A DNA stretch of 64,000 nucleotides from an uncultured Desulfobacterales bacterium (GTDB taxonomy: Bacteria; Desulfobacterota; Desulfobacteria; Desulfobacterales; JAHEIW01): assembly GCA_947259495.1 (NCBI GenBank), contig CAMYLV010000003.1, positions 1 to 64,000 on the forward strand, in the 5' to 3' direction. The position numbers and the translations under genes are program-made. Every line of letters begins with the position of its first letter. The stretch's first letter is position 1. Below the pieces are notes generated by a model. The model was not told the DNA's origin. It worked only from the letters and a program-made list of their open reading frames with translations, and did no database searches. Below are positions 1 through 64,000 of this stretch, one piece after another.

Positions 1-1
1 C

Positions 2-469
2 AGAGTCATCAGAGGCAATCTTTTGGCTATTCCCCTCAGTGATTCATTTATCTATGTCGAGCCGGTTTATCTGGAAGCAAAACAGGAAGAAAGCGAATCC
101 TCCCCAGCCGGAGCATCCCAGAGAGGCGGTCGGCTGGTTTCTGCACAAAAGGACACATCAAGGGCTGCGGCCCTACCGGAATTAAAAAGGGTGATTGTCG
201 TTTTCGGCGATCGCCTAATTATGGAGGAAAATCTTGATAAGGCCTTGGGCCGGTTATTGGGCGGGCAGATGTTCCCCCAACAATTGATTTCCCCATCCAC
301 AGCTCAAACTCAAGATATTTCTAATCTCGGCGTATTGGCTCTGGAACACTATAATAAAGCCAAGGATTACTTGCGCCAGGGAAATTGGGCTGAATACGGC
401 AGAGAACTGGAAAACCTGGAGAAGGTTTTAAAAGAAATTTCCAGCATCACAAAAGAAAAGAAAGAGTAA
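2..469 (+). CDS. UPF0182 family membrane protein, C-terminal part (5' end outside window)
   Basis: The reading frame is open from the first bases of the window, so the gene begins upstream. The visible part encodes ..RVIRGNLLAIPLSDSFIYVEP.. in two pieces, followed by LPELKRVIVVFGDRLIMEE, which I recognise as the soluble C-terminal end of the UPF0182 (COG1615) family; the multi-spanning membrane part would lie outside. The last 50 residues are Lys/Glu-rich and probably helical. Function of the family is unknown. An in-frame TTG at 23 is not a real start because the conserved family sequence continues upstream of it. Confidence 0.8.
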   Translation, partial: RVIRGNLLAIPLSDSFIYVEPVYLEAKQEESESSPAGASQRGGRLVSAQKDTSRAAALPELKRVIVVFGDRLIMEENLDKALGRLLGGQMFPQQLISPSTAQTQDISNLGVLALEHYNKAKDYLRQGNWAEYGRELENLEKVLKEISSITKEKKE

Positions 470-632
470 AGAATCCAGGCCCAACTTCCTGCCCGGAGGG
501 GCTGCTTCCGAAGGCGAACGCGGTTCCGCAGAGTGTGCCAGGTAGCGCATATTGCTGCGGCTTGCCAGCACTCCCCGAAGATCCTCCGTTTTTTCAATTT
601 GAAACGCTCATCTTCGGTGTTAGTTAATACTA

Positions 633-1577
633 TCAACTTCCTCCAATGGTTGCCCGTATTACCTTGTAGCCTTCATTTTCCATGGCAGAAGCCACTTTAT
701 CTTGAAGTTCCTTGCCCGGTGTCAGAGCGTTCATGTAACCACCCCGGCCTCCACCGGTCACTTTGGCGCCCAGAGCACCGAGTTCAATCGCCATATTACA
801 CAGATAAATCAGCGTTGCATGGGAAAGATCCATGTCGATTAAAATCTTGTGATTGGCGGTCATGATTCGACCCACTTTGTCCAGGTCGTAATCCTCCAAT
901 GCCTTTTGCATTTCAAATGCCTGGTTTCTGACAGTTTGCAGCCGCTTTTTGAACACATCAGGCTCTTTTTCCTGCTGGGCCTCTACATGCGCGTCCAATT
1001 TCGAGGTATCGGCTGTCACCCCGCTATTGCCCAAAACCACTTCAACCGGTGCCTTTAAATTGATACGCTCCCAGGTCTTTTCTCCGTTTTTGATATGATA
1101 AAGGATCAACCCGCCGAAAGTTGAAGCTGTATTGTCAACGCCGCTGGGGATGCCGTGATAGGCAAATTCGCCTTCCCAGCCGATTTGATTGATTTCCTCA
1201 ATTGGAAGATTCAGATTGAATTCATTGTTCAGCGCCCGGGCCAGGGAAACGCAGCTGGCGGCACTGGCACCCACGCCGCTGCCGGCCAGCAGCGATCCGC
1301 CATAGGTGATTTTAATGGGATTTTTTTGAACATCAACGTTCATCACTTCCAGAATTCGGTTGATGGAGTCGACTTGCTGGTCTTTTTTCTTGTCCTTGTA
1401 TCCCGGGACTTCTGTGCGGTTGTCTACCATTGTCCAACCCTGTCCGTCATTCAACCGTTCAATCACACACTCGGTTTCAAAGGGAATAGAAGAGACAATG
1501 GCCGGAACTTCCCGCAGCACAAATGCATCTCCAATAAGTATGGTCTTGCCAAACGCTGATCCTTTACCCATGGTCAA
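633..1577 (-). CDS. Mevalonate kinase (GHMP kinase family)
   Basis: Predicted to phosphorylate mevalonate or a close analogue with ATP in the cytoplasm. The 314-residue length fits the family. The glycine-rich GHMP ATP-binding motif GGSLLAGSGVGASAA lies around residues 93-107, a second region HGIPSGVDNTASTFGG around 140-155 contains the usual catalytic Asp, and the C-terminal KVTGGGRGGYM is GHMP motif 3. The gene stands alone between the UPF0182 and DHH genes; no other mevalonate-pathway enzyme is in the window, so the substrate is inferred from family resemblance only. Other GHMP kinases (for example pantoate or sugar kinases) cannot be excluded. Confidence 0.75.
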   Translation of the reverse strand: MTMGKGSAFGKTILIGDAFVLREVPAIVSSIPFETECVIERLNDGQGWTMVDNRTEVPGYKDKKKDQQVDSINRILEVMNVDVQKNPIKITYGGSLLAGSGVGASAASCVSLARALNNEFNLNLPIEEINQIGWEGEFAYHGIPSGVDNTASTFGGLILYHIKNGEKTWERINLKAPVEVVLGNSGVTADTSKLDAHVEAQQEKEPDVFKKRLQTVRNQAFEMQKALEDYDLDKVGRIMTANHKILIDMDLSHATLIYLCNMAIELGALGAKVTGGGRGGYMNALTPGKELQDKVASAMENEGYKVIRATIGGS

Positions 1578-1640
1578 CTCCTTCTTTTTTGATTAATTTA
1601 ATTAGAAGCGGTTACAGAACCGTAGATTATGTTCGAGAGC

Positions 1641-1656
1641 CCCGCTAACTAGCGGG
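1641..1656. repeat. Short hairpin of the CCCGC/GCGGG family
   Basis: CCCGCTA, AC, TAGCGGG: 7-bp stem with a 2-base loop, followed by ACTTCGCATCT, whose complement matches the flank of the copy at 57387-57404 (ATG.GAAGTCCCGC). It lies in the gap upstream of the mevalonate kinase gene. Confidence 0.5.
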
Positions 1657-1770
1657 ACTTCGCATCTGATCTTTTTAATTATAATTGCTCAGCAAGGTGT
1701 AAGAGCCATTGGCTAAATTTAAATCGGCTTGTTGAATTCCTCTAATTTACATTTAAATTAGATGTGAAAT

Positions 1771-1788
1771 CCCGCCAATATTGGCGGG
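1771..1788. repeat. Short perfect palindrome of the CCCGC/GCGGG family
   Basis: CCCGCC AATATT GGCGGG forms a perfect 18-bp palindrome, preceded by ATGTGAAAT and followed by GGC and CGC. Related hairpins occur at 1641-1656 (CCCGCTA/TAGCGGG) and 57387-57404 (GTCCCGC/GCGGGAC), with the same flanking words ATGTGAA and TCGC in one orientation. All are intergenic. They behave like a small REP-type family rather than terminators, since no T run follows. Confidence 0.55.
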
Positions 1789-1817
1789 GCAACGCAGCTA
1801 TCGGGCATAATATGGGG

Positions 1818-3029
1818 TTATGGAGCCGCTTCTAGAATTTGCTCCATTTCCTGAATTAGCGCTTCCTCTTTGCCGATGGCCACCGTGGTGGCAGCTGTCA
1901 GCGTGTGACAGGCATCGGAGAAACCGCCGAGTTTGTTGGTTGCTTCAGGCAATAAGACGTCTAGCCCCATTTTTTTGTTGGCCCGGATTTCTACTTCTAT
2001 CTGACTTGAAACCCGCATGGAAATTTTAACTTCGTTGAATTCGATGGGGCCGAAACCCGGAATTTTGTTGGGGATGAGCTGAAAACCGGCCAGGTAGCGA
2101 TGCGGATCGACATCTGCGGAATTTTTGATGGCATCGCAGAACACGCCAATCATTTTAACGCCCATGGGCGCAAAGCGGTTCTTGACATGAAACCACTGGA
2201 TGGTGGCCGTTTTTTTCAATCCGGCAGATTGAATTTTTGAAATTTCCCTCTCAAAGGCTTTATTCTGGATGGCCTGCAGCTGTTTCAGCATCCGGTCGGA
2301 TTCAGCCGAAGTGCCCTCCAGACAGACCTTGATTCCCATGTCCGGTCCATTTTGATAATAACCGGCAGCACCCAGGGTGTCCAGATAGGCGCCAAGTTCA
2401 TCACAGGCAACGGGCCCGCCGGGCGTAATTATATAGTAACGCTCACCGTCTTCGTGTTTGTGAATTTCCAGTTGCCCCTGTTTAACCGCTTCAGCGGCAG
2501 CATCCCGATTTTCGCCGGCCAGACAGCCATCCACAAAAAACTCATCGCCCACCGCACCGATGGCAGCGATCGGGGCAAGGTCGACATTGGATGCATCCAG
2601 CGTCTTTGCAAACAGATAACAGGTGGTGGATCCGGAAATATCGCGATCACCCTTGAGACCAAAAAGATCGGGATCCAGGTTGTGCACCATGGGGTCGGTG
2701 GCAGCTTCGGCCACGTGGTGGTCCAAAATCAAGGTGAGGTTCCGGCCCTGGTTTAATTCTGACAGCAGAGGGGCAATCCGGCCGGCAAAATCCGCAAATA
2801 TGATTAATCCGCCCGTTTGGTCGTAGATTTTATTCAGCAACTTCGGATACGGTTTTTCGAGACAGGAGCGTTGAACCTTAAAACCGGCTCTTGTGAAAGC
2901 TTTTGTGAGGATGGCGCCCGAGGTGAGACCATCGGAATCATTATGGTGAAAAATCTGGACTTCCTTTTGCGGCCACTGCCTGACTTCCTGGACCGCCTTT
3001 TCCATGGCAGTGAGCAGTTCTTCCCTCAA
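1818..3029 (-). CDS. DHH family phosphoesterase
   Basis: A 403-residue cytoplasmic protein of the DHH superfamily (RecJ/nanoRNase-like). HHNDSDGLTSGA near residues 28-39 is the metal-binding DHH motif I (H-N-D-x-D), IIFADF follows, and ILDHHV near residue 105 is the name-giving DHH motif. Two manganese ions bound by these residues normally support hydrolysis of phosphodiester bonds. The C-terminal third resembles the DHHA1 substrate-binding region but is too diverged for me to assign DNA, nanoRNA or c-di-nucleotide as substrate. It is monocistronic, with a 230-bp gap to the divergent HAD gene. Confidence 0.75.
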   Translation of the reverse strand: MREELLTAMEKAVQEVRQWPQKEVQIFHHNDSDGLTSGAILTKAFTRAGFKVQRSCLEKPYPKLLNKIYDQTGGLIIFADFAGRIAPLLSELNQGRNLTLILDHHVAEAATDPMVHNLDPDLFGLKGDRDISGSTTCYLFAKTLDASNVDLAPIAAIGAVGDEFFVDGCLAGENRDAAAEAVKQGQLEIHKHEDGERYYIITPGGPVACDELGAYLDTLGAAGYYQNGPDMGIKVCLEGTSAESDRMLKQLQAIQNKAFEREISKIQSAGLKKTATIQWFHVKNRFAPMGVKMIGVFCDAIKNSADVDPHRYLAGFQLIPNKIPGFGPIEFNEVKISMRVSSQIEVEIRANKKMGLDVLLPEATNKLGGFSDACHTLTAATTVAIGKEEALIQEMEQILEAAP

Positions 3030-3259
3030 TTTGCATGTCCTCTCTCACTAGATCGATGATCAAGCAGGGTAGTGTGGTTAATTAAATTATACTTTATTAC
3101 ACTTTCTTTGGATTAGAAACAAAAAGATCCAGATTTTTTTGACCATTATATTGCATAAATTACTTTCATTGCGGTTTAATTATTTCCTGTTGACAAGTTT
3201 GAGGCGACATCTGTAAGCATCACCTGCAGTATTTATTTTAAAAATACCCCAGGGGTGGA

Positions 3260-4054
3260 ATGATGAAGCCAATCGCTAAAATGCCCAAAACCATCAAAAA
3301 AAAGATTCGATATGTTCTGGCGGATATCGATGACACCCTGACGCTAAAAGGCCGGCTGCCGGCCGTTGTGTTTGGCGCGATGGAGCGTATCCAAAAAGCC
3401 GGTATATGCATGATTCCCATTACGGGTCGGCCGGCGGGCTGGTGTGACCACATCGCCCGCATGTGGCCGGTGGACGGTATCGTCGGGGAAAACGGCGCTT
3501 TTTATTTCTATTACGATAACAGACAGCGCAAAATGCGGCGGCGTTATTTTAGGTCAGAAGGGCAACGCAGCACCGATCGCGAAAAACTGGGGATCCTCAA
3601 ACTGGAGATCTTAAAAATAATCCCCGGCTGCCGGGTATCTGCGGATCAGGCCTATCGGGAAGCCGATCTGGCCATTGATTATTGTGAAGACGTGGCCGCG
3701 TTGTCCACAGAAGACGTTGATCGAATTGTTACCCTCTTCGAAGCCGCAGGCGCCCGGGCCAAAATCAGCTCGATTCATGTCAACGGCTGGTTTGGTGAAT
3801 ATGACAAACTCACCATGACCCGGATGCTCTTTGCAGAAGTGTTTAAAGACGAGCTGGAAGCCGTAAAAACAAACGTTATCTTTATCGGGGATTCTCCCAA
3901 TGACGTGCCCATGTTCCGATTCTTTCCGCACTCGGTGGGTGTGGCCAATATTTTACAATTCAAAGAAAAAATTAAACATAAGCCGACTTATGTGACCCGG
4001 CAGGAAGGCGGTCACGGGTTTGCCGAAATGGTGGATTCAATCCTGGCGAAATGA
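3260..4054 (+). CDS. HAD superfamily hydrolase (Cof / HAD-IIB type)
   Basis: Predicted sugar-phosphate-type phosphatase. ADIDDTLT at about residue 23 is HAD motif I with the nucleophilic Asp, PITGRPAGW near 53 is motif II, and FIGDSPNDVPMF near 217 is motif IV with the Mg-binding acidic residues; the intervening cap is of the IIB kind. VDGIVGENGA is also typical of this class (compare mannosyl-3-phosphoglycerate or sucrose-phosphate phosphatases), but the true substrate is unknown. AGGGGTGG lies just before two tandem ATGs; the first is used here. The stop overlaps the start of the next gene, so the two are co-expressed. Confidence 0.8.
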   Translation: MMKPIAKMPKTIKKKIRYVLADIDDTLTLKGRLPAVVFGAMERIQKAGICMIPITGRPAGWCDHIARMWPVDGIVGENGAFYFYYDNRQRKMRRRYFRSEGQRSTDREKLGILKLEILKIIPGCRVSADQAYREADLAIDYCEDVAALSTEDVDRIVTLFEAAGARAKISSIHVNGWFGEYDKLTMTRMLFAEVFKDELEAVKTNVIFIGDSPNDVPMFRFFPHSVGVANILQFKEKIKHKPTYVTRQEGGHGFAEMVDSILAK

Positions 4055-4662
4055 ATATTCCTTCCCAAAATGATTGTTTTCAGTTGATGTGCGACATGCA
4101 CATGCCCGAACACATCGTGGCCCACTCCATTCAGGTATGCCGGGTTGCTATGTGTCTGGTAGACCATCTCGAATCTAAAGGGATTCAACTGGATGGGCAG
4201 CTGGTGCAGGCTGCCGGTTTGCTGCATGATATCACCAAGACCCGCAGTTTTGAAACCGCGGAAAACCACGCGTTTACCGGCGGGCAGGAATTGACTGATC
4301 TGGGCTATCCGGAGATTGGTCATCTCGTGCGACAGCATGTGCGGCTAGATGATTATGCCGATCCGACAAATCTCTCAGAAGCCGTGATTATCAATTATGC
4401 TGACAAACGGGTACTTCATGACCGCATCGTTTCACTGGATGAGCGCATGCGCTATATCCAGGAAAGGTACGGCACTGAGCCGGAGCTCAAACACCGAATT
4501 CGATTGCTGTGGAAGAAAACCACAGCTCTGGAGAAACAGATTTTCAAATATCTGTTTTTCTCACCCGATGAACTTGACCATCACCTCTCATCAATGGATA
4601 TCTCCAGCGAAATTTCGAACTATCACAAAATCTGTCCCCAACCCTCCAGCAGGAGCAGCTAA
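4051..4662 (+). CDS. HD domain phosphohydrolase
   Basis: A 203-residue HD-superfamily protein. HIVAHSIQV near residue 24, GLLHDITKT near 58 and later His/Asp residues (HAFTGGQEL, GHLVRQHV) form the metal-binding HD constellation. Its ATG lies inside the stop codon region of the upstream HAD gene (ATGA overlap), so both are translated together; a pair of phosphohydrolases may act on the same metabolite, which is inference. Downstream lies a decayed YitT-like gene in the same reading frame after the stop. Confidence 0.75.
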   Translation: MNIPSQNDCFQLMCDMHMPEHIVAHSIQVCRVAMCLVDHLESKGIQLDGQLVQAAGLLHDITKTRSFETAENHAFTGGQELTDLGYPEIGHLVRQHVRLDDYADPTNLSEAVIINYADKRVLHDRIVSLDERMRYIQERYGTEPELKHRIRLLWKKTTALEKQIFKYLFFSPDELDHHLSSMDISSEISNYHKICPQPSSRSS

Positions 4663-4712
4663 AGGAATGACCGGCACAGCCCTGTCACTGGTTCTCGTCG
4701 CTGCCTTTTTAC

Positions 4713-5166
4713 ATGCATTCTGAAACACCCTGGCAAAAAAAGCCCTCATAAAATTATCTTTATCTGGTGGTTTATCCTCTTCGCGGTTGTTTTGCATTTT
4801 TCCCTTCCGCATGGCTTTATATCGGGCGGATTTTCTGAGCTCAGCCTGCTCATCTATTATATCTTCGGGGGCCTTTCACCGGGAATCTGGTATTTTGTGT
4901 TGAACATACCGCTATTTATTATTTCAGAGAAGTCCGATACGATCGCCAGGGGAATCATGGATAAAATCCAGCGACGCGTTACCCTTTTATATGGACGTGG
5001 CGGTTATACGGGCAGACCCAAAAAGGTTCATCTGACCGTCGTCAATAATTTCCAGCTCAAGCGCGTTGAAGAAGCTGTCTTCAGTATCGATTTAGATGCT
5101 TTTTTCATTACGGATAACACATTCAACGTGATCGGAAGGGGTTTTTCCCGCCGCAAGGTGTATTAG
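4713..5166 (+). pseudogene. Decayed YitT/DUF2179 membrane protein gene
   Basis: The sequence LHFSLPHGFISGG.SELSLLIYY..LSPGIWYFVLNIPLFI matches the first membrane segments of YitT-family proteins, and SDTIARGIMDKIQRRVTLL followed by GRGGYTGRPKK matches the cytoplasmic DUF2179 domain. The segment that should join them (several membrane helices, over 100 residues) is missing: PLFI runs straight into ISEKSD. In addition the only ATG that fits the N terminus (4713, MHSETPWQKK) is out of frame with the rest, the shift falling in an A7 tract at 4735-4741. The only in-frame start after it is a TTG at 4792. Two independent lesions point to a non-functional remnant; a shortened functional protein is less likely. 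Confidence 0.7.
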
Positions 5167-5304
5167 AAGCTATATTAAAATAAAAAAAATCTTAATTAAC
5201 CCTACCGGATCCGCGACGCAGGCCTTGTATTTATTATCCTCATTTCTTGATTTAATACTTTGATTTATTATTAAATTTATATAAAATCAAAGAAGTTACT
5301 AATC

Positions 5305-6327
5305 TTGACGTTCTTTTTTCCGACGGTGGCTCTGGCGGGGCAGCCTGGTGGAGGTCTTCATATTATAGAGCCCATATTACTACTTATACTCGGTGCCAGC
5401 GCATATGTTGGCTGGAATATCGGTGCAAACGATACGGCCAATTGTGTGGGCACTTCTGTGGGTTGCGGACTCATTTCCTATAGAAATGCCGTAATTCTGG
5501 TGGGTATCTTTTCTATTTTGGGCGCTTTCCTGCAGGGTCAATATGTGATGAAAACCATCGGCCGGGGGATCGTAAAAACCGATCTGAGCTATCTGGCGGT
5601 TATTATCGCACTGGTGTGTTCCGGTTTTTTTGTTACCCTGGCAACCTTTTTTAAAATTCCGACATCCACATCCCAGGCGATTGTAGGAGGTGTTGTCGGT
5701 ATCGGTCTTGCGGTTAATGCGGAAGTTGATTTTTCAAAATTTATCGTTATTGCCGAAAGCTGGGTGATTTGCCCGCTTATGGTTATGGCCCTGTCGTTTG
5801 GCTTAATGCATCTGTTAAGATTGATTTTCCGTAGATTTGAAGTTATTTCGTTTCTCTTTCAAAACGCTCTGGGCTGGTTGGCGATCGGCTCGGCATGTTA
5901 CGTTGCTTTTTCGATGGGCGCCAACAATGCGGGCAATGCGGTTGGCCCGATCGCCAATCTTGGGATTCTTCCTCCCAAACTTTTACTTCTCATGGGGGGG
6001 GTAAGCATCGCTCTTGGCGCGGTGACCTATGGAAGAAAAGTCGCTGATACGGTCGGCAAGGGCATAACGCCTCTGGATATACCGGGTGCATTTGTTGCCC
6101 AAATATCGTCTGCTTTTGGTATGCATTTCTTTTCCTTGCTCGGAATTCCAGTATCGACTTCATCGGCCATTGTCGGTGCTGTAGTCGGGGTCGGACTCGT
6201 GAAAGGTATGAACGCCATCAGCAAAAAGACCATAGCAACGATTCTTCTGGGATGGCTGTTGACACCCGCTTTCGCAGCGGCGTCTTCTTTTTTGTTGTAT
6301 AAATTAATAAAAGCCTTTTTCGCATAA
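5305..6327 (+). CDS. Inorganic phosphate transporter, Pit family
   Basis: A 340-residue membrane permease of the Pit/PHO-4 family, which imports metal-phosphate (or sulfate) by ion symport. The two inverted repeats of the family are clear: GANDTANCVGTSVG with PTSTSQAIVGGVVG in the first half, and MGANNAGNAVGP with PVSTSSAIVGAVVG in the second, with about ten hydrophobic segments. The start is doubtful: the frame upstream reads YIKSKKLLILTFFFPTVALA, like a signal-anchor n-region, but has no ATG/GTG/TTG before its stop, so the TTG at 5305 (preceded by AAAGAAG) is used. The DUF47 gene follows 53 bases later, the usual Pit operon. Confidence 0.85.
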   Translation: MTFFFPTVALAGQPGGGLHIIEPILLLILGASAYVGWNIGANDTANCVGTSVGCGLISYRNAVILVGIFSILGAFLQGQYVMKTIGRGIVKTDLSYLAVIIALVCSGFFVTLATFFKIPTSTSQAIVGGVVGIGLAVNAEVDFSKFIVIAESWVICPLMVMALSFGLMHLLRLIFRRFEVISFLFQNALGWLAIGSACYVAFSMGANNAGNAVGPIANLGILPPKLLLLMGGVSIALGAVTYGRKVADTVGKGITPLDIPGAFVAQISSAFGMHFFSLLGIPVSTSSAIVGAVVGVGLVKGMNAISKKTIATILLGWLLTPAFAAASSFLLYKLIKAFFA

Positions 6328-6380
6328 ATTGGGTTGGGTCCTTGCGCCTTTCCTATCACTTACAAATCCAAGGAGTGATT

Positions 6381-7031
6381 ATGGCACTTTTTAAGAAGGA
6401 AAAAGCTGTTATTGCGCTTATTTTAAAGCATCTTGATATGGTTGAAGAATGCGTGCAGGCCAGTCTCAAAGCGGGTGAATTTTATATACAGGGTGACATA
6501 GGCCAGGCAAAGGCCCACGCTCGTAATTCTCGAAGTTTTGAGTCAGAAGCCGACTTAGTCCGTCATGACATTCGGGACAAACTCTATTCCGGGGCCTATT
6601 TACCTCTGTTGCGAGAAGATATCTATAAACTGGTTGAAAGCATAGACAAGGTGGGTAATGCGGCTGAGGCCTGCTGTGATTTTTTCCTGAACCAACGTCC
6701 TGCAATCCCTCCGGAAATGACATCCAATTTTCTTGCGGTCACCCGGGAGTCTTTAGGGATTATCGTTTCCCTCAAATTGGCTGTTTTGTGCTATTTTAAA
6801 GGCGACTGCAAGATCGAAACGGTGCGCGACCACACCATGGAAATCGGCCTCCAGGAATCACGGGTGGATAAACTTGAATGGGATTTGACCAAAGAAATGT
6901 TCACGTGCGAGCTGGACTTTGCACGCCAGCTTCATTTAAAACTCTGTCTGGATTCGATTGTGGAAGTGTCCGACCGGGCGGAAGATGCCGGCGACCAGCT
7001 GGAATTAGCCACTTTAAAATCTATGATCTAA
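6381..7031 (+). CDS. DUF47 / PhoU-like Pit accessory protein
   Basis: A 216-residue helical cytoplasmic protein of the TIGR00153/DUF47 family, a PhoU relative encoded beside Pit permeases and thought to regulate them. MALFKKEKAVIALILKHLD is the typical N terminus and SESEADLVRHDI-like sequence (FESEADLVRHDIRDKLYSGA) with later SDRAEDAGDQLELA carries the acidic metal-binding motifs. The ATG at 6381 is chosen because AAGGAG sits 6 bases ahead; an earlier in-frame ATG at 6342 lacks a site. It forms an operon with the upstream permease. Confidence 0.85.
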   Translation: MALFKKEKAVIALILKHLDMVEECVQASLKAGEFYIQGDIGQAKAHARNSRSFESEADLVRHDIRDKLYSGAYLPLLREDIYKLVESIDKVGNAAEACCDFFLNQRPAIPPEMTSNFLAVTRESLGIIVSLKLAVLCYFKGDCKIETVRDHTMEIGLQESRVDKLEWDLTKEMFTCELDFARQLHLKLCLDSIVEVSDRAEDAGDQLELATLKSMI

Positions 7032-7134
7032 AGGCTGGAGTTACTGGTTATTTGTTATTAAATGTCTATTGAGAAAAATGTAGGCAGCAAGCAAAATCCT
7101 CAGCTTTTTGATTTTCGTCTTATAAGGCGTGTCA

Positions 7135-8289
7135 TTAAATTACTTCCGTTTCAGCGAAATCCTTTATTTCTTTTTCAGAATAACCCAGTTCTTTGAGTAT
7201 TGCGGATGTACTTTCACCAAAATCCACGGCGGCACTGCGTACGGACCCCGGTGTATCGCTTAATTTAACGGGTACCCCGATTGCCGTCTGCTTCTGGCCG
7301 GCTTTTCCCGCCAATTCTAAAATCATTTCGCGTTCCCGGAAAAGTGGATCGACGAGCACCTCGGAAAAGGTTTGAATCCGGCTCCAGCATATTTCCATAT
7401 CCGCCAGCTCCTTATCCCACTCTTTAAGGGTTTTCTTCTTAAATGCGGCGCGCATATAACCCAGAATTTCTCCACGGCGGCTGTCATCATATTGAAGCGC
7501 CGCATACTCGGGAACGCCCAGATGATTGCACAACTTTTGCCAGAAACGATTCTCCACGGCGCCAATGGCTAAGAAGCGCCCGTCGGCGGTTTCATAGGTG
7601 TTGTAACACGCATAGCGGTGGGACAGCAGCGCGTCGGCCCGCAGAGGATCTTGCCCGGTCTGTTGCTGAAAATACAGGGCCGCCGGCAAAAAACCCACCA
7701 TGCCGTCGGTCATGGAGATATCAATATACTGGCCTTTGCCGGTGTTCTGTCTGTTGAAAAGGGCCAAAAGAATTCCAATGGCCGCATTCATGGCCCCGCC
7801 GGCGATGTCGGCGATTTGAATGCCCGGAATCGAAGGCGGACGATCCGGTTCGCCAATAAGGTTCAGGACCCCGGAGGTGCTCAGATAATTGACGTCATGG
7901 CCGACCCGATCAACAAAAGCGCCGGTTTGTCCGTAGCCGCTAATGGAGCAGTAAATAATTTTTGGATTCGTTTTGCAAACGCGTTCATAGTCAACTCCCA
8001 GGCGCTCAACCACGCCCGGTCTGAAACCTTCCAGCATCACGTCGGCTTTTTCAATCAACTGGAAAAAGATTTGCTTGCCTTCGTTGGTTTTGAGATTGAG
8101 CGTCATGTGCTCTTTGTTGCGATTGACCGTATTAAAAAAGAGGCCGTCGGCTATGAACTTGCGGCTTTCAATAGCGATCACCCGGGCACCATGATCCGCC
8201 AGCATCATAGAGCAGTAGGGTCCCGGCAAAAGCCGTGAAAGATCAATCACAGTAATTCCATTTAAAGCACCAAACTTTGGTTTTGGCAT
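7135..8289 (-). CDS. CaiB/BaiF (type III) CoA-transferase family protein
   Basis: A 384-residue protein of the formyl-CoA transferase / alpha-methylacyl-CoA racemase family, moving CoA between organic acids or epimerising a 2-methylacyl-CoA. ITVIDLSRLLPGPYCSMMLAD is the CoA-binding N terminus (quoted in part), followed by GARVIAIE, NRNKEHMTLNLKT and SISGYGQTG, VGHDVNYLSTSG. The racemase catalytic pair is suggested by GHDVNYLS, which favours an alpha-methylacyl-CoA racemase-like enzyme over carnitine transferases, though this is not decisive. It lies next to a crotonase and a nitronate monooxygenase, all on the minus strand, so branched or unusual acyl-CoA breakdown is the likely setting. Confidence 0.82.
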   Translation of the reverse strand: MPKPKFGALNGITVIDLSRLLPGPYCSMMLADHGARVIAIESRKFIADGLFFNTVNRNKEHMTLNLKTNEGKQIFFQLIEKADVMLEGFRPGVVERLGVDYERVCKTNPKIIYCSISGYGQTGAFVDRVGHDVNYLSTSGVLNLIGEPDRPPSIPGIQIADIAGGAMNAAIGILLALFNRQNTGKGQYIDISMTDGMVGFLPAALYFQQQTGQDPLRADALLSHRYACYNTYETADGRFLAIGAVENRFWQKLCNHLGVPEYAALQYDDSRRGEILGYMRAAFKKKTLKEWDKELADMEICWSRIQTFSEVLVDPLFREREMILELAGKAGQKQTAIGVPVKLSDTPGSVRSAAVDFGESTSAILKELGYSEKEIKDFAETEVI

Positions 8290-8448
8290 GAGATATTTCT
8301 CTTTATGTTTTTAAGTTATTTGTTAATCGTTATTTGTTTTTCGGGAAATACAAATAGTATCGACCTTGGCTCAAGGCATATTGTTTTCTTTTACCTAATA
8401 ACCAATAACTGTTAACTTTGAATAAATTCTGCGCGCTTTGCGCAGAAT

Positions 8449-9255
8449 TTATTTGCCTTTGAACACCGGTTCTCTTTTCTCCATAAAAGCGGCTATGGCT
8501 TCCATAAGATCTTCGGATGGCAGCCCGGCTGCATTTTTTTGGGCAACATATTGCAAACCGGCGTCAATGCCGTTGTCGCGGCTGAAATTGATGACCTCCT
8601 TGGTTCCCTGAACGGTTAGCGGCGGGCAGGCGACAATTTGGGCGGCCAGATTTTGAGCCTCTTCGTACAGCGCCGGACGGTCATTGCGGATGTGTGTCAC
8701 CAGCCCCATCTGCAGCGCTTCCTGAGCTGTGAAATCCCGTCCGGTCAAAGCCAGTTCCCGGAACCAGCCGTGACCGATGATATACGGAAGGCGCTGAAGA
8801 GCTCCCACGTCTGCAATGATGCCCATACGCGTTTCGCGGATACTGAAAATCGCGTCCGTTGATGCGATGCGCATATCGCAGGCACAGATCATATCAACGC
8901 CGCCACCGATGCAATGACTGTGGATGGCGGCAATGACCGGTTTGCGGCAGCGCTCGATTCTGGTAAAAGCGCGTTGCAGGGCCGTAATACTTTGGCGCAT
9001 GCGCTCACGGCCACCCGCCGATCTTTGGCCGAGCAATACGACGGCTTCTTCAAGGTCGGTACCCGCCGAAAAGCTTTTGCCTGCGGCTTTAATAATCACC
9101 GCCCGGACGTTCGGGTCGCGGTCAAAGCCATCGAACAAATCTTCAAGTTCTTCAAAGAAGGTCAGCCCCATGGTATTGCGTCTTTCGGGGCGGTTTAAGG
9201 TCAACCAGGTGATATGGCCTTCTGTTTCAATCTTAAAATTAGATATCGCAGTCAT
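8449..9255 (-). CDS. Enoyl-CoA hydratase/isomerase (dienoyl-CoA isomerase-like crotonase)
   Basis: A 268-residue crotonase. FSAGTDLEEAV supplies the first oxyanion-hole backbone NH and HSHCIGGGVDMICACDMR the second. The stretch RETRMGIIADVGALQRLP resembles delta3,5-delta2,4-dienoyl-CoA isomerases, whose catalysis uses acidic residues at GGGVD, the Glu of this motif and the Asp of ADVG; all three positions are acidic here. This suggests isomerisation of unsaturated acyl-CoAs rather than simple hydration. The ATG at 9255 is chosen because AAAGGA lies 6 bases ahead; an open extension to 9378 lacks a site and family sequence. Neighbouring genes are acyl-CoA related. Confidence 0.82.
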   Translation of the reverse strand: MTAISNFKIETEGHITWLTLNRPERRNTMGLTFFEELEDLFDGFDRDPNVRAVIIKAAGKSFSAGTDLEEAVVLLGQRSAGGRERMRQSITALQRAFTRIERCRKPVIAAIHSHCIGGGVDMICACDMRIASTDAIFSIRETRMGIIADVGALQRLPYIIGHGWFRELALTGRDFTAQEALQMGLVTHIRNDRPALYEEAQNLAAQIVACPPLTVQGTKEVINFSRDNGIDAGLQYVAQKNAAGLPSEDLMEAIAAFMEKREPVFKGK

Positions 9256-9388
9256 AAAAAATCCTTTCCCTTGAGCATTTAAAATTTTAAAAAGAAAATT
9301 TTTGTATTTATAAGGAATTCTACCATTTTTATTTTTAAAATTTAAAACCCCACGGGGGGATTGACGATCTTGCCGCATCTATAGTGTT

Positions 9389-9427
9389 AAATGTCGTCCC
9401 GCATAGGCGACTAGCGGAACGACATTT
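9389..9427. repeat. Intergenic hairpin
   Basis: AAATGTCGT-c-CCGC pairs with GCGG-a-ACGACATTT, a 14-bp stem with one mismatch and an 11-base loop. Just downstream (9491-9520) is the iterated word GCGCAAAGACGCAAAGGCGCC. No T run follows, so this is not an obvious terminator. Confidence 0.5.
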
Positions 9428-9595
9428 GCCTTGTAGCTACGGACATCTCGACAATTGCTCAATAAAATTAATTATAGACTTTATATTTCCTTGCGCAAAG
9501 ACGCAAAGGCGCCAAGGGTTCTTTTTAGTATTTAAATTATCATTCATTACTGCATAGCTGCTTTGCGTGAGACTATTTCGGTTGTGCGTTTAACG

Positions 9596-10561
9596 TCAGG
9601 CGGCGTGCAGTTTATTTCTGATTTCATCCGCCTGTGACATGATGCGGTCAAAAAGCGTCTTGACCGGCACAATTTCTCTGGCAAAGCAAATGCCCTGTCC
9701 ACACGCTAATATACCTTCAGACAGATCGCCCTCGTCATACATTTTTTTGGCTCGCTGGCCGGAAACCACCCCCAAAATTTCGGGAAAATCCGCACCACAA
9801 GCCTCCAGATCCGCGCAGTTATCCGCAGCGGGATTGCGCCAGACCCGGTGGGTGGCATTCAGCGATCGCATGATCAGGGTGGTGTCCAGTTCGCTGGCAC
9901 CGATCAGAGCATTTTTCAGGTTGTCGTGAATCGGGCATTCCCGGGTGACCAGCAGACGCGTGCCCATGATTACGGCTTCAGCCCCCAGCGACAGCACCGC
10001 CATTAAGCTGCGCCCGTCTGAGACGCCCCCGCCGCCGATGATCGGAATCCGAACGGCATCCACCACCGCCGGCACCAGGACCAGCGTGCCGATATCCAGC
10101 TTGCCGGTGGCCCCTCCGTTTTCATAGCCCACCACGGTAACGATATCCGCCCCCATATCCTGGACTTTCTGGGCATAGCGCACCCCGACGCACTTGTGGA
10201 TCCAGGTCATACCGGCCTGTTTGAAGCGTCGGCACAACTCCTCCGGTGCCGAATGACCGGATGTCTCGACGATTTTGACTTTCTTTTCTTCCAGCACTTG
10301 CATGTAAATATCATTGTCCATCTGGCGCATGGCGGGAAACAGATTGATGTTAACGGCAAAGGGTTTGTCGGTCATCTCTCTGATGCGGTCAATGGCATCT
10401 GCAAAAGCCTCACGGGAATCGTACATAGCCGAGGCGAGAATCCCCAGCCCTCCGGCGTTGGAGATGGCGGCCACAAAATCCGCATTGCTGATCCACATCA
10501 TGGTACCGCCGATAATAGGATACTCGATTCCCAGCATTCGCGTAATTTTTGTTCCAATCAT
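9596..10561 (-). CDS. Nitronate monooxygenase / 2-nitropropane dioxygenase family flavoprotein
   Basis: A 321-residue FMN-binding TIM-barrel protein. MIGTKITRMLGIEYPIIGG is the standard N terminus, followed by NADFVAAISNAGGLGILAS, PFAVNINLF, and the phosphate-binding IIGGGGVSDGRS and GAEAVIMGTRLL. The same fold is used by nitronate monooxygenase and by enoyl-ACP reductase FabK, and in anaerobes the physiological substrate is generally unknown. The start is fixed by AAGGAGG 5 bases ahead of the ATG at 10561. An upstream in-frame ATG at 10609 is rejected. It sits with a crotonase and CoA-transferase but is separated by more than 300 bases, so co-transcription is uncertain. Confidence 0.82.
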   Translation of the reverse strand: MIGTKITRMLGIEYPIIGGTMMWISNADFVAAISNAGGLGILASAMYDSREAFADAIDRIREMTDKPFAVNINLFPAMRQMDNDIYMQVLEEKKVKIVETSGHSAPEELCRRFKQAGMTWIHKCVGVRYAQKVQDMGADIVTVVGYENGGATGKLDIGTLVLVPAVVDAVRIPIIGGGGVSDGRSLMAVLSLGAEAVIMGTRLLVTRECPIHDNLKNALIGASELDTTLIMRSLNATHRVWRNPAADNCADLEACGADFPEILGVVSGQRAKKMYDEGDLSEGILACGQGICFAREIVPVKTLFDRIMSQADEIRNKLHAA

Positions 10562-10851
10562 CTGGGCCTCCTTAAATTTTATAAGATTTCCATACATAAA
10601 AATGCGCAATTTAAGGCAATTTTTTTACCACGAAGGGCACAAAGTTCACGAAGGTTCTCTAAAAACTTTCTTTTTTGGAAAACTGCGCCTGGTACGAAAA
10701 ATAGGGGATTCAAATTTTAAAGTCAAATCACTTTTTATCCATTGAAAAGCTGATTGACGCCGGTATGGCGCTAGAGTATGGTGCCTGCACAACTGACTCG
10801 ACAAAAATTGAATCTATATTTCAATAGCTTGCGACAGGCGAATTAAATTAA

Positions 10852-11772
10852 TTGAAATCAAATAAATCTCGAACAACAAAATCAACAATCGATCCGGATA
10901 CTCTATGGGGCGCTATCTATGCGGTCTCGGCATTTTTAATCTGGGGGATCAGCCCGATTTATTGGAAGGCACTGCGGTCAATTCCGGCCCTGGAGATTAT
11001 TCTGCACCGCATCGTCTGGTCGTTTTTTTTGCTGGTGCCGCTGATTATTTTGCTGCGGCGCTGGCAGGAATTTATTGCTGTCCTGAAAAATCTCCGCACA
11101 GTGCTCATCCTTTTATTTACCGCTCTGATTGTGGGCGGAAACTGGCTGCTGTATATCTGGGCGGTCAACAATGATCACCTGTTGCAGGCCAGCCTGGGGT
11201 ATTACATCAATCCCCTGGTCAATGTGGTGCTGGGCATGGTGTTTCTTAAAGAAAGATTGCGAACGCCGCAGATTCTGGCAGTGGTTCTGGCCACGGCCGG
11301 CGTTTTATACCTTACCTTTTACTACGGTGAATTTCCCTGGATCGCCTTAGCGCTGGCCTTATCTTTTGGGCTTTACGGCCTGATTCGTAAAGTCGCCCCG
11401 GTGGGATCTTTGGTAGGATTGACCGTGGAAACCTTGCTGCTTTCGATTCCGGCTCTGGCTTACCTTTTTTATCTCGATCGTCTGGGGCAGAGCTCAATTT
11501 TTCGGGTCAGTCTAAAACTGGATCTGATGCTCATGGGCTGTGCCGTGGTTACCGCTTTTCCATTGCTGTTTTTTACGCTGGGTGCCCGGCGGTTGTACCT
11601 GTCAACTATGGGATTGTTACAGTACATTGCCCCCAGCTGTATGTTTATTCTGGCCGTGTTTTTATTCCGCGAGCCTTTCGCAAGCGCCCAGGTGGTAACG
11701 TTTATCTTAATCTGGACGGCCCTTGCTATTTACTCGGCGGACTCCGTGCGTTATTATCGAAATAACAGGTAA
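10852..11772 (+). CDS. rarD: EamA family transporter, RarD-like
   Basis: A 306-residue inner-membrane protein with about ten hydrophobic segments. AVSAFLIWGISPIYWKAL and EIILHRIVWSF at the N terminus, LLYIWAVNNDHLLQASLGYY in the middle and TMGLLQYIAPSCMF near the C terminus match RarD of the drug/metabolite exporter superfamily. The natural substrate is not known. The start is a TTG with no clear ribosome-binding site; no ATG or GTG is available before the conserved region. It is followed 15 bases later by the XdhC-family gene. Confidence 0.8.
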   Translation: MKSNKSRTTKSTIDPDTLWGAIYAVSAFLIWGISPIYWKALRSIPALEIILHRIVWSFFLLVPLIILLRRWQEFIAVLKNLRTVLILLFTALIVGGNWLLYIWAVNNDHLLQASLGYYINPLVNVVLGMVFLKERLRTPQILAVVLATAGVLYLTFYYGEFPWIALALALSFGLYGLIRKVAPVGSLVGLTVETLLLSIPALAYLFYLDRLGQSSIFRVSLKLDLMLMGCAVVTAFPLLFFTLGARRLYLSTMGLLQYIAPSCMFILAVFLFREPFASAQVVTFILIWTALAIYSADSVRYYRNNR

Positions 11773-11787
11773 TCATTTGCATCCGGT

Positions 11788-12582
11788 ATGAAAGAAAAGA
11801 TATTCTTCGGTGGACTTATGGGCATGCATGCGCGTATTGTTGAGCTTTTAGAAAAGGAAGAAAGCTTCTGTCTGGCAACTATCCTGGGTTCAAACAGGCC
11901 TGATATCCGTCCCGGTCAGAAAGCCATTGTACACCATAATGGATCCATAGAGGGCTCACTTGGATCTTCTCAGCTGGATGCGAGCCTGGGGCGCCTGGGC
12001 CAAAAAGCCCTCAAGGAAAATAAAAGCACGGTCGTTGAAATGGATTCCGGCCTAAGCGTCTTTCTAAACGTCCTTTCCGCTGATGCACAGTTGATTATTT
12101 GCGGAGCCGGGCATATCGCCATCCCTCTATCCCAATTTTCTCAGCAACTGGGTTTTCAGGTGACGGTTATCGACGACCGTTCTGATTTCGCCAACCCTTC
12201 TCGTTTTCCAGATTGTGAGATTATTGCCGAAGATTTTGCGGTCGCATTGCGGAAATACCCATTCAGTCCGGCCACCTATGTCGTGGTGATCACCCGAGGC
12301 CACGAACACGATGTGGACTGTTTAATTGAAATCCTAAAAAGGAAAACGGTGTATGTGGGTCTTATCGGCAGCCGCAGGCGGGTTCGTATCGTACTCGACA
12401 TGCTGGTGGAAAAAGGACTTTCTCAATCTCGGCTAAAGGACGTTTTCACCCCCATCGGGCTGCCCATCGGAGCGGAGTCCCCGGAAGAGATCGCACTGTC
12501 GATTGTGTCCGAACTGATTTGTGTTCGCAGAAAAGGTCCGGCCCAGGCGCGTGCCTTAAGAAAGGCGGTAGGAATTGAATGA
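11788..12582 (+). CDS. XdhC family protein (molybdenum hydroxylase maturation)
   Basis: A 264-residue protein of the XdhC/CoxI family, which handles molybdenum cofactor sulfuration and insertion into xanthine dehydrogenase-type enzymes. The first 90 residues are the XdhC N-terminal domain and LIICGAGHIAIPLSQFSQQL near residue 95 opens the Rossmann-like C-terminal domain, followed by VVVITRGHEHD and YVGLIGSRRR, all family hallmarks. It overlaps the next gene by ATGA. No molybdenum hydroxylase is encoded in this window, so the client enzyme lies elsewhere. Confidence 0.85.
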   Translation: MKEKIFFGGLMGMHARIVELLEKEESFCLATILGSNRPDIRPGQKAIVHHNGSIEGSLGSSQLDASLGRLGQKALKENKSTVVEMDSGLSVFLNVLSADAQLIICGAGHIAIPLSQFSQQLGFQVTVIDDRSDFANPSRFPDCEIIAEDFAVALRKYPFSPATYVVVITRGHEHDVDCLIEILKRKTVYVGLIGSRRRVRIVLDMLVEKGLSQSRLKDVFTPIGLPIGAESPEEIALSIVSELICVRRKGPAQARALRKAVGIE

Positions 12583-12899
12583 TGACGGATCTGGAAATCT
12601 TTAAAAAATTATCCGAGCTTAAGCAACAGGACATATCGGTTTGCCTGGCCACGATCATCGAGACAACTGGCTCCACACCCAGAGCGGCCGGCGCCAAAAT
12701 GATCATCTGCGTGGACGGCACCACTTATGGGTCGGTAGGGGGTGGATGCGGCGAAAATCAGGTTCGCAGCGCAGCGCTGCGCAGTACCCTTGTTACCCAT
12801 AAACCCGAGATCATTGAAATCGACCTCACCGATGATTTGGGCACCAAAGGCGGAGATGTCTGCGGGGGTAGACTGCGGGTCTTTATTGAGCCACTTTAA
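12579..12899 (+). CDS. XdhC/CoxI N-terminal domain protein
   Basis: A 106-residue protein that is only the XdhC_CoxI N-terminal domain: CLATIIETTGSTPRAAGAKM, GTTYGSVGGGCGENQV and GGDVCGGRLRVFIEP. It overlaps the upstream full XdhC by four bases, so the two are translated as a pair. Split XdhC genes of this kind are common in anaerobes, and the small one probably works with the larger one in the same maturation step. The Cys in VGGGCGE and in VCGGRL are the conserved cysteines of the family. Confidence 0.83.
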   Translation: MMTDLEIFKKLSELKQQDISVCLATIIETTGSTPRAAGAKMIICVDGTTYGSVGGGCGENQVRSAALRSTLVTHKPEIIEIDLTDDLGTKGGDVCGGRLRVFIEPL

Positions 12900-12925
12900 A
12901 TGCTGAGCGTTGACAAAGTCCTTTT

Positions 12926-13717
12926 TCAGCCTTCCTGTTTTTCAAATTCTTTTTCTAAACGGTCGATAAAGTCTGCATACTTATCGGGTGATAGATCGAT
13001 TTGCCGGTCAACCGCGTCAAATTTGGAAAAAAGTTCACCTACCTGGTGGTTGGAAAGCTGGTTGTCCATCCAAGGGAACAATATTTCATCTTCCTTGCGG
13101 ATGTGTTCGGTCAGCAGGTCCCGATAGGCCATTAAGTTTTCGGCGATCGTTTTCGGATCTTTCTGGTCAAGCGCAACGAGCATTTCTTTTACCAGCGACC
13201 GGCCACGCGTATGGTCCGCGTGCATGACTTGGAGGATGTCGGTGTTTTCATCAAAATATTTAAAAAGAATCTCTTCTTCCTTGGCGTGATGGTATTTATC
13301 AGCGTAGGAACGAATCATATCGATGCCGTCGAGAATGAGCCGGCGCCCCTTTTCGGATTCAACATCGAGGTTTTCAACAACCTTGGGAATCAAGGCAATC
13401 CATCTTTTGATCAGGACATGTTCATCGACTAATTTTTTCATTGGCGAAGAATATGCAAACCTTTTGACCTCGGCCTCCGCTTTCTTCTCTACCTGAGGGA
13501 CCTGGATATCCTGGTCAGGATAGATAGCCTTGGCGATTCTGGCCATGAGCTGCTGCTCTTGATCTTCGGACAGCCGATGAATCGCCACAATATCTTTCAG
13601 CTGACATATGCCAACTTCGCATGGCCCGCAACCAATGTCATAATCGTTTAATACCTCCTCAATTTCGGGAAACTCCGCGATAATTTCTTTGATGCCTTTA
13701 TTTAAATATTCATCCAT
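12926..13717 (-). CDS. Hemerythrin HHE-domain protein with ScdA/DUF542-like N terminus
   Basis: A 263-residue protein. Residues 1-70 hold a small domain with DIGCGPCEVGICQL, similar to the Cys-containing DUF542/DUF1858-type region found in di-iron repair proteins. Residues 95-245 are a hemerythrin-like HHE four-helix bundle: VDEHVLIKRW, YADKYHHAKEEEILF, MHADHTRGR and LTEHIRKEDEILFPW supply the His and Glu di-iron ligands. Proteins of this build bind a di-iron centre and are linked to oxygen or NO handling and iron-sulfur repair. It is monocistronic and convergent with the XdhC pair; a 27-base gap separates the stop codons. Confidence 0.83.
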   Translation of the reverse strand: MDEYLNKGIKEIIAEFPEIEEVLNDYDIGCGPCEVGICQLKDIVAIHRLSEDQEQQLMARIAKAIYPDQDIQVPQVEKKAEAEVKRFAYSSPMKKLVDEHVLIKRWIALIPKVVENLDVESEKGRRLILDGIDMIRSYADKYHHAKEEEILFKYFDENTDILQVMHADHTRGRSLVKEMLVALDQKDPKTIAENLMAYRDLLTEHIRKEDEILFPWMDNQLSNHQVGELFSKFDAVDRQIDLSPDKYADFIDRLEKEFEKQEG

Positions 13718-13904
13718 CTTTTATTTTCTCCGGTGTTATAGCGCTGTTGAAGGCTGAGCCGGTTTCATTTTTTCAGTTGGTCTAAAAATACCAGATACAC
13801 CACTGCTTTCATTGACCTAAGTCAAACAGAGCCATATTGCCTGCTAAAGCGAAGGCTCTGCCGTCAAAGTTTAAAATGATCATCTAAAGTTTATCGTACT
13901 TAAA

Positions 13905-14867
13905 TTATTGGGGCGGTTCCGCAAAATAACACGCAACCATGTGATCTTTTTCAGAGACGGGTTGAGGTGAATCTTTTTGGCATCGATCGGTTGCTTTGGG
14001 ACAGCGGGGGTGAAAGGTGCAACCCGGCGGGGGATCAATCGGGTTGGGGTAAGCGATGCCCAGGTGTGTTTCCGGCAATCCCAACCGGGGCTCGGGTGTC
14101 AGGACAGATGTGAGCAGCGCCTGGGTGTAAGGATGGCGGGGATTTTGAAAAAGCTTATCCGTAGCGGCTTCTTCCACAATACGGCCCAGGTACATGACCG
14201 CCACCCGCGAGGCGATGTGTTCCACCACCGATAGATCATGTGTAATGATCAGGTATGTCAACCCCCGGTTTTCACGCAGGTCCAGCAGCAGGTTCAGGAT
14301 TTGAGATTGGACCGATACATCCAGCGCGGAAGTGGGTTCATCACAAATGACCAGCTCGGGCTTCATCATGAGCGCCCGGGCTATGGCCACGCGTTGCCGC
14401 TGTCCCCCTGAGAGCTGGTTGGGATAACTGGACCTAAAGCGGGGTGGCAGGCCGACCGTATCCATAATCTCCGTTACGCGTGCCTCCATTTCGGCTTTAT
14501 TGCCGATTTGATGGACCCGATAGGGTAGCGAAATGATCGATCCAATCGATTTTCGCGGATTCAAAGAAGAATAAGGATCTTGAAATATGGGCTGAATCCG
14601 GCGCGCCCTTTCTTTGCGATCTATAGTTGCCATCGGCTCTCCATCAAAATAGACCTGGCCGGATGTTGCCTCTTCAAGACTCAGAATGATTTTGGCGATG
14701 GTGCTTTTGCCACATCCGGATTCCCCCACCAGTCCGACAACTTCCCCCCGGTTGATATCAATGCTGACACCGTTTACCGCGGCCAGCGACCGCTTGCCTT
14801 TGAAAACACCGGCGCTGACCTGATAGACTTTGGTAATATCTTCTGTTTGCAATAGGGCGGTTGTCAT
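13905..14867 (-). CDS. dppF: Peptide/nickel ABC transporter ATP-binding protein (DppF-like)
   Basis: A 320-residue ATPase of an oligopeptide-type importer. Walker [13 protein letters not shown], signature [15 protein letters not shown] and Walker [13 protein letters not shown] are all present, and the C-terminal oligopeptide_HPY domain ends in [15 protein letters not shown]. The ATG at 14867 is chosen because it overlaps the stop of the upstream ATPase gene (ATGA), rather than the longer open frame starting at 14975. It is the last gene of a five-gene operon read on the minus strand. Confidence 0.88.
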
Positions 14868-15871
14868 GTTGATTGGCTTTCGTTCATATTCTGCCGACAC
14901 ACTTCCGGGCTCAGCAGACAGCGATATTCTCTGCCGGCCGATATGCGAGTTAAACCCACTTTTGCTGAAGTGCAATCATTAAAGACATAGGTACACCGAT
15001 TTTGAAAAACGCACCCCTTCTGTTTACCGATGGGTGTCGGTACAATGCCGGGAATTGACCCCAGGTGTTCGCCGGGTTTGGTTTTCCCCGGCACGGGGAT
15101 GCACCTCAAGAGTCCCTGTGTATAGGGATGAAGCGGATTTTCAAATAATTCGGTTGCCCGGCCGGTTTCCACAACCTGTCCGCAATACATAACGGCGACA
15201 TAGTCGGCCATGCGGGCGACGACCCCCAGATCGTGGGTGATGAGTATCATGCCCATGTCAAATTCCTTTTGTAAAGACGCAAGCAGGGCCAGAATCTGGG
15301 CCTGAATGGTAACATCCAGAGCTGTCGTGGGTTCATCGGCGATAATTAAGGGCGGGTCGCACATCAACCCCATGGCGATCATCACCCGTTGGCGCAAACC
15401 GCCCGAGAGTTGGTGCGGGTATTGTTTTAAGCGGCTGCCGGCCGCTGTAATGCCTACTTTTTCCAATAGAAAAACCGCGCGGTCTCTGGCTTCATTCCTG
15501 GAGACCGGCTTGTGTCTTAGCAGGGCTTCTTCCAGCTGGTTGCCGATGGTATAACAGGGATTCAGAGCGGTCATGGGTTCCTGAAAGATCATGGCCATCT
15601 TGCTGCCGCGAATATTGGCCATCTGGCGTTCGCGCACCTTATCCATCTCTTGACCATCAAAGGTAATGGTGTCTGCATACCATTTTGCTTTTTTCGGTAA
15701 AAGATTCATGACGGCCAGGACGCTTAAGGATTTTCCACAACCAGATTCACCCACCAGTGAGAGCGTCTGACCGCGATCGACGGAAAAATCAACCCCCCGG
15801 ACCGCATGCAAGACACCGGCGGCCAGAGGGATATCCACATACAAATCCTTGACTTCAAGCAGTGCGTTCAC
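14864..15871 (-). CDS. dppD: Peptide/nickel ABC transporter ATP-binding protein (DppD-like)
   Basis: A 335-residue ATPase, partner of the DppF-like protein. Walker [12 protein letters not shown], signature LSGGLRQRVMIAMGL and Walker B LIIADEPTTALD are intact; the C-terminal HPY extension has GCVFQNRCTYVFNDC. Translation starts at a GTG overlapping the stop of the DppC gene (GTGA) and ends overlapping DppF (ATGA). Tight overlaps mean stoichiometric co-translation. Confidence 0.88.
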   Translation of the reverse strand: MNALLEVKDLYVDIPLAAGVLHAVRGVDFSVDRGQTLSLVGESGCGKSLSVLAVMNLLPKKAKWYADTITFDGQEMDKVRERQMANIRGSKMAMIFQEPMTALNPCYTIGNQLEEALLRHKPVSRNEARDRAVFLLEKVGITAAGSRLKQYPHQLSGGLRQRVMIAMGLMCDPPLIIADEPTTALDVTIQAQILALLASLQKEFDMGMILITHDLGVVARMADYVAVMYCGQVVETGRATELFENPLHPYTQGLLRCIPVPGKTKPGEHLGSIPGIVPTPIGKQKGCVFQNRCTYVFNDCTSAKVGLTRISAGREYRCLLSPEVCRQNMNESQST

Positions 15872-16779
15872 GATCGCCCCTCCGGAGCCGTAATGTCTCG
15901 AATACCGTCGCCGAGCAGGTTAATGGAAAGCACCAGGATAAATATGGCCGCTCCGGGTATGGCAATCATCCATGGGCTAAAAAGCATGAACCCCTTAGCC
16001 TCAGCCACCATCAGGCCCCACGAGGGCAGCGGTGGTTGAACCCCCATGCCTAAAAACGACAGCGAGGCTTCGATCAATATGGCCCGGGTGATCTCCAGGG
16101 TCGCCACTACGATCAGGTTATTCATGATATTGGGCATGACTTCAGCCAGGATGATTCTGGGCGTGGAGCAACCGGCGGCCTTGGCGGCACTGACATAATC
16201 CATCGAGCGCAGTTGCTGGGTTGATGCGCGCATCACCAGGGCAAATCGGTTCCATATCATCAGGCCCAGGACCAGCACCACGATCTGCAATGAACCGCCC
16301 ACCAAGGCCACAACGGCCAGCGCCACCAGCATAATCGGCAAGGCCAGGCGAGTGGTGATCAAGGCATTGACGATCAAGTCCACGCGGCCGCCAAAAAAGC
16401 CGGCCAGAACCCCCATGGTGGTCCCGATTACACCCGAAATCAGCATCGCCGCCACACCGATAATCAGTGATATGCGGGCGCCGTACATTAGGCGGCTTAA
16501 ATAGTCCCGGCCGAGGTTGTCGGTACCCAGAGGATGGTCCCAGGTGCCCTTCTCGTGCCATATGGGAGGGGTGAGACGATTGGAAAGGTCCTGATGGTAA
16601 GGATCGTGAGGCGCCAGTAGCGGGGCCAGCAACGCCATGATGATGATCAGCAGCAGAACGCCGCCGCCCAAAAGAAAACCTTTGTGCCGCCGTGCCTGTC
16701 GGAAGGTCATCTGCCGCGGTGTCGGGAAACTGATCTCCCTGAAGGGGACGCTGATTTCAGTATTCATCATGAAATTCAC
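15868..16779 (-). CDS. dppC: Peptide/nickel ABC transporter permease (DppC-like)
   Basis: A 303-residue inner-membrane permease with about six helices. LLAPLLAPHDPYHQDLSNRL after the first helix, GTDNLGRDYLSRLMYGARISL (in part) and the EAA loop SAAKAAGCSTPRIILAEVMPN are diagnostic of the DppC/OppC family. A GTG at 16779 overlaps the DppB stop; ATGs at 16770 and 16767 are possible alternatives. It pairs with the frameshifted DppB to form the channel. Confidence 0.86.
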   Translation of the reverse strand: MNFMMNTEISVPFREISFPTPRQMTFRQARRHKGFLLGGGVLLLIIIMALLAPLLAPHDPYHQDLSNRLTPPIWHEKGTWDHPLGTDNLGRDYLSRLMYGARISLIIGVAAMLISGVIGTTMGVLAGFFGGRVDLIVNALITTRLALPIMLVALAVVALVGGSLQIVVLVLGLMIWNRFALVMRASTQQLRSMDYVSAAKAAGCSTPRIILAEVMPNIMNNLIVVATLEITRAILIEASLSFLGMGVQPPLPSWGLMVAEAKGFMLFSPWMIAIPGAAIFILVLSINLLGDGIRDITAPEGRS

Positions 16780-17695
16780 TTGACCCGTATACGCGGGTCC
16801 AGATAGGCATTCAGGATGTCGGACAATAGGGTCATCGTCACATAAATGACGGATAACAACAATATGATCGCCTGAACAACGGGAAGGTCCGCTCGCTCGA
16901 TGGAGCGCACTGCAAGAAATCCCACGCCGTTCACGGCAAAGACATATTCAATCACAAATGCCCCGCCCAGCATGTATCCGAACAGCACAAAGGCCAATGA
17001 AACCACGGGAATAATGGCATTGCGCAGGGCGTGTTTGAATAAGACGGGGCCAGGCCGCAGTCCCTTTGAGCGAGCGGTTCGAATGTAATCCGATGCCAAA
17101 ACCTCCATCATCCCGGTGCGGGTCAGCCGCATCAGGGCGGGAGAGCCATAGTACCCCAAAGCGATGGCCCCGGCATGATGAAATGCCGCCAGGATCCACT
17201 ACCCGATATGGGCAGCCAGCGCAACATCACTCCGAAGACAATGATCAGGATCAAGCCGAAAAAGAAATTGGGCATGGCCTGGCCGAAGACCGAGATGGTC
17301 AAGGCCGTACGGTCTATCCATGTATTGGGCCGGATGGCGGCGATGACACCTAAGGGGATGGCCAGGCAAACGGCAAACAAGAATGCGCAGGAGCCCAGTA
17401 TCAGAGTGACACCGATCCGGTCGCCGATGATATCCTTGACGGGCTGGTTGAAATAGGGCGAGTCGCCGAAATTTCCCTGTATGGCTCGACCGGCCCATTC
17501 GATGTACTGGATCAGAAGAGGACGGTCGAGACCATATTGTTCCCGAACGAATTTAATTTCTTCCGGAGTTGCGTCGGCACCGGCCAGAGCAATGGCGGGG
17601 TCTCCCGAGAGATTGAGAATCATAAAACTGATAAAAGAGACCGTCACGGCAACCAGCAAAGCCAGCAGAATTCGTTTTCCCGTGTAAACGAGCAT
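16776..17695 (-). pseudogene. dppB: DppB-like permease gene with a frameshift
   Basis: The N-terminal part (from 17695) reads as a normal DppB: TM1, LNLSGDPAIALAG, REQYGLDRPLLIQYIEW, then helices up to RHFIMPG, after which the frame runs into nonsense and a stop at 17132-17134. The C-terminal part is open in another frame: GYYGSPALMRLTRTGMMEVL, the EAA loop DYIRTARSKGL and the last helices, ending at 16776. The two join exactly if one G is restored in the run of four C/G at 17168-17171 (minus-strand CCGGGGCC), giving ..IMPGAIALGYYG.. as in relatives. Everything else is intact, so this is either a recent single-base loss or a sequencing error in a homopolymer. Confidence 0.85.
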
Positions 17696-17728
17696 TTTTC
17701 TGCGCTCCAGACCAAACGGGCCAGGGAT

Positions 17729-19258
17729 TTATTTCCACTTTGACAAAAAGAACCGGGGCACAGCATCCGGGTACGGCTTAAAATCCAATTCCTTGGAAAA
17801 AGCATAATTGGCCACCCAGGTAAACAGCGGCAGCACGTAAGCCTGTTCCGAGATTCGGTTCAACGCCTTTTTGTAAATGGCTTTACGCTTGTCCCGGTCA
17901 ATGATTGAATCGCCTTCTTTCAGCCAATCGCGCACCTGCTCATCCCTGGCATAGTCCACTTCGGTAAAATTATAAAAGCGGCCGGTAATGTTGGAGATAT
18001 CATTCACGCCATAGGAACCCCAGGTCGTAAAGTTAAAGGTGACCTTGCTGCCATACACTTTTTCCCGCAGGGCGGAGTATTTGAGAAACTTCAGGTTGGC
18101 CTTGATGCCCACGGCTTGCAGGTTGCCGATCATGGCCTCGGCATACGGGCGGTTGCGGTACCCATGCAGGTCAATCTCGAAACCCTGGGGATAGCCGGCC
18201 TCGGCCAGGAGCTTTTTGGCTTTTGCGGGATTGTAATCATATTTCACGACATCGTCGCTACAGCCGAATTGGGTTGGGAAACAGTGCGCATGAATGACCC
18301 TGGATTGCCCGCCCACCAGATTCCGGGAGATGCCCTCGCGGTCGATGGCATGGCTGATCGCTTTCCTGACTGCCAGTTTTTGAAATGGATTGTCACCGGT
18401 CCTGCCGGCGGCATCCATTACCAGCCAGCCCACGCGCATGGTTTCTGCTTTCAGCACCTGGACGTTGGGGACCTTGGCGAGGTTATCCGCCTGATCTTTG
18501 GGTACCTGATAGATCCAATCGAGTCCGCCGGTCATCAATTCGGCGGCCATGGTGGTTTCTTCCGGAATGGTCCGTTGGACCAGACGTCCGATCGAGGGCT
18601 GTCCTTTAGGGCTGTCCTTGAAGTAGTTTTTGTTTTTTTCAAACACAATTTTTTTGCCAACCTCATGCTCCACAACCTTGTAAGGTCCGGTGCCGATGGG
18701 CTTGATCCCGAAACCCTGCGGTCCCACCTTGGCATAGTATTCATTGGGATAGATCGGAATATTTCCGGCCAGATATTCGAGGGCGGAAGGAAACGGTTCT
18801 TTCAAATAGAGTTTTACTTTATACGGCCCTAATTTTTCGGCCCGCGCGATCCAGTTCACGTTTCGCTGTACCAATACCTTGTTGTCCGGATTGCTCACAA
18901 AATTGATGGTATACACCACATCATCGGCATCGAATTTTTCACCGTTATGGAACGTGATGCCCTGGCGCAGCTCAAATTCCATGGTGGTGGTGTCGATCCA
19001 TTTGTATGATTTGGCCAGCAGGGGTTTGTATTGCAGGGTGTCCGGGTCGCGATACAACAGATCGTCACAAATCTGTCGGCTGACAATCATTCCCTCCCGG
19101 GCGGTATTAAAATACCGATCCAGGCTTTCCAATTCCTTTTTCCAAGAAAAATAAAGCGTATCGTCCTTTTTGCCGGCAACGGCCGGTGAAGCTGCCGCCG
19201 TAACAAAAGCCATTGAAATACAGACACAAACGAGTAACTTACACAGTTTTCCTGTCAT
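17729..19258 (-). CDS. dppA: Peptide/nickel ABC transporter substrate-binding protein (SBP family 5)
   Basis: A 509-residue periplasmic binding protein. Residues 1-28 form a signal peptide ending in ASPAVAG. The family-5 signature appears as ITFHNGEKFDADDVVYT near residues 102-118, with IGTGPYKVVEHEVGKKIVF and ISHAIDREGISRNLVGGQSR further on. Such proteins bind peptides, nickel chelates or oligosaccharides; the ligand cannot be told from sequence alone. AGGAGG lies 7 bases before the ATG. The gene opens the operon, and its 5' leader holds a stem-loop (19304-19345). Confidence 0.87.
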   Translation of the reverse strand: MTGKLCKLLVCVCISMAFVTAAASPAVAGKKDDTLYFSWKKELESLDRYFNTAREGMIVSRQICDDLLYRDPDTLQYKPLLAKSYKWIDTTTMEFELRQGITFHNGEKFDADDVVYTINFVSNPDNKVLVQRNVNWIARAEKLGPYKVKLYLKEPFPSALEYLAGNIPIYPNEYYAKVGPQGFGIKPIGTGPYKVVEHEVGKKIVFEKNKNYFKDSPKGQPSIGRLVQRTIPEETTMAAELMTGGLDWIYQVPKDQADNLAKVPNVQVLKAETMRVGWLVMDAAGRTGDNPFQKLAVRKAISHAIDREGISRNLVGGQSRVIHAHCFPTQFGCSDDVVKYDYNPAKAKKLLAEAGYPQGFEIDLHGYRNRPYAEAMIGNLQAVGIKANLKFLKYSALREKVYGSKVTFNFTTWGSYGVNDISNITGRFYNFTEVDYARDEQVRDWLKEGDSIIDRDKRKAIYKKALNRISEQAYVLPLFTWVANYAFSKELDFKPYPDAVPRFFLSKWK

Positions 19259-19303
19259 AAGAGTCCTCCTTTTGTTATGTGGTGCGTATTGGAAAGTTGT
19301 TTA

Positions 19304-19345
19304 TCACCTCCCTCCGCAAGTGTGCTGCGGGCTCCCCGGAGGTGA
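19304..19345 (-). promoter_or_regulatory. Stem-loop in the leader of the dpp-type operon
   Basis: TCACCTCC pairs with GGAGGTGA across an inner CCGCA/TGCGG stem with loop GCACACT (minus-strand sense). It lies 45 bases upstream of the dppA start, whose own ribosome-binding site is AGGAGG at a separate place. It could affect leader stability or translation; function is inference. The rest of 19346-19592 shows no recognisable feature. Confidence 0.4.
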
Positions 19346-19592
19346 CAAATAGGAAAGCAGATACTATCTGGCTATCATTTATAGCGAATCGGTGTCAATG
19401 AAAAATCAATATTTGCAATCGGTTGCGCTAAGCTAAAAAGCGGATAACCGCAGCTTCGGTGGGTTTGATATTGCGGGCAACAATGAATTAGATGCAGGTG
19501 ATAAAATGGGCGCCGGCGACAATGGGGTCATTGCCTTCCTCGCTGCTGTCCTTTTGGATTTATGCATCGTTTTTGCGCATTGCGGCCATCCG

Positions 19593-20399
19593 TTAATAGA
19601 GATCGGGCCGACGATTGGGCAAAAAATAGCGCATGCGGTGCCCTCTGACCTTTTCCAATTCTCCGGCTTTAAGATCTGCCACGACCATGTTTTCTGTGCC
19701 GCCAATATCTTTTTTGATAATGCGACCGGCAGGATCCAGTACAACCGCCAGGCCCGGGAAATTGAGATCGTATTGATTGTTTCCAGCCTGGTTGCAGGCA
19801 ATCACGTACAGACCGTTGTCAAAAGCGCGCGCGGACAGATGGCGCATCCAGGAATCAAATTTTTCAGTGGGTGTGCCCCGCGGAGAGGCATGCGGCATAA
19901 AGATCGCATCCGCACCTTCGGTTGCCATGCGGGTGGAAAGCTCGGGAAAGTGCACATCATAACAGAGCTGGATACCCAGTTTGAACCTCTTGATTTCAAA
20001 CAGCGGTATGGTATCCCCCGCAGTAAATATCTGACTTTCGGGCGGGGCAATATGGACTTTGCGATAAATACCGGTCATACCTTGAGCGGTTGCAACTAGA
20101 TGACTGGCAAACACACGGCCCGCGAGGTCCGCTTCGGCCAATCCGGCCAGGATAATGATCTTATATTTCTGTGCCATCGCTAAAACTGATTGACTGATCG
20201 TTCCCGGCACGGGTTCCGCCACATTTTTGATTTTGGCCCGGGTACTATAGCCGGTAACATTCATTTCCGGAAAGCAGACCAGGTCCGCACTCTGTTTTTT
20301 TGCGGCCTCAACCCACCTGGCCATGTGCTCCAGATTTTCGGCAATCCGGCCAACCGGACAGTTCAAAATAACGGCAGCGATGCGGATGTTGTTCTTCAT
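19593..20399 (-). CDS. Nitrilase-superfamily carbon-nitrogen hydrolase
   Basis: A 268-residue amidase/nitrilase. The catalytic triad is visible: Glu45 in VCFPEMNVTG, Lys near 113 in GIYRKVHI, and Cys near 145 in GIQLCYDVHFPE. These enzymes hydrolyse non-peptide C-N bonds of amides or N-carbamoyl compounds; the substrate is unassigned. It is encoded upstream of, and in the same direction as, the peptide-type transporter, but 330 bases separate them, so a shared role (import and cleavage of an amide) is only a possibility. Confidence 0.83.
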   Translation of the reverse strand: MKNNIRIAAVILNCPVGRIAENLEHMARWVEAAKKQSADLVCFPEMNVTGYSTRAKIKNVAEPVPGTISQSVLAMAQKYKIIILAGLAEADLAGRVFASHLVATAQGMTGIYRKVHIAPPESQIFTAGDTIPLFEIKRFKLGIQLCYDVHFPELSTRMATEGADAIFMPHASPRGTPTEKFDSWMRHLSARAFDNGLYVIACNQAGNNQYDLNFPGLAVVLDPAGRIIKKDIGGTENMVVADLKAGELEKVRGHRMRYFLPNRRPDLY

Positions 20400-20473
20400 G
20401 GTTGGATTTTATCGTGCTGGATTATAAACGGCAAGTTTTCAAATACCATATCGTAAAGTCCATATAGTAGATT

Positions 20474-20640
20474 TTGGTTTCAGGTTTCAGTGTTCAGGTG
20501 TCTGGGTCTCAGAGGACAGAGGTCAGAAGACAGATGACAGATGCAGGCTGGAAATCAGGGCAGCCCTCTATGGCTGCCAGATGCCAGCAGCCAGAACCTT
20601 TGAACCTCTGGACCCAGAACCCTGAACCGGAGACTATACT
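20474..20640. repeat. Iterated-word inverted repeat
   Basis: The left side repeats words like GGTTTCAGGTTTCAGTG, GGACAGAGGTCAGAAGACAG; the right side carries the complementary words GAACCTTTGAACCTCTGG and ACCCAGAACCCTGAACC. Together they make an imperfect palindrome that fills the gap between the nitrilase and the Lrp-like gene. Similar constructions occur at 22893-23030, 24112-24203, 25605-25670, 34365-34500 and 42285-42380. Confidence 0.55.
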
Positions 20641-21101
20641 TGAAATTCCGCTTTTATTTTAAACACCTTCGTCGCCGGCAGATTGAGAATGTCAATTACG
20701 CCGGTTTCCGCTGAAATCTGTTTGAGATTGGCCTCAATTTCATCCATGCTGGATGCAATAAAGGTAAACCAGACATTAAATGTATTTTCCCGACGATAGT
20801 TATGGGTGACACCCGGATAACGGTTTACGATTTGAGCAAACCGGCTGATTTTAGCGGTTGGTACTTTGGCGGCGCAGAGTGTGCTGACAAATCCCAGCGC
20901 GTGCGGCGTGAAATTGCCGCCAATGCGTCGAATAATCCCGGCTTCTTTCAACCGGCGGACGCGTTTTAGGACCCTGTCTTCCGATAATTTTAGCTTTTGG
21001 CCGATGGTGAGGTAGGGCCGGGGGGTCAGGGGGAAATCGGACTGAATCTGGTTTAAAATCGCCCGGTCGACATCATCGATTGCTACTTCAGCGGGATTCA
21101 T
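20634..21101 (-). CDS. AsnC/Lrp-like siroheme decarboxylase family protein (AhbA/AhbB type)
   Basis: A 155-residue protein with an N-terminal winged helix (LTIGQKLKLSEDRVLKRVRR) and a C-terminal AsnC-like domain containing GVTHNYRRENTFNVWFTF, the His/Tyr/Arg/Trp signature of the AhbA/AhbB and NirDL/GH family. These convert siroheme to didecarboxysiroheme in the alternative heme pathway of sulfate reducers. Only one subunit is encoded here; a functional enzyme normally needs two, so a regulator role cannot be excluded. It starts at an ATG overlapping the YjbQ stop (ATGA), so the two are co-translated. Confidence 0.78.
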   Translation of the reverse strand: MNPAEVAIDDVDRAILNQIQSDFPLTPRPYLTIGQKLKLSEDRVLKRVRRLKEAGIIRRIGGNFTPHALGFVSTLCAAKVPTAKISRFAQIVNRYPGVTHNYRRENTFNVWFTFIASSMDEIEANLKQISAETGVIDILNLPATKVFKIKAEFQV

Positions 21102-21508
21102 GGCTTAAATCCTGAATTTACATCCAGAATGCGGACATGGATCTTGCGCGTGCGCGGACCGTCAAATTCGCAGAAAAAAATTCCCTGCCAGGTGCCTAAT
21201 ACCAGGGCGCCATTTTCAATCGCCAGCAGTTCCGAGGCCCCGACCAGCGTTGCTTTTACATGCGCCGCTGAGTTGCCCTCCAGGTGTTTGTAATTTGCCT
21301 CCCAGGGAACGATCTGGTTTAAGACCATCAGGATGTCGCGCCGCACACTCGGATCGGCGCTCTCATTAATGGTGACGGCGCCGGTGGTATGGGGCACATA
21401 CAGCATACACAGGCCATCGCTAACGCCGGATTTTTTGACCTGTTCAGCGATTTGGGGCGTGATATCGATCAGCTCTGTGCGGGCTGAAGTTCTAACGCTC
21501 AAAATCAT
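21098..21508 (-). CDS. yjbQ: YjbQ / UPF0047 family protein
   Basis: A 136-residue protein of the UPF0047 family, annotated elsewhere as secondary thiamine-phosphate synthase. YVPHTTGAVTINESADPSVR carries the conserved His/Asn/Glu, HVKATLVGASELL follows, and LGTWQGIFFCEFDGPRTRK is the C-terminal signature. The ATG at 21508 has GGGAGGG 6 bases ahead and is preferred to one at 21541. A terminator of the upstream dsrC lies immediately before the ribosome-binding site, so this gene depends on read-through or a promoter embedded there. It overlaps the next gene by four bases. Confidence 0.85.
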   Translation of the reverse strand: MILSVRTSARTELIDITPQIAEQVKKSGVSDGLCMLYVPHTTGAVTINESADPSVRRDILMVLNQIVPWEANYKHLEGNSAAHVKATLVGASELLAIENGALVLGTWQGIFFCEFDGPRTRKIHVRILDVNSGFKP

Positions 21509-21520
21509 GAGACCCTCCCA

Positions 21521-21553
21521 AACAAAAAGGCCCTGCACCACTGGCAGGGCCTT
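21521..21553 (-). terminator. Rho-independent terminator of dsrC
   Basis: On the minus strand AAGGCCCTGC, a 7-base loop and GCAGGGCCTT make a perfect 10-bp stem followed by TTTGTTT. It lies 35 bases after the dsrC stop and ends 13 bases before the yjbQ start. Confidence 0.85.
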
Positions 21554-21587
21554 ATGAAAATAAAAATGTGTTCAGGATTTCGGAAGA

Positions 21588-21905
21588 TTAGACACATCCC
21601 GTGGGTTTCGGAAGGCCGGCCATCTTGCAGGCGCCTTTACCCGGTCCGGATGGGAACAATTCATAAATATGTTTCAGTTTAAAACCGGTGACTTTGGACA
21701 GCACGCGAACCATCGGGGCAATACCATTTTTCTCATAATATTCGCGCAGAACATCGATTACTTTTTGATGCTCTTCATTGAGTTCCTCGATGCCCTCTTC
21801 CTTTTTTACCCATTGGACCCACTCTTCGCACCAGTTTTCATATGAATCGATGAATCCGTCTTCGTCGACCGTAAATTCTTTTCCCATGAATTCTACACTT
21901 GGCAT
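21588..21905 (-). CDS. dsrC: DsrC, sulfur-carrier substrate of dissimilatory sulfite reductase
   Basis: A 105-residue cytoplasmic protein of the DsrC/TusE family. The C-terminal arm reads PSGPGKGACKMAGLPKPTGCV, with the two redox cysteines at residues 93 and 104, ten residues apart; presence of both marks a true DsrC that carries sulfur as a trisulfide from dissimilatory sulfite reductase and is then re-reduced by membrane or soluble Hdr-like complexes. AAGGAGG precedes the ATG by 8 bases. It has its own promoter/operator candidate (22003-22020) and terminator, and lies directly downstream of the Hdr/Flox-type cluster, which could be its reductant. Confidence 0.93.
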   Translation of the reverse strand: MPSVEFMGKEFTVDEDGFIDSYENWCEEWVQWVKKEEGIEELNEEHQKVIDVLREYYEKNGIAPMVRVLSKVTGFKLKHIYELFPSGPGKGACKMAGLPKPTGCV

Positions 21906-22002
21906 TTAATCGTCCTCCTTGTTGATGATTATTATATAGAAAGGTTATTTATTGCGGCCGCAGCCTTTTAAGCTCAATTTTAAAAAGCATTTTTTATCGT
22001 AA

Positions 22003-22020
22003 TTGACATCACATTGTCAA
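22003..22020 (-). promoter_or_regulatory. Palindrome and -35 candidate upstream of dsrC
   Basis: TTGACA, ATGTGA, TGTCAA (minus-strand sense) is a perfect 6-bp inverted repeat whose first half is also a consensus -35 box; ATAAAA lies 17 bases downstream as a weak -10. A CRP/FNR-type factor covering the -35 would be typical. It lies between the stop of the FAD subunit gene and dsrC. Confidence 0.45.
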
Positions 22021-22032
22021 CATAAAATATCC

Positions 22033-22878
22033 TTAATACTCCCGGGGGGTCTTGTTTATCTCTTCAAGGGTAAAAACCGGCCCGTCTTTGCAAACAAATT
22101 CTTTGCCGATATTGCAGCGACCGCACATGCCAATTCCGCATTTCATACGATTTTCAAGGGACATGATGATGCGATCGTCGGAATAGCCGAGTTTGTCCAA
22201 AACCGGCTGCGTAAACTTAATCATGATGGGCGGGCCGCACACCACCGCAACCGAATCTTCGCCGCCCGGCGGGGCTTTTTGTTCGGTGATGGTCGGCACA
22301 AATCCGATATTGTATTTCCAGTTGGGGTCATCGGTGCCGTCGACGGTGATATGCATGTTAATGTCATCTCTTTTTTCCCATTCTATCAGCTCGTCCCAGT
22401 ACAGCAGCATACCCGGTGTGCGGGCGCCGTAGATGACATGAATATCTTTAAATTTAGATCGGTTGGCCGGGTCCAGCATATAGATAATGGACGAGCGCAA
22501 GGTGGTGAAGGCAAATCCGCCGCCGATGATGATAATGTTCTTACCCTCCATCTGATCCCACGGATAGCAGTTGCCCAAAGGACCGCGCACGCCCATGATA
22601 TCGCCCTCTTTCATGGCATGCAGATAGGATGACACCAATCCCACCTTGTTGACGGTGAACATAACGAATCCCTTCTCCGTCGGCGATGAGGCGATTCCAA
22701 TCGGTATTTCGCCTTTTCCGGTCACAGAGAGCTCGGCAAACTGACCGGCGCGATAGCTGAATTTTTCTTCATCTTGCGGGTTAATAAAGACAAATCTAAA
22801 TGTTTTCAAATTCTTATCTTCGGTTTCAACGGTGATGTTATCGATGCGAACCGGATAAGGCAGATATGGATTTAACAC
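22033..22878 (-). CDS. FAD/NAD(P)-binding electron-transfer subunit (FlxA/FloxA-like)
   Basis: A 281-residue flavoprotein of the ferredoxin-reductase type, as in FloxA, HdrF-like and sulfhydrogenase gamma subunits. Residues 1-105 form the FAD domain (YRAGQFAELSVTG, IPIGIASSPTE), GKNIIIIGGGFAFTTLRS near 112 opens the NAD(P) domain, and C-terminal cysteines in KCGIGMCGRCNIG and FVCKDGPVF bind a [2Fe-2S] cluster. It would oxidise or reduce NAD(P)H for the complex. The start is a GTG with GGGAG 7 bases ahead. It is the last gene of the HdrA-led cluster, separated from the preceding subunit by 150 bases containing an iterated-word palindrome. Confidence 0.85.
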   Translation of the reverse strand: MLNPYLPYPVRIDNITVETEDKNLKTFRFVFINPQDEEKFSYRAGQFAELSVTGKGEIPIGIASSPTEKGFVMFTVNKVGLVSSYLHAMKEGDIMGVRGPLGNCYPWDQMEGKNIIIIGGGFAFTTLRSSIIYMLDPANRSKFKDIHVIYGARTPGMLLYWDELIEWEKRDDINMHITVDGTDDPNWKYNIGFVPTITEQKAPPGGEDSVAVVCGPPIMIKFTQPVLDKLGYSDDRIIMSLENRMKCGIGMCGRCNIGKEFVCKDGPVFTLEEINKTPREY

Positions 22879-22892
22879 GGTAATCTCCCATA

Positions 22893-23030
22893 GAGATTGA
22901 AAATTGAATATTGAAAATTGAAGAATTTTATAAACGCGTCAGTCTGCCATATTTATGATAAATATTTTATTTTGGAAACGCCGGAGGCGGACCACAAATA
23001 TTCAATATTCAATATAAAATATTCAATCCA
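22893..23030. repeat. Iterated-word inverted repeat inside the electron-transfer operon
   Basis: Left side GATTGAAAATTGAATATTG and AAAATTGAAGAATTTTA; right side AAATATTCAATATTCAATAT and AAAATATTCAATCC. The complementary words allow a long A/T-rich hairpin between two cistrons. Confidence 0.6.
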
Positions 23031-24098
23031 TTAAACTTCACATGTATCCGCTGAAGCCACGTGGCTGTTCATGTATCCACAAACCCGACGAATGTCAATA
23101 TTGACCGGGCAGAGGCGAATGCAGCGGCCGCAGCCCACGCATTGTATGCCCGCATCATATTTATCGACAAAGTATTTTAGCTTATGCATAAATCGCTGGC
23201 GAACCCGGTGCAACTGGGTGCCTCGGGGGTTGTGACCGGAACCATGCAGTGTAAACAGCGGGTACATGCAGCTGTCCCAATTGCGCATGCGACAGCCGCG
23301 ATTGCCGCGGTTTTCATCCTGAATATCAAAACACCAGCAGGTCGGGCACACATAGGTGCAGGTGCCGCAGTTAATACAGGAAAAGGAAACCTCTTCCCAA
23401 AAGGCTGCAGTGTACAAATCGTTGGTCTCAATTTCACGAAGTTTGTCGGTTTTAACAAATGCAGATATTTTATCTTCAGCGGCCCTCTTTTTGACCTCGA
23501 TTTCTTTTAAGGCTGTTTGTTCTTCTACCGCAACGGTCCATCCGGCTGCTGCCAGAAACGCTTCACCTTTAGCGCTGATGACTTTAGCCCAGTATTGATC
23601 GCCATTGTCGATCAGCAGCAGATCCAGCGCTTCTGCATGATAGGGCCCGCAGCCGGCGGTAGTACAAAAACAGGAACTGCACGGCGATTCACAGGCCAAC
23701 CCCACCAGGGTGGTGGCCTCATAGGCGTTGAGCCAATACGGGTCCTTATAGTCGGGGCTGTCAAAATTAAGCCTGACCAGTTCAAAGGCTTTGGCATCGC
23801 AGGGCCGGATGCCGATAACCGCCTGCGGGGAATAGTCTTTATCGACTTCTTTGAGGATGTGATGGTCTTCCTCATTTTCATCCAGAGAATATTTGAACAT
23901 CACTTCCGATTGGGGGTAAATGATCGATTTGGGTGACAGGCGGGTGTTTAAACAACTTAGGTCGGGTAACTGCCCGGCTTCGATTTGCTTAAAATTATGG
24001 AAATCGGCTTCCTTGACTGGAGCGAACAGGCGATAAACTTCGAATAATTTTTTGATGCCGTTTTCCCAATCTTCTTTGTCTATTTGAACGATCTTCAT
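23031..24098 (-). CDS. 4Fe-4S electron-transfer subunit (FlxB/sulfhydrogenase beta-like)
   Basis: A 355-residue soluble iron-sulfur protein. Cys-rich motifs include ACESPCSSCFCTTAGCG around residue 135, a ferredoxin-type CINCGTCTYVCPTCWCFD near 240, and CVGCGRCIRLCPVNIDIRR near 320. The same layout is seen in Flox/sulfhydrogenase beta subunits that wire a flavoprotein to the rest of the complex. It follows the related 315-residue subunit after 106 bases that hold an iterated-word palindrome. No gene symbol is assigned because naming differs between species. Confidence 0.8.
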   Translation of the reverse strand: MKIVQIDKEDWENGIKKLFEVYRLFAPVKEADFHNFKQIEAGQLPDLSCLNTRLSPKSIIYPQSEVMFKYSLDENEEDHHILKEVDKDYSPQAVIGIRPCDAKAFELVRLNFDSPDYKDPYWLNAYEATTLVGLACESPCSSCFCTTAGCGPYHAEALDLLLIDNGDQYWAKVISAKGEAFLAAAGWTVAVEEQTALKEIEVKKRAAEDKISAFVKTDKLREIETNDLYTAAFWEEVSFSCINCGTCTYVCPTCWCFDIQDENRGNRGCRMRNWDSCMYPLFTLHGSGHNPRGTQLHRVRQRFMHKLKYFVDKYDAGIQCVGCGRCIRLCPVNIDIRRVCGYMNSHVASADTCEV

Positions 24099-24111
24099 TT
24101 CAATTGCCTTT

Positions 24112-24203
24112 GATTATTAGTGTTTGGTGTTTCGTATTTGGTGTTTTGTTCGTATTGTCTTTGAGGTATCCACTAAACACTAAACACCAAACACTAAACA
24201 CCA
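24112..24203. repeat. Iterated-word inverted repeat inside the electron-transfer operon
   Basis: Left words TAGTGTTTGGTGTTTCG and TTTGGTGTTTTG face right words CACTAAACACTAAACACC and AAACACTAAACACCAA. A copy built from the same words is found at 42285-42380, after rubrerythrin. Confidence 0.65.
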
Positions 24204-24204
24204 A

Positions 24205-25152
24205 TTACTTTATAAAATCATCCGGATCGCCGGGCTTGTATGTGTCCAGGGGAGGGCGCACATCCGGATCCAGGCCGGCTTCCCAGCCAAACAGCTCCAG
24301 ACAATCCTTTTCCAGTTTTTTGGTAAAAACGCGCATGTTGATGCCGACCGGACAGGAACGCTCGCAGGCGCCGCAATCCGTACAGCGGCCGGCACAATGA
24401 TAAGCCCTTAGAAAGTGAAACGTGCTCACATCCGTGAGGTCCTGACCTTTTCCAACCCATTGCGGTCGGGATTCGTCGGTAAAACAGGTTGGGCAATAAC
24501 AAAGCGGACAGGCATTGCGACAGGCGTAACATCGAATACAGGGTTCAAGAAGTTTTTCAAAGTAGGTTGCTTTCTCCTGCGGCGAAAGGGCTTCAATTTC
24601 ACGCACATCCGTGTAACGATCCACATCGGTCTGCTCTTCGATCGCATCGGCCACCATTTCATCGTGAATGACCGGGTTGCGGTGAATACACAGGGCGCAG
24701 TTTTGCTGGAGCACATCTTTTTTATCTATGGTTTTTTCAAAACCCTTGCCTTTGACGGTAATGGTGTTGTCATCTTCGATGACTTCACCGATCTCTCCCG
24801 CGAACATGGCGGAAATTTTGCGCCGATCAATCATCCCCTTGCAGGGGACGCCGATGATGACGATTTGATCCCGCTTGATTTTGTTTTCAATTATATGGGT
24901 AACAATATTGCGGGAATCACATCCTTTGGCCAGAATGCCGATTTTCTCGGTGCGGCTCGTTAGATAATTGCACAGGTTAATGCCGCAATTGCTGTCCCAG
25001 ACGAAGTGTTCAACCGCCTCGGGGGATCTGGCAAAATGGGGTTCGTTCATCATCGGGAGGGTTCCCTTGCGGAACCCGATGACCATGTCCACCTGGCCCT
25101 CTTTTAAAAGCCGTTTGGAAATTTCTTTGATTTTATCAATGTAGCTCAACAT
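24205..25152 (-). CDS. 4Fe-4S subunit with FrhB-like N-terminal domain (FlxC-like)
   Basis: A 315-residue protein. The first half resembles the F420-hydrogenase beta (FrhB/FdhB) fold, with GILAKGCDSRNIVTHI and IVIIGVPCKGMID, and the second half carries two cluster-binding motifs, PCIRCYACRNACPLCYC near 205 and CAGRCTDCGACERSCPVGI near 255. It lacks the CCG motif of HdrB. It starts one base after the stop of the Sec-containing MvhD gene, so both are translated together. It would relay electrons between HdrA/MvhD and the FlxB/FlxA-like subunits. Confidence 0.78.
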   Translation of the reverse strand: MLSYIDKIKEISKRLLKEGQVDMVIGFRKGTLPMMNEPHFARSPEAVEHFVWDSNCGINLCNYLTSRTEKIGILAKGCDSRNIVTHIIENKIKRDQIVIIGVPCKGMIDRRKISAMFAGEIGEVIEDDNTITVKGKGFEKTIDKKDVLQQNCALCIHRNPVIHDEMVADAIEEQTDVDRYTDVREIEALSPQEKATYFEKLLEPCIRCYACRNACPLCYCPTCFTDESRPQWVGKGQDLTDVSTFHFLRAYHCAGRCTDCGACERSCPVGINMRVFTKKLEKDCLELFGWEAGLDPDVRPPLDTYKPGDPDDFIK

Positions 25153-25153
25153 C

Positions 25154-25585
25154 TTAAGCGACCTCTGGCATTGTTTTGACTAAATTTTGATTCGGTCCCA
25201 GTTCTTTGATGGCCTGGGTAACTTCGGTAACCACCTTGACAAACTTGGTGGATTCCGCCGAGGAGACCCAGGAAAACTGCAGGCGGTCAGGTTCGATTCC
25301 CATATGTTCCATCAGATTTTGAAACAGGGCAAATTTGCGTCGGGCGTAATAATTACCTTCCAGGTAATGGCATTCGCCGGGATGTCATCCGGATACCCAG
25401 ACGCCGTCTGCGCCCTCGCGCAAGGCGGCCATGAAAAATTTAGGATCCATTCTGCCGGTACAGGGGATTCGAACCACCCGGATGTTGGATGGATATTCCA
25501 TCCGCCCAACCCCTGCCAGGTCGGCAGCACCGTAGCTGCACCAGTTGCACAAAAAGGCAACGATTTTGGGTTCCCAATCGGACAT
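25154..25585 (-). CDS. mvhD: MvhD/FlxD-like delta subunit, selenoprotein (in-frame UGA)
   Basis: A 143-residue [2Fe-2S] protein of the MvhD family, which hands electrons to HdrA. It begins [19 protein letters not shown] with AGGAG ahead, has [14 protein letters not shown], and then ..[20 protein letters not shown].., where relatives have Cys or selenocysteine (as in VhuD: SG-C/U-HPGDCHY). The UGA is codon 67, at 25385-25387, and the frame continues intact through [26 protein letters not shown] to a UAA at 25154. A 6-bp hairpin sits 16 bases downstream of the UGA (25352-25368), a suitable bacterial SECIS. Standard gene callers would cut this gene to 66 residues. Confidence 0.9.
25352..25368 (-). 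promoter_or_regulatory. Candidate SECIS element of the MvhD selenoprotein
   Basis: In minus-strand sense AUUACC-UGGAA-GGUAAU forms a perfect 6-bp stem with a GG-containing loop, starting 17 bases after the UGA. Distance to the loop (22 bases) is within the range used by bacterial SelB, and close to that in the HdrA element. Confidence 0.65.
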
Positions 25586-25604
25586 TTGTTTTAATCTCCT
25601 CTAT

Positions 25605-25680
25605 ATTTGGCTGCTGGCTACTGGCTGCTGGATGACAGCGCAGCAATTATCAGGTGCTCAGCACCCAGTGCGCAATTCCG
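25605..25680. repeat. Iterated-word repeat between hdrA and mvhD
   Basis: GGCTGCTGGCTACTGGCTGC followed by GACAGCGCAGCAA and CAGGTGCTCAGCACCCAG. It is less symmetric than the other word palindromes but built on the same principle, and fills the 110-base gap between the two selenoprotein genes. Confidence 0.4.
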
Positions 25681-25696
25681 CAGACCTTATCTAATA

Positions 25697-28600
25697 TCAC
25701 ACGGCTTTGCTTAATGCAAAAATTTGGGCAAAAATTTGGTCGTTATCAAAGCCTTTCAGGTGGATCGCGCCGGATCGGCACGAAGCCACACACAGCCCGC
25801 ACCCCTTGCACAACACCGGATTAATCCGGGCTCGGCCGGCAAAGGGCCCTTCTTCGGTAAAGGAGGGCGCTGAATACGGGCAGACTGAAATACACACCCC
25901 GCACTCACTGCACAGTATCGGATCGGTTTCCGCGATGGTACCGCTGGTAAAAATGGTCTCGCGCGCCAGCAGTGCAACGGCACGAGATGCCGCCGCCTGG
26001 CCCTGGGCGATGGACTCGTCGATGGGTTTGGGATAATGTGCCATGCCGCACAAAAATACGCCGTCGGTGGCAAATTCAACCGGCCCCAGTTTGGCATGGC
26101 GTTCCACAAAGAAACCGTCTTCGTTTAGCGGAACTTTGAAAAAATTGGCTAATTTTCCTACATTGTTGGGCAGAATGGCGGTCGCCAGGCTGATCAGATC
26201 GGTCTCAATCTCCACCGGCCGGCCGATGACGTGGTCGATGACTCTGACAGCCAGTTTGCCACCCTCGCAGACCACTTCTGGTTTGTTTTCCAGGCTGAAG
26301 CGAATAAAAATCACGCCGGCTTCGCGCGCTTTTTTATACAGCACTTCGCGTTCACCGTAAGTTCGCAGGTCGCGGTACAGAACAAATACATTCATTTCAG
26401 GGTTAAGCTGTTTGAGCTCCAGGGCATTGTCGACCGAATGGGTACAACACACGCGCGAGCAGTAAGGCCGTTGCCGTTCCCGGGAGCCGACGCACTGGAT
26501 AAACACGGCCGTGCTTAAATCTTTCAGGGCAGCGTCATTTTCGATGAATTTTCGATCCAGCTCCAGGCTGGTCAGAATGCGCGGGTCTTTGCCGTAATTG
26601 TATTCTTCGGGTTGATAGGCGGATGCTCCGGTGGCCATTACGGCCACTCCATGATCAAGGATCACTTCATTTCCGTTGACGGCCAGGGTGGTCTCGAAAT
26701 TACCGACAAACCCGTCCACCTGTTTGATTTCGGTTTCAAGATGAACGTGAATTTTTTTACTTTTCTGGATGTCATTGATCAGCCCGGCCAGTTTTTCCGG
26801 CACACTGTCACCGGATGCCGTGCGGTAAATCTTGCGAGCCTGGCCTCCCAGCCGGGTGTCTTTTTCAATGATGTGGGTTTCATATCCCTGACGCGCCAGG
26901 TTTCTGGCCGCGGCCATGCCGGAAATGCCGCCGCCGACGATCATGGCGGTTTGATCGATCTCGAGTTCCGCTTCTTTGAGCGGGGCCATCAGAGCCACTT
27001 TGTGAACCGCCATGCGGATAAGATCTTTGGCTTTTTTGGTGGCCAGCTCCGGGTTGTTCTTATGCACCCATGAGTCCTGGTTGCGAATGTTGGCCATCTC
27101 AAACAGATATTTATTTAATCCGGCGTTGATCAGCGTTTCCTGAAACAGCGGCTCATGGGTTTTGGGCGTACATGCCGCCACTACCACGCGGTTTAGGCCT
27201 TTCTCCGCGATAATTTTGGCCATGCTGTCCTGGGTGTCCTGGGAGCACGAATACAGGTTGTCGGTCGCAAATTCCACGTAGGGCAGGGTGCCGGCATATT
27301 CGGCCACGGCGGGTACATCCACCACCCCGGCAATGTTGATGCCGCAATGGCAGACAAATACGCCGATGCGGGGCCGCTCATTGACCACATTGACCTCGGG
27401 CACCACTTCCTTCTTTTGAATCAGCGTGTTGCGGGCCGTGCTTAATATTTCACCGGCGGCACTTGCGGCCGCACTGGAATCCACCACGGATTGGGGAATG
27501 TCTTTAGGCCCCTGAAAGGCGCCGCAGACATAAATACCCTTTCTGGATGTCGCCACCGGTTCAAAGCTGGAGGTTTGGCAGAAATTACCCTCCGTCAGGT
27601 CGATCCTGAGCTTTTTGGCAAGCTTGATGAGTTCCGGTGAGGTCTCCATCCCGATGGACAGCACGATCATGTCAAAGGTCTCGGTGATCATCTCACCGCT
27701 TTCCGTCACGTAACGGATCTCAAGATCATCGGTTCCCAGCACCGGATCGACACTATGCACCCGGCTGCGGATGAAGCGGATGCCGTGTTTTTCCCGGGCA
27801 TTGTCGTAAAAGCGTTCAAAATCTTTTCCCGGGGTGCGGATGTCCATAAAAAAAACCGCGCAGTCCAAGTCATCGCCGACATGCTCTTTGGCGATGACGG
27901 CCTCTTTGATGGCATACATGCAGCATACCGAGGAACAGTATGAATGGTCGCATTTGTTCATGTCCCGGGAGCCCACGCACTGGAACCAGGCAATTTTTTT
28001 GGGCTCATTTTTGTCTTTGGACTGGCGCGTAACATGCCCCATGGTCGGACCGGATGCAGACAGAATACGCTCGAATTCCAGCGAGGTCACCACATTCGGC
28101 AGTTTGGAATACTGGTAATTATCAAATTTTGAAGGATCAAACGGGGTAAAACCCGGTGCCAGCACCAATGAGCCGACCTGTAAAATTTCGGTCTGGGCTT
28201 CCTGGTCAAAATCTACCGCACCGGTGGGACACAGCTTTTTGCAGGCCCCGCATTTGCCTTTTTGGATGAAAATGCAGCTGTCCCCGTCAATGCAATATTT
28301 CAAGGGAACCGCCTGGGGGTATTCAACATAGGCGGATTTACGTTTGACGATCCCTGCGTTGTAGGGATCCACAACCTTTTTAGGGCATTTTTCAGCGCAG
28401 GCGCCACAGGCAATACACAGGGATTCATCGATATAACGCGGTTGTCGAATCAGTTCGACTTGAAAGTTGCCTGCTCTGCCTTTAATGTTTTTAATTTCAC
28501 TGAGGGTTTTGATCTCAATATTTAGATGCCGGCCGACCTCGACCAGTTTCGGTGAAATAATTCACATCGCACAGTCATTGGTGGGAAAGGTTTTGTCTAA

Positions 28601-28741
28601 CTGCGACATCACGCCACCGATGGATGAGCCTTTCTCGACCAGATAAACATAGTAGCCTGAATCCGCCAGGTCCAGCGCCGCTTGCATTCCGGAAATACCG
28701 CCTCCGACGACCATTGCTGACCCGATAACTTCTTTTGGCAT
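25697..28741 (-). CDS. hdrA: Double-length HdrA-like flavoprotein, selenoprotein (in-frame UGA)
   Basis: A 1014-residue protein with two HdrA modules in tandem. Module 1: FAD motif VVGGGISG (11-18), TFPTNDCAM-UGA-IISPKLVEVGRH with the UGA as codon 60 (28562-28564), ferredoxin motifs CIACGACAEKCP near 110 and CGACKKLCPTGA near 165. Module 2: VFVCHCGINIAG near 345, second FAD motif MIVGGGISGMAAARNLARQG near 600, and two C-terminal clusters CSECGVCISVCPYS and CKGCGLCVASCRSG. Relatives have Cys or Sec at codon 60. AGGAG lies 9 bases before the ATG. HdrA normally bifurcates electrons at its FAD. Callers that treat UGA as stop would start it at 28372 and lose 123 residues. Confidence 0.9.
28529..28546 (-). 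promoter_or_regulatory. Candidate SECIS element of the HdrA selenoprotein
   Basis: In minus-strand sense CUGGUC-GAGGUC-GGCCGG forms a 6-bp stem (two G-U pairs) with loop GAGGUC, which contains the AGGUC of the E. coli fdhF SECIS loop. It begins 16 bases after the UGA; loop distance is 21 bases. Confidence 0.65.
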
Positions 28742-29145
28742 TGACTCTTTCTCCTAAGAATTTCGTAAAATTATTTTTTAATGTTACTGTTTTTTAGCAA
28801 GTGCTGAGACGTTTTCTGATTTTGGCAAAAAAAGGCAGAATATAAATTTAACATGGTTTTGTCAACGAATTTTGACAGGCTTCAGGCTTAAAAATGGCAG
28901 GGTGCTTTCAATAGAATTGCTTTAAATATCATAATCTTAGTCAATAAATAAATGGGCTTCAGTTTGCCGCCTGTCAGGCTTCGCCGGGGCGCCGGTCGAC
29001 CGCAACAGCAGGACGTGTGTGGGTGCGAATTATACCTTCGTAATTTAAAATAATTTCAATTCAATGGCCTAGGTTGCAATCGTTTTTTGGATCGGCTATA
29101 AAATCGGATCCTGTCAAAAAATAAAAATTAAGCACCTGTCGACCT
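28742..29145. other. Divergent intergenic region hdrA / miaA
   Basis: About 400 bases, A/T-rich near hdrA and G/C-rich around 28960-29020. It must hold the promoters of both divergent genes, but I see no convincing -35/-10 pair, operator palindrome or repeat here. Confidence 0.4.
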
Positions 29146-30096
29146 ATGAATCCTGCGGCCCCAAAGCCTAAAATAGTCATCATCTGCGGTCCCACCGGGA
29201 TCGGCAAAACGGCAGTCGCCATTGTGCTCGCGCGGCACTTCAAGGGTCAAATCATCGGTGCGGATTCCATGCAGATTTACAAATACATGGATATCGGCAC
29301 CGCCAAGCCCACAGCCGAGGAACAGGCGCGTGTGGTTCACCATATGGTCGACATCGTCGCACCGGATGAACCCTTTGATGCGGCCCGATATGCCAAACGT
29401 GCCCGGCGCGTTATTGTTGAGCTCTGTCAACACCGTATCATGCCCTTTGTGGTCGGGGGAACGGGCCTGTATATCAAAGCGCTGCTGTACGGCCTGTTCA
29501 ATGATGATGTTTCTGATCCGCAAATACGCACAAAACTGGAAGCAGAAGCGGATACCCACGGCATCGATTTTTTACACCAGCGCCTCCGCCGCCTGGATCC
29601 CGAAACGGCAAAGCGTCTGCATCCCAATGATACATATCGTATCCTGCGCGCCCTTGAGGTCGTGGAAGCGTCCGGCAAAGCCATAGCGCTCCACCACCGG
29701 GAGCATGCCTTTGCAGAACAGCCATTTGAGTCTTTAAAAATTGGTCTGGATATGGAGCGTGAGCTTTTGTATGAGCGGATCAACCAAAGGGTTGAGGCCA
29801 TGCTCGCGGCCGGATTTCTCGGCGAGGTTAAAACGTTGCTGGCAAAGGGGTATACAGCAGACCTCAAGGCCATGCAATCTATCGGTTATCGTCATCTGGT
29901 GGGCACCATCCGAGGTCGCTTAACCCTGGCGGAATGCACACGCACCCTCAAGCGCGATCATCGGCGCTATGCCAAGCGTCAGCTGACCTGGTTCAAAGCT
30001 GATCCTGAAATCATTTGGAAAGCGCCGGGGCAGATTGAAGAGATTATTCGTTTAGTGGATAAGTTTATCGCTGCGGACAAGGAGAGTGAAACCTAA
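29146..30096 (+). CDS. miaA: tRNA dimethylallyltransferase MiaA
   Basis: A 316-residue enzyme that adds a dimethylallyl group to A37 of tRNAs reading UNN codons. IICGPTGIGKTAVAI is the P-loop near residues 8-22, GADSMQIYKYMDIGTAKPT the substrate-binding DSxQxY region, VGGTGLYIKALLYG the prenyl-donor region, and MQSIGYRHLVG with KRQLTWFKAD the C-terminal signatures. Length is typical. The ATG has no strong ribosome-binding site. It is monocistronic and convergent with the PilZ gene. Confidence 0.92.
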   Translation: MNPAAPKPKIVIICGPTGIGKTAVAIVLARHFKGQIIGADSMQIYKYMDIGTAKPTAEEQARVVHHMVDIVAPDEPFDAARYAKRARRVIVELCQHRIMPFVVGGTGLYIKALLYGLFNDDVSDPQIRTKLEAEADTHGIDFLHQRLRRLDPETAKRLHPNDTYRILRALEVVEASGKAIALHHREHAFAEQPFESLKIGLDMERELLYERINQRVEAMLAAGFLGEVKTLLAKGYTADLKAMQSIGYRHLVGTIRGRLTLAECTRTLKRDHRRYAKRQLTWFKADPEIIWKAPGQIEEIIRLVDKFIAADKESET

Positions 30097-30105
30097 ATTG
30101 AGCGC

Positions 30106-30441
30106 TCATTTTAGCTGATATTCTTTGCCGTCCTTTAGCAGGCTCATAAATTTCAAGCCGAATCCCCGGCGGTTCAGATGGACAACCTGGCCTTTGAGCA
30201 TAACGCCTTTTTCAATTTTTGTGCGGGAAATGACCAGCGTAATAATTTGTCCTTCTGCAACTCGATTCTGCGTCTCGATAAAAGCACCACCCTTGCTAAT
30301 GTTTTGGGTTAATCCGGCATAATACCGCTTTTGGCAGGCAAAAATGGTGGCCCGGCGAAACGCTTTTCTTGGAAATTTTCTTAAATTGATGAAACTTTTT
30401 ACCCCTCTTTCCTGCAGGTAAACCACGTTTTCGGATGGCAT
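30106..30441 (-). CDS. PilZ domain protein
   Basis: A 111-residue single-domain PilZ protein. RKFPRKAFRRA supplies the RxxxR c-di-GMP-binding motif (R..R near residues 22-29) and QNISKGGAFIET the (D/N)xSxxG motif near 47-55. Such proteins act as c-di-GMP receptors controlling motility, pili or exopolysaccharide. A diguanylate cyclase gene lies 470 bases away, divergent, and minor pilin genes lie at 55-57 kb. The protein ends KDGKEYQLK. Confidence 0.8.
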   Translation of the reverse strand: MPSENVVYLQERGVKSFINLRKFPRKAFRRATIFACQKRYYAGLTQNISKGGAFIETQNRVAEGQIITLVISRTKIEKGVMLKGQVVHLNRRGFGLKFMSLLKDGKEYQLK

Positions 30442-30913
30442 GTTAATTCCTCAAAAAGGGTCTATCACCATTAAGCTGACAACATTCGGTGATTTAAGTT
30501 AGATTGACAATTTTCAAGCGCATATTACTTATACCATATAATACAATATGCAGTCAATATTTGAGTTTAAGCACCATATATAGTGTTAGCATGCTCATTG
30601 CTCGCTTCTTGAACCGATCAGCGCGCGAATCGATCGATTCGAACGTATTTAACGGTGAGACCCGGTGCATGCGGATTTTATACCGCTTGTCATAATAATG
30701 TTCCGAAAAAAGGATGGCGGCATAAGTGTTGTAGCAAAAAAACGTCCCGCAATCGGAACGTTTTTTTGACAACCACATAAGTTAACAACTATATCTTGCA
30801 TTATCCGTTTATTCCAGGCGAATAACCCAGTTCGCCCTCCGAGATTTGCCTCCAAGGAGAAAGCCAGCACTGCGGTATTCTTACGATAAATTCAAAAGAA
30901 TTGGAATGCCTGC
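30442..30913. other. Divergent intergenic region pilZ / diguanylate cyclase
   Basis: A 470-base gap. It carries a full copy of the 105-bp three-arm repeat (30679-30780) and a short palindromic stretch GAATCGATCGATTC at 30627-30640. No promoter could be assigned with confidence. Confidence 0.4.
30679..30780 (+). repeat. 105-bp three-arm repeat, copy A
   Basis: Left arm TATACCGCTTGTCATAATAA then GTTCCGA, middle arm GGCATAAGTGTTGTAG and AAAAAAACGT, right arm TCGGAACGTTTTTTTG then ACAACCACATAA. The right arm is complementary to both the left and the middle arm. Confidence 0.8.
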
Positions 30914-32053
30914 ATGTCACATCAAAATATACCCGACGGTTACTATGGTCGCATTTTAGATGGTAACTATAGTCGGCCGCTCAAGCGTCACATCACACGC
31001 TGCATCCAGCATTTTCAGGGATTTGATCGACTGGAAACTTCGGCAATACCCTACATCGCCGCATGGCATGAAAGACAGCATGTGATCTGGTATGAGTTTG
31101 TCGGAAGACAACTGATACAGCTTCTGGGCTGTGATTATTCTGATGCGTCTGAATTTTTCAGAAACAGTATTGTTGAGCGCCATATCTATTCGAAAATGGA
31201 CACACCCGAGAAACCTCAGGAAGTGATCTTGAAAAACAATGAGCTTATCGAGCGCAAATCCGAGCTCAGAAAAGCGGTCAAAAATAGCGGGGTTTTGGAT
31301 GCGGTTTATAAAATCACAGCTGCTGACGGCAGAACCTATTGGCTGAAGGATCAGGCAAAATTGGAATCCTTTAAATCGGACAAAATTTATATTTCGCTGG
31401 GTAATTTAACGATCGTCACCAAAGAAATGGAAGCCGAGGAACATCTTAAACGGGTTCAATCAGCATTAAGAAAAAGTGAACAAAAGTTCAAAGAACAGGC
31501 GATTCACGATAATCTGACCGGCCTCTTCAACACCCGCTACCTGTATACGGCCCTTCCAGCGTTGATCAAGAAAAGTGCTGCCAGTGGCGGGGTGTTTTCA
31601 CTGGTATTCATGGATATTGATGATTTTAAACAGGTGGTTGATACCCACGGGCACCTCTACGCCAGCAAGGCGCTTCAGGAAATAGCCGCAACCCTGATGG
31701 CAGCCCTGCCGGCACCGGCTTACGGGGTGGCCTATGGCGGAGATGAGTTTGTGCTGGTCTTGCCCGGATTTGGCAAGCAACAGGCCTTGCATATGGCGGA
31801 AACGATCCGGCAGCGAATCAAAGAAACCATCTATCTTCAAAAAGCGGGTTTAAAAGTCCGTATTCATTCCAGTCTGGGCGTCTCCACCTTCCCGCATGAT
31901 GCGGACACGCTCTCCGAGCTCCTGGCGCTGGCTGATCAGGCCATGTTCAGTGTCAAGGAAAGAGGCAAGGATTCGGTCTGCAGTATTTCCTATCAAACGA
32001 CCAAAGACGGCCGCAGGATTGAACGCCTTGTTACATATGATTGTCATGATTGA
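30914..32053 (+). CDS. Diguanylate cyclase (GGDEF)
   Basis: A 379-residue protein. Residues 1-180 are an uncharacterised, PAS-like input region (ending ITAADGRTYWLKDQ, LGNLTIVTKEMEAEEHL), then a short coiled linker leads into a GGDEF domain from about 195: DNLTGLFNTRYL, FMDIDDFKQVVDTHGHLYAS, and the intact active site YGGDEFVLV near 275-282. It should make c-di-GMP; no transmembrane segment or EAL domain is present, so it is cytoplasmic. RxxD product-inhibition motif is not obvious. The PilZ receptor gene is its divergent neighbour, with a 105-bp repeat between them. Confidence 0.87.
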   Translation: MSHQNIPDGYYGRILDGNYSRPLKRHITRCIQHFQGFDRLETSAIPYIAAWHERQHVIWYEFVGRQLIQLLGCDYSDASEFFRNSIVERHIYSKMDTPEKPQEVILKNNELIERKSELRKAVKNSGVLDAVYKITAADGRTYWLKDQAKLESFKSDKIYISLGNLTIVTKEMEAEEHLKRVQSALRKSEQKFKEQAIHDNLTGLFNTRYLYTALPALIKKSAASGGVFSLVFMDIDDFKQVVDTHGHLYASKALQEIAATLMAALPAPAYGVAYGGDEFVLVLPGFGKQQALHMAETIRQRIKETIYLQKAGLKVRIHSSLGVSTFPHDADTLSELLALADQAMFSVKERGKDSVCSISYQTTKDGRRIERLVTYDCHD

Positions 32054-32118
32054 ACGCGCGCCGTCTATAATTGCGTTTATTTTTGATTAAACGTTTTAAA
32101 CTTGGCATTCTTTTTATG

Positions 32119-32312
32119 ACTTGAAGCCATTTCAAAACCTCTTTGGAGCTAATTTTGCGGGCTTTTGTTAAAAAGCGCTTAGCGCAGTGGAACGTAAAAT
32201 CTTGAACTGTTTGAGGGCCTTAGACCGAGTTTTCAAGATTTAGTGCAACAAGCTTAGCGCTTTACAAAAGCCGCAAATCGGCTGAAACGGGGTTTTGAAA
32301 TGGCTTCTTGTC
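32119..32312. repeat. Roughly 190-bp imperfect palindrome
   Basis: The outer arms 32123-32139 and 32291-32307 are a perfect 17-bp inverted repeat (GAAGCCATTTCAAAACC). Inside, GCGGGCTTTTGT pairs with ACAAAAGCCGC, AGCGCT with AGCGCT, and AAATCTTGAA with TTCAAGATTT. The whole gap between the diguanylate cyclase and the TPR gene is one giant hairpin ending at the TPR stop codon. It has the look of a non-autonomous inverted-repeat element. Confidence 0.75.
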
Positions 32313-33059
32313 TTATTTAAGTTTGCCCTGCAATTGTTTCGCCCATTCCTTGAAATACGGATCTTCGGATTTGAGCGCCGTTTCCAAGTAGTTTTTGGCT
32401 TCGGCCTTATTTTTATCTCCGCCCATCTGAATTAAGAGCTCGGCCAGAAAAAGCTGGGCTTCGGTGTTGGTGATAAAATATGGGGTTTCCTGATATTCGC
32501 GGTAATAGGTCGAAGATTTTTTACGGTCGCGCAAAGGCCAGGGCAAAACCGCCCAGAAGCGGCCCAAAGACAGCATCGGTCCGCCCTCTTTGTACATTTT
32601 GTTGATCGCGTATGTTTTTTCGAAGCTTTTCTGGGTTTTATCTTTCAATCCTTCTTTCAGAGCGGTGAATATGCTGACCCCGTCGGAATAAATGCCGACA
32701 TTCAGGCCGTAATAATAGTGCCCGTCAGGGCGCTCCGGATTTAGTTCAATGGCCTGCTGGGCATACTGCATGCCGGCCTTGCCGTACTGCGCGCAAATAG
32801 CCTTCCAGCCCTCCGTACCTTTCTTCTTGGCTTTATCGGCGTACTCGCGGTGTGCACGTGCGCATTTCCAGGCGGCCTCATAATCATCGGGTTGTTGTTC
32901 AACCGCCTTCACGTAAAGGTCAATGGACTTTTTGTAATTATCAAGCCCCCCCTGGTCATAAATTTTGTCGGCTTCCGCCAGATAGTCCACTGCCAACCCT
33001 CCAAATGGAAAGACCAAAAATAGCGCGCTTATGGTTGCTGCTATTATAGTTTGTCTCAT
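32313..33059 (-). CDS. Secreted TPR protein, TatT-like
   Basis: A 248-residue protein with a signal peptide (MRQTIIAATISALFLVFPFG, cleavage near GLAVDY) and helical TPR-type repeats: IDLYVKAVEQQPDDYEAAWK, YAQQAIELNPERPDGHYYYG, and AEAKNYLETALKSEDPYFKEW. The layout resembles the T-component (TatT) associated with some TRAP transporters, and the central KEGLKDKTQKSFEKTY with LGRFWAVLPWPLRDR is typical of that group. No TRAP genes are nearby, so its partner is unknown. AGGAGG lies before the ATG. Confidence 0.72.
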   Translation of the reverse strand: MRQTIIAATISALFLVFPFGGLAVDYLAEADKIYDQGGLDNYKKSIDLYVKAVEQQPDDYEAAWKCARAHREYADKAKKKGTEGWKAICAQYGKAGMQYAQQAIELNPERPDGHYYYGLNVGIYSDGVSIFTALKEGLKDKTQKSFEKTYAINKMYKEGGPMLSLGRFWAVLPWPLRDRKKSSTYYREYQETPYFITNTEAQLFLAELLIQMGGDKNKAEAKNYLETALKSEDPYFKEWAKQLQGKLK

Positions 33060-33096
33060 TCCACTACCTCCTCTAATATTGAAATTCGAAAAACGT

Positions 33097-34347
33097 TTAT
33101 ACTATCTCGATTGCACAGGCCATCGACACGCCCCCACCCCCGCAAAGGGTGGCCAGTCCCAGGTTTTTCTTTTTTTGTTTGAGGGCATATATCAGAGTGA
33201 CCATAATCCGGGCGCCGGTGGCCCCCACCGGGTGCCCCAGGCCGATCCCCGAACCGTTGATGTTGGTGATTTCCCGATTCAAGCCCAGCTCTTTTTCGCA
33301 ACCCAGGTATTGGGCGGCAAAGGCTTCATTGATCTCTATCAGCTCGTAATCCGACACTTTAATACCGCTGCGCTTTAAGAGATCGGCCACCGCGGGTACC
33401 GGTGAGAGCCCCATAATCGACGGATGGCAGCCACCCTTGCCGATGGCCCTTATTTTGGCCAGCGGCTGAGCGCCAAGGTCTTTGGCTTTTTTTGCGGACA
33501 TGATGACCATAGCCGCAGATCCATCGTTGATGCCGCTGGAGTTTCCAACCGTCACCTTGCCGATGTTGGGCACAAATGCCGGTGGCAGCTTTTGAAGATC
33601 CGCCAGAGTCAGGCCCGGCCTGAAATGCTCGTCTTTGTCGAAAATGACGGGCGCTGTTTTTCTTTGCGGGATTTCCAGCGGGATGATTTCATCTTTGAAT
33701 GAACCGTCTTCGGTAGCGCGCTCAACATTGTTGTGGCTGCGCAGCGCAACTTCGTCCATTTCTGCTCTGCTGATGTTGAGATGCTGGGCCACAAATTCTG
33801 CCGTATGTCCCATAATATACGGTTTGCCTTTAAAAAAGGAGAGCGGCGGCTTTCCTGCATCCACCGGGCCTTCTTCCGGATGGGGTATGATGTGGGATCC
33901 GCAGTGCAAACCGCGGATCAAATTGTCGATACACGGCTGGTCCTGCAGGCGGTATCCCCATCTGGCACCCGGTAGCGAATACGGCGCGCCGGACATATGT
34001 TCGACGCCACCGGCCAGAACGATGTCCGCCATGCCGGCCTGGATCATCGCCATTCCCGAAAGAACCGCTTCCATGCCGGAAATGCAGACCCGGTTGATCG
34101 TCACCGCCGGCACGGTATCCGGTATGCCGGCTAAAAGCGCAGCGATACGCGATACGTTTAAGGTGTCCACCGGCTCCATACAACAGCCAAAACGCACATC
34201 ATCGATCAGGGCCGCATCGATGCCGGCTCTGTCCACAGCCGCCTTCATCGTTACACTGGCGATGGTGGCAGCGTGGCTGTCCTTTAAGGCTGCGCCAAAA
34301 GCGCCGATGGCGGTGCGACAGGCAGAAGCAATGACAACATCTTTCAT
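33097..34347 (-). CDS. Thiolase (acetyl-CoA C-acyltransferase)
   Basis: A 416-residue thiolase II family enzyme joining or cleaving acyl-CoA and acetyl-CoA. The nucleophilic Cys lies in INRVCISGMEA near residue 88, GHPVGATGARIM supplies the catalytic His near 370, and ATLCGGGGVSMA the second Cys near 400. The ATG at 34347 is preferred because AAGGAG is 6 bases ahead; one at 34353 touches the site. It follows the acyl-CoA dehydrogenase gene in the same direction after 150 bases with a word palindrome, giving two steps of a beta-oxidation-type route. Confidence 0.9.
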   Translation of the reverse strand: MKDVVIASACRTAIGAFGAALKDSHAATIASVTMKAAVDRAGIDAALIDDVRFGCCMEPVDTLNVSRIAALLAGIPDTVPAVTINRVCISGMEAVLSGMAMIQAGMADIVLAGGVEHMSGAPYSLPGARWGYRLQDQPCIDNLIRGLHCGSHIIPHPEEGPVDAGKPPLSFFKGKPYIMGHTAEFVAQHLNISRAEMDEVALRSHNNVERATEDGSFKDEIIPLEIPQRKTAPVIFDKDEHFRPGLTLADLQKLPPAFVPNIGKVTVGNSSGINDGSAAMVIMSAKKAKDLGAQPLAKIRAIGKGGCHPSIMGLSPVPAVADLLKRSGIKVSDYELIEINEAFAAQYLGCEKELGLNREITNINGSGIGLGHPVGATGARIMVTLIYALKQKKKNLGLATLCGGGGVSMACAIEIV

Positions 34348-34364
34348 GGTCATCTCCTTTTTGC

Positions 34365-34500
34365 GTTGCGAGTTACGCGTTATGTGTATCGTGTATCGGA
34401 AATTTGACTTTTGGTTACAGCGAACTTATTTCCAGATCTTTATAGCTTTTCATTTTATCTCCTCATTTTTTAAGCCGCAACCCGCAACCCGATACCCGTT
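34365..34500. repeat. Iterated-word inverted repeat
   Basis: Left words GCGTTGCGAGTTACGCGTTA and GTGTATCGTGTATCGG; right words CGCAACCCGCAACCCGATAC and CCGTTACC. It spans the gap between the acyl-CoA dehydrogenase and thiolase genes. Confidence 0.55.
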
Positions 34501-36352
34501 ACCCCCCGAAAGAACGTTCATGAATAACGATTGCTGCCGGGTTGGCAATGGCAATGGCGTTCATCTTACCAATAGTGGCTGGCAATATAGAGTGAATGAA
34601 AAATTCGGCGGCTTTCAGCTGGCCGTCGTAGAAGGCCGCTTCTTTATTTTTGGCGACTTTAGATTGAATCGCCGCCACATCTGCGCTGCCGGTTAGTTTC
34701 TCCAGCTTCGGTACGGCCACGGTTGCGCGCCAGAGCAGCATCCAGGCCATAGCCACATCTCCAACAACTTCCATAAACGGGTGGGCGTAGGCGAACGCCA
34801 GCTTCATGTCTTTTGAAGAAGCCGTTTTGCTGAGATGCAGTGCGATTTCACTGAGGCGATTTAACCCTTTTTCAACCCGGCTGGCAAGATCCACCAGGCG
34901 TGGTATTTCTCCAGCTTGATCAATTGTGGTTTTGATTTCATTTAAAAAATCGATAAAAACGGTTCCATTTTTCATTCCCAGCTTGCGCCCCAGCAAATCC
35001 ATAGCCTGAATGCCATTGGTCCCCTCGTAGATACTGGTGATCTTACAATCACGGTAAAGCTGTTCGACCGGATATTCTTTGGTATAGCCGTAGCCGCCAT
35101 ACACCTGAATGGCCTGTTCGCAGACAAACTGCCCGCGTTCACTGCAGTAGGCCTTGATAACCGGTGTCAATAATTCAATAAAATCATGGTAGTGTTCTTT
35201 TTCATCCCGGGTTGTGGCGGTTCTTTTTTTGTCAAAACAATAAGCGGCGTAATATACAAAGCTGCGCATGCCGTCCACATACGCCTTCATCTGCAACAGC
35301 ATGCGCCTGACATCCGGGTGGCGGATGATGGGCACCTGGGGTGCTTCCGGGTCTTTGCCGCCTGCAATATCTTTGCCCTGCAAGCGATCACGAGCATAAT
35401 TGACTGCATATAAATAAGCGGCCGAGGCGTGCAAAAAACCCTGGGTGCCGACATCCAGGCGGGCCTCATTCATCATGTGGAACATGACCATCAAACCCTT
35501 GTTTTCTTCCCCGAGCAAAAGGCCGCGGCATTTTCCCTTGCCGCCCAGCACCATACTGCAGGTCGGGCTGCCGTGGATGCCCATTTTTTCTTCCACACCG
35601 CTGCAGACGATGTCATTGGGCTCACCCAGGCTGCCGTCATCGTTGACCCAGATCTTGGGTACGACAAACAATGAAATGCCTCTGGTTCCCGGAGGGGCGC
35701 CTTCGATGCGGGCTAAAACCGGGTGGATGATATTTTCGGTTAGATCGTGCTCGCCGCAGGTGATAAAGATCTTGTTGCCCGAAATAGAATAGGTCCCGTC
35801 CGGATTCTTTACCGCCGTTGCGGTCAAGGCACCCACATCCGAACCGGCGCCGGGCTCAGTGAGCAGCATGGTGCCGCCCCACTGGCCGGAATAGACCTTT
35901 TGTAAAAACAGCGCTTTTTGTTTGGGAGTGCCGAAAAGCTCGATCATTTTTGCGGTGCCGTGCCCGAGGTTGCCGAAGCCGGCAATGGCAAAATTTGCCC
36001 CAATGATATACTCGAAAGCCGCCTGCCGGATGATCCAAGGAAATCCCTGGCCGCCGACGTCAGGGTCTTCGGCCATGGCAATCCATTCGCCCTCCACAAA
36101 CAGCCTATAGGGGCGATGAAAACACTGAGGTACAGTCACCGTGCCGTTTTCAAATTGAACACCCTCGCGGTCGCCTTCCGTGTAGGTGGGCAGAATTTCC
36201 TTGATGCCTAAATTGCGGGCCTCGGAGATGACCATGTCAAACATTTTACGGTTCAATTCATTGTATTTTTCTGATTTTACAATGTCTTCGATCTTTAATT
36301 GCTCGTAGAGTACAAAGTCAATATCTCTGCGGTCGGAAAGAAGCTGAGCCAT
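34499..36352 (-). CDS. Acyl-CoA dehydrogenase with C-terminal extension
   Basis: A 617-residue FAD enzyme of the long acyl-CoA dehydrogenase type seen in DmdC-like and related clades. GTMLLTEPGAGSDVGALTA near 165-183 and the FAD/substrate loop ISGNKIFITCGEHD near 200 are clear; VEQLYRDCKITSIYEGTNGI near 435 contains the usual catalytic Glu (YEGTNGIQ). The last 130 residues form the extra C-terminal helical domain of this subfamily. Substrate chain length cannot be read from sequence. It is transcribed toward the thiolase gene. Confidence 0.88.
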   Translation of the reverse strand: MAQLLSDRRDIDFVLYEQLKIEDIVKSEKYNELNRKMFDMVISEARNLGIKEILPTYTEGDREGVQFENGTVTVPQCFHRPYRLFVEGEWIAMAEDPDVGGQGFPWIIRQAAFEYIIGANFAIAGFGNLGHGTAKMIELFGTPKQKALFLQKVYSGQWGGTMLLTEPGAGSDVGALTATAVKNPDGTYSISGNKIFITCGEHDLTENIIHPVLARIEGAPPGTRGISLFVVPKIWVNDDGSLGEPNDIVCSGVEEKMGIHGSPTCSMVLGGKGKCRGLLLGEENKGLMVMFHMMNEARLDVGTQGFLHASAAYLYAVNYARDRLQGKDIAGGKDPEAPQVPIIRHPDVRRMLLQMKAYVDGMRSFVYYAAYCFDKKRTATTRDEKEHYHDFIELLTPVIKAYCSERGQFVCEQAIQVYGGYGYTKEYPVEQLYRDCKITSIYEGTNGIQAMDLLGRKLGMKNGTVFIDFLNEIKTTIDQAGEIPRLVDLASRVEKGLNRLSEIALHLSKTASSKDMKLAFAYAHPFMEVVGDVAMAWMLLWRATVAVPKLEKLTGSADVAAIQSKVAKNKEAAFYDGQLKAAEFFIHSILPATIGKMNAIAIANPAAIVIHERSFGG

Positions 36353-36448
36353 GCATTAACCTCTCAAATACGGTTTTTGCGTTTGGGTGGTTGCGGTCGG
36401 TTGTCATCAATCGTGAATGGTTTTGTAAGAGAAATGTTCAACCTTTGT

Positions 36449-36505
36449 CAACCACTTATGCCGCAATTCCGTGAATCGGAAAACTATTATGGAAAGCGTT
36501 ATAAG
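36449..36505 (-). repeat. 105-bp three-arm repeat, partial copy F (left and middle arm only)
   Basis: Read on the minus strand: TTATAACGCTTTCCATAATA, TTTTCCG, CGGAATTGCGGCATAAGTGG, TTGAC. It then diverges before the A7 run, so the right arm is missing. It lies between the acyl-CoA dehydrogenase and PAS genes. Confidence 0.65.
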
Positions 36506-36546
36506 ATGCGGTGCCGCGGAGGGAAGTTGATTTTAGGCAAGTGGGA

Positions 36547-37638
36547 TTATTTGTTTTCGTTCAATTGTTTTGGCCGGTGATATTGGGGATAGAGTTTTTG
36601 GGAGCATTCCGGGCAGATCCCATGGCTGAATTCAGCTTCGGAATGATCGCGAATATATGCTTCGATTTGATTCCAGTAGCCCTTGTCGTCCCGAATTTTC
36701 TTGCATGCTGCGCAGATGGGCAGCAGGCCGCTTAATTGTCTGACTTTGGCCAGTGATTTTTTAAGACTGGCGACCAGCCGGTTAAGCTCTTTCTCATGTT
36801 GTTTGCGTTCGGAAATGTCCCGGATCATGCCGGTGTAAAACGTCTCGTCCCCCGATTGCCAGTTCGACAGCGAAAGCTCGACTGGAAATTCGCGGCCGCC
36901 CTTTGTGATGCCAGACAGCTCAACGGTTTCGTTGATCAGGCGGGATTTGCCGCTCGCAACCACTTTGGCCATACCGCGCTCATGTGCCGCCCGGAATCGT
37001 TGCGGCATCAAAATACTGATGGGCTGTCCGATGAGTTTGTCTGCAGGGTAGCCGAACATGTTAGCAGCCGCGCTATTGCAAAAGGCAATTTTTCCGACCC
37101 GGTCGGCGGTGATGATGGCATCTTTGGCGGATTCGGCCACACGTCGAAACTTGGTTTCCGATTCTTTGATGGTCGTTTCGATTTGCTTGCGCTCGGTAAC
37201 ATCAAAGCTATATTCAATCATTTGGGCGACATTGCCGTTTTCATCCAGAATCGGATGGGCATGCACTTCAACATTTCTGGGGTTTCCTTGACTATCATAG
37301 TGTATGTGCTCGACCTGAACCGGCTGTTTGGTTCTTTTTAGAATTTCGAGCGGGCAGGGGTGCTCGGTGGAATTACAGGGGGTATCGCGTTTATGGGTGA
37401 GCGCATGGCAGGTGGATTTTCCGGACGCACCGCTTTTTAAGGCTGCTGAATTGGCCAGCTTAATGCTGTAATCATTTGCATCCACCACATAAAACGGATG
37501 GGACAGGGACTCCAGAACCGAATTCAAGAATTCAGATTGTTGTGTCAGCTGTGCCTCTGCTTTTTTACGGGCAGCGGCCTCTTTTTCCAGCGCTTTAATT
37601 TTTTCCAGGAGGGCTTTATGGTTATTGTCTGCGGTCAT
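36547..37638 (-). CDS. PAS-domain signalling protein with Cys-rich C-terminal tail
   Basis: A 363-residue cytoplasmic protein. After an N-terminal coiled coil (1-35) come a PAS domain (about 35-150, HPFYVVDANDYSIKLAN, then MIEYSFDVTERK) and a second PAS (about 155-275, AESAKDAIITADRVGKIAFC, FYTGMIRDISERK). A short coiled coil leads to the tail LLPICAACKKIRDDKGYWNQ and HGICPECSQKLYP, where four cysteines could bind a metal. There is no kinase, GGDEF or other output domain. This tail is common on two-component proteins of Desulfobacterota, and its role is unknown to me. Confidence 0.8.
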   Translation of the reverse strand: MTADNNHKALLEKIKALEKEAAARKKAEAQLTQQSEFLNSVLESLSHPFYVVDANDYSIKLANSAALKSGASGKSTCHALTHKRDTPCNSTEHPCPLEILKRTKQPVQVEHIHYDSQGNPRNVEVHAHPILDENGNVAQMIEYSFDVTERKQIETTIKESETKFRRVAESAKDAIITADRVGKIAFCNSAAANMFGYPADKLIGQPISILMPQRFRAAHERGMAKVVASGKSRLINETVELSGITKGGREFPVELSLSNWQSGDETFYTGMIRDISERKQHEKELNRLVASLKKSLAKVRQLSGLLPICAACKKIRDDKGYWNQIEAYIRDHSEAEFSHGICPECSQKLYPQYHRPKQLNENK

Positions 37639-37732
37639 GGGATTTGTTTCGGCTGGCTCTGGCTCAGGTTAATAGCTGCTGATAGCTGTCATTAAGATGA
37701 GTTTAAATTTCTTATTAATTTTCATGCAAGGT

Positions 37733-37996
37733 TCAGGTGCACTTAAACGGGCAAAAGTGATGAAAGCAATAGCTTGCGGTATCACCGTAGGGCTTGCCGG
37801 TTTGCGCCACACATTCCGCCATCATCTGTCTGGAGGCATCTTCGTAGTCCGTATTTTTTTCTTCTTCCTTTTTACAATCGAGGCAGATGGGCTGATGATC
37901 GACAACGGATAGGATCCTGCGCTCCTTGTTTTTCAGGGGCCTGTCGCACCGGCTGCATTCTTCTGCGCATGAAAGCCTTTTTTCCCAATTCTCCAT
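37733..37996 (-). CDS. Small Cys-rich (zinc-ribbon-like) protein
   Basis: An 87-residue protein with CAEECSRCDRPL and PICLDCKKEEE, a CxxC/CxxC pair that likely binds zinc, and a second cysteine cluster at the very end (SYCFHHFCPFKCT). The ATG at 37996 has TGGAG 8 bases ahead and is preferred to one at 38014. I do not recognise the family. It lies just upstream of the PAS gene in the same direction, with about 95 bases between. Confidence 0.6.
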   Translation of the reverse strand: MENWEKRLSCAEECSRCDRPLKNKERRILSVVDHQPICLDCKKEEEKNTDYEDASRQMMAECVAQTGKPYGDTASYCFHHFCPFKCT

Positions 37997-38562
37997 GATT
38001 TTACTCCAAATCAAATGGATTTTTTCCGCTGTTTCGGCATGGGGTGCAGTGTCCCTCTTTCATGTTTCAAAAAAAGGTATTCAGAAAAAAAATAAAAAAG
38101 TTTCCTGGCGACCATGAAACCAAATTATATGGTAATCCATCAAGGTCATTAATTCAATTATTCTATCATAATACCGAATCGTGCGGGATCAAGGGCGGTT
38201 AACATTTGTACCATTTTGCGCGGGCTTCCCTCCTTGGCCTGTGAAACTTCCGTCTTCGCTTTAATGCGCTTCGCCGAGACAAGTCGACAGGGCAAGCAGG
38301 GGTCAAGAAAATACTTGACTTCACTCGGGGTTAATGGCTTTTATCAGGGCAAGCGCTTTGCCTGGCACTTATTATACAGAACGACATAAACCATTGCGCA
38401 AACATACACAGCGTTTAGCATGTTTGACCCTAGACGGTGGTTTTAAAATCAACGATTCAAAGGGCGAATACGCAATTTATTATGACGCTGTGTATAGCCA
38501 CAATTTAAGTGTCAAATTAACCGATATATACGATCAGGCTTCTTTACCAGGGGGTGTAAACA
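37997..38562. other. Intergenic region upstream of ppdK
   Basis: About 565 bases. CTTGACTTCACTCGG near 38311 offers a -35-like TTGACT with TTTTAT about 18 bases on, but the match is weak. The open frame at 38334-38579 shows no family resemblance and overlaps the ppdK start, so I do not call it. No repeats were seen. Confidence 0.35.
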
Positions 38563-41325
38563 ATGAGCAGCACAAGTAAATGGGTTTATCATTTTGATGA
38601 GGTCGATCAGGCTGAAAACTATGTCGGCGGTGATTGGGATCCGGTACGCGGGCTCCTGGGTGGAAAAGGCGCCAACCTGGCTGAAATGGTGCGGATTGGC
38701 ATTCCGGTGCCGCCCGGGTTTACGGTAACCACCGAAGCCTGCAATGCGTATCTGGCAGCCGGCGAAAGTTTTCCCGCAGACATGTGGGAGCAGGTGCTGG
38801 ATGCCATGCAAAAAATCGAATCGGCAACCGGCAAGAAATTCGGCGATGCTAAAAACCCGCTGCTGGTCTCCTGTCGCTCGGGGGGCAAGTTTTCCATGCC
38901 CGGCATGATGGATACGGTTCTGAATATCGGGCTCAACGACGATACCCTTAAGGGGATGATCAAGTTAACCGGAGACGAACGCTTTGTCTACGATGCCTAT
39001 CGACGATTGGTTCAGATGTTCGGCAGTGTCGTTATGGGAATTCCCGATGAACCCTTTGAAGATGTCATTGCTCATGCGCGCCGCAAAGCGGGTGTAGAAA
39101 GCGATGCTGAATTGACAGCCGATGACTGGCAGGCGGTTACGGCAGAGTTTAAAAGGATATACAAACATCATACCCATCGCGATTTTCCGACCGATCCGCT
39201 GGTTCAGTTGCGCAAGGCCACCGAAGCGGTTTTTAAGAGTTGGAACGGCAAGCGCGCGATTGATTACCGCAATGCCGCCGGCATTGACCACAACCTGGGA
39301 ACCGCGGTGAACATTGTCACTATGGTCTTCGGCAATATGGGCGACACCAGCGCCACCGGCGTTGCCATGACCCGCAATGCCTCCACCGGCGAGCAGCAGA
39401 TCGAAGGCGATTATCTGACCAACGCCCAGGGGGAAGATGTGGTCGCCGGGATTCGCATTACCGACGATATTCAAAAGTTAAAAGATGAAATGCCGTCGGC
39501 CTACCAGGAATTTGAGCAGATCTGTAAGAAACTGGAAAATCATTACCGCGACATGCAGGACGTTGAGTTTACCGTCGAAAACGGCAAGCTGTGGATGCTG
39601 CAGACCCGCGATGGCAAGCGCACCGCCCAGGCCGCCGTGCGAATTGCCGTGGATATGGTCGAAGAAGGGCTGATCACCAAAGAAGAAGCGGTGATGCGCG
39701 TTTCCCCGGATCAAATCGATTTCTTTTTGCACCCCCAGTTTGATGTCCGGGCCAAGCAAAAAGCCCGTAGTTCGGGGGCCTATTTAGCCAAAGGGCTCAA
39801 CGTGTCGCCGGGAGCGGCGGTCGGTATTGTGGCCTTTGATGCCAATCGCGCCGAACAATGGGCCAAAGAGCGGGGCAAAGATGTGATCATGGTGCGACCC
39901 GAGACCAAACCCGACGATGTCCACGGCATGCTGGCCGCCGAAGGTATTCTGACCAGCCGCGGCGGGCGCACCAGCCACGCGGCCCTGGTGGCCCGACAGT
40001 TCGGCAAGCCTGCCGTTGTGGGGGTGGCCTCTCTTGAAATCGATCTGGCCAATCGCAAGATGAGTGTGGGGACCGCGGAAATAAAAGAAGGCGATTGGAT
40101 CTCCATCGATGGAACCGCCGGCGAGGTCTATTCGGGCAAACTGGCGACCATGGTGCCGGACATCAAGGATTCCTGGCTGCTGAAGCTGTTGTCCTGGGCC
40201 GATGAATTCCGCCGCCTGGGGGTCTGGGCCAATGCGGATTATCCCAAGGACGCCGAAAGGGCCCGTGAATACGGCGCCCAGGGCATCGGGTTGTGCCGCA
40301 CCGAGCACATGTTTTTTGAGTCCGAGCGCCTGCCGCACGTCCAGAAAATGATCATGACCGATCTGCCCCGTGAACGCCAGGAGGCTTTGGATGCGATTCT
40401 GCCTTTCCAGCGCGAGGATTTTATCGGGCTGTTTCGCGTGATGGACGGGCTGCCGGTGATTATCCGTCTGATTGACCCGCCCCTGCACGAATTTTTGCCG
40501 AATCGATTTGACCTCATGCACGAACTTTCCGACCTGAAAATTCGGCTGCAGCAGGCCGCCAACCTGGCCCAGGTGGACGATTTGCTGGAACAGATCCGCA
40601 TGAATGAGACCATCCTCAAGCGGGTTGAAAGCCTGCATGAGGCAAATCCGATGCTCGGTCTGCGGGGAGTGCGCCTGGGAATCCAAATTCCGGAACTCAC
40701 CACCATGCAGGTGCGCGCGATTTTTGAGGCCGCCTGCACGGTCTCTAAAGAAGAGGTGGTTGTCCGTCCGGAAATCATGATTCCTTTGACCAGCCATGTC
40801 AACGAACTCAAGATTCAGCGACTGGCCCTGGAAAGCGAGGCCAAAAAGGTCATGGATGAGCAGGGCCTTAAAATTGATTACAAATTCGGCACGATGATCG
40901 AGATTCCGCGCGCGGCGCTGACCATGGATGAAATCGCCGACTATGCTGAATTTATTTCTTTCGGCACCAACGACCTGACTCAGACCACATACGGCATATC
41001 CCGTGACGACGCTGAAGCCGGATTCTTGATGGAATACATTTCCGCCGGTGTCCTGCCGGACAACCCCTTTGCCATCATCGATCGCGACGGTGTGGGGGAA
41101 TTGATGCGCATCGCCGTGACCAAGGGGCGGGCTCAAAATCCCGGCCTGGAATGTGGCATTTGCGGTGAGCATGGCGGGGACCCGACCTCCATCCAGCTGT
41201 GCCATGAGCTGGGTCTGACCTATGTATCGTGCTCGCCGTTTCGGGTGCCCATTGCCCGGCTGGCAGCGGCCCATGCGGCCCTGCGCGAGAAACAGGCTGC
41301 CAAGCAGGCCCAAAAAGCCGCCTGA
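38563..41325 (+). CDS. ppdK: Pyruvate, phosphate dikinase
   Basis: A 920-residue enzyme interconverting pyruvate, ATP and Pi with PEP, AMP and PPi. The N-terminal ATP-grasp domain starts GLLGGKGANLAEMVRIGIPV, the phosphohistidine domain carries ILTSRGGRTSHAALVARQFG (the His in TSHA), and the C-terminal PEP/pyruvate barrel has GLCRTEHMFFE, SFGTNDLTQTTYG and the catalytic Cys in CGICGEHGGDP. Length is typical. GGGGGTG precedes the ATG. In anaerobes it serves gluconeogenesis or PPi-linked glycolysis. Long open frames on the opposite strand are composition shadows. Confidence 0.95.
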   Translation: MSSTSKWVYHFDEVDQAENYVGGDWDPVRGLLGGKGANLAEMVRIGIPVPPGFTVTTEACNAYLAAGESFPADMWEQVLDAMQKIESATGKKFGDAKNPLLVSCRSGGKFSMPGMMDTVLNIGLNDDTLKGMIKLTGDERFVYDAYRRLVQMFGSVVMGIPDEPFEDVIAHARRKAGVESDAELTADDWQAVTAEFKRIYKHHTHRDFPTDPLVQLRKATEAVFKSWNGKRAIDYRNAAGIDHNLGTAVNIVTMVFGNMGDTSATGVAMTRNASTGEQQIEGDYLTNAQGEDVVAGIRITDDIQKLKDEMPSAYQEFEQICKKLENHYRDMQDVEFTVENGKLWMLQTRDGKRTAQAAVRIAVDMVEEGLITKEEAVMRVSPDQIDFFLHPQFDVRAKQKARSSGAYLAKGLNVSPGAAVGIVAFDANRAEQWAKERGKDVIMVRPETKPDDVHGMLAAEGILTSRGGRTSHAALVARQFGKPAVVGVASLEIDLANRKMSVGTAEIKEGDWISIDGTAGEVYSGKLATMVPDIKDSWLLKLLSWADEFRRLGVWANADYPKDAERAREYGAQGIGLCRTEHMFFESERLPHVQKMIMTDLPRERQEALDAILPFQREDFIGLFRVMDGLPVIIRLIDPPLHEFLPNRFDLMHELSDLKIRLQQAANLAQVDDLLEQIRMNETILKRVESLHEANPMLGLRGVRLGIQIPELTTMQVRAIFEAACTVSKEEVVVRPEIMIPLTSHVNELKIQRLALESEAKKVMDEQGLKIDYKFGTMIEIPRAALTMDEIADYAEFISFGTNDLTQTTYGISRDDAEAGFLMEYISAGVLPDNPFAIIDRDGVGELMRIAVTKGRAQNPGLECGICGEHGGDPTSIQLCHELGLTYVSCSPFRVPIARLAAAHAALREKQAAKQAQKAA

Positions 41326-41407
41326 TTCGAGCTGTTTCATGAGACACTTTTGGATCACATAACCGCCTGGAACATCAACGCAGGTCGAGTGCCTTGTGCA
41401 CCTGTTT

Positions 41408-41512
41408 TATACCGCTTTTCATATTAATGTTCCGACTGGCGGAATTGCGGCATAAGTGATTGTAGAAAAAAAACGTTTTTATATCGGAACGTTTTTTTGA
41501 CAACCACTATAA
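41408..41512 (+). repeat. 105-bp three-arm repeat, copy B
   Basis: TATACCGCTTTTCATATTAA then GTTCCGA (left), GCGGCATAAGTGATTGTAG and AAAAAAAACGTT (middle), TCGGAACGTTTTTTTG and ACAACCACTATAA (right). It lies between ppdK and the rubrerythrin promoter. Confidence 0.85.
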
Positions 41513-41554
41513 GGCAACGGATTGCTAATTTTGGCAGATGCTAACCAAGGACTG

Positions 41555-41611
41555 TGAGACAGACTGTCTCATTTTAGGCAGTAATCGATCTTATACGCAA
41601 CAGATCGATTA
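41555..41611 (+). promoter_or_regulatory. Two operator-like palindromes upstream of rubrerythrin
   Basis: TGAGACAG-A-CTGTCTCA (41555-41571) is a perfect 17-bp palindrome, and TAATCGATCT, 10 bases, AGATCGATTA (41582-41611) a perfect 10-bp inverted repeat. Both lie 150-205 bases before the rubrerythrin ATG, ahead of an A/T-rich stretch (TGCTAATATTATAATTA) that could hold the -10 box. A redox or peroxide regulator is plausible; its identity is unknown. Confidence 0.5.
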
Positions 41612-41759
41612 TCGGATAACATGCTAATATTATAATTATTTCAGCTCAATTTTGTGCTTTAACTTTTTTGGCATAAAATTTGTTTTAACATTCAACCTCT
41701 AAAGGAAGACGAAACATTATCGCAATATCTAATCAACAACCATTTAAAGGAGGAATTGT

Positions 41760-42254
41760 ATGAGTAAAAGCGAACAACATTTACAAGACGCATTTGCCGG
41801 TGAATCTCAGGCCAACCGTAAATATCTTGCCTTTGCCAAAAAGGCGGATCAGGAAGGCTACGGCCAGGTGGCCAAGCTTTTCCGCGCGGCAGCGGCTGCC
41901 GAAACCGTGCATGCGCATGCCCATTTGCGGACCCTGAAAGGGATCAACAGCACTGCCGACAACCTCAAAGAGGCGATTGCCGGTGAAACCCATGAATTCA
42001 AAAACATGTACCCGGAGATGATCGCGGACGCCAAAGCCGAAGACAACAAGGGCGCCCTGCGAAGCTTTGAGTATGCCAATGCCGTCGAGCAGGTTCATGC
42101 CGACCTGTATGAAAAAGCGCTCGCCAATATGGACGGTATGGCAGCCGCCGATTACTGGGTTTGTGAAGTCTGCGGATACACCTGTGAAGACGAAGCTCCG
42201 GATGAATGCCCGGTCTGCAAGGCAAAAAAGAAAGCCTTTTTTAAAGTCGATTAA
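41760..42254 (+). CDS. Rubrerythrin
   Basis: A 164-residue cytoplasmic peroxide reductase. The N-terminal four-helix ferritin-like domain has the di-iron ligands in FAGESQANRKY, AAAAAETVHAHAH, IAGETHEFKNMYPEM and ANAVEQVHADLY; the C-terminal rubredoxin domain has VCEVCGYTCEDEAPDECPVC. It reduces H2O2 to water with electrons from rubredoxin or NAD(P)H and protects anaerobes from oxygen. AAAGGAGG lies 8 bases ahead of the ATG. The operator-like palindromes upstream suggest stress regulation. Confidence 0.93.
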   Translation: MSKSEQHLQDAFAGESQANRKYLAFAKKADQEGYGQVAKLFRAAAAAETVHAHAHLRTLKGINSTADNLKEAIAGETHEFKNMYPEMIADAKAEDNKGALRSFEYANAVEQVHADLYEKALANMDGMAAADYWVCEVCGYTCEDEAPDECPVCKAKKKAFFKVD

Positions 42255-42256
42255 GA

Positions 42257-42282
42257 TTGAAGAATTTTAAAAAATTCTTCAA
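42257..42282 (+). terminator. Perfect hairpin after rubrerythrin
   Basis: TTGAAGAATTTT, AA, AAAATTCTTCAA: a 12-bp perfect stem three bases after the stop codon. It lacks a downstream T run (AGTGTTT follows), so termination is likely but not certain. Confidence 0.5.
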
Positions 42283-42284
42283 GT

Positions 42285-42380
42285 GTTTAGTGTATCGTAT
42301 TTCGTGTATTGTTAGTGACCTGGTCATTTGAGTTCTCATGCTCGAATACTAAACACCAAACACTAAAAACTAAACACCAG
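42285..42380. repeat. Iterated-word inverted repeat
   Basis: GTGTTTAGTGTATCGTATTT on the left and ATACTAAACACCAAACAC, AAAAACTAAACACC on the right. It uses the same words as the element at 24112-24203 and ends just before the small zinc-ribbon gene. Confidence 0.6.
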
Positions 42381-42394
42381 CTGGATTATTAAAA

Positions 42395-42604
42395 ATGAAA
42401 TGCCCTGTTTGCGGCAGCCTGAATTTTTTCGTCAAAGACCCGGATGATGAATACGAAACCCATGAATTCGAGTTAAAAGGCGAAGCGGTCGTCTTTGATT
42501 CTGAAACCGCAGAATCCGACAGTGCGGAAGTCAAGAGCGACACTGAAGTCTTTTGCGAAAAATGTTCCTGGCACGATAAGTTTCAGGAATTAAAAAAAGA
42601 ATAG
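42395..42604 (+). CDS. Small zinc-ribbon protein
   Basis: A 69-residue acidic protein beginning MKCPVCGSLNFFVKDPDDEY and ending TEVFCEKCSWHDKFQELKK, so that a CPVC and a CEKC pair form a zinc ribbon. The middle is Glu/Asp/Ser-rich. No catalytic role is recognisable. It follows rubrerythrin in the same direction but a hairpin and a word palindrome separate the two. Confidence 0.6.
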   Translation: MKCPVCGSLNFFVKDPDDEYETHEFELKGEAVVFDSETAESDSAEVKSDTEVFCEKCSWHDKFQELKKE

Positions 42605-42803
42605 ACTCAAATTTCAGAGAACAAACCGAATATCGCAAATCGCCGCCGGCGTTGCCGAAAATGTTCGATGCTCGGTACCCCGCGGCGATTTTTTTCACAA
42701 ACTCCCGCCCTTTTACGGAAGGCCACATCGATCGGTTTTATAGTGTCAGATGCATAATCAGAAGCCCCCGGTTATTATCGCCCGAAAGTATTTCCGTTCA
42801 TCT

Positions 42804-43184
42804 CTATAGCGGCTGGCACAGCTCAATCGTAATATCTTCAGGTCCCTTGAAGAAGGCTATTTTCATATTGGGTATTTCTGTAGGCGGCATGAAAAATGAG
42901 TAACCCCGTGCCGTCAGGTCTTTGTACGCACCTTCGACATCTTCAACCTCCAGGCCGATATGATCGTAGCCGAATGTTGATTGAGAGGCATCTCCAACCA
43001 TTTTTTCATCTTCTCGGGCAACCCTCAGATTAACGGTGGCGCCGTCAAGATCAAGCGAAGCCCCGTCGGCCGTGCCAAATTTTCTCCGATCGATCAACTT
43101 TGCCTCTAAAACCTCCGTAAAAAAGCGAATCATTTCTTCAAGATCTTTGCAGACGATATGAACATGCTGAAATCGATAAGACAT
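42804..43184 (-). CDS. VOC (glyoxalase-like) family protein
   Basis: A 126-residue protein with the paired beta-alpha-beta-beta-beta modules of the vicinal oxygen chelate family: FQHVHIVCKDLEEMIRFFTE at the N terminus, FGYDHIGLEVEDVEGAYKDL in the middle and DITIELCQP at the end. Metal ligands are probably His8, His near 78 and the final Glu. The substrate (a glyoxalase, methylmalonyl-CoA epimerase-like or other reaction) is undetermined. It is monocistronic, with the convergent zinc-ribbon gene downstream. Confidence 0.8.
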   Translation of the reverse strand: MSYRFQHVHIVCKDLEEMIRFFTEVLEAKLIDRRKFGTADGASLDLDGATVNLRVAREDEKMVGDASQSTFGYDHIGLEVEDVEGAYKDLTARGYSFFMPPTEIPNMKIAFFKGPEDITIELCQPL

Positions 43185-43210
43185 AAGGTTCCTCCGAATT
43201 ATGGAATTGG

Positions 43211-43275
43211 GGTATAAACGGTTCTAGAAAAAAACGTCGGAATAACGCAACGTTTTTTTGACAACCACGATAAAA
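43211..43275 (+). repeat. 105-bp three-arm repeat, partial copy E (middle and right arm)
   Basis: GGTATAAACGGTTCTAG and AAAAAAACGTCGG (middle), CGCAACGTTTTTTTG and ACAACCACGATAA (right). The left arm is missing. It lies between the divergent VOC and ferric-reductase-like genes. Confidence 0.7.
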
Positions 43276-43428
43276 CCCTGAATAGGTAAAATAAAAAACG
43301 CCCGGTAAATAACCATTGCAGCAGGTCATAATTTTATATAATTTTATCAGGCCGCCAATCAACCCTAAACAGGACTGAATATTCCCAGGCGGTGTGGATA
43401 GCCTCGTGCAAAATACGGGTATTAAAAT

Positions 43429-44799
43429 ATGCAGCCGATAAGCCCCGAACATGTCCCTAAAATTTTATCACCCAGGCTTCGCCTGCTTTTTGGCTCCCTG
43501 ATAGTTCTACTCCCGCTTATCGTGATAGCTGGAGCGATATCCATTCCTTTTAATTTTGAATCTTCCTCGATTCTCTACAAATTCGGACTTGACCGGCAGC
43601 TTCTGCTTGCCGGCCAGGTGATGGGGTTGGTTGCGGGTTGCCTGCTGCTGTTGCAAATCACCCTGGGCGCACGTCTGAAATGCCTTGACCGGGTCTTTGG
43701 CCTGAACCGGCTGTTCAAATATCATCGTTTCAACGGATTTATTATTGCCGGTCTGGTGATCATACACCCCATTGCGATATTTATTTCCGATGACAGGATC
43801 TTTATTCCGCTTCAATGGCGCTACTGGCCTGAATTTGTCGGCCTCTTTTTGATGGTGTTGATTGGCCTCATGGTGATTACCAGCCATTGGCGGATCGGGC
43901 TGCGGCTTGCCTTTCACCGCTGGTGGCCGATTCACCGGGCAGCTGCTATTTTGGCGGTTTTTGCTTTTGGGTTCCATGTGCTGTCTGTCAATGATACTTT
44001 TGAGCAAAAGCTGCCACGGATCCTGGCTATTGGTGCTCTGGTCCTGTGCGGGCTCATATTTTTGTGGATCAGAACGCGTCGCTTGCGAAATAAACGAAAA
44101 TCATTTCGGGTTGCAGCCGTTGAACCGGCCGGAGCGGATGCGCTTTGCCTGAAAATTGTTTCAGATGTCCATCATATGCCGGCTTATCTGCCGGGACAGT
44201 TTAGTTTCATCACCCTTACTTCAACCCGTGTTTCGAGCGAGGAGCACCCTTTTACCATCGCCTCCAGCCCCACAGGGTCTGCTGGCCTTGAATTTGTTGT
44301 GCGCACCACCGGCGACTGGACCGGTCAATTAAAAAATCTTCAGCCGCAGGACAGGGTTTTCATCGATGGTCCTTTCGGGCTGTTCAGCCATCTGCTGCTC
44401 TCCGAACAAAAGGAGATCATCATGATCGCCGGCGGCATCGGGGTCACCCCGATGCTGAGCATGCTGCGCTATATGGCGGACCATAATGATCAACGCAAAA
44501 TCACGCTGATCTGGAGCAATCAAACCCCCAACAATATCATTTTGCCTCACGAGTTTAAAAATTTAGCAGGGCTATTAAAAGGACTTCGCATCGTGCATGT
44601 GCTGACCCGAGCTCCCGAATGCAGTGGTGAACAGGGGCACCTGGATCGACCAAAGCTGAAAAGACTTCTTTCCAATTGCAGCCGTTCATCTGCCGTCTTT
44701 GTCTGCGGCCCCGCTCAAATGATGCAAGACGTTTACAGCCGCCTGGTTTCCCTGGGGTTTCAACGGCAAATGATTTTCATGGAACGCTTCAGTCTATAA
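43429..44799 (+). CDS. Ferric-reductase-like transmembrane flavoprotein
   Basis: A 456-residue protein of the ferric reductase/NADPH oxidase type. Residues 20-225 contain about six helices with candidate heme-binding His in FKYHRFNGF, VIIHPIAIF, HRWWPIHRAAA and GFHVLS. The cytoplasmic part has an FAD motif (EEHPFTIASSP near 280) and NAD(P) motifs (MIAGGIGVTPMLSM near 330, VFVCGPAQMM near 425). It would move electrons from NAD(P)H across the membrane to an external acceptor such as Fe(III) or oxygen. It is followed by the YceI gene in the same direction. Confidence 0.83.
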   Translation: MQPISPEHVPKILSPRLRLLFGSLIVLLPLIVIAGAISIPFNFESSSILYKFGLDRQLLLAGQVMGLVAGCLLLLQITLGARLKCLDRVFGLNRLFKYHRFNGFIIAGLVIIHPIAIFISDDRIFIPLQWRYWPEFVGLFLMVLIGLMVITSHWRIGLRLAFHRWWPIHRAAAILAVFAFGFHVLSVNDTFEQKLPRILAIGALVLCGLIFLWIRTRRLRNKRKSFRVAAVEPAGADALCLKIVSDVHHMPAYLPGQFSFITLTSTRVSSEEHPFTIASSPTGSAGLEFVVRTTGDWTGQLKNLQPQDRVFIDGPFGLFSHLLLSEQKEIIMIAGGIGVTPMLSMLRYMADHNDQRKITLIWSNQTPNNIILPHEFKNLAGLLKGLRIVHVLTRAPECSGEQGHLDRPKLKRLLSNCSRSSAVFVCGPAQMMQDVYSRLVSLGFQRQMIFMERFSL

Positions 44800-44800
44800 C

Positions 44801-44835
44801 GCCCCGGATCATTGACACCTGATCGGGCGTAATTA
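44801..44835 (+). terminator. Hairpin after the ferric-reductase-like gene
   Basis: ACGCCC-c-GGATCA faces TGATC-GGGCGT across TTGACACC. The stem is interrupted by one bulge and no T run follows, so its activity is uncertain. Confidence 0.35.
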
Positions 44836-44903
44836 TAGTGATTTATTATGATCGGAAACATTGCTCAAGATTGATGCGCTGACACAGAAACAGGAGAAAA
44901 ATC

Positions 44904-45494
44904 ATGCAAAAGATCTCCCACAAATTTGTTATGGTCTTTTATATGCTTGCGATTGGTGGATTTGCACATGCTGCAGCAGAGAAATGGGAAATCGACAAAG
45001 CCCATTCAAACATCTATTTTGATGTGAGACACACTTATGCCACTGTGAGAGGGCAATTCGATGATTATTCCGGCTCATTACGATTTGACGCGAACCGTAT
45101 GACACTGGGCAGTGTTACGCTTGAGGTCAACACCAAAAGCGTCAACACGGGCATCCCCAACCGGGATAATCATCTGCGCGCAGAGGAATTTTTTGCCGTC
45201 AAAAAATATCCGAAGATGACATTTCAATCCACCGGCGTAAAACCGAAGGAAGGCAACCAATACACCGTAGAGGGAAATTTGACTATTAAAGGCCAGACCC
45301 AAAAGATTTCTGTGCCGTTCACCTATTTCGGCTCGCGGGAAAACCCCCTGAAAAAGGGGCAACGGGTGGCCGGCTTTGAAGCCCGCTTGTCCATCAATCG
45401 TTTGGATTACCAGGTAGGGCCGGGAAAATTCTTTGAGATGGGCACTATCGGAAACAAGGTCGACATTCTGGTCACCCTGGAGGTTGTCAAATAA
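44904..45494 (+). CDS. yceI: YceI family periplasmic protein
   Basis: A 196-residue exported lipid-binding lipocalin-like protein. A signal peptide (residues 1-23, ending HAAA) precedes WEIDKAHSNIYFDVRHTYAT, the family opening. VNTKSVNTGIPNRDNHLRAE and FFAVKKYPKMTFQST are diagnostic, and the C terminus FFEMGTIGNKVDILVTLEV is usual. YceI proteins bind isoprenoid or polyisoprenoid chains. CAGGAG lies 7 bases ahead of the ATG. It lies after the ferric-reductase-like gene, a combination seen with cytochrome b561-type redox genes elsewhere. Confidence 0.87.
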   Translation: MQKISHKFVMVFYMLAIGGFAHAAAEKWEIDKAHSNIYFDVRHTYATVRGQFDDYSGSLRFDANRMTLGSVTLEVNTKSVNTGIPNRDNHLRAEEFFAVKKYPKMTFQSTGVKPKEGNQYTVEGNLTIKGQTQKISVPFTYFGSRENPLKKGQRVAGFEARLSINRLDYQVGPGKFFEMGTIGNKVDILVTLEVVK

Positions 45495-45535
45495 ACTAAA
45501 AAATAGCCAGGAAAAACACAAAGCGCTGATCGATG

Positions 45536-45637
45536 CTAAAATTTAAAAAACTGCATCTTGTCCAGTTCAAGTGCCACCCAGGTTAAAACGGTAAACCAGG
45601 CAATGAATACCATGAATCTGTAGAGTTTTATAACCAT
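45536..45637 (-). CDS. Predicted 33-residue membrane protein
   Basis: The frame reads MVIKLYRFMVFIAWFTVLTW (first 20), then VALELDKMQFFKF and a stop: one hydrophobic helix with a short charged tail. GGAGG lies 6 bases before the ATG, which is a strong site for so short a frame. No family is recognised. It lies between yceI (convergent) and the glycosyltransferase gene, 56 bases after the latter's stop in the same direction. Confidence 0.5.
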   Translation of the reverse strand: MVIKLYRFMVFIAWFTVLTWVALELDKMQFFKF

Positions 45638-45693
45638 ATCAACCTCCGAGCGGTATGGGTCTTACGCTGTTTATGCATCAAAAATTTCCGGTC

Positions 45694-47055
45694 CTAATTT
45701 TTCAAATAGGCAAATTGATGCGCCTGCGGCCTTATTTTTAAATCGTCTGTTTCCTGGGATCTCCCATAAGCTGCCGCTTTTTGTGCCGCATCCATCCTCC
45801 CCACTGTACGCTCCATAATCGCATCCAATTGGTTTCTGAGAACGCCATAGGAAAAATGCTGTTTTGCGATTTCATAATTGTGATTCACCATTTCTGTTGT
45901 TCTCTCGGGCGATTCTAAAATATCCCTGACCGCCTGAACGGTTTTTGCGGTCAAGATTGCATCCATGGTCACCAAATCGAATCCTTTGGGTTCGATATCG
46001 CTCACGAAGGTGGCGTAGCGGTTAACCAGCAGGGGTTTTTTAAAGTAAATGGCCTCTAAAAAGGCATTGCCGAAGCCTTCGTAAAGGCTGGGAAAGGTCA
46101 CAAAATCAGCATGGGCGTAAACATTCCAGAGGGAATGTCCATTCACATGCTGTTTAGAATGATGCCACGGACTTGAGATGGGCTTTTTAGGGAGGCGAAG
46201 ATCGACGTCACGTTCAAGGGCATAATTTTTGATCCACTCCGCATATTCCCAACCCTCATCCCCCGCCTGGTGGGATATGAGCAATTTATAAGGCGAATTC
46301 TCTAAATTTTTGACCAGATCAATGGCATGCTCAATACCTTTGCGCTCAACAATGCGGGTGGGCTGCAGGATTGTTTTATGGCTCGGCTTTAGTCTGAAGG
46401 ATGCCAGAAAATTATTGTAGCCGCTATGGTGTATTGTTTGCGGGTTATCGAAATCGAGCACATTCGGGATGATTGTTGCCGCAATACGCCGCCGGCGGAC
46501 CAACGCATCCCGTGCCATTGAATTAATGACGACATGGTGGATGTGGGATAATTTTGGCGGAAAGAATTTGTGTAGATATTCTCTGACTGCATTTGTCCGC
46601 AAACGGTTTCGTTCCCAGTAAAAATCATGATGATGGGCAATGGTGGGAATCTGAGTTTCTGAAATCAGTTCCGATAAGGCCAGACCGAGCGAAATGTTTA
46701 AGGGAATGGCCAGCGCATTTTCAACTATTAGCAGGTCAATCTGAAACAGATCGATGAAATCCTGCAGCCGGACCTTTAAAATGTTTTTCAGAGTTTCAAT
46801 GGCGTCGGTGACAGAAGTTGTTCTGCCTGTTTTTCCGAAAACCTGGCGGTGTATCCACAAATTGTGCGGATGCTTAAAATGGGCTTCATATACCAGTAAG
46901 CTTTTGTCCGGATCTTTATCCAGCTCGCCGGCAAACCAAAAACAGTTGTAACCCCCGGATTCCAGTACATCTCCCCACTTGCTGGCTTCCAGAGAAACAC
47001 CGTCTAATCCCGCAAACCGCGTTGAAACAAAACCAATGTTTTTGACCATCCCCAT
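45694..47055 (-). CDS. Glycosyltransferase, GT4/GT1-like family
   Basis: A 453-residue GT-B fold enzyme. GFVSTRFAGLDGVSLEASKW is the acceptor-side N terminus, PTRIVERKGIEHAIDLVKNL begins the nucleotide-sugar domain near 235, and FPSLYEGFGNAFLEAIYFKK near 340 contains the donor-binding E-x7-E motif. The opening GxDGVSLE..KW resembles enzymes that glycosylate compatible solutes or mannosyl/glucosyl-glycerate, but this is only suggestive. It is monocistronic with a preceding 900-base gap. Confidence 0.8.
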   Translation of the reverse strand: MGMVKNIGFVSTRFAGLDGVSLEASKWGDVLESGGYNCFWFAGELDKDPDKSLLVYEAHFKHPHNLWIHRQVFGKTGRTTSVTDAIETLKNILKVRLQDFIDLFQIDLLIVENALAIPLNISLGLALSELISETQIPTIAHHHDFYWERNRLRTNAVREYLHKFFPPKLSHIHHVVINSMARDALVRRRRIAATIIPNVLDFDNPQTIHHSGYNNFLASFRLKPSHKTILQPTRIVERKGIEHAIDLVKNLENSPYKLLISHQAGDEGWEYAEWIKNYALERDVDLRLPKKPISSPWHHSKQHVNGHSLWNVYAHADFVTFPSLYEGFGNAFLEAIYFKKPLLVNRYATFVSDIEPKGFDLVTMDAILTAKTVQAVRDILESPERTTEMVNHNYEIAKQHFSYGVLRNQLDAIMERTVGRMDAAQKAAAYGRSQETDDLKIRPQAHQFAYLKN

Positions 47056-47230
47056 TTTCCTCCGACCTGATCTCTATCTGACCTGCACCAGACCAGCCGT
47101 GAAATTTGCGACCGAGGTGCATACACGTGAAACGGTATAAAATATCCAATCAGGTTGATTACTGCGAAACAATTGGCGGGATTGTTTACAGAAACGATGC
47201 GTTATGGTGATGTAATTCCTCAGGGGAGAA

Positions 47231-47297
47231 GTTGTGCCCTTATGCCGCACATCCGTACATCCGTATTACGGAACATCATTATGGAAAGCGGTATAAA
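47231..47297 (-). repeat. 105-bp three-arm repeat, partial copy G (left and middle arm)
   Basis: Read on the minus strand: TTATACCGCTTTCCATAATG, ATGTTCCG, GCGGCATAAGGGCACAAC. An extra TACGGATG-type duplication lies between the arms, and the right arm is absent. Confidence 0.7.
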
Positions 47298-47578
47298 AGA
47301 TAATTATACCCGTATAACCCCCCGGCGTAAGATCCTGCAAATATCATGCTAAAGTAGTTGATTCAAATTCAATCAAAAATAATAATATAAAATCAATTGT
47401 TTATGCCAATATCCGTGTCGAGCGATAACACGAGGCGGTAAGCGCTTTCCTCAAATTCGGTAATTTATGCCACAATTCGTCAGACCCACAAATTTCATAT
47501 AAATCTCAAGTTAAGGTCTGACATACCGATAACCTTGATTGAGTATTGTTTCACGATGGTGCGACGTACTCACACAAT

Positions 47579-47603
47579 CGGGGTGGTTCTTTGAACCACC
47601 CCG
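47579..47603. repeat. Perfect 11-bp hairpin
   Basis: CGGGGTGGTTC, TTT, GAACCACCCCG. No T run on either strand, so it is not a standard terminator, and no gene end lies close by. Confidence 0.6.
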
Positions 47604-47987
47604 AAAATGTTTGTAAAGCCGATTGCCTTCCAGTCGATATCGATAATGATCCTGCCGTGATCACCAGCCCAAAAGCACATGGTATGTGTCCGGGGGTGAC
47701 CCCTGAGGTGGGAAGCCTCCCCAAAACCTTTCATCATATTCACTCTGTGCCATATTCGGTCTGACCTGCCGAGCCGCTCTAAAAATAAAATGCCTGTCCA
47801 ACTGACGACTGAGCTGCACTGTGCCTGGTTTGACATATGAAAATAATATTATTACCATTTGAAATAGCCTGCCCGAGACGGACAAGCGAATCTTCAATTT
47901 GGGCTTATGCTTAAATTGGGTATGAATGAAAGTCTGAGTAACCAATGTTGATTGTAATTTATGGTTAATAAAAAGGAGATGACCTGC

Positions 47988-48824
47988 ATGCCGCATCCGA
48001 AACACGCCATGGAGATTTTTCAGCTGCTCGACAAGTCCAACTGCCGGGAGTGCGGTGAAAAAACATGCCTGGCATTTGCCGGAGCCGTTTTCCAGGGCAA
48101 GCGCAAGATCGCGGAATGCCCGAAGCTGGACCGTGAAACCATTAAACGGTTTTCCGGGGCGCAAGAAGATCCGAATAATGTCTTTGTAGAGGGGGCTGAC
48201 TTTTTGGATGAGCTCAAAAACAAGATCACCGCAGCCGATCTTGCCGCAGCCGCCCAAAGAGTGGGCGCCGATTTTTCGGGCGACAGGCTGACACTCAAAA
48301 TACTGGGCAAGGATTACAGCGTGGATACAGAAGGAAATCTGTCTGCCGACATCCATATCAACCCGTGGGTGGCGGTCCCGTTTCTCACCTACATTTTATA
48401 CGGCAAGGGACTGCCGGTTTCGGGCAACTGGGTTTCGTTTCGGGAGCTGAAAGACGCCAAAGAGCGCTATCCACTTTTTCGAAAACGCTGCGAGGAAGCC
48501 ATGAAGCAGGTGGCCGACACCTACACCGATCTTTTTGACGATCTGGTCCACATTTTTAGTGCAAGGCAGGTGGAAAAACAATTTGAATCAGACATTTCGG
48601 TGGTTTTACACCCGCTGCCCAGAGTACCCATGATGATTTGTTACTGGCAGCCGGAAGATGGGCTTGAATCCAGTCTGAATGTATTTTTTGACGAAACTGC
48701 GGATCAGAACCTCGACGCGGACACGGTTTTCACACTGGGGGTCGGGTTGGCCCAAATGTTCACCAAACTTTCCTTAAGACACGGTTTTGCCGATGTAAAA
48801 AAAGGGACGTCCATGAAATTATAA
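47988..48824 (+). CDS. DUF3786 protein with N-terminal 4Fe-4S (AcsC/CdhE-type) domain
   Basis: A 278-residue protein. The first 45 residues hold LLDKSNCRECGEKTCLAFA and later AECP, the C-x2-C-x4-C..C pattern of the corrinoid-protein/RnfB-type [4Fe-4S] domain. From about residue 95 a DUF3786 domain follows (NPWVAVPFLTYILYGKGLPV, WVSFRELKDAKERYPLFRKR), ending with ADVKKGTSMKL. It may bind or handle a redox cofactor or corrinoid; function is unknown. The ATG at 47988 has AAGGAG 9 bases ahead and is preferred to one at 47961. Its last codons and stop lie in the left inverted repeat of the RAYT element. Confidence 0.78.
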   Translation: MPHPKHAMEIFQLLDKSNCRECGEKTCLAFAGAVFQGKRKIAECPKLDRETIKRFSGAQEDPNNVFVEGADFLDELKNKITAADLAAAAQRVGADFSGDRLTLKILGKDYSVDTEGNLSADIHINPWVAVPFLTYILYGKGLPVSGNWVSFRELKDAKERYPLFRKRCEEAMKQVADTYTDLFDDLVHIFSARQVEKQFESDISVVLHPLPRVPMMICYWQPEDGLESSLNVFFDETADQNLDADTVFTLGVGLAQMFTKLSLRHGFADVKKGTSMKL

Positions 48825-48829
48825 CTTTC
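48804..48829 (+). repeat. Left 26-bp inverted repeat flanking the RAYT gene
   Basis: Begins GGGACGTCCATG and ends ATAACTTTC; it is the exact reverse complement of 49868-49893. It contains the last five sense codons and the TAA stop of the DUF3786 gene. Confidence 0.9.
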
Positions 48830-48860
48830 CTTTCATAGATTATCGTGCTAATATTTATAT

Positions 48861-49868
48861 ATGCCACGCCAAGCGCGCATAGATGCACCGGGAGCGCTGC
48901 AACACATCATCGTCAGAGGCATCGAGCGCAAAAGCATTTTTTTTGATGATAAAGATCGTGATAATTTTGTCGCTCGACTAAGTGTGGTCCTGCCTGAAAG
49001 CACCGCGCGATGCTACGCCTGGGCTTTAATTCCCAATCATTTCCATTTGCTGTTGCGCAGCGGCAATGTACCCATTTCAACGGTCATGCGTCGATTGCTC
49101 ACCGGGTATGCGGTATCGTTTAATCGACGGCATCGCCGCCACGGGCAGTTATTTCAAAATCGCTACAAGTCCATCCTGTGCCAGCAAGATCCATATTTAC
49201 TTGAGCTGGTGCGCTATATTCACCTCAATCCGCTCCGGGCCGGGGTCGTATCCAATTTAGATGAGCTGGGCAAATTTGCATACAGCGGGGACGCTGCCAT
49301 TTTGGGACGCTACCGGCACCCGTTTCAGGATGTCGACACTATCCTGGGCTTGTTTGATAGAAATCTTGCGGCAGCACGTAAAAAGTACAGCGCTTATGTG
49401 CAAAGAGGTATCGACCGCGGGCACCGACCGGAGCTGATTGGTGGTGGACTGATCCGCAGTGCCGGTGGTTGGGCGGCCGTTAAGGGCCTGCGGCGGACGA
49501 ATGCGCGCCTGAAGGGCGATGAACGTATTCTGGGTGACAATAATTTTGTAAATGCCGTTCTGGAAGCCGCTCAGGAACAGCTGGAGCACAAATATCGGCT
49601 CGCTGCCAGGGGGGTTGATTTTGAGAAGGTCGTTCAGCGCGTTGCGGCAGTCTTTGGCATTGAAGTGGAGCAGGTACTGGCCGCCGGTAAACATCCCCCC
49701 ACCGTTAAAGCCCGCAGTGTGCTCTGTTATTGGGCAGTGCGCGAACTGGGGATGAATGGCACGGATATTGCTCAAAAGCTTGGGTGTAGTCAATCGTCAG
49801 TGAGCAAATCGGCAAAGCGAGGCGAGGCGATCGCTTCTGAAAATAACCTGAAACTGATGAAAAGCTAG
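48861..49868 (+). CDS. REP-associated tyrosine transposase (RAYT, Y1/HUH family)
   Basis: A 335-residue single-strand DNA nuclease. The first 150 residues are the Y1_Tnp domain: RGIERKSIFFDDKDR, HUH motif HFH at 60-62 (LIPNHFHLLL), and catalytic Tyr102 in GQLFQNRYKSIL, then YIHLNPLRAGVV. The C-terminal part has a DnaA-like helix-turn-helix (GMNGTDIAQKLGCSQSSVSK), common in long RAYTs. It is flanked by perfect 26-bp inverted repeats that overlap both neighbouring genes. RAYTs move or maintain REP palindromes; whether this one acts on the repeats of this window is unproved. Confidence 0.9.
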   Translation: MPRQARIDAPGALQHIIVRGIERKSIFFDDKDRDNFVARLSVVLPESTARCYAWALIPNHFHLLLRSGNVPISTVMRRLLTGYAVSFNRRHRRHGQLFQNRYKSILCQQDPYLLELVRYIHLNPLRAGVVSNLDELGKFAYSGDAAILGRYRHPFQDVDTILGLFDRNLAAARKKYSAYVQRGIDRGHRPELIGGGLIRSAGGWAAVKGLRRTNARLKGDERILGDNNFVNAVLEAAQEQLEHKYRLAARGVDFEKVVQRVAAVFGIEVEQVLAAGKHPPTVKARSVLCYWAVRELGMNGTDIAQKLGCSQSSVSKSAKRGEAIASENNLKLMKS

Positions 49869-49893
49869 AAAGTTATAATTTCATGGACGTCCC
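49868..49893 (-). repeat. Right 26-bp inverted repeat flanking the RAYT gene
   Basis: Exact reverse complement of 48804-48829. It contains the last base of the RAYT stop codon and the ATG plus next codons of the penicillin-binding gene (ATGGACGTCCC). Confidence 0.9.
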
Positions 49894-51301
49894 TAAACTG
49901 AAAAATTCGAGTTGGCGAGACTATCAGACCAGGCTCCAGCGGGCGCAAAAAAACGACGACCGGAAAAGATTTCTCCGCCGAAATGTTAAATATGTTTTAG
50001 CTTTTATCGTCGGTTGTCTGGCCATATATGGCTTTATTTCCGGGCCTTTCGGGTCTCTGTTCGACGACACCAAAAAGGCGCAGGCCCTTGTGCGCGTTGA
50101 AGATCCAAACGAATCTCAAAAAACGACAGAGGCAGTGTCCTATCACAAAGACGAGGTTCAGCATTTTATTGACAGCCGCCATTTTTCAGATCTGCGTGAC
50201 AGTTCTTTTGAAATCCAAAATAACGGCCGGCGCCTGAGAGTGCAAACCAGCATTGACCCATCGCTTCAAAACTATCTGACCCAAAAATTAGATCGCAAAA
50301 ATTCAAGCCACATCGGAATCGTCGCCATGGACCCGGATGATGGTCGCATTCTATCGCTGGTGGGCTATGACAAAGCCGATCCAGCAAACAACCCCTGCCT
50401 GGACAGCTCTTTTCCGGCGGCCAGCATTTTTAAAATCGTTACCGCGGCGGCGGCGCTCGAAAAAGGTAACCTGCGGCTGGATTCCAGTCTCCAGTATAAC
50501 GGCCGCAAATACACGCTCTATAAATCGCAACTCAAAGAAAAAAGAAACAAATATACCAACACCATTACGTTGAAAGAGGCCTTCGCCAAATCGGTAAATC
50601 CGGTTTTTGGCAAACTGGGGGCGTTGTACCTGGGAAAAACGCAACTGGAATCCTATGCTAAGGCCTTTGGATTCAACCGTGAGATTAATTTTGAAGTTTT
50701 TCTGGCGCCCAGCCAGACCATGATTACGGATGAGCCTTACCAATGGGCTGAGATTGCCTGTGGGTTCAACCGCCAGACGAAGATGTCTCCGGTTCACGGT
50801 GCTTTGATATCGGCCACGATTTTCAACCGGGGAAAATTAATTGAGCCCACCATTGTTGAACGCATCAGCGATGAAAACGGCATTGATCTGTATCAGAGCC
50901 AGCCCGCTGTTGTTGCCCAGGCCTTTGCGCCAGATACCTCGGATGATTTGCGCGAGCTGATGAAAACCACCATTAAATCGGGCACCGTGCGCGGTACGTT
51001 TCGCAAATATCGCAGGGATAAAATCATATCCAGGCTGGAGATCGGCGGCAAAACCGGCACGATCAACAATAAAACCAACGACGTTAAATATGAATGGTTT
51101 GTTGGATATGCACGCGACAGAGACGGTGACGCCAAGATCATTCTTTCGGTGCTGGTGGCCCATCAAAAATACATCGGCATCCGGGCACCCCAGTATGCGA
51201 TCATGGCATTTAAAAAATATTTCAAAACGCAGTTTGCCAAAACGACCCCGCCTTCGTCGGCAAACCCCGGCTGGCGGTCCGAATACGGTCAGACGCATTG
51301 A
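49883..51301 (+). CDS. Penicillin-binding transpeptidase
   Basis: A 472-residue inner-membrane protein with one N-terminal helix (about 33-53, YVLAFIVGCLAIYGFISG) and a transpeptidase domain. SxxK is SIFK near 182 in FPAASIFKIVTAAAALEKG, SxN is SVN near 237, and KTG lies near 390 in IGGKTGTINN. It should cross-link peptidoglycan and bind beta-lactams. No glycosyltransferase domain is present and it is shorter than class B PBPs such as FtsI. Its start codon and first residues MDVP are encoded inside the right inverted repeat of the RAYT element, with no clear ribosome-binding site, so expression may depend on the upstream unit. Confidence 0.85.
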   Translation: MDVPKLKNSSWRDYQTRLQRAQKNDDRKRFLRRNVKYVLAFIVGCLAIYGFISGPFGSLFDDTKKAQALVRVEDPNESQKTTEAVSYHKDEVQHFIDSRHFSDLRDSSFEIQNNGRRLRVQTSIDPSLQNYLTQKLDRKNSSHIGIVAMDPDDGRILSLVGYDKADPANNPCLDSSFPAASIFKIVTAAAALEKGNLRLDSSLQYNGRKYTLYKSQLKEKRNKYTNTITLKEAFAKSVNPVFGKLGALYLGKTQLESYAKAFGFNREINFEVFLAPSQTMITDEPYQWAEIACGFNRQTKMSPVHGALISATIFNRGKLIEPTIVERISDENGIDLYQSQPAVVAQAFAPDTSDDLRELMKTTIKSGTVRGTFRKYRRDKIISRLEIGGKTGTINNKTNDVKYEWFVGYARDRDGDAKIILSVLVAHQKYIGIRAPQYAIMAFKKYFKTQFAKTTPPSSANPGWRSEYGQTH

Positions 51302-51382
51302 TCTGATTACCGCTGAATCCTAAATATGGCATAAGGTGGCTATCTGGAAAGTTCCAGTAGTTTATGTCCGGTAATGATCTCA

Positions 51383-51460
51383 CCACGAAGATCACGAAGA
51401 TCGCAAATGTAGGATGAATAAAATGACACCCCCTCTTCGGGTCCTTCGTGCCCTTCGTGG
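51383..51460. repeat. CACGAAG-word inverted repeat
   Basis: CCACGAAGATCACGAAG on the left faces CTTCGTGCCCTTCGTGG on the right. A single arm of the same kind (ACCACGAAGGGCACAAAGT) lies at 10627-10645. This word palindrome is frequent in Desulfobacterota-type genomes. Confidence 0.6.
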
Positions 51461-51516
51461 TTTAAAGAGACTAGCTTGGGCTTTCTGCATAATCGTATTT
51501 GATAAAAATTAATGCG

Positions 51517-51554
51517 AATGGGCAATGCATTTATGGCGTTGCCCATTTTTTATT
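51517..51554 (+). terminator. Rho-independent terminator
   Basis: ATGGGCAA, a 13-base loop, TTGCCCAT, then TTTTTATT. It lies 215 bases after the PBP stop and 48 bases before the ribbon-helix-helix gene and would end transcripts from the PBP gene. Confidence 0.75.
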
Positions 51555-51601
51555 AAAGTTCAGATTATAGTTACCGATACTTCTATAAGAGGATAAATGT
51601 T

Positions 51602-51784
51602 ATGGGCACAAGAAAAATGTATAATACCACCCTGGATACCAAGCTCATCAGGGAAATCAAGGTGCTTGCCGCCAGACTGGATAAGCGCCAGAATGATATT
51701 CTTGAAGAAGCGATTCAGGATTTACTGAACAAATACCGATCCCAGGATTCTCTGGGCCTATCAAATGAATCCGTGGCGCATTAG
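51602..51784 (+). CDS. Ribbon-helix-helix (CopG-like) protein
   Basis: A 60-residue DNA-binding protein. KMYNTTLDTKLIREIKVLAA gives the beta strand and first helix, and RLDKRQNDILEEAIQDLLNK the second helix, the usual CopG layout. It could be an antitoxin or local regulator. No toxin-like partner follows; the next downstream frame is a 32-residue membrane peptide. GAGG lies about 8 bases before the ATG. Confidence 0.7.
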   Translation: MGTRKMYNTTLDTKLIREIKVLAARLDKRQNDILEEAIQDLLNKYRSQDSLGLSNESVAH

Positions 51785-51924
51785 GCGCTGTCCGTCGATT
51801 GGTCGGGAGAAATTTTGAGATACCGCCCGGAGATGGTGGACACCTGCTGGATCCGGTGGTCTGTGGTGGATGGCCTGTGGTGCCTGTAAGCGCACCCGTC
51901 TGAGATCAATTTGGAGGTCATGTT

Positions 51925-52023
51925 TTGGATAATATGGTTTTTATCGGTTTTGGTTTGATCGGATTCGGCTTGGCATTTTTTATCTACATGCTTCTGTCCG
52001 GCAAACCTGAAAATGATGAGTAG
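51925..52023 (+). CDS. Predicted 32-residue membrane protein
   Basis: MDNMVFIGFGLIGFGLAFFI (first 20), YMLLSGKPENDE. A single hydrophobic helix with a Gly-rich face (GFGLIGFG) and an acidic tail. The TTG at 51925 has GGAGG 7 bases ahead; an ATG at 51934 is the alternative. It follows the ribbon-helix-helix gene and precedes repeat copy C. No family is recognised. Confidence 0.5.
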   Translation: MDNMVFIGFGLIGFGLAFFIYMLLSGKPENDE

Positions 52024-52047
52024 AAAAATCGGGGCTTTGTTGGCCGT

Positions 52048-52150
52048 TATACCGTTTTCCATAATAATGTTCCGGAATAAGGAAATATGGCATAAGGGGT
52101 TGTAGAAAAAAACGTTTGAATACCGGAACGTTTTTTACAACCCCCTATAG
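52048..52150 (+). repeat. 105-bp three-arm repeat, copy C
   Basis: TATACCGTTTTCCATAATAA then GTTCCGG (left), GGCATAAGGGGTTGTAG and AAAAAAACGTT (middle), CCGGAACGTTTTTT and ACAACCCCCTATAG (right). Left-right and middle-right complementarity are both kept although bases differ from copies A and B. Confidence 0.85.
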
Positions 52151-52163
52151 ATCAAAGAATCAA

Positions 52164-52202
52164 AAAGCCCGCTGGCAATCCAGCGGGCTTTATTATTTTT
52201 TC
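52164..52202. terminator. Strong, probably bidirectional terminator
   Basis: AAAGCCCGCTGG, CAAT, CCAGCGGGCTTT followed by ATTATTTTTT on the plus strand and TTTTTGATT on the minus strand. It lies 26 bases after the end of the minor-pilin operon (minus strand). Confidence 0.9.
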
Positions 52203-52227
52203 GGTCAGGAGGCTATTTCGCAAAAAA

Positions 52228-55200
52228 TTAAAGCTCCGGCACACAATCCGGCAACGGAGGTGAATCTTCCAGGGGCCAGGCGTTTCTGTCGCAATCGACC
52301 ACCGGATCACCGGGTCGGATAAAGCTCAATTGGAACTGACTGACGGTGACATCTAAGGCCTCCGCACCGGCTGCGCCGGTAAAGCCGAAAAAGAAGCGCT
52401 CAAAATCGTCCTGTTCGGCACCTTTGAGGCTGAATCGCTGGATCATGGGCAGTTCACTAATAGCAGTATAATCATATTCAATGCGCGTATCCTGAAAAAA
52501 AGTGCCCAGGATATTGTCGCAGGTGAGATCATTGTTGCACTGCCGGATCCACAGGCGCAGCTCGTAGTCAAATTCTCCGTCAACATTTGGCAGAAGGGCG
52601 CGATCCACTTCCAGGCGAACCGCAAAGGGTCCTCTGGAACCGGCACCGTTTAGCCAATCAGTGTTGTTGTCCACTAAAACAGTTGAATCCAGATCTTCAA
52701 CCGTCAGCAGCTTACCGGCACTTTTATCTTCATCTTTAAAGTTCCTGGGATCTGCAAACTGGCTGATGGTATAAAAGTTCGTATCATTGGAGCCGATGTG
52801 GATAAAACCGTCATCTCCGATCGCCGGGGAAGAGGGCACCGCAGCGCCCGTTGGAAAAAACCATTTTTGCGTTCCATCCGGATTGAGTGCGTAAACGTTG
52901 CCATCCGAGGATCCAATATAAATGGTACGGTCGAGATCGACGATCGCTGAAGATTCCACATTGCCGCCAGTAGGAAAGCGCCATTTTTCCGTACCATCCG
53001 GGTTGACCGCCCAAACGTTACTGTCGTCTGATCCGATGTAAATGGTTCCATCGATTGGATCCAAGGCAGGCGAGGATTCAATTTCACCGTTGGTCTGAAA
53101 TCGCCATTCGCCCTGGACACCATTTATCCCCCCCACTCCCGTGGGATCAGCCAGGCGGGCGACATCCTTGAGAGCATAGAGATAGTCATCATCGGCGCCC
53201 ACATAGATTGTGCCATCGCTTTGATTCACTGTTGGCGATGATTGGATCTCATTGGGCTCTGTTAGAATCGGGAAACGCCACCGCTCGGTTCCGTCAGCGG
53301 TGTTAACGGCATAAAGGTTGTTGTCATTGGAAACAAAATAAACCACCGAGGCAGCAGAATTTAATGCCGCGACGTTATCCACTTCACCTCCGGTGGGAAA
53401 TTCCCATTCGCCGGGTTGCGGAAAAGGTTGTGCGGGGGGTTTACGAGCGTCCGGATCGATTGCATATAAAGACCCGCTATCTGTTCCAAAATAGACCCTG
53501 CCATCCGGTCCGACAGTCGGTGTTGAGTCTATGTCTGTGCCGACCCCAAAGCGCCAGAGTTCGTTGCCATCCGAATCTATGGCGATAATAGTATTGCCGC
53601 TAATGTCTGAATAGATAACATCATCACTGGGATCGGGGGTACCTTTGGTATCAATACCGGGCATGTAATCGTTGTTATCTGTGAGGTTAAAGCTCCATTT
53701 TGTGGTTCCATCCGGGTTAAGCGCGTATAAGGTGGCATCCAGAGCCGACATGTAAATCGTGCCGTCGGATCCAATGGCAGCACGCCAGAATGAAACGGTG
53801 CCACCAGTATTGAAGCGCCATTCTTCCGTCGGCTCTTCACCATCGGCGTCGTGACGGTTGTCGTCATATAACGGGTTGTTGCCTCGACATGGAATATTCA
53901 AAAAGCTGGTTCGCCCCCAGAATACGTACTGCACAGCGTCCTTATTTGCTGCCAACGGATCATTGCGAAGATTGGTTTCGACATTCGGTCCGACACAATA
54001 ATCCGGAGGGGGGTCATCGACGCGATTGTTTGTCCGGGTGTCAAATTCCACCGCAATTTTAGGTGGGTCCAGACCCCTATCGTTGGGGTTAGTGGCAACA
54101 AAATCCGCATCATTCAGTGGATCTGGATTCGGAACGATACGGCTGTCGCCGGCATAGCCCATCAGTTCACTGAGCTGGATGTCTCCACCCACGGATGTCG
54201 CACTGTTATGGGGAGTTAAGGGGGGGCCAAAACTTGTCAATGTGAAAGTAATGCCGTCGCCCTGGCCGGTAAAATTCACCAGAAAAAATGCTCTTACACC
54301 CAGCGTAAACAGACACGCGCCCTGCTGGCAATAGTCCTGATCGCCGCCGATGGACAGGTCGGCATCGAAGAACGCCGATCCAAACTCGTCGGTCTGCCCG
54401 CCGCCGATATCAAGCTCGTAATCGGTCAGATTCGTTTCGAAAAAACGGCTATCCGTTTCCTGCTCGCTCAAGTTGGAGATGAAATCCTCAGCTGTGATAT
54501 CTGGCGGAGCCGGTTGGGGGATAATAGAGGCGTCGTAAATAATTTTGCCAAAAAGGTAATCGCCGCCATATTCAACACCATCGGATTCACCGGTGGGCAC
54601 CACCATATGGTTTCGCGGCGACACGATGACCCAATCATTTGCATCTGTCTGGGTTGTGAGCCATTCGGATTGCGACGCTTTGGATAAATTTGTTAGCACG
54701 ACCTTGGTCGGTGCGCCTGCCGGTTCCTCCTTTCGCTCTTCGTAAAAATAATCATTGCGCCGGAGAGTAATTGCCCCTCCATACTTCGGAAGGTAATATT
54801 GGGCCTCAAGCGGCAAATCCAGGTCGACACCATCCGAGTCGATGTCCTGACCTGCTGCTGGCTGGACTGCAAAAGCAATTCTTTCATCGGCATTTGCATA
54901 AAAATCGTCGCTCAGATTGAGGGTTAACGTATCGGGTGGCGGTGGGCGAGCGGGAATGGTGTACCCTGAAATAACGGCCCGACCGCCTTCAGGGGGATTA
55001 AGTCCCACAAACTCGAAATTAACGGCATAAATGCTGTCCGGCGGGAGCGGAATTGTGTAAGCAATCGGAACGGTTCCAATAGGAACCCCAAGTGTCAGAG
55101 CCCCACCTCCGGGTCCTATAGCCTGGTTTGAAGGTGAATTAAACCACGGGCTGAAGACATTAATGGTGAAGCTGCCGGCATCGGTTACGGTGTAGGTGGT

Positions 55201-55491
55201 GGTATTGAGCGTATCTTTTATAAAATCGATATCAAAATCGGCTTTGCGGAGCTCACTGAAGGCATAACGCATGCCGGACTCAGCCATGTAGATGGCTCTG
55301 CGGGTGTCATTTCGGGTAACCGTGCTGGCTGTGGATGAGGAGAACATCGAGACCATGGCAACGCCAAGAGCGCCGAAAATAAGCATCAATACGACCACAT
55401 AAATCAGCACATTACCCGCCGCGCTAAAATGCCTTCTGTTTTGCAGATGCAAAACTGATGGATAGAATAACTTTTTTAAAAAATTGCTCAT
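52228..55491 (-). CDS. PilX-type pilin fused to a lectin-like domain and PQQ-like beta-propeller
   Basis: A 1087-residue exported protein. Residues 1-60 are a PilX-like pilin N terminus: hydrophobic helix (VLIYVVVLMLIFGALGVAMV) then YMAESGMRYAFSELRKADF. Residues 380-490 look like an L-type lectin or Laminin-G-type fold: GDGITFTLTSFGPP, ELMGYAG, PKIAVEFDTRTNN. Residues 560-905 contain eight repeats such as DGTIYIGSSDGNVYALNPDG and EKWRFPTGG, a PQQ-like propeller (compare PilY1-type tips). The last 180 residues have paired cysteines (IRQCNNDLTCDN). A ligand-binding tip on a pilus is the natural inference. It is the last gene of a four-gene pilin operon. Confidence 0.8.
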   Translation of the reverse strand: MSNFLKKLFYPSVLHLQNRRHFSAAGNVLIYVVVLMLIFGALGVAMVSMFSSSTASTVTRNDTRRAIYMAESGMRYAFSELRKADFDIDFIKDTLNTTTYTVTDAGSFTINVFSPWFNSPSNQAIGPGGGALTLGVPIGTVPIAYTIPLPPDSIYAVNFEFVGLNPPEGGRAVISGYTIPARPPPPDTLTLNLSDDFYANADERIAFAVQPAAGQDIDSDGVDLDLPLEAQYYLPKYGGAITLRRNDYFYEERKEEPAGAPTKVVLTNLSKASQSEWLTTQTDANDWVIVSPRNHMVVPTGESDGVEYGGDYLFGKIIYDASIIPQPAPPDITAEDFISNLSEQETDSRFFETNLTDYELDIGGGQTDEFGSAFFDADLSIGGDQDYCQQGACLFTLGVRAFFLVNFTGQGDGITFTLTSFGPPLTPHNSATSVGGDIQLSELMGYAGDSRIVPNPDPLNDADFVATNPNDRGLDPPKIAVEFDTRTNNRVDDPPPDYCVGPNVETNLRNDPLAANKDAVQYVFWGRTSFLNIPCRGNNPLYDDNRHDADGEEPTEEWRFNTGGTVSFWRAAIGSDGTIYMSALDATLYALNPDGTTKWSFNLTDNNDYMPGIDTKGTPDPSDDVIYSDISGNTIIAIDSDGNELWRFGVGTDIDSTPTVGPDGRVYFGTDSGSLYAIDPDARKPPAQPFPQPGEWEFPTGGEVDNVAALNSAASVVYFVSNDNNLYAVNTADGTERWRFPILTEPNEIQSSPTVNQSDGTIYVGADDDYLYALKDVARLADPTGVGGINGVQGEWRFQTNGEIESSPALDPIDGTIYIGSDDSNVWAVNPDGTEKWRFPTGGNVESSAIVDLDRTIYIGSSDGNVYALNPDGTQKWFFPTGAAVPSSPAIGDDGFIHIGSNDTNFYTISQFADPRNFKDEDKSAGKLLTVEDLDSTVLVDNNTDWLNGAGSRGPFAVRLEVDRALLPNVDGEFDYELRLWIRQCNNDLTCDNILGTFFQDTRIEYDYTAISELPMIQRFSLKGAEQDDFERFFFGFTGAAGAEALDVTVSQFQLSFIRPGDPVVDCDRNAWPLEDSPPLPDCVPEL

Positions 55492-55562
55492 AAATTTTTA
55501 AATGCTAAAAATGGTGCAGCGCATAAAACGAAAACAATGAAGCCCAATAAAAATTTAAAAGC

Positions 55563-56096
55563 TTACGGTGGCTCGGGCACCATATTTCTCGGAAATATAC
55601 GGGTGCTAAACTGGCGGCCGATTTCACCGACGGTAAAGCTGACATCAATGGCTGCGACTTCATTATTTCCACCACCGGAATTGTTCAGATCCGCATAGGC
55701 GGCCGTCATGGTGAAACTTTGAACGTCATCCAGCAATAAATTCACACTACCATCGACATCCATGGAAATCGTATCGGCCCCAGCATTGTAGGTGATTTGG
55801 CGGTCACCGGGCAATGTCACACTGGCATAGTCTATCGTGTTGTTGGCCGTAAAAGCGTCTATTTTGTTAATATCCCGTAATTCCATACTAATGCGGTCCA
55901 GGGCGAATTGGGCCTTTAAGGCACCTTCAGACGTATCTTTGGCGCGCAGGTAACCGTTAAGACCGGTGTACATAAAAAGGGTGGTGAAGGTCCCAATGAT
56001 TCCCACCAGAACAAGGGTGACAATCAGCTCCACCAGGGTGAACCCTTTTTGCTGTATGATCCAATCTCGTGTATTAATAAAGTACAATGGGATCAT
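55563..56096 (-). CDS. Minor pilin / pseudopilin (PilW-like)
   Basis: A 177-residue prepilin. The leader ends QQKG and is followed by FTLVELIVTLVLVGIIGTF, the class III cleavage site and N-methylated helix. A globular C-terminal part follows (LLLDDVQSFTMTAAYADL is PilW/GspJ-like). Its start overlaps the end of the preceding gene by 23 bases, so the pilins are translated in series. It would be processed by PilD and inserted with the other minor pilins to prime the type IV pilus or a type II secretion pseudopilus. Confidence 0.82.
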   Translation of the reverse strand: MIPLYFINTRDWIIQQKGFTLVELIVTLVLVGIIGTFTTLFMYTGLNGYLRAKDTSEGALKAQFALDRISMELRDINKIDAFTANNTIDYASVTLPGDRQITYNAGADTISMDVDGSVNLLLDDVQSFTMTAAYADLNNSGGGNNEVAAIDVSFTVGEIGRQFSTRIFPRNMVPEPP

Positions 56097-56541
56097 TGGT
56101 TGTTCTGCTGTTAGTTAAAATAGCCGTCATTGAATATCGCCCGGTGATTGCCGGTGACACCAGGCCTGAAGCTTGAAGCACGATTTTTAAGTTGTCACTC
56201 CCCCCGGCGCCTTCATTCCCGCCGGCATCAAATACAATATACTGGGTGGTGATGTTAATGCCGTTAATGGTCTGGCCATTGTAATTGGTGACAACATTGT
56301 TCAGGGCATTGCCCGGATCACTGTTTATATCCGCCACATAAGCTGCAATGATCTGTTCCATCACACTTTCACCGGTGGACTCATCGCGAACAATTTCTAC
56401 CGTATTCCAGCTGGCCTCCAGGGCCGTTCCCATGAATTGAACAAAGATAACCCCTAAAATGCCGGCTGCCACGATGGTGACGATAATTTCCACCAGGGTA
56501 AAGCCTTCTGAGCCAATTTTCATGGATTTTAAATCCGTCAT
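56074..56541 (-). CDS. Minor pilin / pseudopilin (PilV/GspI-like)
   Basis: A 155-residue prepilin with the leader MTDLKSMKIGSEG and helix FTLVEIIVTIVAAGILGVIF. The short C-terminal domain is Asn/Gly-rich (NVVTNYNGQTINGINITTQY). It overlaps the next pilin at its 3' end and the FimT-like gene at its 5' end (ATGA). Its position after a FimT-like and before a PilW-like gene supports a PilV-type role. Confidence 0.8.
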   Translation of the reverse strand: MTDLKSMKIGSEGFTLVEIIVTIVAAGILGVIFVQFMGTALEASWNTVEIVRDESTGESVMEQIIAAYVADINSDPGNALNNVVTNYNGQTINGINITTQYIVFDAGGNEGAGGSDNLKIVLQASGLVSPAITGRYSMTAILTNSRTTNDPIVLY

Positions 56542-57083
56542 TGCACCAAACCCGTTTCTGGAGTCATTGTGATGGTTCGGTTCTGGCCACTGGCTGAAAG
56601 AGTTATGATTAATGGATTGTCCAAGTCATCATTGGTTGTTGCATCGGTATATTGCGTATATGGCTTTCCGAATCGGTCGAAAAAGAGAAGATTGGAAGCA
56701 AGGGGCTGAATGTCGACTCCAAAATCAGCCGCAGAGGCTTTTTTGTTTTGTTCTCCGGGAAAAATGACCTGTTGTGCGGCTAAATCCGGCTCGCCGGCGT
56801 CAACCGGAATCGATGCAAAAAATAACCAATATTGATCCGTGCCGGGATCGAACTTAATTCCCCAAATCTCATTGGCATCGCCGCGCTTCATCGCCGTGGC
56901 CTGGGCATAGCGTATCTGGTTGCGGATTCTGTCGGTCTGACCGACCAGGTCGACCTGTACGGTGCTGACCGAGCGACCGATGACATAGGCGGTGATGATC
57001 GCCATCAGCACCAGAACGACGGTGATTTCAACCAGAGTAAAGCCATGTTGACTGTGATGCATTGCGTGGGCCTTTGTAAGCAT
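56538..57083 (-). CDS. Minor pilin / pseudopilin (FimT/GspH-like)
   Basis: A 181-residue prepilin that opens the operon. The leader (..HHSQHG) precedes FTLVEITVVLVLMAIITAYV, and RIRNQIRYAQATAMKRGD is the FimT/GspH signature region. The C terminus LSASGQNRTITMTPETGLV is also typical. The ATG at 57083 is used; one at 57062 would shorten the leader and is possible. No strong ribosome-binding site was seen for either. Confidence 0.82.
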   Translation of the reverse strand: MLTKAHAMHHSQHGFTLVEITVVLVLMAIITAYVIGRSVSTVQVDLVGQTDRIRNQIRYAQATAMKRGDANEIWGIKFDPGTDQYWLFFASIPVDAGEPDLAAQQVIFPGEQNKKASAADFGVDIQPLASNLLFFDRFGKPYTQYTDATTNDDLDNPLIITLSASGQNRTITMTPETGLVQ

Positions 57084-57593
57084 CTTGATTTTTTGGCGAT
57101 TTTAGAGTTAAGCGCGTTTGGTTGAGCCGGCCGTCGGCTGTACCGGGCAACCCATTTTTATGGTATTATTTTTTGGGTGACCCGTCAAGAAAAAGCCGTT
57201 GTTTTAGGCAGTTGCGCGGCACTATATTTATAGATTTATAGACAAGTTGTTAGTATATTTTCACTACAAGCGTGCTACATATAGAGTATTCTAAAAAATT
57301 AGATGTCTAAATGCAAGTGGCTAAAATATTTGGCCTCTCGCAAACCCGCGTCGCTGAACACGATCAGGTTTAGAAAAGGATGTGAAGTCCCGCATATGCG
57401 GGACCTCGCCTGAGCGGCTCGCGATGGCGGGCAGGGGACGCAAAGGCGCCCATAAATTTGTCGGGTGAACCGAAAAAACAGCCACAAACAAGGGAATCGG
57501 CTCGAAGGTCATATTGCTTGAAAAGAGAACTTATTCGCCCTATACTTTCTGCAATACTTCTAACCCAGGGAATAATTTTTAAAAGGAATCAAA
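57084..57593. other. Divergent intergenic region pilin operon / acetyl-CoA hydrolase gene
   Basis: About 510 bases. It holds a CCCGC/GCGGG hairpin (57387-57404) and A/T-rich stretches around 57200-57300 that probably contain the pilin promoter. The open frames at 57299-57512 show no family resemblance and are not called. Confidence 0.35.
57387..57404. repeat. Short hairpin of the CCCGC/GCGGG family
   Basis: GTCCCGCAT-ATGCGGGAC is a perfect 18-bp palindrome, preceded by GATGTGAA and followed by CTCGCC, as in the copies at 1641-1656 (reverse orientation) and 1771-1788. Confidence 0.55.
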
Positions 57594-59003
57594 ATGCAGC
57601 CCACCAAAATCAAACTGAATCAAATTGGCGCCATCATCGCCGAGTCCTTTAACGGGAAAAAAGAAATTGTATGCTACCTGGGCTCGAATGCGGCTACGCC
57701 CACGGCTTCGATTGAAGCCCTGACCCGGTCCATAATGTCTCAAAAACCCCGGTTGCCGTTTATCAATATGGTTCATCTACTTTTGCAGGGCCCGGTTCCG
57801 TACGTCGCGGCGGGCCTGCAGGATCGCGTGATGGCCTATTCCATTTTTTCAGGCGGTGAGGTTCGACAGGCGGCCAATGAGGGGCGCGCATTTTACCTTC
57901 CCTGCACGCTGGCCAACCTGGACAGCTTAATTGGAAAAGGGCGCCGGTATGAACCCGATGTGGTTATATTAAAGGTTTGTCAAAATCAGTTTACCGGTGA
58001 ATTCAGTCTGGGGTTATCGGTGGAAGCCCTTCACACTGCCATTGACCATGCGAAAATCGTGATCGCCGAATTGGACCCGTCTATGCCTTTTACCCAGGGC
58101 CAGAGCGTGGTCGATGCCCAGTCGGTTGACTACATTATTGATGGGGGTGTCAAACCGGTTTATGATTTTGCTGCCCCGGACTTTGAAAATTTAATCCCGG
58201 AAGAAAAACGGATCGGTGAACTGATCACCGACAATTTCATCCAGGACGGTATTACCCTGCAGGTGGGTATCGGCAAAATCCCGGATGCGGTTATCGGCAC
58301 TATCCGGGATGCGCAATATAAAGATCTCGGTGTGCAGACCGAGCTATACGGTGACGGACTTATGCTTTTGGAAGAAAAAGGCATCGTCACCAATCGCAAA
58401 AAAAGAGCCAATCTGGGCTACAGTACCACCAGCCTGATCATGGGCTCAAGTGCGCTCTATGATTTTGTGCACATGCGTGCCGGTGTTCAGATGCGCCCCT
58501 GCACCTACACCAACTCAGCGGAAACCATTCATAAAAACAGCCCCTTCATATCGGTCAACACCGCCATCGGGGTTGATTTGCTGGGAAATGTCTGGGCTGA
58601 TTTTATTGATCCCCGACGTTATTACAGCGGGGTGGGCGGACAGCCTGATTTTATTCGGGCCTTAAATGATCATGCTTACGGGGCACCAATTATCGCAATA
58701 AAAAGCATAACTCACCGGGGAGAATCAAAAATTACCAAAATGCATCCGCCCGGAATCAGTTTAACCGCCAGCGCCTTTGACGGTGTTGTGATCGTGACCG
58801 AATACGGTATTGCCGATCTGCGCGGATTGACTACCGGCGAAAAAGCCATGGCAATTGCCCGCATTGCCCATCCGCGCTTCAGCGATGATTTAATGCGCTA
58901 TGTTAATGAAGATCAACTTTTCACCAAACCCAGTGGCTTTTCCCTGGATAAAACCCCCAAGGGCGTCACTCTGTATGACGGCCGAATTAAAATCGCGGAA
59001 TAA
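57594..59003 (+). CDS. Acetyl-CoA hydrolase/transferase family CoA-transferase
   Basis: A 469-residue class I CoA-transferase (acetate- or 4-hydroxybutyrate:CoA type). GAIIAESFNGKKEIVCYLGS forms the N terminus, TLQVGIGKIPDAVIG and QTELYGDGLMLLEEKG near 250 carry the usual catalytic Glu region, and GLTTGEKAMAIARIAHP near 415 is the C-terminal signature. It moves CoA between carboxylic acids by a glutamyl-CoA intermediate. AAAAGGA lies 7 bases ahead of the ATG. The substrate pair is not determined, but neighbours in this genome suggest acyl-CoA degradation. Confidence 0.87.
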   Translation: MQPTKIKLNQIGAIIAESFNGKKEIVCYLGSNAATPTASIEALTRSIMSQKPRLPFINMVHLLLQGPVPYVAAGLQDRVMAYSIFSGGEVRQAANEGRAFYLPCTLANLDSLIGKGRRYEPDVVILKVCQNQFTGEFSLGLSVEALHTAIDHAKIVIAELDPSMPFTQGQSVVDAQSVDYIIDGGVKPVYDFAAPDFENLIPEEKRIGELITDNFIQDGITLQVGIGKIPDAVIGTIRDAQYKDLGVQTELYGDGLMLLEEKGIVTNRKKRANLGYSTTSLIMGSSALYDFVHMRAGVQMRPCTYTNSAETIHKNSPFISVNTAIGVDLLGNVWADFIDPRRYYSGVGGQPDFIRALNDHAYGAPIIAIKSITHRGESKITKMHPPGISLTASAFDGVVIVTEYGIADLRGLTTGEKAMAIARIAHPRFSDDLMRYVNEDQLFTKPSGFSLDKTPKGVTLYDGRIKIAE

Positions 59004-59106
59004 AACCGGATAGCATTTTAATCAGGGATTTAGAAAAATTCAAAATGGAAATGCGTTTTTTTCCGTTTGCAGGGCGTTCGTTGTTTTATTTATCATTAGG
59101 CGAAGC

Positions 59107-60228
59107 ATGGCGGTTTTAAAAAAATTCTTCTCATCACTGTTTTTTCTATTTTTGTTACTGCAGATTATTGCCTGCAGCACGGCGCCGAATATTGCGGTTG
59201 AAGTGCTGCCGCAATATGACGCCCTCTTCTCAAACCAGGAAGGCTGGACCGGTGGCGACGGTGCCTACTCCGTTGCTTTAAGCCATAACATTATCGCCTG
59301 GTTTTTCGGCGACACCTGGATCGGCCAGATAGAAAACGGCCGGCATGTAAACGCCACGCTTGTCAATAATACTGTGGCCATTCAGCTGGGAAAAGATGCG
59401 GCCGCAGCAAAAATGGACTTCACCTTCGGCCGTGCCGCCGCCGGCCAACCCCTGGCCTTGATCCGACCGGATGATGGGCGGGGGTGGTTCTGGATTTTTG
59501 ACGGCGCGATGACACCTGCGGGTCTGTACGTTTTCCTGATTCAAATCGATCGGACCGCAGGCGATGCGGTTTTTGATTTTAAGGTCCTGGGAACCTGGCT
59601 GGGACACGTTGCCAACCCCGAGGAATTGCCGGCGCTCTGGCGCATAACGCAATCAAAAGTCCCCTGGTCGACATTTTCGGCCTCCGGCGGTATTCTGTGG
59701 GGGTCGGCGATATTACAGATCAATAAAATCTTATATATTTACGGAACGGTGGAAGAGCGTGCCGGTGGTGTATTAGGCAAACACATGATTTTAGCCCGGG
59801 TTCCGGCATCTCTGCTGTCGGATTATTCGCAGTGGCGCTTTTTTGCCGATGGCAACTGGGTAACGGATTTCAGGCGCGCCAGTCGACTGAGCCCGAATAT
59901 GCCCCATGAATATTCCGTCACATATCTTCCCGCATTGATGCAGTACGCAGCCGTCTATTCTGAGGATGGATTATCGAAAAATATTTTGCTGCGTTTGTCC
60001 CCCAAACCCCAGGGACCCTGGAGTGAACCGATACAGATATTTCAGTGTCCGGAAGCCGGTTGGGATGATTCGATTTTTTGCTACGCTGCTAAAGCCCACG
60101 GCGCGCTTTCCAGGGATCCTGACCGGCTGATCATCACCTACATCGCCAATTCGATAGATTTTGATCGAGTCGCCAATGATGCCCGGCTATATCGGCCCCG
60201 GTTCCTAAAGGTGACGTTTACAAAATAG
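59107..60228 (+). CDS. DUF4185 lipoprotein (beta-propeller)
   Basis: A 373-residue lipoprotein. A hydrophobic signal peptide (residues 5-21) ends in the lipobox IIAC, with Cys22 as the lipidation site, then STAPNIAVEVLPQYD. The rest resembles the DUF4185 five-bladed propeller: EGWTGGDGAYSVALSHN, WFFGDTWIG, WFWIFDGAMTPAGLYVFLIQ, PHEYSVTYLPALMQYAAVYS and GPWSEPIQIFQCPEAGWDD. The fold is used by glycoside-related proteins, but no catalytic residues can be assigned. It is downstream of the CoA-transferase by 100 bases. Confidence 0.78.
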   Translation: MAVLKKFFSSLFFLFLLLQIIACSTAPNIAVEVLPQYDALFSNQEGWTGGDGAYSVALSHNIIAWFFGDTWIGQIENGRHVNATLVNNTVAIQLGKDAAAAKMDFTFGRAAAGQPLALIRPDDGRGWFWIFDGAMTPAGLYVFLIQIDRTAGDAVFDFKVLGTWLGHVANPEELPALWRITQSKVPWSTFSASGGILWGSAILQINKILYIYGTVEERAGGVLGKHMILARVPASLLSDYSQWRFFADGNWVTDFRRASRLSPNMPHEYSVTYLPALMQYAAVYSEDGLSKNILLRLSPKPQGPWSEPIQIFQCPEAGWDDSIFCYAAKAHGALSRDPDRLIITYIANSIDFDRVANDARLYRPRFLKVTFTK

Positions 60229-60250
60229 TACCCTTCATAAAGTTGATGAG

Positions 60251-60568
60251 CTATCTTTTGACTTCGCTATGGATCCAGTCCAAAAAGGGCGGGTAGCCGT
60301 CTAAAACCGGCAGGCTGACGATGCAGGGGCAGTCGTAACTGTGAAGAGACTTGACTTTGTCGATCAACAGTGAAACCAGCGGTTCAGTGGTTTTGGCAAT
60401 TAAAACCACCTCTGAATCTTCCTGGATTTTTTCCTCCCAACGATAAATGGACTGCATGTTATCTAAAATGTTCACGCATGCAGCCAATCGGGATTCCACC
60501 AGGGCTTTGCCGATTTTTTGGGCTTCGGCTTTGCTGCCAGCGGTCATATAAATGAAGTTAATTGCCAT
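60251..60568 (-). CDS. cutA: CutA divalent-cation tolerance protein
   Basis: A 105-residue trimer-forming protein of the CutA1 family. INFIYMTAGSKAEAQKIGKA is the N terminus, LAACVNILDNMQSIYRWEEK and IQEDSEVVLIAKTT the central signatures, and HSYDCPCIVSLPV the C-terminal one. It is linked to copper tolerance and to signal trimers; function is still unclear. The ATG at 60568 has AGAGG 7 bases ahead and is preferred to 60595. Convergent with the DUF4185 gene. Confidence 0.92.
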   Translation of the reverse strand: MAINFIYMTAGSKAEAQKIGKALVESRLAACVNILDNMQSIYRWEEKIQEDSEVVLIAKTTEPLVSLLIDKVKSLHSYDCPCIVSLPVLDGYPPFLDWIHSEVKR

Positions 60569-60852
60569 TGGGCAACCTCTTTTGTTGAAGAACAAGTGCT
60601 AATTCTCAGAAACGTAGCTAAGCACAATCTCTGAAAAGGTCATGCTTTTTTTCTGAATGGCGCTATGCAGATAAATTGTCCCTATAACAGGAAGTGGCGC
60701 GATATTTGGGGTGATTGGCATACAAGCCTTTGGGTTTAGAAACTGCGTAGCTCAAATCCCAAATATCGGGCCACAGGCAACTTGAAAATCATAGCGCCTG
60801 GAAGAAAATGACATGACCGCCCAGTTTTAATAAATTATTTCTGAGACGGAAA

Positions 60853-61557
60853 CTAGGTAGAGATGGATCGGACAATGCCACTTTTGGCCTGCCAGCGGCC
60901 TCCGCCCTTGGGCTGTATGCTTTCAAAACATTCCACCAGATCATCGACTTTGGCCTTGTTCCATCCCTCCAGCTTGATTCCGATCTGGTTGCCGGGCTTG
61001 GCAGACTTAACATTTTGCCTTTCGATTTGCAGCGACGTGATTTTTCCAAAATAGGCCGGTCCCATCGCTGTGATGACCCGAAAATTTTTGCCAACCTCAA
61101 TGGCTCCCTCGAGCACCTCACATCCGATAACCATTCCTTTTCGGCTGATATTAAAAGTGGCAATGACCTTGGCTTTGCCGGTAATTTTATCTTCCGCTTC
61201 CCGACTTTTAAAGCTCAGGGCGATTTTTCGGATGTCTTCTGTCAATTTATAGATGGTGTCATACAGGCGCACCTCAACGCCGAATTCTTTGATCTCCTGC
61301 TCCAGTTTCGGCATTGTATCCACGCTGAACCCAACCACCAGCTTGCTACCGGTCCTTGCCATCAACATATCCGACTTCGATATATTCCCGACACCACTTT
61401 GGATAAGGTTGATCTGAACGCCGGGCACTTCAATTTCAGCCAAACTGGCCGTAACCGCTTCGGCCGTGCCCGCTACATCGCATTTCAGTACAATTTCCAA
61501 TTTCTGATCGACCTCGGACTGAGAAGACAATTTATGCTTGCTTTTTTTGGGGGCCAT
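60853..61557 (-). CDS. GTPase-less IF-2 C-terminal-like protein
   Basis: A 234-residue protein that matches only the C-terminal half (domains III and IV) of bacterial translation initiation factor IF-2. EIVLKCDVAGTAEAVTASLA and NLIQSGVGNISKSDMLMA correspond to domain III, and KAKVIATFNISRKGMVIGCE, GKITSLQIERQNVKSAKPG and QIGIKLEGWNKAKVDDLVE to domain IV, the part that binds formyl-methionyl initiator tRNA. The GTPase domain is missing. The own start (MAPKKSKHKLSS) argues against simple truncation; no second half lies upstream. It might bind initiator tRNA or ribosomes without GTP turnover. Confidence 0.8.
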   Translation of the reverse strand: MAPKKSKHKLSSQSEVDQKLEIVLKCDVAGTAEAVTASLAEIEVPGVQINLIQSGVGNISKSDMLMARTGSKLVVGFSVDTMPKLEQEIKEFGVEVRLYDTIYKLTEDIRKIALSFKSREAEDKITGKAKVIATFNISRKGMVIGCEVLEGAIEVGKNFRVITAMGPAYFGKITSLQIERQNVKSAKPGNQIGIKLEGWNKAKVDDLVECFESIQPKGGGRWQAKSGIVRSIST

Positions 61558-61975
61558 TTCTTTGTATTTTTCAACTGCAAAGAGTTTCGGGGTTAACCTG
61601 TTTCAGGTAAAAACAGTAATCTTTTACTGTTCGGCACTTAAAGTATAATTTCTTTTTTAGCAGAGTCCAGGGTAGAAGACAATTAAATCCTGTTTTGCAT
61701 GAAAATTAATGAGAGATTTTATTAGCAGCGAGTATAGCGATTTTGGCATTCCAAGTTAAATCAGCCTCCGAAAATAAAGGATACAAATCATTTTATCTCA
61801 TTAATTTTCACCCTACGGGCAAGCCGGAGGCTTCCATCGGTCCGCCTCAGGCGGATTATTAAGGGCGAGGCATAGTAGACTATAGCCTCGCCCTTAAAGG
61901 CCTTGCATATGAAAGCCTCCGACTCGTGCAAAATTCAGTTATTAAAAAACTGTAATTACGCATAATCCCTAAAAA
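61558..61975. other. Structured intergenic region with nested inverted repeats
   Basis: Pairs read by eye: 61702-61714 with 61796-61808 (AAAATTAATGAGA, perfect); 61826-61837 with 61909-61920 (GGAGGCTTyCAT, one mismatch); 61841-61855 hairpin TCCGCC-TCA-GGCGGA; 61861-61895 hairpin AAGGGCGAGGC.. 16 bp with one bulge. No T run follows. It may be a structured RNA, a mobile palindrome or a double terminator. Confidence 0.5.
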
Positions 61976-62524
61976 TTAATTGGAAAGTATTTGCTCGGCG
62001 GCCATTTTGGCACGTTCAAAGGGATCCAACTCCACTCTGGTTGCCGGGTCATTTCGGTATTCAAACACAACAAAATAAAGCGCCTGAATAAGAAAAAACA
62101 GCCACACCCCCAGTGCCCCCGTCAGGGTCGCAGCAGGTACTGCAGCGGCCACCGGCAGGCCAGAGCCCAGCCCCAACCCTGTTTCCGCAATGAATCGTTT
62201 TATGACTGACGTCTGGTTGAAGCAGATGCCGCTGCGCATCCAGCTTAACATGCCAAGGGCAGCAAATAAAAATGCCGTGGTGGATTGGATTAAAAACGCG
62301 GCAAAGAGCAGGAGTAGCAACGGCAAGGCAACCGCTGCCAGGGGTTTGGATGCCCAGCCAGACAGCAAGACACCGTATCCGGCCAGAAATGCCCAAAGCA
62401 ACAGCTGAAAACTCAGCGGCCAGGGCACCATCGAATTTAAGATCAGACTCAGCGGAAGATAAATAAGCCCGCTGAGCAGACCCCAGACAATTGTGGAGCG
62501 TATGGGTTTTGCAATGCCTTTCAT
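61976..62524 (-). CDS. Membrane protein of unknown function
   Basis: A 182-residue protein with five or six hydrophobic stretches: GLLSGLIYLPLSLILNSMVP, LSFQLLLWAFLAGYGVLL, VALPLLLLLFAAFLIQ, TAFLFAALGMLSWM, and LGVWLFFLIQALYFVVFEY, ending in a charged tail (ERAKMAAEQILSN). No family is recognised. The start overlaps the stop of the upstream PspA-like gene (ATGA), so both are made together, and a role at the membrane with that protein is likely. Confidence 0.65.
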   Translation of the reverse strand: MKGIAKPIRSTIVWGLLSGLIYLPLSLILNSMVPWPLSFQLLLWAFLAGYGVLLSGWASKPLAAVALPLLLLLFAAFLIQSTTAFLFAALGMLSWMRSGICFNQTSVIKRFIAETGLGLGSGLPVAAAVPAATLTGALGVWLFFLIQALYFVVFEYRNDPATRVELDPFERAKMAAEQILSN

Positions 62525-63081
62525 GATGTCGCACCTCCTTTGATGGCCTCTTTTCTTTGCAGAAGCTCCAGTTCAATCTCTTCTTCGCTCAGATCATGAA
62601 GCCCAAAGCCGGGTTGCGCCACCGGCCCCATATCTTCCCAGCGCTGTTGCTCGGAGCGGTGAAAATATTCAGTGGCCTTTTGATGCAGCTGCTCATATTG
62701 CAATCGTTGCTGTTCAATATTTTCTCGGAACTGTTTGATTTCACAAGTGAGCTGATCGATGTGCCGGCGGCGATCCGCTTGAATGCCGGCTAAGGGTTTG
62801 ATTTTTTTAATCAGCATGCGGCCAATATCGTCTTTGTCATTTTTAAGGGCGATCTCCAGATCCACCTCCAGGCGGTCGCGCTCTTTTTCTCCCTTTTCAT
62901 AATCCTGCCGGACCTGATCCCGCACCCGGCATATTTGTTTGAGGTTGGTCTCTTTTTGCATCAGGGATGCTTGCATATCTCTGAGGTGTTGCTTGAGCAG
63001 CAATTCCTGGTTTTCAATCTGATCCATGATTCCATGGAGATCTGCTTTAAATAACCTGACAATCCGTGTGAAAAGCGCCAT
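62521..63081 (-). CDS. PspA/IM30-like coiled-coil protein
   Basis: A 186-residue, strongly helical protein. MALFTRIVRLFKADLHGIMD and IENQELLLKQHLRDMQASL are the amphipathic N terminus typical of PspA/IM30, followed by a long coiled coil (QKETNLKQ..EKERDRLEVDLEIAL..). The length is shorter than PspA (about 220) and the usual C-terminal helices are replaced by LHDLSEEEIELELLQRKE. Such proteins coat the inner membrane and sense envelope stress. It is encoded between a vWA-like gene and an unknown membrane protein. Confidence 0.75.
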   Translation of the reverse strand: MALFTRIVRLFKADLHGIMDQIENQELLLKQHLRDMQASLMQKETNLKQICRVRDQVRQDYEKGEKERDRLEVDLEIALKNDKDDIGRMLIKKIKPLAGIQADRRRHIDQLTCEIKQFRENIEQQRLQYEQLHQKATEYFHRSEQQRWEDMGPVAQPGFGLHDLSEEEIELELLQRKEAIKGGATS

Positions 63082-63163
63082 AATTATTCCCTCCAGATTT
63101 TAGCTAACCATCATTTTTTTTCATTTGATTTTTAATTGTATTCATCAAACGTACTCAGTGGGC

Positions 63164-63266
63164 TATACTGTTTTCCATAATAATGTTGCGGAATACGGAA
63201 GTGCGGCATAAGGGGTTGTAGAAAAAAACGTTTGAACACCGCAACGTTTTTTCACAACCCCTATAA
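63164..63266 (+). repeat. 105-bp three-arm repeat, copy D
   Basis: TATACTGTTTTCCATAATAA then GTTGCGG (left), GCGGCATAAGGGGTTGTAG and AAAAAAACGTT (middle), CCGCAACGTTTTTTC and ACAACCCCTATAA (right). The GTTGCGG/CCGCAAC change is compensatory relative to GTTCCGG/CCGGAAC in copy C. Confidence 0.85.
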
Positions 63267-63279
63267 AGCACCGGTCACG

Positions 63280-64000
63280 TCAACGCCTCCCTTTATACCC
63301 TTCGTACTGCAGGGCCTTTGAACTGGATTTTTGCTTCCGGGAAACTGCAGACGGCGCGCCTTTAAAGGTGTCTTCCACCCGTTCCCGCAGATCTTTGAGA
63401 TCCCGATCCAGGTTTTGACTGACTTCGGCTGAACCCACACTTGCATTGATCGATTCCTGTTCGTGGTAATAGCGTTGAATTCTTTTCAGGGCTGTTTGCT
63501 TTTTGCCGGCCTTAATATCCGCGGCAACTTCCTGTTTAAGGCGGTTATAATCTTCCTGAATAACCTTTTCAGCCCAGGATGTCTTGTCGATTGAAGCCTG
63601 CACCTCTTTTTTATTTTCGACACAGGCAATCTTGAATGGCTCGGCGAGCACGGTTTCCAATGACTGGTCGTCGAAGCGATAGCGAACCTTGATGTTGCCA
63701 ATCTCAAAGTTTGCAGTTGAGTCGGTGGGCACCTTTAAGGTTAAAAATAATTTGCGGGTTTGCCCGGAACGCAAATCTCCCGGATAAATCACAGCATGGT
63801 CTTTTTGCCGGGTAATCGGATAGCCGGCCGCATCTGTCAGCGACAGGCCCCTGGCCCGGGGGAACCAAATAGACACATTGGATGCGATCGTCGCTTGCGT
63901 GTAGAAAAATTCTTTTTGAAATACTTCTGAAAATGCCATCGGATTTTCCAGATAATAATAATTTCCGGCGCCGCGGTCCGCGATGGTGGTCATTAGCTGC
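63280..64000 (-). CDS. von Willebrand factor A-like protein, C-terminal part (5' end outside window)
   Basis: The frame is open to the window edge, so the N-terminal part is outside. The visible 240 residues begin LMTTIADRGAGNYYYLENP, which resembles the end of a vWA domain (substrate/integrin-like), then a beta-rich region (IWFPRARGLSLTD, KLFLTLKVPTDST, IKVRYRFDD) and a helical tail (VIQEDYNRLKQEVAADIKAG). It lies 200 bases upstream of the PspA-like gene, in the same direction, with repeat copy D in between. A role with the PspA-like protein at the membrane is suggested by context only. Confidence 0.6.
   Translation of the reverse strand, partial: QLMTTIADRGAGNYYYLENPMAFSEVFQKEFFYTQATIASNVSIWFPRARGLSLTDAAGYPITRQKDHAVIYPGDLRSGQTRKLFLTLKVPTDSTANFEIGNIKVRYRFDDQSLETVLAEPFKIACVENKKEVQASIDKTSWAEKVIQEDYNRLKQEVAADIKAGKKQTALKRIQRYYHEQESINASVGSAEVSQNLDRDLKDLRERVEDTFKGAPSAVSRKQKSSSKALQYEGYKGRR

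Follow-up and report, generated by a model that had tools for sequence, protein, structure and literature searches.

What kind of element occupies positions 48803 to 49894 of the window, and why do the genes on either side of it end and begin inside its termini? The window is the whole 64,000-nucleotide stretch of DNA analyzed here, from contig C3 of the 4.44-Mb genome (G000) of an uncultured Desulfobacterales bacterium. Open reading frames place three genes at this locus on the plus strand, with Pfam domains that read, left to right, DUF3786 and FeS, Y1_Tnp and Bac_DnaA_C, and Transpeptidase. A repeat search of the window returned a perfect 27-bp inverted repeat, one base pair longer than the exact repeat that the initial annotation had claimed around the transposase gene. 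The left terminal arm (48803 to 48829, plus strand) consists of a GGGACG core and two 8-bp direct repeats (TGAAATTA and TAACTTTC), and the right arm (49868 to 49894, minus strand) is its perfect reverse complement, with 1038 nt between the two. The 26-mer of the arm has no third site in the window, even at 3 mismatches (shuffle expectation, 0.00), and a chance origin of the arms is excluded by the recurrence of this arrangement at most homologous loci. No Rfam family was found within 47900 to 51400, and there was no match in PHROGs.

The initial annotation had assigned the last codons of one neighboring gene and the start of the other to the two arms, and the reading frames bear this out. The DUF3786/FeS gene (47961 to 48824, plus strand) ends within the left arm, where GGG ACG TCC ATG AAA TTA TAA encodes G-T-S-M-K-L-stop. 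The penicillin-binding (transpeptidase) gene (49883 to 51301, plus strand) takes its start from the right arm, read as ATG GAC GTC CC(T), or M-D-V-P. No other in-frame ATG, GTG, or TTG precedes codon 69, and upstream of this ATG the frame is closed by a stop before any further start is reached.

Between the arms lies the gene for a 335-residue transposase (48861 to 49868, plus strand), with a Y1/HUH domain and a C-terminal helix-turn-helix (HTH) that resembles DnaA domain IV. Its catalytic motifs are H60-F-H62 and Y119-x3-N123-P124, and H60, H62, Y119, and N123 are invariant in the 52 homologues that aligned without long gaps. The Y1_Tnp score exceeds the Pfam cutoff; Bac_DnaA_C matches at 26 bits, under its gathering score of 31.5, and a profile search related the C-terminal HTH to DnaA with an E value of 2e-5. 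Known relatives of this HTH domain are binders of duplex DNA. In the AlphaFold2 model (mean pLDDT, 82.7), residues 1 to 196 match TnpAREP (PDB 4er8; Z 15.2, rmsd 2.8) and residues 252 to 335 match DnaA domain IV (PDB 1j1v; Z 11.8, rmsd 2.0; see also PDB 3pvp), both also supported by Foldseek. As modeled, the protein is a hairpin-type nuclease domain fused to a domain of duplex-DNA-binding kinship, and it is flanked by an arm that, singly, does not fold on itself. The closest relatives of the transposase come from metagenome-assembled genomes of Desulfobacterales and other Desulfobacteria, and a search of 72,556 plasmids returned just four distant matches (29 to 39%).

IS200/IS605 elements have unlike subterminal hairpins at their two ends and no terminal inverted repeats. 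The focal type shares with them (IS608, ISDra2) the Y1 catalytic domain and an apparent lack of target duplication, but it falls outside that family, given its terminal inverted repeats in place of differing subterminal hairpins. Instead, the transposase is a terminal inverted repeat (TIR)-associated tyrosine transposase, a known but little-studied kind, and the focal element is probably a TIRYT/TIRtron, i.e., an autonomous element of ∼1.09 to 1.11 kb with one TIRYT gene between inverted ends. As in the elements described by Di Nocera et al. in 2013 (PMC3733652), we found the Y---NP HUH/Y1 signature, a C-terminal Bac_DnaA_C-like HTH, long non-REP terminal inverted repeats at fixed distances with a G-rich beginning, and further copies of the repeat, single or in pairs, at other genomic sites. 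The core, unlike theirs, is near but not exactly GGGGWSAS (a motif of some TIRYTs, not all), reading AGGGACGT in the focal copy, with a repeat motif of GGGACG(T/C)C, and GGGGACG in most relatives. The C-terminal Bac_DnaA_C/HTH extension puts the focal transposase in subclass 2.1.2 of Quentin et al. 2018 (PMC6006769), for whom subclass 2.1 corresponds to group 1 of the RAYTs in Bertels 2017. Both TIRYT papers (PMC3733652 and PMC6006769) describe low copy numbers without evidence of mobility, and in neither did we find the multi-copy transposition, 8-bp repeats, end stutter, and covariation of arm and HTH reported here.

Are the repeats the cognate ends of the transposase, as initially suggested? 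We combined 80 loci from a contig search with those retrieved from 389 searched genomes of the order, in 227 of which there was a match at an E value of ≤1e-20, and obtained 108 usable flanks, a few of which are one locus counted twice. A GGGAYR-anchored pair with at least 18 of 28 matches was present in 82 of the 108, and six further flanks had 22 to 24 of 26 matches with an altered anchor, so that comparable inverted ends, comparably spaced, occur at ∼88/108 homologous loci. Typically, the left core lies 57 nt upstream of the ATG, and the right arm begins at about the stop codon. Positions +7 to +26 are 0.84 identical between the left and right arms of one element and 0.51 between elements, a far better match within than between elements that supports the suggestion.

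The arms share an internal architecture across the family. GGGACG is near-invariant (in part through the choice of anchor) and is followed mostly by Y-C-C, T at +11 (0.98) and +19 (0.86), and TT at +23/24; positions +11 to +26 form two 8-bp direct repeats. Arm identity at a shift of 8 is 0.61, against 0.36 in shuffled arms and 0.23 to 0.46 at other shifts; in a nonredundant set of 23 arms with under 70% identity to one another, the value is 0.56, against 0.352 in shuffles (standard deviation, 0.032). Arm distances correlate with protein distances; at +19 to +26, the HTH region has a partial correlation of 0.34 once Y1 is controlled for, and the Y1 region one of 0.07 once the HTH is controlled for. 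Arm variation therefore appears to track the HTH more than the Y1 domain, as a correlation among related sequences. The resemblance of this domain to DnaA domain IV is one of fold, whereas the arms contain no DnaA-box consensus, and we presume that it has a new specificity, for the 8-bp repeats. This link is a testable proposal for the target of the DnaA-like domain, a question raised in PMC6006769. We also detected tandem units of 7 to 14 bp abutting the core (end stutter) at 16/163 ends, compared with 1/163 control positions and none in shuffles. The longest stutter was observed in G327 (L137, 1 to 700), where the right end is repeated in tandem, in 100-bp, then ∼20-bp and ∼10-bp pieces.

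Two relatives carry elements of this kind in multiple copies. The G049 genome has eleven full-length copies that are 98 to 99% alike, nine of them with an intact ORF. Many copies and pieces lie within 46 kb on one strand only (G049:C1:3849425-3894875; L216 to L218), and others occur at 0.94, 1.03, 1.86, and 2.18 Mb on either strand. Several of those in the cluster are interrupted by 122- to 129-bp inserts with short overlaps, and one truncated copy directly adjoins a full one. In G327, four full-length copies within 40 kb are 99.9 to 100% identical to one reference copy; three compared directly with one another are 99.6 to 99.9% identical, and the fourth is 100% identical to the reference. In these genomes the flanks differ between copies, and homology stops ∼11 bp beyond the core at a second G-run, the edges reading GGGG-N-AGTATA abutting GGGACG on the left and CGTCCC followed by CATACCTGCCCC on the right. 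The outer G-run of these mobile copies is missing from the focal copy, and the combination of near-identical copies, unrelated flanks, and common edges was seen for G049 and G327; the focal element exists as one full copy.

The near-identical copies in relatives are good evidence that such elements really move. As far as the openly accessible literature shows, multi-copy transposition of a TIRYT is new. Class 2 Y1 transposase genes have been described as low in copy number, with poorly conserved copies and no evidence of mobility (PMC6006769), and G049 and G327 are a direct counterexample. Both families offer concrete substrates, with defined ends, intact ORFs, and miniature nonautonomous pairs (MITEs). 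Some insertion sites are G-rich (...GTCTAAGGGA...; the uninterrupted gene is in L180), and for a higA-like insertion in L109 the left boundary in relatives reads ...CCAAAACAGG followed by CAGCGG, with no right boundary recovered. Joined flanks of G049 searched within its genus yielded no clean empty site, with both flanks contiguous, for a full-length copy, and searches for ∼10 other loci against the 389 genomes, with the first 5032 bases of the joined query, returned single flanks only. The absence of an evident target duplication in the flanks of multi-copy elements, like the exact cleavage positions, is accordingly read from homology boundaries. A replication-strand bias was considered and rejected: local GC skew on the strand of the element is positive at most loci, although the trend is weak and confounded by gene strand.

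How the focal copy reached its present setting can be followed in relatives. In G028, from the same genus, the transposase (84%), right arm, and penicillin-binding gene occur in identical order, and the latter gene likewise starts inside the arm (MGVPKI..., compared with MDVPKL... in the window species). Its DUF3786 gene ends natively (...DEARSIK-stop), 3.4 kb before the left arm, across genes that we take from their translated sequences to be amt, glnB, and capA. DUF3786 also has its own stop, without a repeat, in G172 (...SSK-stop) and G125 (...SS-stop); the arm-encoded tail in the window (...KKGTSMKL-stop) thus stands in place of the native ...SIK-stop or ...SSK-stop. In G125, the penicillin-binding gene lies elsewhere with a native start (MLGKRATRFSKIEG...), without transposase and without repeat, and no relative without the transposase was found to have both repeats. 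The comparison with G028 indicates that the right junction predates the species split and that the left junction is derived in the window lineage. No close copy of the 3.4-kb block was found in G000 or G088. The simplest reading of these sequences is a deletion up to the arm in the window lineage; alternatively, G028 may have acquired the block.

Between G000 and G028, dN/dS for the transposase is 0.10 at a dS of 0.91, close to the values for the host genes (0.18 at 0.78 for the penicillin-binding gene and 0.09 at 1.16 for DUF3786), as obtained by a simple counting method with dS near saturation. The arms are identical at 49/52 positions. Based on the low dN/dS and the conserved arms, the focal copy was probably inherited in place and kept by selection; it looks like a long-time resident under purifying selection.

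Ends without a transposase gene are also present. The focal arm recurs in G000 at C5:36524 and C5:38604, on the same strand and 2.08 kb apart, and a variant arm forms a 101-bp element with perfect 25-bp arms (C40:5065-5165) that self-folds into a long hairpin (z, -9.3). Both G000 and G028 contain solo ends and MITEs. The flanks of the C5 solo arms correspond to sequences that lie apart on G028 contig C17, showing that gene order has been altered at the arms, and in G049 an IS3-like gene is cut at one copy, with unrelated sequence across the other side. Element ends may thus promote local rearrangement, which we regard as a lead. One of the solo ends in G028 has its equivalent in G088, and G000 keeps the flanking genes without it; the intergenic stretch has diverged, so no exact footprint is seen in G000.

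Several other explanations were weighed against this evidence. The initial annotation had named the protein a RAYT, whose classical form targets a hairpin that bears a GTAG-like tag within each REP-type repeat. The focal type does share the HUH fold, the Y---NP motif, inverted flanking repeats, and miniature repeat pairs with TnpAREP of Escherichia coli and its REPs or REPINs (PDB 4er8; PMC2817692 and PMC3116915), and the structure closest to it in fold is that of TnpAREP in complex with a REP hairpin. The gene is, nevertheless, not flanked by palindromic REPs with a GTAG tag. A single arm folds at -0.3/-0.8 kcal/mol (z about 0), i.e., into no stable hairpin, GTAG is absent, the score against the RAYT equivalog NF047646 (66.6) is under the curated cutoff of 80, and the protein has an extra HTH domain. 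Furthermore, the full-length element multiplies in relatives, and published classifications assign Bac_DnaA_C proteins that have inverted repeats to a subclass of their own. We therefore consider a classical RAYT very unlikely; the hairpin-less arm, missing GTAG, and subcutoff score largely refute the REP-type reading. Another account, that the near-identical copies of G049 and G327 arose by tandem or segmental duplication rather than transposition, draws on their clustering on a single strand within 46 and 40 kb, respectively, and on the truncated copy that adjoins a full one. It is unlikely, since each copy has different flanks, homology stops at the same element edges, and additional copies lie 1 to 3 Mb away on both strands.

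It had also been proposed that the element repairs the ends of its host genes as a way to insert without damage. Selection to carry gene ends, with stops facing inward and a start facing outward, would make insertion at gene borders harmless, and the pattern holds on both sides of the focal locus and at some others: arms have stops in two inward frames, and CCAT-type arms have an outward ATG. We took a census of the 148 ends with enough flank, using a threshold of at least 120 codons for an open frame. Such frames enter the arm at 15/148 ends, a depletion (10%, against 32% of control positions), and 13 of the 15 terminate there because of the two inward stop frames, giving a neighbor its stop at ∼13/148 ends. 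At just 4/148 ends does a long outward frame find a start codon immediately within the arm; the focal locus and its G028 counterpart account for two of the four, and the outward ATG is not conserved across arms. The proposal is thus highly improbable, the left fusion being lineage specific. Gene-end fusion is real at the focal locus but mostly a by-product, and the locus illustrates how a host gene can come to start or stop in the arm of an element. A domesticated host gene, immobile and kept for a role such as the handling of repeat or single-stranded DNA or the expression of the penicillin-binding gene, is possible though doubtful, and it is compatible with a TIRtron origin of the locus. The single full copy, the conserved arms, and the shared place in two species at a dS of about 0.9 with a dN/dS of 0.10 are consistent with domestication; against it, the solo ends and MITEs point to activity on ends, whether past or still going on, and close members of the family are present in multiple copies.

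For the preferred TIRYT reading, we propose that the HTH of one or two protomers would read the 8-bp repeats as double strand, either in duplex or through pairing of the left and right ends within single-stranded DNA. By analogy with TnpA of IS200/IS605 and with TnpAREP, the Y1 domain may nick one strand near the G-rich core and join it to a G-rich target, and rounds of cutting and joining at both G-runs would generate the short tandem duplications at the ends. At the focal locus, insertion upstream of the penicillin-binding gene would have preceded the species split, with the arm becoming the gene start. Later, in the window lineage, a loss or rearrangement of DNA beside the left end would have extended precisely to the arm, leaving the DUF3786 gene to terminate there, and the focal copy would since have persisted as one gene maintained by purifying selection. 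More generally, and tentatively, TIRYTs may be a separate active class of HUH transposons in which a DnaA-like domain, not a hairpin, guides the Y1 nuclease via paired 8-bp iterons in inverted ends. Insertion beside G-runs would occur without target duplication and leave tandem end stutter, with bursts in some genomes and conserved single genes in others.

Additional observations were made in G000. Of the two solo arms on C5 (region C5:36519-38626; L012, 1520 to 3627), the second provides a stop (K-G-R-P-stop) to a homocysteine-methyltransferase-like gene. On contig C14 (L014, 749 to 1802), a second such transposase (323 aa) has perfect 30-bp arms, AAAGACGGGGTCAAATCTTGAATTGTGAAT, of the GGGGTCA type. 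A third Y1 protein (262 aa; C26; L015, 1082 to 1940), around which no inverted arms were found, is accompanied by 19-nt direct repeats, CCTTAGAAC(T/A)CCCATTTTG, 840 nt apart. Finally, positions 61883 to 61937 of the window hold a dispersed repeat of ∼55 bp containing GCCTTGCATATGAAA; repeats in G000 were counted by pattern searches, and this one has dozens of copies in G000, G028, and G088.
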